The notes below the pieces were generated by a model, which saw only the letters and a list, made by a program, of their open reading frames with translations, was not told where the DNA came from and made no database searches. A program made the translations under genes and the position numbers. 32,864 bases of DNA, taken from the NCBI GenBank assembly GCA_905235975.1, contig CAJONT010000048.1, positions 1 through 32,864 of the forward strand, written 5' to 3'. Each line of letters begins with the position of its first letter. Position 1 is the stretch's first letter. Positions 1 through 32,864 of the stretch are shown here, one piece after another. The stretch comes from an uncultured Prevotella sp. Lineage in GTDB: Bacteria > Bacteroidota > Bacteroidia > Bacteroidales > Bacteroidaceae.

Positions 1-279
1 ATTTTATGAGTATTGGTTGATGTTTATGTATGTAAAATGCGCCCTAAAACACCCAATTTCAACCAAAAACTGATTTCTCAGATATAATATGCAGAATTTA
101 ATAGACTTGTTGTCAAATAATTGGCTGAAAACGTTAAATTATCCGATTGTATAAAAGAAATCAAAATATTAGGGTTTGAAAATGTAAACCATTCACAAAT
201 GTATAGCAGATAGTACAAAATTAAATCATGGTATTAAAAAATAAAATATTTAAATATTTAAAATTATATCCTAAAAAGT
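1..279. other. AT-rich noncoding leader
   Basis: No credible coding frame is seen in the first 280 bases. The stretch is strongly AT-rich compared with the genes that follow. A few isolated CAAAnnTA strings occur on the minus sense, but none has a correctly spaced -33 partner, so no minus-strand promoter is called. It may be the upstream region of a gene lying to the left of the window. Confidence 0.6.
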
Positions 280-309
280 TTTGTATTTGTGAAAAATGTA
301 TTACCTTTG
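280..309 (+). promoter_or_regulatory. Bacteroidetes-type promoter of the XRE regulator
   Basis: TTTG at 280-283 and TACCTTTG at 302-309 are separated by 18 nt, matching the Bacteroidetes sigma-ABfr consensus (TTTG, about 19-21 nt, TAnnTTTG). Transcription would start near 316. The ATG used by the ORF track (296) lies inside this promoter, which argues for the downstream ATG at 362. Confidence 0.7.
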
Positions 310-361
310 TAAAGTCAAACAAAAAGGGCGAAATTTGCCCTTAAACCATAGTGAAGCAAAA

Positions 362-826
362 ATGAAAGATAGAATTCGCCAAATTATGGAGTCGGTCAAC
401 ATGACGCAGAAGACCTTCGCTGAGTACCTTGGTATGAGTCAGGCTGCCTTGAGTAGTATCTTCAATGGCCGCACAAAACCCACCCTCAATACCGTGGAGG
501 CTATTCGAAGCAAGATGCCTCAGATACGTCTGGAGTGGCTAATATCCGGTGAAGGGGAAATGTATGCTGTACCCCAAAAACCTGTTATTCAGGAAGCTGA
601 AAAATCTGATTCCCCCATCAAAGAACTCGAATTAGACTTCGGCAACCTCGAAAAAACTATTTCTGAAGAGGAAAAGAAAGTTCCAAACAATGATAGTGTA
701 GATAATACACTCAAAAATACAAGGCAATTTGGGGTAAAAACCTTTGACACTCAGCGGCGTCGAATTACTGAGATTCGGGTGTTTTACGATGACAGGACAT
801 TCGAATCATTCGTACCCAAGGATTGA
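362..826 (+). CDS. XRE-family helix-turn-helix transcriptional regulator
   Basis: A 154-residue protein if started at 362. The ORF track starts 22 codons earlier, but that ATG overlaps the promoter. Residues about 1-65 form a Cro/C1-type DNA-binding domain: a helix rich in MTQKTFAEYLG, then the recognition segment MSQAALSSIFNGRTKPTLNT, then a WLISGEGEMY turn common in Bacteroidales XRE proteins. A charged low-complexity linker follows (about 75-120). A short conserved-looking C-terminal piece (ITEIRVFYDDRTFESFVP) is shared by many small Bacteroidales regulators; its function is not known. The gene stands alone between its own promoter and a terminator. The ligand and target genes cannot be read from the sequence. 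The DNA-binding assignment is firm; a phage-repressor role is possible, but no phage gene is nearby. Confidence 0.85.
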   Translation: MKDRIRQIMESVNMTQKTFAEYLGMSQAALSSIFNGRTKPTLNTVEAIRSKMPQIRLEWLISGEGEMYAVPQKPVIQEAEKSDSPIKELELDFGNLEKTISEEEKKVPNNDSVDNTLKNTRQFGVKTFDTQRRRITEIRVFYDDRTFESFVPKD

Positions 827-854
827 CTTTTTCTGTGCTTTTACTATTGAATAT

Positions 855-910
855 GACCGGTTTCCTGTGTGAATGCTGAAAGGCTCGTGGTGGATACCGG
901 TCTCTTTTTT
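855..910 (+). terminator. Rho-independent terminator after the XRE gene
   Basis: GACCGGTTTCC (855-865) pairs with GGATACCGGTC (892-902) with a single mismatch over 11 positions. The loop is about 26 nt and the stem is followed by TCTTTTTT. It lies 29 nt after the XRE stop codon. The long loop lowers certainty. Confidence 0.6.
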
Positions 911-1031
911 GCCCTCTCTTTTTACCCTATTTCTGCCATTCCTTCGTCTTGCATTATCCCCTTTATGCTTCTTGCTCAGAACTGCATTTGATGTTCCATA
1001 TCATATCAGAAATATGATGTATATTTTCTTC

Positions 1032-1068
1032 ATTCATTTTGTTCTGCTCTCGATTTTATGTAACTTTG
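1032..1068 (+). repeat. 37-bp promoter-containing direct repeat, copy 1
   Basis: Identical over 37 bases to 1111-1147, with a 79-bp offset. It contains TTTG (1038-1041), a 19-nt spacer and TAACTTTG (1061-1068), so the repeat carries a complete Bacteroidetes-type promoter. Flanking bases differ on both sides. Confidence 0.9.
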
Positions 1069-1110
1069 GCGATGCCGAAGTTACCTCATCTCGGCATAAA
1101 AAATGAATGA

Positions 1111-1147
1111 ATTCATTTTGTTCTGCTCTCGATTTTATGTAACTTTG
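1111..1147 (+). repeat. 37-bp promoter-containing direct repeat, copy 2
   Basis: Second exact copy of the 37-bp unit. TTTG (1117-1120), a 19-nt spacer and TAACTTTG (1140-1147) form the promoter most likely to drive pyrKD, with a start near 1154. The repeat begins within the right arm of a 9-bp inverted repeat (1100-1119) that overlaps the -33 box, so the hairpin sequence could influence promoter recognition. Confidence 0.85.
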
Positions 1148-1297
1148 CAGAGAATCGGATGTGTTCGGTTTACCCAATGAGACGACAGACTATTGGTACG
1201 GATAAGACTTCAAACGAACCTTCCACGAACAGACCGCCCCCAATCATGGGTGCTCCCGACTCGAATATTGTTATATATAATATAGGTGTAATATAGG

Positions 1298-2074
1298 ATG
1301 AAAAAATTTCTGTTAGATTTGGAAGTGGTGTCGGCAGAGCACATCTCTGACCGCTACACACTTCTGCGGCTCACTTCTCGCCAATCCCTTCCCGAGATGC
1401 TTCCGGGACAATTTGCCGAGTTGCGTGTGGATGGATCGCCCCACACTTTTCTGCGCCGTCCCATTTCCATCAATTATGTCGACCGCTCCTGCAATGAGGT
1501 CAGATTCCTGGTTGCCGCAGTGGGTGATGGAACCCGTCGCCTTGCCATGTTGCGTCCCGGCGATACACTCAACTGTCTCTTGCCATTGGGCCACGGATTC
1601 ACCATGCCCTCCGCGCCAGAGAAGGTGTTGCTCATCGGAGGCGGCGTGGGTGTTGCTCCGCTGCTCTATTATGGAGATTGTCTGAAAGAGGCCGGTTCCA
1701 CCCCCACCTTTCTGCTTGGGGCAAGGAGCAAGGCCGACCTGCTCTTGCTCTCTGAGTTTGCCAAAGTGGGCACAGTGGAGGTTACCACTGAAGACGGAAG
1801 TATGGGTGAGAAGGGATTTGTCACAGGGCACAGCCTCCTGCGTCAAACGCGTTTCGACCGCATTGCTTCTTGCGGTCCGCTGCCCATGATGAAAGCGGTG
1901 GCTGCCTATGCCAAGGCACACGACGTGCCCTGTGAGGTGTCGTTGGAAAACAAGATGGCATGTGGCTTGGGTGCCTGTCTCTGCTGCGTGGAACCCACGC
2001 AAGATGAAGGCAATGTGTGTGTCTGTACAAAGGGTCCAGTGTTAAATATTAATCAATTGTTATGGCAAATCTAA
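1298..2074 (+). CDS. pyrK: Dihydroorotate dehydrogenase electron-transfer subunit PyrK
   Basis: PyrK (258 aa) carries electrons from the catalytic PyrD subunit through FAD and a [2Fe-2S] cluster to NAD+, in step four of pyrimidine synthesis in the cytoplasm. Visible features follow the family order. The ferredoxin-reductase-like FAD domain carries RRPISI (53-58). The NAD-binding domain begins at GGGVGVAP (114-121) and includes SCGPLPMM (191-198). The C-terminal cluster loop has ligands C222, C227 and C230, with C243 as the probable fourth (C241 is also near). Length is normal for PyrK. The reading frame overlaps pyrD by 13 bases, which suggests translational coupling. The direct neighbour being PyrD rules out most other ferredoxin-NADP reductase-like assignments. 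Confidence 0.95.
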
Positions 2075-2967
2075 ATGTAAAGATAAATGATATAGTCTTT
2101 AAGAACCCGGTGATGACTGCATCGGGCACTTTTGGCTACGGACTTGAGTTTGCCGACCTTGTGCCGTTGCATGAACTTGGAGGTATTATCGTGAAGGGTA
2201 CTACCCTGCATGCACGTGATGGCAATCCCTATCCGCGCATGGCAGAGACCGCCTCTGGCATGCTCAACTGTGTGGGACTGCAGAACAAAGGAGTTGACTA
2301 TTTCTGCTCCCACATCTATCCGCAGGTGCGTGGGCTCGGCACAGAGGTCATCGTCAATGTGAGTGGTTCCACCATCGACGACTACGCTGCTTGTGCTGCA
2401 CGCATTGATGCGCTCGACGATATACATGCCATAGAACTCAATATTTCCTGCCCCAATGTCAGGCAGGGTGGCATGGCTTTCGGGGTCACCACTGAAGGGG
2501 CTTCCAGTGTGGTGCGTGCGGTGCGTGCGTGCTACCACAAGACGCTCATCGTGAAACTGTCGCCCAATGTGACCAGCATTGCCGACATTGCTCGTGCCTG
2601 TGAGGCAGAGGGAGCCGACAGCGTGTCGCTCATCAACACGCTGATGGGAATGGCCATCGATGTGGAGCGACGCCGGTCCATGCTCAGTATCGGTACGGGA
2701 GGGCTCAGCGGTCCTGCCGTGAAGCCTGTGGCTCTGCGCATGGTGTGGCAGGTGGCCAAGGCGGTCAGCATACCGGTGGTGGGCTTGGGCGGTATCTGCA
2801 ACGCTACCGATGCCATCGAGTTCTTCATGGCTGGTGCCACAGCCATTGAGGTGGGGACGGCCAATTTCCTTGACCCTGCCGTAACAATAAAAATACGTGA
2901 CGGCATCAATGATTGGCTCGATGCCCATGGTTGTCACAGTGTCACCGAGATTATTGGATGTATATGA
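2062..2967 (+). CDS. pyrD: Dihydroorotate dehydrogenase, class 1B catalytic subunit
   Basis: The 301-residue FMN enzyme oxidises dihydroorotate to orotate. It is a TIM-barrel protein. The phosphate/FMN lysine lies in VKGTT (about 44-48). The substrate loop is around NCVGLQNKG (69-77). The catalytic base is C130 in NISCPNVR, a cysteine as expected for class 1 rather than the serine of class 2. FMN-phosphate glycines lie in GLGGI and in [12 protein letters not shown] near the C-terminus. Pairing with an overlapping pyrK shows it is the NAD-dependent 1B type, not the fumarate-using 1A type. The ATG at 2062 gives the usual N-terminus (residues MANLNVKI) and sits inside the end of pyrK. Confidence 0.96.
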
Positions 2968-2974
2968 ATAGTTT

Positions 2975-2997
2975 ACAGAAGTGTTCACGTCTTCTGT
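2975..2997 (+). repeat. Small inverted repeat after pyrD
   Basis: ACAGAAG (2975-2981) pairs with CTTCTGT (2991-2997) around a 9-nt loop, 7 nt beyond the pyrD stop codon. No T-run follows, so it is at best a weak or Rho-assisted terminator, or an mRNA 3'-end stabiliser. Confidence 0.4.
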
Positions 2998-3049
2998 GCT
3001 TGCAATAATGTAAATAAAATTGAGAATGGTCTGATGACCGTCTTCTAAC

Positions 3050-3082
3050 TTAAAAACTGAGGGTGGTCACCAGACCACCCTC
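3050..3082 (-). terminator. Terminator of the slyD-aroC unit
   Basis: A perfect 10-bp stem, GAGGGTGGTC/GACCACCCTC (3059-3082), has an ACCA loop. On the minus strand it is followed by AGTTTTT, so it fits termination of aroC transcription. On the plus strand there is no T-run, though it could still help end pyrD transcripts. Between it and aroC, 3083-3221 is AT-rich with nothing else recognisable. Confidence 0.75.
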
Positions 3083-3221
3083 AACCAACACAAAAACTAA
3101 ACTAGACTTAACTAAACTAATCCAGGATTTTCACAAACCCCTCATAATCATCGCAAATATAAAGATTTTTCTTCCTACGTGCAAGAAAACGAGGAATTAT
3201 TTTGCAAAGTGTATCTAAATA

Positions 3222-4298
3222 TTATAATTTGATGGTTTTCTGGAGCAGGTAATGGTCAATTATCACCATTGCAGCCATCGCTTCCACCACTGGCACGGCC
3301 CGGGGCAGCACACAAGGATCGTGTCTGCCTTTTGCCTTCAAGAGGGTGGGGTGACCGTCCATGTCGACAGTCTCTTGTGTTCGCAACAGTGTGGCAATGG
3401 GTTTGAAGGCTACACGGAACACGATGTCCTGACCGTTGCTCAGGCCGCCCTGTACACCTCCGCTGTGGTTGGTCTTTGTCGTAATGTGCCCGTCCTGGCA
3501 AATGAACGGGTCGTTTTGTTCGCTTCCCCGCCAGCGCGTGCCAGAGAACCCTTCTCCGTATTCGAATCCCTTGGCCGCGTTGATGCTCAGCATGGCCTGT
3601 CCGAGGTCGGCATGCAGTTTGCTGAACTCAGGTTCTCCCAGTCCTATGGGGCATCCCTTTATCACACAGGTTATCACACCGCCTATGGTGTCGCCTTCGG
3701 CCTTCACCGCACGTATCAGTTCGGCCATTTCTTCCGCCTTCTGCGGGTCAGGGCAACGCACCGCATTGTTTTCCGACTGCGTGAGGTCGTACTCATGGTA
3801 GTCGTCGGGGAGTGTGATGTCCCCTACCTGTGAGGTATAGGCGTTTATGCTGATGCCTACCTGCCGGAGTGCCAGTTTGGCGAGAGCACCGCCCACACAG
3901 CGACTTATGGTGATGCGTGCGGAACTGCGTCCGCCGCCGCGATGGTCGCGCACGCCATACTTCTGCTGATAGGTGAAGTCGGCGTGTGAGGGACGGTACA
4001 CGGTTTTCATCTCATCGTAGTCGTGAGAGCGCTGGTTGGTGTTGCGTACGAGGAAGCCGATGGGTGTGCCTGTGCTCACCCCTTCGAAGACTCCGCTCAG
4101 CAGTTCCACCTTGTCGCCCTCTTGCCTGCCAGTGGTGAGTTCGCTCTGGCCGGGACGCCGACGGTTAAGTTCATGCTGGATAAAATCGGTATCTATCGCT
4201 ATGCCTGCAGGCATGCCGTCTATCACGCCCCCTATTGCGGGACCGTGGCTCTCACCAAAGGTGGTGAGTGTGAACAGATGGCCGAAGTGGTTTCTCAT
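3222..4298 (-). CDS. aroC: Chorismate synthase
   Basis: AroC (358 aa) converts 5-enolpyruvylshikimate-3-phosphate to chorismate, the last step of the shikimate pathway, using reduced FMN. The family signatures are all present. The N-terminal [16 protein letters not shown] holds H18. RPSHADFTY lies near 102-110. The glycine-rich [10 protein letters not shown] (121-130) follows, and a C-terminal [17 protein letters not shown] segment closes the active site. Length is typical for bacterial enzymes. It lies 15 nt downstream of the slyD-like gene on the same strand and probably shares its promoter. No defect is visible. Confidence 0.97.
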
Positions 4299-4313
4299 CG
4301 TCTTATGGTGTTG

Positions 4314-4871
4314 TCAGCAGCCTCCGCACCCGCCGCAGCCTTCTTTACCTTGTTTGTCGCAGCCTCCGCAGCCACCCTCTCCGCTCAGTATGCGTGCCAT
4401 CTGAGCTACTTCTTCCACCGTGGCAGGTCTCGATTCGAGCACCTTGCCCACGTAGCGAAGGTCGCATCCGGCAAGAGGATGGTTCAGGTCTATCACTATG
4501 GTGTTGCTCTTCACTTCCAGCACGCGAGCCATGAATTGTTCGCCAGCTTCATTTACCAGTGGGATGACGGCGTCTTCGCGTATGCGCTTGTAGTCGAACT
4601 GCCCGTCAATATAGAACATTTTCTTGTCCAGTTCCTGCACTCCTTCCTCGTAGTATTTGCCGAAAGCTTCTGCTTCAGGTATCACGAAGTCGTAGATGTC
4701 GCCTACATTGAGGGCGGTGAGCTTGTCCTCGAAAGCGGGCAGGTTCATCCCCATTTCGCTGATAAACATGAAAGGCTGGCCTTCGGAGCTCTCCTCCAGT
4801 AGTTCTTCCTGACCATCGCTGATGGCGTAGAGTTTGTGGGATGTGCTAATAAACTTGTTTTCTTTCTCCAT
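4314..4871 (-). CDS. slyD: SlyD-like FKBP-type peptidyl-prolyl isomerase
   Basis: A 185-residue cytoplasmic FKBP/SlyD-type protein. The FKBP part is split by an insert-in-flap chaperone region, as in SlyD. Seen here are VGDIYDFVIPEAEAFGKY (FKBP core strand and loop), then the flap insert starting near FYIDGQFDYKRI, then the conserved NHPLAGCDLRYVGKV that closes the FKBP fold. The C-terminus is a glycine/cysteine tail with five cysteines arranged as CGGC and CGGCGGC. It resembles the metal-binding tail of SlyD but has no histidines. In E. coli, SlyD's tail binds nickel and serves hydrogenase assembly; no hydrogenase gene is in this window, so the tail could serve another metal. First gene of a two-gene unit with aroC. 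Confidence 0.88.
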   Translation of the reverse strand: MEKENKFISTSHKLYAISDGQEELLEESSEGQPFMFISEMGMNLPAFEDKLTALNVGDIYDFVIPEAEAFGKYYEEGVQELDKKMFYIDGQFDYKRIREDAVIPLVNEAGEQFMARVLEVKSNTIVIDLNHPLAGCDLRYVGKVLESRPATVEEVAQMARILSGEGGCGGCDKQGKEGCGGCGGC

Positions 4872-4967
4872 GATTTCTTATGGTCTTTTGTTAGGTTTTT
4901 ACTATCTATGATTACTTAATGGAGCTCCTTTCATCCACAGTGGTGTGCTGAATACTCCAACAGTCTG

Positions 4968-4999
4968 CAAATGTATAAAAAAAATATGACGTTGCCAAA
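4968..4999 (-). promoter_or_regulatory. Promoter of the slyD-aroC unit
   Basis: On the minus strand TTTG (4999-4996), a 20-nt spacer rich in T, then TACATTTG (4975-4968) match the Bacteroidetes consensus. Transcription would start near 4961, giving a leader of about 90 nt before the slyD ATG at 4871. Confidence 0.72.
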
Positions 5000-5011
5000 A
5001 ATGCCTACATT

Positions 5012-5130
5012 TTAAGGTGGATTCTATTAATTATGCCGAGTCGTGACAGAGGAAGACGATAGTCAATGAGGGCGTGTAGCGGGTAACACGAAAGGTTACG
5101 GGTAGGCGAGCTTAATAGAATCCACCTTAA
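5012..5130. repeat. 119-bp element bounded by perfect 19-bp inverted repeats
   Basis: TTAAGGTGGATTCTATTAA (5012-5030) and its exact reverse complement (5112-5130) enclose 81 bp that are more GC-rich than the flanks and contain no ORF. Shorter internal pairings include TCGT/ACGA and CGTGT/ACACG. A shortened copy of the end, TTAAGGTG, recurs at 5163-5170. It could be a MITE-like nonautonomous element or the template of a structured RNA. No clear target-site duplication is seen, apart from the possibility that the terminal TTAA itself is the target. Confidence 0.7.
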
Positions 5131-5249
5131 GATATTATTGGTCGTTCTTACGCACTCATCTATTAAGGTGAAGAAGATTTTGCCGTTTTGGCCGTCTTTT
5201 GACTCAGGTCAAGAAAAGGTACTGTTTGCGCACACAGAGGCCAAAAAAG

Positions 5250-5280
5250 TTTGGTCGGAATGATATTCGTTCTATCTTTG
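5250..5280 (+). promoter_or_regulatory. Promoter of the small exported protein gene
   Basis: TTTG (5250-5253), a 19-nt spacer and TATCTTTG (5273-5280) give a full match to the Bacteroidetes promoter. The leader of roughly 85 nt contains a GGCAC/GTGCC stem-loop (5323-5339) and an A/G-rich ribosome-binding stretch just before the ATG at 5371. Confidence 0.78.
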
Positions 5281-5370
5281 CACCCGTAAAGCCAACTAGG
5301 CACAGAGATTTTTAGGATAACAGGCACAGCGAAAGTGCCCCATTGATTAACAAAAAAGAAAGGTAAAAAG

Positions 5371-5730
5371 ATGAAAAGATTTGTTTTAAGTGTAATCGTT
5401 ATGCTGAGCATGACTTTTGCTTTTGCTGAGAATGAAAACACCAACGCAGTGAACAATGTGCAGGCCTATGACATGAAAGTGAACATGAACAAACTGGGAC
5501 TTGCCCTTGGACTTAGTTGGGATCAGTTGGAGTTTGTCTCTGACGTCCAGACTGCTTTCCGCGCTGACATGTTGAATGCTGCTATGGCCGACGAGTCGGA
5601 GCGCCAGAATATGGTCGATAAGGCCGTGCGTAAGAACCTCGCCCACATGCGTGCTATTCTTACCACTGCGCAGTACCATAAGTACTTGCAGTTGCTCAAC
5701 GTCACGTTCAACAACCGCGGACTGAAATAA
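5371..5730 (+). CDS. Small exported protein of unknown function
   Basis: A 119-residue protein. Residues 1-19 form a signal peptide: basic start MKR, hydrophobic core, and a likely cleavage after AFA. The mature part is about 100 residues, apparently all-helical and without cysteines. It contains LGLALGLSWDQLEFV followed by repeated amphipathic stretches ending in MRAILTTAQYHKYLQLLNVTFNN. This pattern, a regulator-like helix around a TAAQ/TTAQ-Y-x-K motif, recalls small Bacteroidales periplasmic proteins, but the family was not identified. It has its own strong-looking promoter, a leader hairpin and a terminator, so it is a single-gene unit that is likely well expressed. No function is assigned. 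Confidence 0.8.
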   Translation: MKRFVLSVIVMLSMTFAFAENENTNAVNNVQAYDMKVNMNKLGLALGLSWDQLEFVSDVQTAFRADMLNAAMADESERQNMVDKAVRKNLAHMRAILTTAQYHKYLQLLNVTFNNRGLK

Positions 5731-5784
5731 GTTGTCTTTTGCAGGGTTTTTAACCCCTGCCATCCGAAACAGACTATAGTAAAG

Positions 5785-5816
5785 TAGAGACGTCACAAGG
5801 TGGCGTCTCTATTTTA
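5785..5816 (+). terminator. Terminator after the small exported protein gene
   Basis: TAGAGACG and CAC pair with GTG and CGTCTCTA around an AAG loop, with one T/G internal mismatch; TTTTAT follows. An additional GCAGGG/CCCTGC stem-loop lies between the stop codon and this hairpin (about 5737-5760). Confidence 0.75.
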
Positions 5817-5916
5817 TCTTGGTATATGATGGAAAGTTCCCAACATGAGAGGGGCATTATCCCGCTGGAGTATGGACATTACCCAAATCAGGTGACCACT
5901 GATGGGGATGCAATCG

Positions 5917-6882
5917 TTATTTTTCCAGTCTCCTAATGATTTCAGGATTCATTCCCATACTTTTTGCAATTTCCTCGATAGTTTTTCCTGACTGCAAAAG
6001 CAGCTTCACACTCATGCGGAGCATCTCGTCCTTTTGTTCCAGTTGTGTCTTCTGCTCGGTGAGTTGTGCCTTCTGCTCGGTGAGTTGTGTCTTCTGCTCG
6101 GTGAGTTGTGCCTTCTGCTCAGCCAGTTTTCGATCCTTCAGCAAAATTTCTGTGTCGCGTTTTTCGATGGCAGAGAAATACTCATCCTCTACATTCATCT
6201 TGTGTCGCATGTCGGCATCAGCGGCAGCCATTGTCAGACGGTGCAAAATGCGGGTCATATCGGCATCGCCATCGTAAGCCTCATCTTCAAACCTCAACAC
6301 ATGGCTGTCGTCTTTGTCAATCCGTGACTGGTCGAAAATGCTCAGCACTTGATCAAGGCGGTTGTTGACCTGCCCATGAAGACGCGGTATCTGTACGATG
6401 ATACTCTCATGCGTGAGACTCTCCACGAAAGGATTGGGCAAGCCTTTCGTCACCAACAGACTGTCGTAACTACATATTTGCTTGTTGACGTAGATGACAG
6501 GCTCTTCAATGTCGCCTACCTTGTGCCCAAGTAGATATACTGCTACCATCGGAAGCGCATTGCCGTCTTTCCTGATGTTCTTGGGGTTGGAGTAGTGTAC
6601 TCCGAGGTATTGACGGAAGCGCAGAGTCTCTGTTTCCAGCCAAGTCTTCTGCAGTTCTATCAGCATTAGGCTTTCTTTTCCCTCCGCATCTCGGATGGTG
6701 GCACCGAAGTCGATGCGGAACACCGCAAGGCTGTCGTATTTGTCGTTGGTGTACTCATGGGGCCTCATTTCCACGGCCACAACATCTTTCTTGAGCAAAG
6801 CAGACAGGATGGTGCGTGCGATACGCTCATCCTCCATGAGGTATTTGAACACGGTGTCGTAAACGGGATTGGCTATCTTCAT
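5917..6882 (-). CDS. Rpn family / PD-(D/E)XK transposase-family nuclease
   Basis: A 321-residue protein of the PDDEXK_2 / Rpn group, related to YhgA-like recombination-promoting nucleases. The N-terminal opening NPVYDTVFKYLMEDERIA is characteristic. The nuclease core shows D58 in FRIDFGA and E76-x-Q78 in LMLIELQKTW, the expected metal-binding residues. Family members promote RecA-independent recombination or act as mobile-element-like nucleases. Residues about 245-280 are a Gln/Lys-rich coiled coil made of heptads encoded by four 21-bp repeats. The C-terminal IEEIAKSMGMNPEIIRRLEK resembles a small helix-turn-helix seen in many members. It stands alone and is convergent with the exported-protein gene. 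No terminal inverted repeats were found around it, so it is not called an insertion sequence. Confidence 0.87.
   Translation of the reverse strand: MKIANPVYDTVFKYLMEDERIARTILSALLKKDVVAVEMRPHEYTNDKYDSLAVFRIDFGATIRDAEGKESLMLIELQKTWLETETLRFRQYLGVHYSNPKNIRKDGNALPMVAVYLLGHKVGDIEEPVIYVNKQICSYDSLLVTKGLPNPFVESLTHESIIVQIPRLHGQVNNRLDQVLSIFDQSRIDKDDSHVLRFEDEAYDGDADMTRILHRLTMAAADADMRHKMNVEDEYFSAIEKRDTEILLKDRKLAEQKAQLTEQKTQLTEQKAQLTEQKTQLEQKDEMLRMSVKLLLQSGKTIEEIAKSMGMNPEIIRRLEK
6041..6124. repeat. 21-bp tandem repeat within the Rpn gene
   Basis: Four head-to-tail 21-bp units start at 6041, 6062, 6083 and 6104. Units 1 and 3 are identical, as are the first 17 bases of units 2 and 4, so the array is effectively a 42-bp unit used twice. 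Each unit encodes one heptad of the coiled coil (LTEQKTQ or LTEQKAQ). Gain or loss of a unit would keep the reading frame. Confidence 0.92.
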
Positions 6883-6909
6883 GTTTGTAACGAATATTAA
6901 TATTTTTTG

Positions 6910-6941
6910 CGAAAATAGTTCTTTTTCTGATTATCTCCAAA
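6910..6941 (-). promoter_or_regulatory. Possible promoter of the Rpn gene
   Basis: On the minus strand TTTG (6941-6938), a 20-nt spacer and TATTTTCG (6917-6910) resemble the consensus, with one mismatch in the -7 box. The start codon at 6882 lies about 25-30 nt downstream. Confidence 0.4.
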
Positions 6942-7113
6942 TTGAGAGAGGTGTTTTGTGTTTTTTTTGCTTTTTGCCCTTCACTCTTGGGTCTTTTCAC
7001 CTGTCTGTAGAGACACTGCAATGTGATGGCCCTTATGTTTCTACTAAGGAAGAAGCCTCGTCTTTTCCGGCACGAGCCATGCGACTTTAGTTATTCAAGA
7101 AAATTCTTGATTT

Positions 7114-7145
7114 CTTGCATGAATAAAGGAAAAATCATAAATTTG
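7114..7145 (+). promoter_or_regulatory. Possible promoter of the 7174-14391 gene run
   Basis: TAAATTTG (7138-7145) matches the -7 box fully; CTTG at 7114-7117, 20 nt upstream, is a three-of-four match to the -33 box. The GTG start at 7174 would follow a leader of about 20 nt. Confidence 0.5.
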
Positions 7146-7173
7146 TAGCATTAATCCAAATGCTGACAAAATC

Positions 7174-7785
7174 GTGAAAAAAGCTATTTTTGTAATTGCG
7201 GTGCTACTGTTGGTCTTTGGCACACAGACAGCACAAGCCCAAGAGGCATTAAAGAAGATTCGCGAGCACTACAGCTCTGCCAAGACATATATAGAGAATG
7301 TGAAGAAACTGGAAGAAGAGGGCGAGATTTACCCCGTACCGGAATACTTCCTGGCCAAAATGAAGCAGAACCTTCCGGGTACTGGTTACCATGAGGAAGA
7401 TGTGTACATGTATTACCGTGAGGAAGAAGTCGATGAGATATACCCCCCGCTATACCTTGATTTTGCCACGATGAAATACAATTTCGCTGCCCGCGAATTT
7501 TACGAAGAGTATCTTTACGACGAGCAAGGGCACATCCAGTTTATCTACTCCTCCTATCCTGACATGGATGAAGGCAAACTGAGAGAGTTCCGTTTCTACT
7601 TCGACAAAGGCAGACTCTTCAACGTCATTGTGAAGAACTGCAAGTTCGACCAGGACGAGTTTGTGAATGAATATTCCGGCAAGACCGTTCCGACGAAATA
7701 CAACGGTGAGTATCAATCCAAAGTGGAAACGTCGACCAGAATCATGAAACTCTTCACAGCCTTCCTTGGCACACGACACCTGTAA
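7174..7785 (+). CDS. Exported acidic protein of unknown function
   Basis: A 203-residue protein with a GTG start; the following KKAIFVIAVLLLVFGTQTAQAQ is a clear signal peptide with cleavage near residue 22-23. The mature protein is acidic and rich in tyrosine and glutamate (for example YYREEEVDEIYPPLYLD), with alternating strand-like segments such as IQFIYSSYPDMDEGKLREFRFYFDKGRLFNVIVKN. This pattern suggests a compact beta-rich periplasmic or surface domain. No catalytic motif and no lipobox are visible, and the family was not recognised. It ends 15 nt before the radical SAM gene and probably shares its transcript. No function is proposed. Confidence 0.75.
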   Translation: MKKAIFVIAVLLLVFGTQTAQAQEALKKIREHYSSAKTYIENVKKLEEEGEIYPVPEYFLAKMKQNLPGTGYHEEDVYMYYREEEVDEIYPPLYLDFATMKYNFAAREFYEEYLYDEQGHIQFIYSSYPDMDEGKLREFRFYFDKGRLFNVIVKNCKFDQDEFVNEYSGKTVPTKYNGEYQSKVETSTRIMKLFTAFLGTRHL

Positions 7786-7800
7786 AAAAACACCATCCCT

Positions 7801-8580
7801 ATGAGCACCATTATCTATCCTTCCCCTATTTTCGGTCCCGTACACAGCCGTAGGCTGGGTATCTCGCTCGGCATCAACCTGCAACCGGGCGACGGCAAGG
7901 TATGTTCGTTCGACTGTATCTACTGTGAATGCGGATTCAACCGCGACCACCGTCCCCACCAGCCAAGGCCGACGCGCCAGGAAGTAGCAGATGCACTTGA
8001 AAAGAAACTCCGGGAGATGACGGCGGAAGGCATACAGCCCGATGTGCTGACCTTTGCCGGCAACGGCGAGCCCACAGGGCACCCCGACTTCTCCGGCATC
8101 ATCGACGACACCTTGCGGTTGCGCAATCAGTTCGCTCCGCAGGCGAAGGTGTCAGTGCTGAGCAATGCCACCTACCTGGACCGTCCAGCCGTGCATGAGG
8201 CTCTGATGCGCGTGGACAACAACATTCAGAAACTGGACACCGTCGACCCCCGCTACATTGCCCTGCTCGACCGTCCCGTGAGCGCCCGCTACGATGTGGC
8301 CCGCGTGATGGAGCGCCTGCAGGCCTTCCGCGGCAAGGTGATTGTGCAGACTATGTTCCTCACGGGCATCGTGGACGGCACTGACATGGACAACACCGGC
8401 GACCAGTACGTGCTGCCGTGGATAGAGGCCCTGCGCCGCATCGCACCGCAGCAGGTGATGATTTACACCATAGACCGTGAGACACCCGACCTGCGGCTGC
8501 GTAAAGCAACACCCGGGCAACTCGATGCCATCCGCGACAAAGTGGAGGCTGCAGGAATCGCCTGCTCGGTATCTTATTGA
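7801..8580 (+). CDS. Radical SAM protein, COG0731-like
   Basis: A 259-residue radical SAM enzyme. The cluster motif is CSFDCIYC (C35, C39, C42), a CxxxCxxC that binds the 4Fe-4S cluster and S-adenosylmethionine. A fourth cysteine, C44, follows directly. The GNGEPTGHPDF segment (about 92-102) matches the GGE-like SAM-contact motif. The opening FGPVHSRRLGISLGINL is typical of COG0731, a group distantly related to wyosine-base enzymes but widespread in bacteria that lack wyosine. No second cluster domain is present. The bacterial substrate is not known. The gene sits 15 nt after the exported protein gene and 27 nt before the giant helicase gene, on the same strand, so the three may be co-transcribed. 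Confidence 0.85.
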   Translation: MSTIIYPSPIFGPVHSRRLGISLGINLQPGDGKVCSFDCIYCECGFNRDHRPHQPRPTRQEVADALEKKLREMTAEGIQPDVLTFAGNGEPTGHPDFSGIIDDTLRLRNQFAPQAKVSVLSNATYLDRPAVHEALMRVDNNIQKLDTVDPRYIALLDRPVSARYDVARVMERLQAFRGKVIVQTMFLTGIVDGTDMDNTGDQYVLPWIEALRRIAPQQVMIYTIDRETPDLRLRKATPGQLDAIRDKVEAAGIACSVSY

Positions 8581-8607
8581 AACGACAACTAAAAAACACC
8601 AAGCAAT

Positions 8608-11600
8608 ATGAACATTCAACTGACGGACAAACACTTCGTGCTCAGGTACCTGCCCTGCCTGAACTATGCCATGGCCATAAACGGCAAGAGATGCATAGAA
8701 ACATGCGAACTGACCAACGACACCGAGGAGGAATGGCAACACATTCGCATCACGCTGGAAGGTGAACTCATTCAGACGGCCGAAGCCAGGGTGGACAGAG
8801 TGCCGTCAGGTGCCACCGTGAGCATAGACAAGATAGATGTGACAGCCGACGTGGACAAACTGCGGGAACTGACGGAAAGCACACCTACGCAGTTCACCGC
8901 GCGGGTGTTCATCGACGACGACGAGGTGTTCAGCCACGATTATCTGACGAGGCTGTTGGCCTTCGATGAGTGGCCGGGCATCAACGTGATGCCGGAGACC
9001 ACAGCCGCCTTCGTCACACCCAACGCCCCTGAGTTGGCTAAGGTGAAGATGGAGACGGCCAAATTCCTGAAGACATTCACCGACTCGTCATCGCTCGATG
9101 CCTATCAGACCCAAGACCCCAACCGCGTACGTGCACAGGTGGCCGCCATTTTCGAGGCGCTGCGCAGCGAGGGGATGGTGTATGTGACACCTCCCGCCAG
9201 TTTTGAGGAGAAAGGTCAGCGGCTACGCCTCACCAGTCAGGTGCTGGCCGAGAAGATGGGCACCTGCGCCGACCTCTCCATACTCTACGCATCGGTGATG
9301 GAGGCTATCGGTCTGCATCCCCTGCTTGTATGCTGCAAGGGACACATGTTCGTAGGCTGCTGGTTGGTGGAGAAATACTATCCGCAGGTGTGCTGCGACG
9401 ATGCCAGTTACCTCTCCAAGTCAATAGCCAACGGCATCAATGAACTGGTGCTTGTGGAGACCACCCTGCTCACAAGTTCCAATGTGACATTCGAAATGGC
9501 TGTGCGCTCCGCCGAACAACACATCTACGGCGAAGCCACCGACTTCATCATGGCTCTCGATGTGTTCCGCTGCCGTATGGAGGGAATCCGCCCCCTGCCC
9601 GTCAAGGTAGACGGTGTGTGGCAGCAAGATGGCATCAGTCTGGACCATGCCACGCGCGAAGTGAAGGAACAGGTTCAATATGAACTGCCGGAACAGGACA
9701 CGGAACATGCTGCCACCCGCATGGAGATATGGGAGCGTAAGCTGCTCGATTTCTCACTGCGCAACAACTTGGTCAACCTGCGACTCGGACGACGCACCAT
9801 CCCCTTCATCTCGCTCGACATCGACAAGGTGGAAGACCACCTGCAGGCCAAGGAAGACTACCTGATACTGCCCTGCCCGGGACAAAAACGCATTCTCCCC
9901 GACGAGACTGGCATGTACCAGTCGAAGATACACATTCAGGGACTGGAGCAAATTGTGACCGAAAACATAAAGAGCCACCAACTGTGCTCCTACCTGCAGC
10001 AAGACGAACTGACGGACATGCTGAAGAAACTGTACCGCGACTCCAGGACGGCGATGGAGGAAAACGGTGCCAACACGCTCTATATGGTGTTAGGTCTGCT
10101 GAAATGGTATGAAACCGAGCGCAGCGTGAAACCGCGTTATGCCCCCCTGTTGCTGCTGCCTGTGAACATCGTGAAGAAAAGCGGCAACAACTACGTGCTG
10201 CGCATTCGCGATGAGGAGATGACCTTCAACACCACGCTGGTGGAAATGATGCGACAGCAGTACGACCTGCACATAACAGGGCTCACCCCACTGCCCACCG
10301 ACCACTCCGGCATCGACGTGCTCAAGGTGTTCGCCATTGTCAGGGCATGTCTGAAGAACCATCCCCGTTGGGACATCGTGGAGGAGAGTCTGCTCAGCCT
10401 CTTCTCCTTCAGCAAGTTCGTGATGTGGAACGACATTCACAACAACGGCGACAAACTGAAGCAGAATCCCATCATAGAGAGCCTGATACAGAAAAGGCTG
10501 GTAGATAGCTGCGACAATGCCGGCACCGACACCCGCACGCTCGACAAGACCATGCAGCCAATGGAGTTTGCCATCCCTGTCGACGTAGACTCCTCGCAGC
10601 TCGAAGCCGTGATAGAGAGCGGCGAGGGCCGCAGCTTCATCCTCTACGGCCCTCCCGGCACCGGCAAGAGTCAGACCATCACCAACATGATTGCCAACGC
10701 CCTCTACCACAACCGCCGCGTGCTCTTCGTGGCTGAGAAGATGGCAGCCCTTGAGGTGGTGCAGAAACGTCTGGCACGCATCGGGCTTGACCCCTTCTGT
10801 CTGGAGATGCACTCTAACAAGATGACCAAGAGTCACCTGCTGCAGCAACTGCAGAAGGCGCTCGACGTGACACGACTGAAGTCGTCGGACGAATATGCCA
10901 AGGAGTCGGAGAAACTCTTCGAACACCGGCAGTTGCTCATAAAGCAAGTCGAACGGCTGCACACCAAGCAGCCCTCCGGGCTCTCCCTCTACGATATGAT
11001 TACGCGCTATCTGGCTATAGAGGGCAACGACGAGGTGGTAATGGAGCCCGACTTCCTGCAAGACCTCACCGCCGCACGCATAGAGGAGGCCGAAGCCGCC
11101 CTGCGCCAATTGGACACGGTGTTCCGCATCACTGGCGACCCTGCCATCCACCCGTTGAAAGGAATAGAGGTGTATGATCCCACCACACAGGCACAAGTGC
11201 AGATTGCTGCCACCTTGAAACTGATGAAGGGCCTTTCCGCCGAAGCACAACAGCAATTGACCGTATTGGCCAACAATATCGGAATACACATCGCCCCCAC
11301 CTGTGCCGGCGTGCGATGGGCACTGCAGTTGGCCGACATGGCTGCCAATATGCCGGTGCTGAACGAGGCACTGCTGCGCACCGTGGCCGACAAGCCCTTG
11401 CAGGCTGCCATGCTGGAGCGTTTGCAGATAGGCAAGTTGCGCGACGAAGCACGGGCAAACCTGCTGCAAGAAGGCACCGAGGCACTGCTCACGCAGGATG
11501 TGGGGCGACTGAAAAGGGAGTGGCAGGAGGCCTGCGAAAAGTGGGTGCTGCCCCGTATCTTCGCAAAGAAGAACTTTGTGAAACAACTGAAACCCATGTG

Positions 11601-14391
11601 TGAGTCCCTGACCACCACCAATGTGGAACAGCTCTTCAAGAAGATGGACCAATACCGAGCCATACAGGAGAAGGTGGACCAAATGCACGACGAACTGGAG
11701 AGAGTGTTCGGACCGCTTGCCGCCAAGGACAAGGAATGCTGGAACGACATGCAGCAGTGTATGGACAACGCCCCTGAAGTGCTCCGCCATTTGGAGCAGA
11801 ACCAAACGCCGCTGGCCGGTCTGGCCCTGCTCACCAAAGACCACATTATGGAATGTAATCTGAGCACGGCGCGACGCCTCAACCAACTGGACGCTGCCCT
11901 TGATCCTACCGCTGCCATAGCCGCTGACCTCCTGTTGGAGGAACTGGAACAGCATTTGGACCGATGGACCAACAACCTGCACACCGCGCGCGACTGGGCT
12001 CAGTGGATTCGAAGGAAAGCCAGTCTACGGGAGGCACACCTCACACCGCTGATACACTACATCGAGGAGGGACACTCCAGCGCACAGGCTGCCGACGCCA
12101 TGTTGCGCTCCACATATAAGGCGATGGCCATGGCTGTGATAGAAGCCGACGAAGAGCTGCTCTTCTTCGATGGACAAATCTTTGAGGAGACAATTGAGAC
12201 ATACCGCAGTTTGTCGCGCAGGTTCCAAGAACTCACCAAGAAAGCCCTCTATTGCCAACTGGCCTCGCGCATCCCCTCTGTCACCATTGAGGCAGCTAAC
12301 AGTTCGGAGATGGGCATTCTCAAGAGGCACATTGCCTCAAAGGGCCGCAATGCCTCCATACGCAACATATTGGACCAGATACCTTCTCTGCTGCCCAAGC
12401 TGTGCCCTTGCATGCTGATGAGCCCCATCTCCGTTGCACAGTTTGTGGATCTTGATCAGGAAAAGTTCGACCTCGTGGTGTTCGACGAGGCCTCGCAGAT
12501 GCCCACCAGCGAAGCCGTGGGTGCCATTGCACGCGGCAAGGCCGTCATCGTGGTGGGCGACCCGAAGCAGATGCCGCCCACCAGTTTCTTCGCCACTAAC
12601 CAGGTGGACGAGAGCGATGCCGAGAACGACGACATGGAAAGCATTCTGGACGACTGCATCACGCTGTCGCTGCCCGACCACTATCTCACATGGCACTATC
12701 GTAGCCGACACGAGAGTCTCATCGCCTTCAGCAACACACAATACTACGACGGCAAGCTATACACCTTCCCCTCGGTCGACGACCGCTTGTCGAAGGTGCG
12801 TTTCATCCCCGTTAATGGCACCTACGACATGGGCAAGACACGCAGCAACCGCGCCGAGGCACGTGCCATCGTCGATGAGACCCTGCGCAGACTGAGCGAA
12901 GACCCCGACGGCCGCAGCATAGGCATCGTGGCTTTTAGCAAGGCACAGCAAGACCTGATAGAAGACCTGCTGGTGGAAGAACTGAGTAAACAACCGCAAC
13001 TGGAACGTGCCGCCTACGACTGCGCTGAACCCATCTTCGTGAAGAACCTGGAGAACGTGCAGGGCGACGAGCGCGACATCATCCTCTTCTCGGTGGGATA
13101 CGGTCCCGACCGCAACGGGAAGGTTTCGATGAACTTCGGGCCGCTGAACAACAGCGGCGGCGAGCGCCGACTGAATGTGGCGGTGAGCCGTGCACGCTAC
13201 GAGATGATGGTGTTCTCTACCATGCAGCCCGAACAGATTGACCTGAACAGGAGCCGCGCCAAAGGTGTGGAAGGACTGAAACGCTTCCTCGAGTTCGCCA
13301 AGAACGGACGTATGTCGGTGGCCTCGGAACAGTTTGTGCAGCAGCACGACACCTCGCTTATGGACGATGTGGCACGCATGCTGGCCGAACACGGCTATAA
13401 GACCGACAGGCAGGTGGGCAGATCGCGCTTCAAGATAGACCTGGCAGTAATTGACCCCGACAACGAGGGAGAATACCTGATGGGACTGCTCTGCGACGGC
13501 ACCGGCTACTACAGCACGAGCACCGAACGCGACCGCGAAATCTGTCAGCCGGGCGTACTTGCCGGACTGGGCTGGAACCTGATGAGGATATGGAGCGTAG
13601 ACTGGCTGCTGAACAAACGGCGCATAAGCGAGAAACTGCTGGCACAGTTGGAACAGGCTGCTAAAGAGAAACGGCAACGGGCACAAGCTGCTTCCGCCGC
13701 CGAGAAAGAAAATGCTGTTCAGCCGGGCGGACAAACGTCAGCCTCACACCCTAACCCGCTGATGGCGCACCTGGCCGACGTCCCCTTCGACGTGACAAAA
13801 GACGAGATTCTTGTACTGCCCGAAAAGACGGAGACCAAGGATTATGAGCCCTACCACCTTACAAACTGTCCGCAATTGCAAAAGATAGAGCAACTGGCAG
13901 GAGCGCCCAAACGCACCTCACAGCATGTGACGAACGTGATAAAAGGCGAACAGCCTGTGACGCTGAATGTGCTTTGCGCCAGGATAAAGGAAGGCTACGG
14001 ACTCAACATACGCAAGATGACAGACCTGCAGAAACTGGTGAAGCAAGTGGCCGATTCCGTGGGCTACCGCGACCCGGCATCGGAGGCAGACAACCCCACC
14101 TACTGGTCGACCAAACTCGATGCAGAACACTTTGAAGGTTGGCGTACCGGCAACAAACGCGACATGGCCGACATCCCTATGGTGGAAATACTCAATCTTG
14201 TGGCCATGGTCGTGGAACAACAAATCTCTACCCCGGAAGAGGACCTTGTGCGGCAGGTGCCGCGCCTGTTGGGCTACGCACGGCGTACGGCGAAAAGCGA
14301 TGCTCTGGCCACAGGTGCCATCGACCAATTGTGCCGAATGGGGAAAGTGGAGCGCGTGGACGGCAACGTGAAGTGGAAAGCCGCTAACTGA
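8608..14391 (+). CDS. DUF4011-helicase-Vsr-DUF3320 protein (Hhe-like antiphage)
   Basis: A 1927-residue single-chain protein. Domains in order: N-terminal beta-rich region (1-110); transglutaminase-like fold with C220 (GTCADLS), H246 (GHMFVG) and D264 as a plausible triad; DUF4011 from about 372 ([18 protein letters not shown]); SF1 helicase with Walker A GPPGTGKS (681-688), a long helical insertion (about 760-1230), Walker B FDEAS (D1293-E1294), [24 protein letters not shown] and motif [10 protein letters not shown] (from 1523); Vsr/MTES_1575-like nuclease with D1611 in [12 protein letters not shown]-terminal DUF3320 (about 1855-1915). The DUF4011-helicase-Vsr-DUF3320 fusion has been reported as an antiphage system named Hhe. 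Its base composition by eye resembles the adjacent genes, so recent transfer is not evident. Its last 8 bases overlap the convergent copper ATPase gene. The antiphage role is inferred from architecture. Confidence 0.88.
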
Positions 14392-16288
14392 AGAACTTGA
14401 GACGTAGGCTGTTGAGCACCACGCTCACACTGGAGAAAGCCATGAGGGCACTCGCCCACATGGGCGTAATCTGGAACGATACCCCCGCTATTCGCAGCAC
14501 ACCGGCGGCGAGAGGGATACATGCCAAGTTGTAGACAAAAGCCCAGAACAGGTTTTGGCGCACCATGCGCACCGTCTGTCGCGACAATCTTATCAAATCG
14601 GCCACACGGCGCAGGTCGGAACCCATAAGTGTAACTTGTGCCACATCCATGGCCACATCAGTGCCCTTGCCCATCGCGATACTTACGTCGGCTGCGGCAA
14701 GGGCTTGTGTGTCGTTTATGCCGTCGCCCATCATGGCCACTGTCTTGCCCTCTGCCTGCAGTTGCCGCACCAGGTCTTCTTTGTCCTGTGGGAGTACTCC
14801 GCTGCGATAATGGGTGATGCCCACCTTGTCGGCCCAGTAGGCTACAGCCTCCTCCTTGTCACCGCTCATCAGATAAACCGTGACACCCTCGCGCGTCAAT
14901 GCCTGCATGGCTTCAGCGGCATAGGGCTTGAGCGATTCTCGCTCCTCGGGTTCCAATTGTGCCGCCTTGCGGAAGTCGACATCGTCGCGGGGTATGGTGA
15001 GGGTGCCCGTTTTGTCGATGACGAGGGCATTCACCTTGCGCACTTGTTCCAAAGCTGTGGCATCGCGCACGAGCACTTGCTTCTGCGCCGCCTTGCCCAC
15101 GGCCACCATGAGTGCGGTGGGTGTGGCGAGCCCCATGGCACAGGGACAAGCAATCACCAGCACCGATACCGCCGAGAGCAGAGCCTCTGGCAGTTTGTCG
15201 AATCCGCCTATGAGGAGCCATGCGAGCAGTGTGACGGCGGCTATGCCCACCACCGTAGGCACAAAAACGAGTGCCACCTTGTCGACCACGCGTTGCACGG
15301 GAGCCTTCGAGCCCTGTGCCTGTTGCACCATGCGTATAATCTGTGCCAGCATCGTCTGTGCGCCCACCTGCCGTGCTTTCATGCGCAGGCACCCACTGCT
15401 GACGATGGTACCTGCCAAGATGCGGTCGGCGGGCTTTTTTCTCACAGGCAGGGGTTCTCCGGTAATCATCGACTCATCCACATACGCCTCTTCTTCGGTG
15501 AATACATCGCCGTCGACTGGTATCTTTTCCCCTTGTCGCACTTCTATGGTATCGCCGCGCTCCAAGGTAGCCACCGGCACCTCGCTTAGTGTGTTGCCCA
15601 TGACCAGACGTGCTGTTTTGGGTGCCATGCCCATGAGTTGTCTTATGGCAGAGGCCGTACTGTTCTTGGCACGCTCCTCGAGCCAGCGGCCAGTGAGAAC
15701 GAAGGTGACAATCATGACGGAGGCATCGAAATAAGTGTGCCAGGCGATACCGCGTGCGCCCCACACGGCATCGCCCGCAAAGGTGTTGAATGTGCTGAAG
15801 AGAAACGACACCGCCGTGCTCAGCGCCACGAGGGTGTCCATATTGGCAGAGCCGTGCTTCAACTGCCGGCATGCCGTGACATAGAACTCCCTGCCGCAGT
15901 ACCACAGGTTGGCAGCAGCAATGATTAGGAGAATCTGGTTGGTGAAAGCACGTCCGCCCACTACTATCCATCCCATGGAGAGTGCCATGGTGAACAGGGC
16001 AAAGACCCATGAAAGCAACACCCGCCGGCTAAGCAACTGCATGCGTCGGTGCTCTATCTGCGTCACGCTCACCTCGGTATCGGTAATCAGTTCATACCCG
16101 GCGTCGGCCAATTGTGTGCGCATGGCTTCCAGTGACACCTGTTTCTCGTCGTATGTGAGGGTGACGGTGCGTCCGGCCAGATTGGCAGCCGCACTGTCCA
16201 CGCCCGGCATGGCCGACAACGTGCGTTCCACCTTGGCAGAGCAGGCGGCACACATCATCCCCACAATGGGGAGCGTCTTTTGTTGCAT
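14384..16288 (-). CDS. copA: Copper P1B-type ATPase with minimal N-domain
   Basis: A 634-residue inner-membrane pump if started at 16288; the ORF track starts 22 codons earlier at a TTG inside the upstream gene. In order: one HMA metal-binding domain with GMMCAAC (10-16); four membrane segments; actuator loop with TGEP (276-279); CPC (381-383); phosphorylation site DKTGT (D425); SGD (475-477); GDGIND (521-526); YN (586-587) and MAFSS (616-620) in the last two segments. CPC, YN and MxxSS indicate Cu(I) export (P1B-1). The odd point is that only 52 residues separate the phosphorylated Asp from the SGD Asp; canonical CopA has well over 100, including the ATP-binding N-domain and its SEHP motif, which are not found here. 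It is a clean single frame, not a visible frameshift. Last gene of the minus-strand run. Confidence 0.85.
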
Positions 16289-16331
16289 GGCAAGTCTTTG
16301 TGTGGGTAAGGAGGGATATGGGAAGGAAGTG

Positions 16332-17441
16332 TCAGGCGTGTTCCAGTTCATCAATCAGTATCTGCACGATACGCTCGGCCGAACGGCCGTCCCAGCGGTC
16401 GGGCAACGAATACTTCTTCCATTTTCCTGCCACCATGTCGGTCAGCGTCTCGCGCAGGCGGCCGGGGTCCTCGCCCACGAGCACGTTGGTGCCGTGACGT
16501 ACCGTCTCTATGTGCTCGGTGTAGCTGTTGAGCGTGATGCAGGGTACACCGTTGAAAGTGGCCTCCTCGGCCACGTTGCCCGAGTCGGTGATGATGCCCT
16601 TGGCATGAGCGGTGAGATAACCGAACTGTAGGTAGCTAAGTGGATCGATGAGGTGGAAGCGGCTCACGTCGTCATTGAGAGTGGTGAGCAGGCGTTGTAC
16701 GGTGCTCCTTGCCGCTCCGCGAAGGGGTGCCGCTATGGGGCATCCCTTCGCGGTCTCGACAATCGCCTTTAGCATATTGCGCAGGTTGACCGTATCGGCC
16801 ACGAGCGCCTTCCTGTTGAGTGTGAACACAATGTAGTGGCCTTCTTCAAGATGCAGAGCATCCATCACATCGGGTCGTTGCAGTCTGTTGCGGTTGAATC
16901 GCAGCGAGTCCATGAGAATGTTTCCCACCATATAGGTCTGCGAGAGGCTCACGCCCTCTCTCGACACGATGTTGTTGGCACCCTCTCCCGCGGTGAAGAG
17001 GAAGTCGGAGAGTCCGTCGATGACGAGGCGGTTGATCTCCTTCGGCATGCGGATGTCGAAGGAACGTGTGCCCGCCACGAGGTGTGCCAGATACTTGCCT
17101 TGTTTCTTCGTCACGATGGCAGCCGCCATGGTAGAGGCCAAGTCGTCGACCACGATTACCACGTCGGTGTCATTGTGTTCAAGATATTTCTCAAACTCGC
17201 CCATCACCCTGCCGGTAAGTTCGTTGAGGCTTACACAGTCTACACCAAGATAGACATCCGGTGAAGCCATTTGCAAGTCGTTGAAGAGCGTGGGTTCGAG
17301 TGTGGGATCACCTGGCACACCGGCATAGACCAATGTGTAGTGCACGTCGTGTCCCTGCTGGTGGGCTTTTTCCACGGCTCTCACGATGGGAGCCACCTTG
17401 ACGAAGTTGGGCCTTGCACCGGCCACAATACAAATATTCAT
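16332..17441 (-). CDS. UDP-GlcNAc 2-epimerase homologue, catalytic residues altered
   Basis: A 369-residue GT-B fold protein of the WecB/MnaA family, which interconverts UDP-GlcNAc and UDP-ManNAc for surface glycans. Family landmarks are present: [12 protein letters not shown] (R10, K15), DDLAST (D100, matching HGDTxST), AGTRS, the INR before the C-terminal half (R138), [19 protein letters not shown] and [10 protein letters not shown]. By eye against E. coli WecB, three catalytic residues differ: the Glu of HVEAG is V122 (HLVAG), the first Glu of PEExNR is K134 (PKEINR), and the His of LHRxEN is N209 (LNRKAL). UDP-binding parts look better kept than the epimerisation chemistry. It may be a divergent enzyme or a nucleotide-sugar-binding pseudoenzyme. 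It lies 35 nt after the SPFH gene. Confidence 0.82.
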
Positions 17442-17476
17442 TTAGTTGTCTGTTTATGGAAGGTATGTCGGGATTA

Positions 17477-18430
17477 TTACTGTCCCTTGAAGAGGTCTTT
17501 GATGCCACCCAGGCTGCCCAGTACATTGGTGGCCTCATAGGGCAGATAAACGGTCTTGGTCTGATCGCCCTTGGCCAGTTCTTCCATCATCTGGATGTAT
17601 TTTTGTGCCAGGAGGTAGTTGGCAGGATTGGTGCAGTCGCCCACAGCCTCTGTGATTTTCTTGATGGCGACGGCCTCTGCCTCTGCCACGCGGATGCGTG
17701 CGGTGGCGAGACCCTCGGCTTCGAGGATGGCCTGCTGTTTCTGTGCCTCGGCGCGGTTGATCATGGCAGCCTTGTCGCCCTCCGACTGGAGAATCTGCGA
17801 CTGCTTGTCACCCTCGCTGGTGAGGATGGCGGCACGCTTGTTTCGTTCGGCCTGCATCTGTTTCTCCATGGCGTTGAGCACGCTTTGCGGCGGCGTGATG
17901 TCCTGCAGCTCCACGCGGTTCACCTTGATGCCCCACTTGTTGGTGGCATCATCGAGCACGGCACGCAATTTGGTGTTCACAGTGTCGCGCGAGGTGAGCG
18001 TCTGGTCAAGTTCCATCTCACCGATGATGTTACGCAGGGTGGTCTGTGTAAGTTTCTCTATGGCGTTGGGCAGGTTGTTTATTTCGTAGACAGCTTTGAA
18101 GGGGTCTACAATTTGGAAGTAGAGCAGTGCGTTGATACCCATCTGGATATTGTCTTTGGTAATCACGTTCTGCTTGTCGAAGTCGTAGACCTGCTCTCTG
18201 AGGTCGATTGCATCGGAATAGACATAGCGTCCCCTGTTGAGTGTGACGATCGACTTGGCCGCGTCGATGAAGGGGATGATGATGTTGATGCCCGGGCTTA
18301 GGGTGGCGTGGTAGCGTCCGAGGCGCTCGATAATCTTGGTTTCCGATTGCGGTATAATCACCAGCGTCTTTTTGGCGATGATGATGGCAAGTACGATAAG
18401 TACGATAAGTACAGTGGTTGTAACACTCAT
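17477..18430 (-). CDS. SPFH/band 7 membrane protein, stomatin/QmcA-like
   Basis: A 317-residue membrane protein. Residues 3-19 form one hydrophobic segment (TTTVLIVLIVLAIIIAK), after which the protein faces the periplasm or forms a membrane-bound cage. The SPFH domain follows (about 22-190), with IPQSETKIIERLGRYHATLSPGINIIIPFID and LREQVYDFDKQNVITKDN. A long alanine/glutamate/glutamine coiled coil (about 195-270, with NRAEAQKQQAILEAEG) then drives oligomer formation. A short C-terminal tail ends in IKDLFKGQ. Family members assemble into large membrane rings that organise lipid microdomains and work with proteases or with NfeD. The NfeD gene directly upstream supports this pairing. A function beyond membrane organisation cannot be stated. 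Confidence 0.92.
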   Translation of the reverse strand: MSVTTTVLIVLIVLAIIIAKKTLVIIPQSETKIIERLGRYHATLSPGINIIIPFIDAAKSIVTLNRGRYVYSDAIDLREQVYDFDKQNVITKDNIQMGINALLYFQIVDPFKAVYEINNLPNAIEKLTQTTLRNIIGEMELDQTLTSRDTVNTKLRAVLDDATNKWGIKVNRVELQDITPPQSVLNAMEKQMQAERNKRAAILTSEGDKQSQILQSEGDKAAMINRAEAQKQQAILEAEGLATARIRVAEAEAVAIKKITEAVGDCTNPANYLLAQKYIQMMEELAKGDQTKTVYLPYEATNVLGSLGGIKDLFKGQ

Positions 18431-18470
18431 AATGGTAAGTTTTTTGAAATTGTGGTAAATAAAGTAAGGT

Positions 18471-18920
18471 TTAAACTTTCTCTACGGTGACGATGATGCT
18501 GTCGAGTTTCACGATACGCACTCGCTCACCCTTGGCGATGGCCTTGCCGTCGGCACTCACAGCCTTCCAGTCGTCGCCGTCTAAAGCCACGCGACCATAT
18601 CCGCTAGCCTCGATGTCTTGGCTTACGGTGCCAATACGCCCCGGCAGGGCATCGGCATTGCTCAGCCGGTTGTCTGCATTGCGGTGCAGATATTGTTTGG
18701 CAATCGGTCGCAGATAGAATACGCAGAGTAGCGAGCATACCACGAAGATGATGATTTGCAACACTATGCCGGCACCCAGTGCGGTGGCAGCTGCGGTACA
18801 CAGTGCTCCCACCGAAAAGGAGAGGATGAAGAGGTCGCCCGACCCCAGTTCCAAAATCAGGCAGAGCAAGGATACAAGTATCCAGATAAGCCAGATGTTC
18901 TGTGAAAAATACTCAATCAT
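18471..18920 (-). CDS. NfeD-like membrane protein
   Basis: A 149-residue partner of stomatin-type proteins. The N-terminal half contains three or four hydrophobic segments (about residues 8-28, 30-48 and 50-70), and the C-terminal half is a soluble OB-fold (about 88-149), with LPGRIGTVSQDIEASGYGRVALDGDDWKA and GERVRIVKLDSIIVTVEKV. This is the short NfeD1b form, which lacks the ClpP-like protease domain. Family knowledge: the OB domain binds the SPFH protein and the gene pair is widely conserved. It ends 40 nt before the SPFH gene and begins 8 nt after the M48 gene, consistent with one transcript. Confidence 0.9.
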   Translation of the reverse strand: MIEYFSQNIWLIWILVSLLCLILELGSGDLFILSFSVGALCTAAATALGAGIVLQIIIFVVCSLLCVFYLRPIAKQYLHRNADNRLSNADALPGRIGTVSQDIEASGYGRVALDGDDWKAVSADGKAIAKGERVRIVKLDSIIVTVEKV

Positions 18921-18928
18921 AACGACGG

Positions 18929-19759
18929 TTATCTTTTGTAATATTTAAGGGCCTCGGGTAAGAATTTGTTCTGTATATCAGAGATGCGCTGGGCATCGGA
19001 GGGGTGCGAACTGAGCCAGGTGGGAGTGGTGCCACTCGAAGAACTGGCCATGCGCTGCCAGAACGCGACGGCCACATTCGGGTCGTAGCCTGCCATTGCT
19101 GCGAAAATGAGACCCATGTGGTCGGCCTCGGTCTCGTTGCTGCGCGAGTATTTGAGGTTCATGAGGCTGGCGGCCTGTCCTGCCACGGAAGTAGCCAAAG
19201 CAGCAGTATTGGCACCTACGCCCACAGCCTGCAGCACACCGCCCAGAATTTGCGTACCGGTAGCAGCACCCTGCTGCTTGGTGAGTTGTTCGGCTGAGTG
19301 TTTGGCTACGGCATGTGCCACCTCATGTCCGAGGACGACGGCAAGCGAGGCTTCGTCCTTTGTGACGGGAAGCAGTCCCTCGTAGACCACGATTTTGCCT
19401 CCAGGCATGCAGAAGGCATTCACATTGTTGTCCTGCACGAGGTTGAACTCCCAACTGAAGTTCTGCACTTCTTGTGCATAGCCATTGGTCTTCAGATAGG
19501 TTTCCACAGCGGTAGCGATGCGTTGTCCCACTCTCTTTACCATGGCAGTGTTGGCGGCGTTGGTCGATGGTTTTGCAGTCTTCATATATTCCTGATACTG
19601 CTCCTTACTTAGGCTCAGGATGGTCTGGTCGTCGACGGCGATGCGCTGTTTGCGTCCGGTGATGGGCACCGTATTGGTTGAAGCGCAGGATGCGAGCATT
19701 ACAACAGCCATTGTGAACAGGCAGGCATTCATCGATTTCTTTAGTAAATTCGTTTTCAT
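18929..19759 (-). CDS. M48-family zinc metallopeptidase, lipoprotein
   Basis: A 276-residue peptidase of the Ste24/HtpX/LoiP type. The lipobox LASC places the lipidated cysteine at C25. The zinc site is HEVAH (H145, E146, H149), with the third ligand E211 in ETEADHMG. Between them lies a glycine/alanine-rich helix region (about 165-200). The C-terminal part ends with WLSSHPSDAQRI, the usual substrate-side motif of this family, at about 248-259. As a lipoprotein it acts in the periplasm, most likely facing outer-membrane or envelope substrates. In other bacteria such peptidases degrade misassembled outer-membrane proteins. Here it is 8 nt upstream of nfeD and 52 nt downstream of the PH-domain gene, suggesting an envelope quality-control cluster. 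Confidence 0.93.
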   Translation of the reverse strand: MKTNLLKKSMNACLFTMAVVMLASCASTNTVPITGRKQRIAVDDQTILSLSKEQYQEYMKTAKPSTNAANTAMVKRVGQRIATAVETYLKTNGYAQEVQNFSWEFNLVQDNNVNAFCMPGGKIVVYEGLLPVTKDEASLAVVLGHEVAHAVAKHSAEQLTKQQGAATGTQILGGVLQAVGVGANTAALATSVAGQAASLMNLKYSRSNETEADHMGLIFAAMAGYDPNVAVAFWQRMASSSSGTTPTWLSSHPSDAQRISDIQNKFLPEALKYYKR

Positions 19760-19811
19760 CGTTTAATATTTTTATGTGTGAATTATCGTGAGGATATCAT
19801 GAGGGTGTGAC

Positions 19812-20309
19812 TTACTCATCGCCGCGGGTCAGTTGGGTTTGCATGGGGGTGTTGGAGACGATGAGGTCTATTTGTTCATGAATTTTGTTGCTGAATTGGT
19901 TGGGGTGGATGATAAACTCGAAGCAGTCGGTCTGTTCACCTGTCGACACGTTCACGTCGCCGTAACCGAAGATGCGTCCCAAGATGCTCTGTCGGGTGGA
20001 CACCGACTCCACCTTGCGCAGCATCAGTTCGGTTGTGACGCGCCTTATGATGCCTGTTTTCTTGATGATACGCTTATTGGTAAGAATGTAGCGTTTGCCG
20101 TTGTTGAGGGTCACTATCCACAGGAGTGCCACCACAAGAATAGCGCCGGAGCAGATAAGGAGTTTCGACACAGGTGCCTGCAGAGGCAGGAAAGGCAGCA
20201 CTACTGCAAGAAGCACAAGCAAGCTGGGTAGCCAATAGAGAAAGTAATGCAACTGTGCCTCAGCCACAATTTCCTCTCCTTTCATCAAGTCGTAATTGGA
20301 AAGACTCAT
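19812..20309 (-). CDS. Bacterial PH-domain membrane protein (DUF304/bPH2 type)
   Basis: A 165-residue protein if started at 20309; the track's ATG at 20354 coincides with the predicted transcription start, so the shorter form is preferred. Two hydrophobic segments (LPSLLVLLAVVLPFLP and LICSGAILVVALLWIV) form a hairpin in the membrane. The soluble bPH2 domain follows: KRYILTNKRIIKKTGIIRR, then LMLRKVESVSTRQSILGRIFGYGDVNVST. The Y-x-LTNxRI motif is diagnostic of DUF304. The role of these proteins is poorly defined; they are thought to bind membrane lipids or partner proteins. First gene of the minus-strand run that continues through M48, NfeD and SPFH, with its own promoter. Confidence 0.87.
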   Translation of the reverse strand: MSLSNYDLMKGEEIVAEAQLHYFLYWLPSLLVLLAVVLPFLPLQAPVSKLLICSGAILVVALLWIVTLNNGKRYILTNKRIIKKTGIIRRVTTELMLRKVESVSTRQSILGRIFGYGDVNVSTGEQTDCFEFIIHPNQFSNKIHEQIDLIVSNTPMQTQLTRGDE

Positions 20310-20361
20310 ACTTTTGGTAAATTTTATAATTGATGTTATGGGTACAACTCCCATTATTGGG

Positions 20362-20393
20362 CAAAATTACGAAAAAAACGAGAGTGAAACAAA
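20362..20393 (-). promoter_or_regulatory. Promoter of the PH-M48-NfeD-SPFH run
   Basis: On the minus strand TTTG (20393-20390), a 20-nt spacer and TAATTTTG (20369-20362) match the Bacteroidetes consensus. Transcription would start near 20355. No other good promoter was seen before the following minus-strand genes, so it may serve the whole run down to the copper ATPase. Confidence 0.7.
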
Positions 20394-20458
20394 ATAAAAA
20401 CGTATTTATTTTTTATACCGCGTGGAAATATGAAAAACAGTGTGTCTTTTTTATTATC

Positions 20459-20475
20459 ACCCACCATAGGTGGGT
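20459..20475. repeat. Palindrome upstream of the GH51 promoter
   Basis: ACCCACC (20459-20465), ATA, GGTGGGT (20469-20475) form a perfect 7-bp inverted repeat. It is followed by no T-run on either strand, so it is not an intrinsic terminator. It lies about 40 bp upstream of the -33 box of the GH51 promoter and could be a regulator binding site. Confidence 0.5.
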
Positions 20476-20511
20476 TCAATGAAAAAATAGCCGACAAAAA
20501 GTTGTGTTCGC

Positions 20512-20542
20512 TTTGCCGTTTGGATAGTTTACACTAAATTTG
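20512..20542 (+). promoter_or_regulatory. Promoter of the GH51-CotH-Sel1 unit
   Basis: TTTG (20512-20515), a 19-nt spacer and TAAATTTG (20535-20542) match the Bacteroidetes consensus, about 30 nt before the GH51 ATG. The three following genes are separated by only 14 and 29 nt, so they are probably one transcript. Confidence 0.75.
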
Positions 20543-20572
20543 CAGTCAAAACAGTAATAAAGCAAATACACC

Positions 20573-23131
20573 ATGATAAGAACAGTTTACTACCTGAGAA
20601 CAGCCCTCCTCGCCATGCTGACGATGACGTGGGGTGCTGCCGCAGCACAAGAATTGGAGACTGACGAAGACGATGGGAGCGACAACGTGACACGCGAGAT
20701 ATTCATCTACTCTCCCGACCCCACACAGGGACTCCATGCCGCCTATATGAACTTCGATGGGCTATGGGAAGAGATAGGCCAGTTGTGTGCTTCCGACTAC
20801 GGCCAGTGGGGCAAGGACAAACGCATGTATGCCCCTGACGTGGTGCACGCTGCCGATGGTACGTGGCGTGCCGTGTGGCAATTGAACGAAACCTCCCCCT
20901 GCTTTGCCGCCGCCTATACAGAAGACCTTATCACCTGGCGTCCGCAGGACTATCCCCGTGTGACCACCAAGACCTGCCTGCGCCCCATCGTGTTTGAAGA
21001 CGACGAGGGTGGCTACGACATCTTCTATCAGAGCGGTGATGAGAAGCGGTATCTCTCTGCCTCGAAAGATTTCCGCACGTTCTCTGCCGACACACCCAGC
21101 ACCATCAGCGAAGTGGCCTGGGGCGGCGACACCGTGCAGATAAACGGCAAGTCCTTCCGCGGACAAATCTTCGACATCACACAGGGTGAACTGGTAGACT
21201 TGCTCACCTATCATGAACTTTTGCGTCGCGATGCCACCCTGAGCCGTGAACGTATGACCGACGATGCCACGCGTTACAAAAACCTGAGCATGGCAAAGGT
21301 AAAAGTGGTGGTTGACGAGCAGAAGCAGAAAGCCATCAGCGACAAGTTGATAGGTGTGTTCTTCGAAGACCTCAGCTATGCTGCCGACGGCGGTCTCTAT
21401 GCCGAAATGGTACAGAACCGCGACTTCGAATACAATGCTAAGGACCGCAAGGAGTGGACATCCACCACAGCCTGGAGCAGCCCCGGTGCGATAGCCACCG
21501 GCACCGAGCAGCCGCTGAGCCGCAACAACCCCCATTATGCCCTGCTCACCGCAAACCCCATCACCAATGAGGGATGGGACGGCATGGTAGTGAGCGAAGG
21601 TGCCCTGTACGACTTTAGCCTCTATGCTCGCTGCACCGACTGCCCCAACAAGGTGCTCACCGTGACCTTGGTGGCCGAGGGCGAGCCAAAGCCGCTGGCA
21701 CAAGCCAAGATAAAGGTAGAGGGCAGCGAGTGGCGGCAGTATGCCGTTACGCTGACGGCCAAGAAAGGTTCCACCAAGGCCCGTCTCACGGTGACACCGC
21801 AGAAGAAGGGCACGGTGGCCGCTGACATGATAAGCCTCTTCCCCAAAGATACCTTCAAAGGGCGCAAGAACGGTCTGCGCAAAGACCTGGCACAGACGAT
21901 TGCCGACCTGCACCCCAAGTTTGTGCGATTCCCCGGCGGCTGCCTCAGCCATGGCGACGGCATCGACAACATCTACCACTGGAACCACACCGTGGGGCCG
22001 CTGCAAGACCGCAAGCCCGACTTCAATATCTGGCATTATCACCAGACCCGCGGCCTGGGCTTCTATGAGTACTTCCAGTTCTGCGAGGACATAGGTGCCG
22101 AACCCCTTCCCGTGCTCGCCGCTGGAGTGCCCTGCCAGAACTCCGACTACAATGCCGACGGATGGGGTGGTCAGCAGGGCGGTATAGCCATGAGCGACAT
22201 GAATGCCTACTGCCAGGAAATTCTGCACCTCATTGAGTGGGCCAACGGCGACCCCGCCAAGAGCCAGTGGGCCAAGATGCGCGCCGATGCCGGTCATCCG
22301 GCTCCCTTCGGCCTGAAGATGATCAGCATAGGCAACGAAGACCTCATCTCCACCGCATTCGAAGAGCGGTATCTCATGATTAGCAAGGCCGTAAAGGAGA
22401 AATACCCCAATATCACCGTGTGCGGCACGGTGGGTCCCTTCCATTCCCCCTCGTCCGACTACCTTGAAGGCTGGAGGTTTGCCGAGGAGCACAGCGACGT
22501 GACCGATATGGTGGACGAACACTACTATGAGAGCACGGGATGGCTGCTGAACCACCGCCACTACTACGACGATTACAACCGCGAAGGCCCCAAGGTGTAT
22601 TTAGGCGAATGGGCCGCCTCGACACCGGAGCACCGGCCCAACGTGGAGACGGCGCTCGCCGAGAGCATCTACCTGACTGATGTAGAGCGCAATGCCGACA
22701 TGGTGGTGATGACGAGCTATGCCCCCCTGCTGTGCAAGGACGGACACTCCAACTGGAATCCCGACATGATATACTTCTCCAACACAGAGGTGCGAACCAC
22801 ACCGGCCTACGAAGTGCAGCGCCTCTTCTCCACCTATGGCGGCAACCGCTACATTACCACGACACTCGACGGCGATGACGAAGTGACACACCGCGTGGCA
22901 GTCAGTGTGGTAGACGACACCAAGAGCGGCCACCGCTACCTGAAGACAGTAAATGCGCTGCCTGTACCCCTCACACTGAATGTGGAAGGCATGACACTGC
23001 CCTCCGAGATAAATTATGAAGGGTTCGGCGGCCAACCTGTCGACCAGAAAGTAACCATAGAGAAAGGAAACTGCCACAGTGGTGCAATCACCCTGCCTCC
23101 TTACTCGCTCCGCATTTTCACTGTAAAATAA
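20573..23131 (+). CDS. GH51 alpha-L-arabinofuranosidase with N-terminal GH43-like segment
   Basis: An 852-residue exported glycoside hydrolase. Signal peptide 1-25 ends in AAAAQ. Residues about 40-190 look like part of a five-bladed beta-propeller of GH43 type (YAPDVV, then W-x-VWQLNETSPCF and LITWRPQDYP). This piece is too short for a full GH43 domain and shows no complete catalytic triad. A carbohydrate-binding-like beta-sandwich follows (about 290-430). The GH51 barrel contains FVRFPGGCLSHGDG. The proton donor is E589 in SIGNEDL and the nucleophile is E679 in YLGEWAA. A C-terminal beta domain closes the protein. GH51 enzymes remove arabinofuranose from arabinoxylan and arabinan. No SusC/SusD pair is in the window, so this is not a standard polysaccharide utilisation locus here. 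Confidence 0.9.
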   Translation: MIRTVYYLRTALLAMLTMTWGAAAAQELETDEDDGSDNVTREIFIYSPDPTQGLHAAYMNFDGLWEEIGQLCASDYGQWGKDKRMYAPDVVHAADGTWRAVWQLNETSPCFAAAYTEDLITWRPQDYPRVTTKTCLRPIVFEDDEGGYDIFYQSGDEKRYLSASKDFRTFSADTPSTISEVAWGGDTVQINGKSFRGQIFDITQGELVDLLTYHELLRRDATLSRERMTDDATRYKNLSMAKVKVVVDEQKQKAISDKLIGVFFEDLSYAADGGLYAEMVQNRDFEYNAKDRKEWTSTTAWSSPGAIATGTEQPLSRNNPHYALLTANPITNEGWDGMVVSEGALYDFSLYARCTDCPNKVLTVTLVAEGEPKPLAQAKIKVEGSEWRQYAVTLTAKKGSTKARLTVTPQKKGTVAADMISLFPKDTFKGRKNGLRKDLAQTIADLHPKFVRFPGGCLSHGDGIDNIYHWNHTVGPLQDRKPDFNIWHYHQTRGLGFYEYFQFCEDIGAEPLPVLAAGVPCQNSDYNADGWGGQQGGIAMSDMNAYCQEILHLIEWANGDPAKSQWAKMRADAGHPAPFGLKMISIGNEDLISTAFEERYLMISKAVKEKYPNITVCGTVGPFHSPSSDYLEGWRFAEEHSDVTDMVDEHYYESTGWLLNHRHYYDDYNREGPKVYLGEWAASTPEHRPNVETALAESIYLTDVERNADMVVMTSYAPLLCKDGHSNWNPDMIYFSNTEVRTTPAYEVQRLFSTYGGNRYITTTLDGDDEVTHRVAVSVVDDTKSGHRYLKTVNALPVPLTLNVEGMTLPSEINYEGFGGQPVDQKVTIEKGNCHSGAITLPPYSLRIFTVK

Positions 23132-23145
23132 AACACCCCACACCT

Positions 23146-26100
23146 ATGAAGAAGATACTGCACTCCCTGCTTGTGTTCACGCTTCTGCTTGCCGGACATG
23201 CTTCCGACCTCCGGGCACAAGTAAAGGCCACATCCTCGAACGTAATCGTGAATGAGGTGATGGCTGCCAACATTGACCAGTTCATGAGTCCGTCGGTGAA
23301 TTTCGACGGTTGGGTTGAGTTGTACAACCCTACCGACAACTATGTCATCCTGAACGGCATCTACCTGAGCGACGACCCCACCCAGTTGCTGAAATGGAAG
23401 GCTCCCACAACCATGGGCACCATCTCGCCGCACGGCTTCTTCACCGTATGGTTCGACAACAACAACCTGAAAATCACCAATACCAACTTCAAGCTCGACG
23501 TGGAAGGCGGCACCCTCTATATCAGCGACATCTCCGGCAACCTGATTGTGGAGCAGAGCTACCCGGAGGCCATTGAGCGCACCTCCTATGCCCGCACCAC
23601 CGATGGTGGCGACGAATGGGGCACCACTGGCGACCCCACCCCCGGTGCCTCGAACAGTGCCAGTACCTTCTCCTCCGAGCAGTTGGACGAACCCGTCGTG
23701 AGCCATGACGACCAACTCTTCAGCGGCTCCCTCTCCATACATGTGGACATTCCCGATCAATGCACACTGCGCTATACGCGTGACGGCACGCTGCCCACTC
23801 TGACGAACGGCTACACCAGCACCACCGGCAACTTCGACATCAGCAGCCACGCCGTGTTCCGGTTCCGCCTGTTCAAAGACGGCGCCCTGCCCGGCAAGGT
23901 GGCCACACGCAGCTACATAAAGCGCGACCGCAACTACACCGGTGCCATCATCTCGGTGGTGAGCGACCCCGACTTCCTCTACGATGATAAAATCGGCGTG
24001 ATGGTGCGCGGCACCGGCGGCAAGCCCGGACGCGGACAAAGTTCCAACTGCAACTGGAACATGGACTGGGAGCGTCCCGTGAATTTCTCCTATATCCCGC
24101 AAGACGGTGCAGAGACCGTGAACCGCAACGTCAACTTGGAGATGTGCGGCGGATGGAGCCGTGCCGTCGAACCCCACTCCTTCAAACTCAAGGGCAACAA
24201 GGAATACGACACAAAAAACCTGAACTACCGCTTCTTTGCCGAAAAACCCTACCTGCGCAACCGCACCCTGCAAATACGCAATGGCGGCAACGACAGCTAC
24301 TACCGCTTCAAAGACCCCGCTTTGGAAACCATCATCCGCCTCTCGGGCATCGACATCGACACACAGGGCTACGAACCCATACATGAATTCATCAACGGCA
24401 AGTATATCGGCGTGCTCAATATGCGCGAGCCCAACAACAAGCACTTCGTCTATGCCAACCTCGGTTGGGACGACGACGAGATCGACTTCTTCGAGATGGA
24501 TCCCGACTCTGCCTATGTGCAGCGATGCGGCGACTCCCAGCGCTTCGACCAACTATACGAACTCTCAAAGAATGCCGCACAGGCCGACACCTACAATGAG
24601 ATAAGAGAACTGCTCGACATCGACGAGTTTGTGAACTACATGGCCATGCAGCTCTACCTTGGCGGCACCGACTGGCCGCAGAACAACCTGAAGGGCTATG
24701 CCTTCCACGAGGGCGGTCGCTTCCGCTTCGTCTCCTTCGACCTCGATTTCGCTTTTTCCGACAACAGCCCCTTCTGGACCTTCGCCAACAAGCAGAACTA
24801 CACCTTCCAGTACAACTACGAATTGCAAGGTCAAATCCATGCCGAAATCAAGTTCGTGACCATCTTCCTGAACCTGCTCAATAACGACGACTTCAGGCGA
24901 CAGTTCATCGACACCTTCAGTCTGATGGGTGGCAGCGTGTTCGAGAGGAGTCACTGCATCCCCATAATTGACTCACTACTGGTACGCGCCAAAGAAATGA
25001 TGCAGTTGGAGGGTATCGACCCCACCCCTATGGCCAACGATATCAAGAGCAACGTGAGTAGCCGCCTGAACACGATGACCAGTGCCCTGCGCAACTACAC
25101 CCCGATGAAACTGAGCGGCACCAACGCCCAGTCGGTGACGTTGAGCAGCAATGTCCCGCACGCCCATCTGTACATCAACGGTCTCCGTGTGCCCACCGAC
25201 TATTTCAAGGGGCATCTCTTCGCCCCCATGCGCATCAAGGCCGAAGCCCCCGCCGGCTACGTCTTCAACGGATGGGGACAGCAAGACATCGAACTGCAGA
25301 GCCTCTTCGGCTACGGCGCCGCATGGAAATACTACGACCAAGGATCGCTCGACTATGCCCAATGGTATGCCGAGGACTACGACGACGGAGCGTGGAGGCA
25401 AGGTGCCTCACCCTTAGGCTATGGCAAGGGCGGCGTCAAGACCACTCTGAACTATGGCTCATCGAGCAACAACAAGCGTCCCACCTATTATTTCCGCCGC
25501 AAAGCCAACCTCACCGAGGAGCCGAATGAGAACACCCACTTTACCTTATATTATACGGTGGATGACGGCTTCGTCGTCTATGTGAACGGCACAGAGGCAG
25601 GCCGCTACAACATGCCCCAGGGCAACGTGACCTACAACACCTATGCCAGCACCTATGCTCCTGGCAACCCCGACTCCGGCGAGATGACTCTGCCCGCCTC
25701 CCTGTTCAAGAAAGGCAGCAACACCATCGCCGTTGAAGTGCACAACAACTCTGGCAGCAGCACCGACATCTATTGGGATGCCCTATTGGTGACCGACCTC
25801 TACTCCGAAGATATGGACATCATCTCTGAAGAGCCCGAGATAGACCTGCCTGCCGGCAACCTGTCACTGACCGCCTGCTATACCCCCATGACCGCCGAAG
25901 AGCGTGCCGCCCACGGCATCAATCCGGTGCGTATAAATGAGGTGAGCGGCGACAACAACATCTCTGTGAACGACCTGTGGAAGCGCAGCGACTGGGTGGA
26001 ATTGGTAAACACCACCGATGAAGACATTGACATCGAAGGCATGTATCTGAGCGACAACGAGAATAAGCCCAAGAAATGGTGCATCAGTGCCAACGGCACC

Positions 26101-26646
26101 GAAGCCAGCACGGTGATACCCGCCCACGGTCATCTCATCGTGTGGTGCGACAATGCGACCGGCGAGACCGACCTGCATGCCAGTTTCAAGATCGACAAGG
26201 ACGGAGGCACCTTGCTGCTCACCGCTGCCGATGAGAGCTGGACCGACCGCCTGCCTTTCCCTGCCCATGACGGCAACAGCACCGTGGGTCGTTATCCCGA
26301 CGGCAGCAACGACATCTACGTGATGCGTCCCACCATCGAGCAAGAGAACCGCACCTCGTCGTACGACATCCTCTTCATGGATGGCGAGACCGGCATCGAG
26401 GTGCCTACATTTGCCAGCCGCATGCGTATGGGCTATGCCTTGGGTGCCCTGACCGTGAGAGGTGTCAAGGGCCGTACATGCCACATCGACATCTACACCC
26501 TGAGCGGACAGAAGATACGTACTCTGACAGCACCCATAACAGGTGGCACCGCCGTGTGTGATGCTGATGTGAGAGAAGGCGGCTGTTACATAGCCCGCGC
26601 TACCGACGGCGAGGGACACACCTGCACCTGCAAATTCATGAGATAG
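23146..26646 (+). CDS. CotH-kinase and lamin-tail-domain surface protein
   Basis: An 1166-residue secreted protein with signal peptide 1-25 (ends DLRAQ). In order: lamin-tail domain (about 32-160, with NEVMAAN and DGWVELYNPTD); a chitobiase-like beta domain (about 185-265, RYTRDGTLPTL); CotH kinase-like domain (about 270-680) with SFKLKGNK, LRNRTLQIRNGGND and FDLDFAF (D532 and D534 as the metal-binding DxD); a jelly-roll region (about 740-880, DDGAWRQGASPLGYG); a second lamin-tail domain (about 930-1060); and a C-terminal segment of about 80 residues resembling a type A T9SS sorting domain (IDIYTLSGQKIRTL ... KFMR). CotH kinases phosphorylate extracellular proteins, first shown in Bacillus spore coat. 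Here the target is unknown. It sits 14 nt after the GH51 gene. Confidence 0.87.
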   Translation: MKKILHSLLVFTLLLAGHASDLRAQVKATSSNVIVNEVMAANIDQFMSPSVNFDGWVELYNPTDNYVILNGIYLSDDPTQLLKWKAPTTMGTISPHGFFTVWFDNNNLKITNTNFKLDVEGGTLYISDISGNLIVEQSYPEAIERTSYARTTDGGDEWGTTGDPTPGASNSASTFSSEQLDEPVVSHDDQLFSGSLSIHVDIPDQCTLRYTRDGTLPTLTNGYTSTTGNFDISSHAVFRFRLFKDGALPGKVATRSYIKRDRNYTGAIISVVSDPDFLYDDKIGVMVRGTGGKPGRGQSSNCNWNMDWERPVNFSYIPQDGAETVNRNVNLEMCGGWSRAVEPHSFKLKGNKEYDTKNLNYRFFAEKPYLRNRTLQIRNGGNDSYYRFKDPALETIIRLSGIDIDTQGYEPIHEFINGKYIGVLNMREPNNKHFVYANLGWDDDEIDFFEMDPDSAYVQRCGDSQRFDQLYELSKNAAQADTYNEIRELLDIDEFVNYMAMQLYLGGTDWPQNNLKGYAFHEGGRFRFVSFDLDFAFSDNSPFWTFANKQNYTFQYNYELQGQIHAEIKFVTIFLNLLNNDDFRRQFIDTFSLMGGSVFERSHCIPIIDSLLVRAKEMMQLEGIDPTPMANDIKSNVSSRLNTMTSALRNYTPMKLSGTNAQSVTLSSNVPHAHLYINGLRVPTDYFKGHLFAPMRIKAEAPAGYVFNGWGQQDIELQSLFGYGAAWKYYDQGSLDYAQWYAEDYDDGAWRQGASPLGYGKGGVKTTLNYGSSSNNKRPTYYFRRKANLTEEPNENTHFTLYYTVDDGFVVYVNGTEAGRYNMPQGNVTYNTYASTYAPGNPDSGEMTLPASLFKKGSNTIAVEVHNNSGSSTDIYWDALLVTDLYSEDMDIISEEPEIDLPAGNLSLTACYTPMTAEERAAHGINPVRINEVSGDNNISVNDLWKRSDWVELVNTTDEDIDIEGMYLSDNENKPKKWCISANGTEASTVIPAHGHLIVWCDNATGETDLHASFKIDKDGGTLLLTAADESWTDRLPFPAHDGNSTVGRYPDGSNDIYVMRPTIEQENRTSSYDILFMDGETGIEVPTFASRMRMGYALGALTVRGVKGRTCHIDIYTLSGQKIRTLTAPITGGTAVCDADVREGGCYIARATDGEGHTCTCKFMR

Positions 26647-26675
26647 AAAAACGAACACAAATACATATATATTAG

Positions 26676-27803
26676 ATGAGAAAGACCACAATGATTTGGC
26701 TGATTGCCGCAATGATGAGCTGTGCCGGCATGCAAGCCCAGACCAACTTGACAATAAGCCAGATACAAGAGAAAGCCGTGAACGGCGACCCCGAGGGACA
26801 GACCTTGCTGGGAAAATGTCTGCTTGATGGCAACGGCATGAAAAAAGATGTCATCGAGGCTGTAAGATGGTTTAACAAGGCCGCCAAACAAGACTATCCC
26901 GAAGCAATCTATTATTTGGGATACTGCCATGAGGTAGGTATTGGCATGCCGAAGAGCATGCACGATGCCGTCGACCTGTACAAGAAAGCCGCCGAGGCAG
27001 GATACGTCCCTGCCATGAACCGTCTGGGCAGCTGCTACGATGCCGGTGCCGAGGGCTTCGACAAGAACTATGCCGAGGCTGTGAAATGGTACCGGCGGGC
27101 AGCCGAGAAAGGCAATTCCAATGCACAGTTCAACTTAGGTCTCTGCTATTACTTCTTCAAAGGGGTGGACAAGTTAGATTATGCAGAGGCCGTGAAATGG
27201 TGGACAAAATCTGCCGACCAGGGCAATGCCACGGCACAGTTACAACTGGCTCACTGCTACAAGGTGGGCGAAGGCGTGCCGGCCAATGCCGAACGGGCCT
27301 TTACTCTCTTCAGGAAATCTGCCGACCAGGGCAATGCCCTCGCACAATATGAAGTGAGCAACTGCTACCGCCGCGGCACAGGGGTGCCCGTCGACGAAGA
27401 GATGTCGCTTACCTACCTGCGCAAAGCTGCTGAGGGTGGCCATGCCCCTGCCCAGTATGAATTGGGCAAATGCTACGACAGGGGCACACTTGTGGAGCAA
27501 GACTACGAGACAGCAGCCTCATGGTATCTCAAAGCAGCCAATAAAGACAATGCCGATGCACAGTACAACTTGGGCAACCTCTATTTCTACGGGTTTGGGG
27601 TTACCAAAGACTATTACGAAGCAGCCAAGTGGATGGAAAAGGCTGCCATGCAAGAGCATGCGTCGGCCATGTGCGGCATAGGCATCTGCTATTATTACGG
27701 CTACGGAGTGAAACGCGACCACGCCGTAGGCCGCCAATGGCTGAACCGTGCTGCCGCCATGGGCGACGAAACGGCCCAGGAGGTACTGAAGCAGATAAAA
27801 TAA
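26676..27803 (+). CDS. Exported Sel1-repeat protein
   Basis: A 375-residue protein. A signal peptide (about 1-21) ends in GMQAQ. The rest is built of nine Sel1-type helical repeats of 36-37 residues, each with the pattern A-x-x-x-LG-x-CY-x-x-G-x-GV ... A-x-x-W-x-x-KAA. Several repeats carry a cysteine at the same place (for example GKCLLDG, GYCHEVG, GSCYDAG). Sel1 arrays serve as protein-binding scaffolds, commonly in the periplasm or on the surface, with no enzymatic role of their own. It lies 29 nt after the CotH gene and is probably co-transcribed with it, so it may be a binding partner of those products. The partner cannot be named from sequence. Confidence 0.93.
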   Translation: MRKTTMIWLIAAMMSCAGMQAQTNLTISQIQEKAVNGDPEGQTLLGKCLLDGNGMKKDVIEAVRWFNKAAKQDYPEAIYYLGYCHEVGIGMPKSMHDAVDLYKKAAEAGYVPAMNRLGSCYDAGAEGFDKNYAEAVKWYRRAAEKGNSNAQFNLGLCYYFFKGVDKLDYAEAVKWWTKSADQGNATAQLQLAHCYKVGEGVPANAERAFTLFRKSADQGNALAQYEVSNCYRRGTGVPVDEEMSLTYLRKAAEGGHAPAQYELGKCYDRGTLVEQDYETAASWYLKAANKDNADAQYNLGNLYFYGFGVTKDYYEAAKWMEKAAMQEHASAMCGIGICYYYGYGVKRDHAVGRQWLNRAAAMGDETAQEVLKQIK

Positions 27804-27818
27804 TATGAATTATTGAAG

Positions 27819-27846
27819 AAAACAACCGTTTGGCTGATTGTTTTTG
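27819..27846 (+). terminator. Possible terminator after the Sel1 gene
   Basis: AAAACAA (27819-27825) pairs with TTGTTTT (27838-27844), with an inner CC/GG pair and a T-run at the end. The stem is AT-rich and overlaps the -33 box of the next promoter, so the call is weak. Confidence 0.35.
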
Positions 27847-27874
27847 TTTGCGGCGCCGGCACGTCGTATCTTTG
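27843..27874 (+). promoter_or_regulatory. Promoter of the lipoprotein-kinase-regulator unit
   Basis: TTTG (27843-27846), a 20-nt spacer containing CGGCGCCGGC, and TATCTTTG (27867-27874) match the Bacteroidetes consensus. The following leader is about 45 nt to the ATG at 27924. Confidence 0.75.
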
Positions 27875-27923
27875 CAACGAATCTCAATAGAATCATCAAA
27901 CGACTTAAAAAAACAATGTCACT

Positions 27924-29720
27924 ATGAAGAAGAGTTTGCAAATGATACTGATGTGGACGGCGATAGTCGCCGCATCGTGCTCCACCGACAACAACGACTT
28001 TATGGGCGAGTGGGGCTTTCAACCGGAACCCGACAACATGATGCCCGGCCAAAACAACGACGGCAGCGCCAGCATAGGCGACCTGACCAGTTTCGATATC
28101 GTGCTCAACACGACGGCACTGACCGAAAGCGAAACCATTCCCTCCGACGACGAAGATTATATTGAAAACAACTCCTTCGCCAATCGTATCGAAATTGTTT
28201 ACGATGAAAGCACTGCCACCGTGAACGGCAGTGCCGACGGTGTGGAAGTGAGCGTGAACGGTGCCCACGTGACAGTGAACAGCACTGTGAAATGTACCTA
28301 TGTGCTAAGCGGCAAAAGCAGCGACGGCTCATTCAAACTGTACAGCGAGAAGAAATACAGTGTGGTGCTCGGAGGACTTTACCTGACCAATCCCACTGGT
28401 GCTGCCATCAACAGCCAGAGCGGCAAGCGCGGCTACTATGTGTTGGCCGACGGCACTACCAACACTCTGACCGACGGTACCTCCTACACCATTCCTGACA
28501 ATGAAGACATGAAAGGCACCCTCTTCAGTGAAGGTGAGATTTTGTTTAGCGGCAACGGCACCCTCAATGTGGAAGGCAACTGCAAGGCAGGCATCTGCTC
28601 CGACGACTATATCTTGCTGCGACCAGGCAACAACATCTATGTGAAAGTGACGCAAGGACATGGTGTGAAGTCCAACGACGGTGTAATGATACGGGGCGGC
28701 GTGCTCAATATCGAGACCAGCGGCACGGCAGCCAAAGGCATAAAGACCGACGGCTTTGTGGACATCTCAGGCGGACGCACCACCATTCTGACCAGCGGCG
28801 ACGGTGAGTACGACAGCGACGACAATGATGTGAGCGGCAGTGCCGGTGTGAAGTGCGACAGCACCTTCACCATGAATGGTGGCGAACTCTACATCAAGAG
28901 CACTGGCAAGGGTGGAAAGGGCGTCAGCAGCGACCAGACCATCACCGTAAACGACGGCACGATAAAGGTCATTACCACCGGCAAAGCCTACACCTACGGC
29001 AGTCTCGACTCCAAGTCAAAGGGCATCAAGGCCGACGGCGACTTGTCCATCAATGGTGGCGCCATAGCCGTGAGGACCACTGGCGGCGAGGGTAGTGAGG
29101 GCATAGAGAGCAAAGGCACGCTCACCATCAATGCCGGCACTGTGGAAGTGTATGCCTACGACGACGGCATCAATGCCAAGGCTGCCATCTCCATCACCGG
29201 CGGCTATGTCTTCTCCTATGCCACTAACAACGATGGTATCGACTCCAACGGTAATCTGAACATCAGCGGCGGCACTGTGATAGCGTGCGGCACCACCCAG
29301 CCCGAAGATGGTTTCGATTGCGACCAGCACACCTTCACCATCACCGGCGGCACCGTGATAGGCATAGGCGGAGGAACCTCTCTGCCTTCGTCTTCAACCT
29401 GCACACAACCCGTGGCGGTGGTGGGAGCCTCCAATCTCAACACCGGCACCTACCTTACACTGAAAGACAGCAGCAACACACTGATGGCCTTCAAGGTGCC
29501 ACGCAGCTACCAGTCGTACACGCTACTCTTGTCTACACCTTCTATGAAGAAAGGCAATAGCTATACCTTGGCCGTAGGTGCCACGGTAAGCGGCGGTACA
29601 GATTTCGACGGCTATGTGACCGGTGCCACGATAAGCGGCGGTACCGCTCTGGCCACCCTCAATCTGAGCAATATGGTAACCTCTGTAAATTACAATACGA
29701 AGGGAGGTGGCGGCAGGTAA
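27924..29720 (+). CDS. Carbohydrate-binding lipoprotein, Cthe_2159/DUF4353-like
   Basis: A 598-residue protein with a lipobox-like AASC (C19), so it is likely lipidated and anchored in the envelope. The body is a right-handed beta-helix of short repeats such as GGxxxIxTSG and SKGIKADGDLSINGG, with alternating glycine, asparagine, serine and threonine. This is the pattern of the Cthe_2159 family (PF14262), which binds acidic or cellulose-type polysaccharide and calcium. Aspartates inside the turns (DGDL, DDGINAKA, DNDD) fit calcium coordination. The C-terminus ends in a glycine-rich NTKGGGGR. No catalytic motif is seen, so binding rather than cleavage is the expected role. The stop codon is 3 nt before the kinase start, suggesting coupled translation. 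Confidence 0.85.
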   Translation: MKKSLQMILMWTAIVAASCSTDNNDFMGEWGFQPEPDNMMPGQNNDGSASIGDLTSFDIVLNTTALTESETIPSDDEDYIENNSFANRIEIVYDESTATVNGSADGVEVSVNGAHVTVNSTVKCTYVLSGKSSDGSFKLYSEKKYSVVLGGLYLTNPTGAAINSQSGKRGYYVLADGTTNTLTDGTSYTIPDNEDMKGTLFSEGEILFSGNGTLNVEGNCKAGICSDDYILLRPGNNIYVKVTQGHGVKSNDGVMIRGGVLNIETSGTAAKGIKTDGFVDISGGRTTILTSGDGEYDSDDNDVSGSAGVKCDSTFTMNGGELYIKSTGKGGKGVSSDQTITVNDGTIKVITTGKAYTYGSLDSKSKGIKADGDLSINGGAIAVRTTGGEGSEGIESKGTLTINAGTVEVYAYDDGINAKAAISITGGYVFSYATNNDGIDSNGNLNISGGTVIACGTTQPEDGFDCDQHTFTITGGTVIGIGGGTSLPSSSTCTQPVAVVGASNLNTGTYLTLKDSSNTLMAFKVPRSYQSYTLLLSTPSMKKGNSYTLAVGATVSGGTDFDGYVTGATISGGTALATLNLSNMVTSVNYNTKGGGGR

Positions 29721-29723
29721 CCC

Positions 29724-30947
29724 ATGAAAAGGAATGAGATTCTGGAAAACCTGGTGTATGCAGGGCTCTGGCTGATGCTGTTGCTCACACCTGTTATCAG
29801 CCTGCTTATCCGCATGTCGGCCGACTCCACCATCCAGTTCTCCTGGGATGAGGTGCTCGACTCCTGGCGTATGCTGCTGCCCTTCATCCTGCTCTTTGTG
29901 CTGCACAATTTTGTGATGGCGCGGCTGTTGATATACAACCACAAAGTGTGGCTCTACATCGGGCTCACCGCTGCCATGCTGGTGATCTTCCAATTGTATG
30001 AATGTCAGCACCGGCCGAAACCCCATGATGAGGGTGAACGGCCGGACTGGATGGCCAAACCGGCACCCGGTATGCAACCGGAACGGCCTGCCCAGCCCAA
30101 CGGCGACATCGCCATGCAAGAGCCACCCCGTCGCATGCCCGATGATATCGGCGACAGGCAAGGGCCGCCCCCTCCACTCCGCGACATGCAGGAGGGACGT
30201 CCCGAGAATGGAAAGGGAGGCCCGCCGCACATGAGTCTTAACGGCCCCGTGATGCCCATGTTGTGCTTGCTCCTGATGCTGGGTCTGAACTTAGGCATAA
30301 AATACTATTTCAAGAGCCGCATGGAAGCGAAGAAGATGGAAGCACTGCAACGGGTACACTTGGAGCAGCAGTTGGAGTACCTGAAATATCAGGTGAACCC
30401 TCATTTCTTCATGAACACTCTCAACAACATCCACGCTCTGGTAGACATTGACCCCGAACAAGCCAAAGACACCATCGTGGAACTATCCAAACTGATGCGC
30501 TACGTGCTCTATGAAGGCGCTAAGGACAAGGTGTCGCTGCTTAGGGAGGTGGACTTCTTGAAACACTATGTGGCACTGATGCGCCTTCGCTACACTGAGC
30601 ATGTGAAGATAGACATTGAGATAGCCGACGACCTGCCCGAACGGTTGGTGCCTCCAATGATACTGATTACCTTCGTGGAGAATGCCTTCAAGCATGGTGT
30701 GAGCTACCGCAACCCGTCGTTCATCGACATCCGCATTTACTACAACGAGGGCCGGCTCTACTTCTCTTGCAGCAACAGCGTGCAGGAATCTACTCATGTG
30801 GAGAGCGGAGGCGTGGGGTTGCGCAACGTGCAGGAACGGTTGCACCTGCTCTTCGGCAACGACTACACGCTTCTTACCGATGAAGGTGCCGACCGCTATG
30901 AGGTACACCTCGATTTTCCCACTTACGAAAAACAACCCAACACGTAA
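29724..30947 (+). CDS. LytS/YehU-type sensor histidine kinase
   Basis: A 407-residue membrane kinase. Three hydrophobic segments (about 11-30, 48-68 and 74-93) are followed by a proline-, methionine- and arginine-rich loop of about 80 residues (94-173) and a fourth segment (174-195). If the N-terminus is cytoplasmic, that loop is in the periplasm. The kinase core is His_kinase type (PF06580), with the phospho-accepting H227 in YQVNPHFFMNTLNN. The ATP-binding part shows FVENAFKHGV and the glycine box GGVGLRNVQERL. These kinases form pairs with LytTR regulators; the regulator gene begins 8 nt later. The signal is unknown; the neighbouring lipoprotein suggests a carbohydrate or envelope cue. No Sus-type hybrid sensor feature is present. 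Confidence 0.93.
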   Translation: MKRNEILENLVYAGLWLMLLLTPVISLLIRMSADSTIQFSWDEVLDSWRMLLPFILLFVLHNFVMARLLIYNHKVWLYIGLTAAMLVIFQLYECQHRPKPHDEGERPDWMAKPAPGMQPERPAQPNGDIAMQEPPRRMPDDIGDRQGPPPPLRDMQEGRPENGKGGPPHMSLNGPVMPMLCLLLMLGLNLGIKYYFKSRMEAKKMEALQRVHLEQQLEYLKYQVNPHFFMNTLNNIHALVDIDPEQAKDTIVELSKLMRYVLYEGAKDKVSLLREVDFLKHYVALMRLRYTEHVKIDIEIADDLPERLVPPMILITFVENAFKHGVSYRNPSFIDIRIYYNEGRLYFSCSNSVQESTHVESGGVGLRNVQERLHLLFGNDYTLLTDEGADRYEVHLDFPTYEKQPNT

Positions 30948-30955
30948 ATAGAATC

Positions 30956-31675
30956 ATGATAAGATGCCTTGCTATTGACGACGAACCTCTTGCCCTGAAA
31001 CAGTTGGCCGCTTACATTGAGCGAATACCTTTTCTGGAACTGGCCGGCTGTTGCCAGAGCGCACTTGATGCCCGCGAACGAATGGAGGAGACCACTGTCG
31101 ATGCCCTTTTCATCGACATCAACATGCCCGACCTCAACGGCATGGAGTTTGTGAAATCGCTCTCTGTGCCGCCTCTCATCGTGTTCACCACCGCCTATTC
31201 AGAATATGCCGTCGAAGGCTATAAAGTGGATGCCGTTGACTATCTGCTGAAACCTTTCACTATGGACGACATGCTGCGTGCTGCACACAAGGTGAAAAAA
31301 CAGTATGACCTTGTGAACACTGCCACACTGTCGGAACTGAGTGACGGCGAGCTGTATCTGAAGACGGAGCACCGTGTGGTGCGCATTGAGACAGCCAGCA
31401 TCCGTTATATAGAGGGCATGAGCGAGTATCTGAAGATACACCTCGACAAACCGCTGAAACCTGTCACCGTGCTGCTGAGTATGAAGAAGATGGAAGACCG
31501 TCTCAGGAATGATTCTTTCATGCGCATCCACCGTTCCTACATCATCAACCTGAAGAAGATACAGGAAGTGAACAAGAACCGTGTGATTATGGATGCCGAC
31601 ACCTATCTTCCCATCGGCGATATGTACCGCGACACCTTTACGGCCTACCTTGAATCGAAATTCATAGGGAAATAA
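30956..31675 (+). CDS. LytTR-family response regulator
   Basis: A 239-residue two-domain regulator. The receiver domain (1-120) has the acidic pocket DDE (8-10), phosphorylation site D54 in LFIDINMPDLNG, the switch Thr in VFTTAYSEYAV and K at LLKPF. The C-terminal LytTR domain (about 135-235) carries LYLKTEHRVVRIETASIRYIEG, MRIHRSYIINLKKI and LPIGDMYRD, the beta-type DNA-binding fold. It likely controls genes for surface polysaccharide or envelope functions, as other LytTR pairs do; binding sites were not located. It follows its kinase gene by 8 nt. Confidence 0.95.
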   Translation: MIRCLAIDDEPLALKQLAAYIERIPFLELAGCCQSALDARERMEETTVDALFIDINMPDLNGMEFVKSLSVPPLIVFTTAYSEYAVEGYKVDAVDYLLKPFTMDDMLRAAHKVKKQYDLVNTATLSELSDGELYLKTEHRVVRIETASIRYIEGMSEYLKIHLDKPLKPVTVLLSMKKMEDRLRNDSFMRIHRSYIINLKKIQEVNKNRVIMDADTYLPIGDMYRDTFTAYLESKFIGK

Positions 31676-31677
31676 AA

Positions 31678-31711
31678 AACTCTCCGAAGCATGCTTCGGA
31701 GAGTTTCTTAT
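31678..31711. terminator. Bidirectional terminator between convergent genes
   Basis: A near-perfect palindrome, AACTCTCCGAAG/CTTCGGAGAGTT with a CATG loop (31678-31705). On the plus strand it is followed by TCTTAT. On the minus strand it is followed by TTTTATTT. It can stop both the regulator transcript and the convergent zinc-ribbon gene transcript. Confidence 0.9.
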
Positions 31712-31725
31712 AGGTGGGTACAAAA

Positions 31726-32556
31726 TCAATCCTCTTCTTTGGTCTGTTTCTTGACCCTACTGCTGCTGCGCTTTTTCTTGGGTTTCTCAACAGTGTCGGC
31801 AGCGGTCTTCACACCTGCCAGTTCGGGGTCTATCATGATGCGTCCGCAGTACTCGCACACGATGATTTTCTTGTGCATCTTGATGTCGAGTTGGCGCTGG
31901 GGCGGTATCTTGTTGAAACAGCCGCCGCAGGCGTCGCGCTGCACATAGACGATGCCGAGACCGTTGCGGGCATTCTTGCGAATGCGCTTGAAGCTGTTGA
32001 GCAGGCGGTCCTCGATGCGTGTCTCCAAGTCTCTGGCACGTTCACGCAGTTTGTCTTCCTCCTCCTTCGTCTCCTGCATAATCTCATCGAGTTCGTCCTT
32101 CTTCTCAGCGAGAGCCTCCTGGCGGTCTATCACCAACTGCTCGTTGCTCTTCAGGTCTTCCTCTCTTTCGGATATCTTGGTCTCAGCCTCTCGTATCTTC
32201 TTGTTGCACAGTTCTATCTCTAACGTCTGGAATTCGATTTCCTTGTTGAGCGTATCGTACTCGCGGTTGTTGCGCACATCGTCGAGCTGTTTCTTGTAGC
32301 GTTCTACTGTGGCCTGAGCCTGCTTGATTTCCTCATTCTTCTGGATGATGGCACTGCGGAAATCCTGGATGTCAGCTTTTATTTTCTCGATGCGGGTAGC
32401 CAGTCCTGCCAGTTCGTCCTCCAGGTCGTTCACCTCAAGGGGCAGTTCGCCTCGGATGGCTCTTTTCTCATCAATAGCCGAGAGTGTGGTCTGCAGCTGG
32501 TACAGGTTGACGAGTCTCTCCTCAACCGACAAATCTGTAACGTCTTTCTTTGCCAT
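31726..32556 (-). CDS. Coiled-coil zinc-ribbon protein (COG1579 type)
   Basis: A 276-residue protein when started at the ATG at 32556 (MAKKDVTDLSVEERL). The track ORF runs 88 codons further upstream in the same frame, but that part is low-complexity antisense of the neighbouring Nif3 gene. Residues about 15-185 form a long coiled coil. A C4 zinc ribbon follows, with CGGC (ACGGCFNKIPPQ) and CEYC (VCEYCGRIMIDPEL). The end is a lysine-rich tail. COG1579 proteins are described as possible nucleic-acid-binding proteins; their role is not well defined. The tail-to-tail bidirectional terminator lies just downstream. It is 25 nt after the Nif3 gene, a pairing seen in other Bacteroidales by recollection. 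Confidence 0.9.
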   Translation of the reverse strand: MAKKDVTDLSVEERLVNLYQLQTTLSAIDEKRAIRGELPLEVNDLEDELAGLATRIEKIKADIQDFRSAIIQKNEEIKQAQATVERYKKQLDDVRNNREYDTLNKEIEFQTLEIELCNKKIREAETKISEREEDLKSNEQLVIDRQEALAEKKDELDEIMQETKEEEDKLRERARDLETRIEDRLLNSFKRIRKNARNGLGIVYVQRDACGGCFNKIPPQRQLDIKMHKKIIVCEYCGRIMIDPELAGVKTAADTVEKPKKKRSSSRVKKQTKEED

Positions 32557-32581
32557 AGTGTTGTAATAATAAAAATGTATT

Positions 32582-32864
32582 CTATAGATAAATGATTGGA
32601 TTCGTGTTTGTGTGCGCGATGTGGCATACCACGCCGGGGCATTCGCACTGTATGATGTCGCGGAAGATTTCGGCGGTGAACTGCTCGCTCTGGTAGTGCC
32701 CGATGACGCAGATCTGTATTTCCCCTTCGTGCCCGAAATACTGGTGATAGTGCATCTCGCCCGTGACGAAGGCATCGGCACCGATGGCAATGGCATTCGG
32801 CAGGAGGAAGTCGCCCGCACCTCCGCAGAGCGCCACTTTCCGGATGGGCCTGTCGAGGAGGCTG
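32582..32864 (-). CDS. Nif3-family dinuclear metal-centre protein, partial
   Basis: Only the C-terminal 93 codons are inside the window; the 5' end continues beyond 32864, and the track start (a GTG at 32836) is not a real start. The frame reads SLLDRPIRKVALCGGAGDFLLPNAIAIGADAFVTGEMHYHQYF, then CVIGHYQSEQF. GGAGDFLL, TGEMHYH and GHYQSE are the metal-binding and structural motifs of the Nif3/YbgI family. These proteins form hexamers with a dinuclear metal centre. Their substrate is not established, though YbgI-like members are widespread and some have been called GTP cyclohydrolase 1 type 2. It is followed by the zinc-ribbon gene. Confidence 0.9.
   Translation of the reverse strand, partial: SLLDRPIRKVALCGGAGDFLLPNAIAIGADAFVTGEMHYHQYFGHEGEIQICVIGHYQSEQFTAEIFRDIIQCECPGVVCHIAHTNTNPIIYL

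Follow-up and report, generated by a model that had tools for sequence, protein, structure and literature searches.

The closest described systems for the gene analysed here are the non-hydrolysing 2-epimerases. Thermus structures in which both sites are occupied by ligands revealed 14 strictly conserved residues that contact ligands or act in catalysis (PMC10622841). The proton is abstracted by D95 in E. coli WecB (D98 in Thermus), E117 binds the C-4' hydroxyl of the sugar, and E131 and H213 are part of the lining of the allosteric UDP-GlcNAc pocket or of the bridge to it (PMC10622841). R313 forms a hydrogen bond with the C-3' hydroxyl in UDP-GlcNAc enzymes; this position sets the C-3' specificity and varies with the substrate (PMC10622841). 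The E. coli mutants E117Q and E131Q are nearly dead, with an activity too weak for kinetics, and H213N displays a 30-fold higher Km and an approximately 50-fold lower kcat (PMC10622841); residue roles were also taken from PMC8869731. In the open-access papers searched, we found no WecB homologue of Bacteroidota described as non-catalytic or rewired.

The stretch of DNA analysed here, termed the window, comprises 32,864 nucleotides of an uncultured Prevotella sp. (contig CAJONT010000048.1) and carries an intact WecB-like open reading frame with an ATG start. Like E. coli WecB and B. anthracis MnaA (TIGR00236), its product and the homologues described below, together called the altered form, have the family fold, as predicted, and the equivalents of R10, K15, D95, R135, S290, E296 and E312, but they differ from these two enzymes by replacements of E117, E131 and H213, in the allosteric site and of R308/R313.

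16332..17441, minus strand: non-canonical Epimerase_2 (WecB-like) gene, 369 aa (ORF, Pfam, alignment, tree, AF2/Foldseek)

Results

The WecB-like protein matched PF02350 (Epimerase_2) with an E-value of 1.1e-63. Its score with the NCBIfam equivalog for wecB, TIGR00236, fell just below the cut-off (199.1 versus 210.15 bits), and that with TIGR03568, which represents the hydrolysing NeuC/NnaA enzymes, far below (55.4 versus 235.9 bits), the distant similarity to the latter being judged by profile score and not by residue set. An AlphaFold2 model built from 18 sequences left residues 124-133 unresolved, a region that was resolved with a 73-sequence alignment (pLDDT 95.2, pTM 0.91). The best Foldseek matches of this model were all non-hydrolysing 2-epimerases (TM 0.84-0.88), headed by the Thermus thermophilus UDP-GlcNAc3NAcA 2-epimerase (8SXY and related entries; TM up to 0.88, 29-31% identity), and E. 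coli 1F6D was matched with a TM of 0.78-0.83. The preserved fold proposed in the first-pass annotation is consistent with this prediction of the two-domain, GT-B-like fold of non-hydrolysing 2-epimerases. WbbZ, a pyruvyltransferase, has no more than its fold in common with 2-epimerases.

Residues were mapped in a joint alignment of E. coli WecB, whose reference sequence is identical to PDB 1F6D/1VGV in 376 of 376 residues, with 61 members of the altered family and 45 canonical Bacteroidales epimerases. Every correspondence read by eye in the first pass proved right: E117, E131 and H213 are replaced by V122, K134 and N209, and the counterparts of R10, K15, D95 and R135 are the identical residues R10, K15, D100 and R138. 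Further retained are S290, E296 and E312 (S287, E293 and E309 in the window protein), and further replacements affect G94, G292, R308 and R313 (D99, N289, N305 and H310). Q38 and H39 are lost, and H246 corresponds to an arginine, R241, in most members. An alignment slip concealing the true Glu and His residues can be excluded, as no gap interrupts the motifs and the flanking invariant anchors H120, A123-G124, R126, P133, E135, N137, R138, T207 and R210 keep the register firm. The motifs are located as follows, the first nucleotide of codon n being 17441 - 3(n - 1), as established by alignment:

17130..17147, minus strand: codons 99-104, DDLAST (canonical GDVTST), with the new D99 and the kept base D100 (E. 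coli D95)
17028..17084, minus strand: codons 120-138, with V122 for E117, K134 for E131 and R138 kept
16809..16823, minus strand: codons 207-211, TLNRK, with N209 for H213 and R210 kept
16563..16586, minus strand: codons 286-293, DSGNVAEE, with the UDP contacts S287 and E293 kept and N289 for G292
16506..16532, minus strand: codons 304-312, LNSYTEHIE, with N305 for R308, E309 kept and H310 for R313 (sugar C-3' contact)

The same switches were present in 131 distinct homologues with approximately 47-100% identity, so that the substitutions are fixed, or nearly so, in relatives. D99, D100, N209, S287, N289, E293, E309 and H310 are invariant (131/131), as is R10; K15 occurs in every sequence, K134 in 130 (with one arginine) and N305 in 128. 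Position 122 is always hydrophobic (V, A, I or L), and the H246 position is occupied by R in 117 and by H in 14 sequences. None of the 131 retains an equivalent of Q38 or E131, and the position of H39 is a histidine in two; the Q38 and H39 positions are now variable. E117, E131 and H213 were each found in 55 of 55 other family members. Nine columns, including those of E131, H213, G94, G292 and R308, carry one residue in at least 90% of the canonical Bacteroidales enzymes and another in at least 95% of the altered form, and 18 residues (D99, K134, N209, N289, N305 and H310 among them) are invariant in 61 members of the altered form and rare in the canonical ones. D99 and H310 are the sole acidic or histidine residues that became newly invariant in the altered clade. 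Since the replacements are shared by 131 homologues, errors in sequencing or assembly and a pseudogene in progressive decay are excluded as explanations.

Transferred to the Thermus numbering, R12, K17, D98, S284, E290 and E306 of the catalytic site are kept and E120 and R302 replaced; in the allosteric site, Q40, H41 and E132 are replaced, as is H240 in most members, and of the bridging residues H208 is replaced and R209 kept. Seven of the 14 residues listed for Thermus are thus exchanged, mainly in the allosteric pocket. The Thermus enzyme deviates at the R313 position, as does the altered form, but differs from it in having all 14 ligand-binding and catalytic residues (PMC10622841). The preserved nucleotide contacts noted in the first pass were confirmed by R10, S287 and E293 in 131 of 131 homologues, but its phrase "loss of the chemistry" lacks support in this wording, as the equivalent of the base D95 is kept throughout and it is the allosteric pocket and sugar recognition that are lost instead. 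Because this base is retained while the sugar contacts E117 and R313 and the allosteric residues are replaced, the altered form is, as far as its residues can tell, better described as having the activator site and sugar recognition replaced and the base and nucleotide site kept. The 369-aa protein is unlikely to be WecB and, given that residues defining WecB were looked for and are not present, appears from its sequence to be a variant within the WecB fold family.

The altered form is widespread in Prevotella: of 200 same-genus genomes, 168 had a match at E<=1e-10, in nearly every case a strong one (60-87% identity), and among the 85 genomes of good quality 78 had one. Named records belong to Prevotella and its segregates, including Hoylesella timonensis, H. 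saccharolytica, Segatella copri, S. paludivivens, Leyella stercorea and Xylanibacter brevis. At 1e-40, 15 of 30 sampled Bacteroidaceae genera had a match, two of them, judged by score, at canonical level only, which leaves approximately 13 genera with the altered form. Across approximately 390 Bacteroidales genomes the clade was found in Bacteroidaceae only; the best matches outside this family reached at most 429 bits, those read had canonical motifs, and no homologue with intermediate motifs was among those read. The nearest relatives beyond the clade are WecB-type enzymes of other Bacteroidales (e.g. loci L070 and L066), which form the nearest outgroup in the tree with approximately 40-42% identity. 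These share the ARPNFxKxxP and xDxxSTM motif regions with the altered form but, unlike it, are fully canonical in keeping E117, E131, H213, the HPR motif, Q38/H39, R308 and R313.

In a maximum-likelihood tree, the 28 sampled members grouped together in one clade (100/100), which is set off by a long stem of 0.83 changes per site. This clade is nested with canonical Bacteroidales epimerases (node 100/99), its exact sister being less certain (89/79). Members from one genus, labelled g3, fell at two places in the tree (L057/L058/L060 versus L059/L061/L065/L140), one of which lies beside the Prevotella clade with good support; this split suggests a transfer or an ancient paralogy.

The host genome, a metagenome-assembled genome of 79% completeness, does harbour the second, intact wecB for which a search had been proposed: an Epimerase_2 gene on another contig (C321, locus L001) with the equivalents of E117, E131 and H213 and thus the standard catalytic set. 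In at least 30 near-complete Prevotella genomes, however, the altered form is the sole Epimerase_2 protein, which excludes that it is an obligate partner of canonical WecB. No Epimerase_2 at all was present in four of 80 near-complete Prevotella genomes.

In the window, genes for a PH-domain protein, an M48 protein, NfeD, SPFH, the WecB-like protein and a copper ATPase lie on one strand with gaps of less than 60 bp; NfeD and SPFH are a known pair (PMC2636767).

18471..18920, minus strand: NfeD, the usual SPFH partner (Pfam)
17477..18430, minus strand: SPFH/Band_7 protein, upstream of the WecB-like gene with a 35-bp gap (Pfam)
14384..16288, minus strand: copper P-type ATPase, downstream, likely ATG at 16288, without the nucleotide-binding N-domain (Pfam, motif comparison)

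The operon with NfeD, SPFH and a copper pump, as reported in the first pass, is real in the window, but it fails as a general context and is confined to part of Prevotella. Within four genes upstream of the WecB-like gene, SPFH was found at 44 of 99 loci, NfeD at 39 and M48 at 20, with SPFH directly upstream on the same strand at 36; downstream, MATE (17/99) and CopA (16/99) recurred. Beyond part of Prevotella the SPFH linkage is absent and the neighbours differ between genera, including a RarA-type ATPase, a 2-hydroxyacid dehydrogenase and DUF5686. No constant gene partner was detected among the 99 loci and the loci of other genera, and a function cannot be read from the operon context, since SPFH/NfeD/M48, MATE, CopA and a dehydrogenase recur in subsets of Prevotella only. 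A functional role of the SPFH linkage is possible in Prevotella, but the family cannot be defined by it. Several canonical Bacteroidales sisters adjoin glycosyltransferase-like genes, and the altered form lies scattered among unrelated neighbours, so that it appears to have left the polysaccharide context.

A short-chain dehydrogenase of approximately 250-300 aa was encoded directly downstream on the same strand at 15 of 99 loci (L162, L164, L167, L173, L177, L179-L181, L186 and others), and it is a possible functional partner in those Prevotella. The copper P1B ATPase of the window has the HMA domain and the CPC, TGEP, DKTGT and GDGIND motifs, but there is no counterpart to residues ~440-533 of A. 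fulgidus CopA (3j09), the region of the missing N-domain. In all 21 Prevotella-lineage copies, among them isolates of Hoylesella timonensis and Segatella paludivivens, 91-112 aa separate DKTGT from GDGxND and the HP motif is absent, compared to 185-200 aa with the HP motif in 23 of 23 homologues from other Bacteroidales genomes. Further loci with an ATPase lacking the N-domain include:

L112, 6694-8616: copper ATPase without N-domain
L142, 14273-16192: copper ATPase without N-domain
L148, 4399-6324: copper ATPase without N-domain
L150, 4543-6462: copper ATPase without N-domain

Discussion

Our analysis points to a protein of the WecB/MnaA fold family that has a single origin and became neofunctionalised, whose ligand is altered at the sugar and which most likely performs a different UDP-sugar step; from the sequence data we assign this reading a probability of about 0.55. 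It would derive from a canonical non-hydrolysing UDP-GlcNAc 2-epimerase, its one emergence dating back to the ancestor of Bacteroidaceae or further. The predicted fold, the UDP-binding residues R10, S287 and E293, K15 and the catalytic base D100 are kept by sequence. The allosteric UDP-GlcNAc site (Q38, H39, E131, H246 and the bridging H213) and the C-4' and C-3' sugar contacts E117 and R313 are exchanged for residues that are mostly invariant in the clade. A UDP-linked ligand would then still be bound in the cleft, differing from UDP-GlcNAc at the sugar, and the former activator pocket would be free for another molecule, be it an acceptor, an effector or a partner. The step itself may be an elimination without re-addition, a hydrolysis or a transfer, catalysed by D100 and possibly assisted by D99, K134 and H310; interconversion of UDP-GlcNAc and UDP-ManNAc would not be expected. 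D99 and H310 are the candidates if the lost groups migrated, because no other acidic or histidine residue became newly invariant. More specifically, but only as a tentative proposal to which we give slightly less than even odds, the altered form may represent an undescribed Bacteroidaceae enzyme family on a 2-epimerase scaffold, with a new UDP-sugar reaction and the former allosteric pocket serving as a second-substrate or effector site.

The first-pass annotation had expected a pseudoenzyme or an enzyme with a new reaction. The loss of key residues stands, and the invariant replacements and the kept base speak for a function that has changed rather than for an enzyme that is simply dead. A true pseudoenzyme, i.e. 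a regulator or sensor without catalysis that closes around UDP or a UDP-sugar and passes a signal on to a partner protein, is an unlikely but serious alternative. It would account for the replacement of E117, E131 and H213, whose E. coli mutants lose most of their activity (PMC10622841), and for the kept UDP contacts, which can also persist in a non-catalytic sensor; in Prevotella, its partner would perhaps be the SPFH/NfeD membrane complex, given SPFH directly upstream at 36 of 99 loci, although this linkage does not extend beyond part of the genus. Judged by the conserved catalytic motif residues, however, E117, E131 and H213 are missing but the equivalents of the base D95, K15 and E312 (D100, K15 and E309) are present without exception. 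Invariant polar residues are not what one would expect a drifting pseudo-pocket to arrive at, and the replacements thus look constrained. As invariant polar residues were maintained over such divergence together with the base, we consider an enzyme with a change more probable than an inert scaffold: judged by its residues, a neofunctionalised UDP-sugar protein with changed substrate or reaction is more likely, and the intact altered form probably handles a UDP-sugar in some other way. Nor is it simply the partner of an active epimerase, since it is so often the sole Epimerase_2 protein.

We consider it rather improbable that the altered form is still an active UDP-sugar 2-epimerase that dispenses with allosteric activation and uses another substrate, with D99, K134 and H310 as substitute residues. 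Such an enzyme would have a precedent in the Thermus UDP-GlcNAc3NAcA epimerase with its different substrate, the activator is not needed by some family members (PMC11464976), and the kept D100 and E309 as well as a specificity-setting R313 position that varies among known enzymes would agree with it. Against this, E117, Q38, H39, E131, H213 and R308 do not vary among the characterised epimerases that were compared in PMC10622841, Thermus included, the corresponding E. coli substitutions E117Q, E131Q and H213N are severely impaired (PMC10622841), and a glycan-gene context is absent. That a dispensable wecB copy simply drifted or decayed, with which the few genomes devoid of any Epimerase_2 would agree, is refuted by the conservation data, as specific new residues are fixed in 131 sequences and the frames are open in most listed genomes.

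Most Prevotella carry the altered form, often as the sole family member, and Pfam-based pipelines are likely to annotate it as a UDP-GlcNAc 2-epimerase. Such an annotation would credit gut, rumen and oral bacteria with a UDP-ManNAc synthesis that is possibly absent. With the altered form, nature also provides a clean example of an allosteric enzyme that is devoid of its activator site with base and nucleotide site kept, and since closely related canonical sisters are available for comparison, what has replaced the lost function is directly testable.
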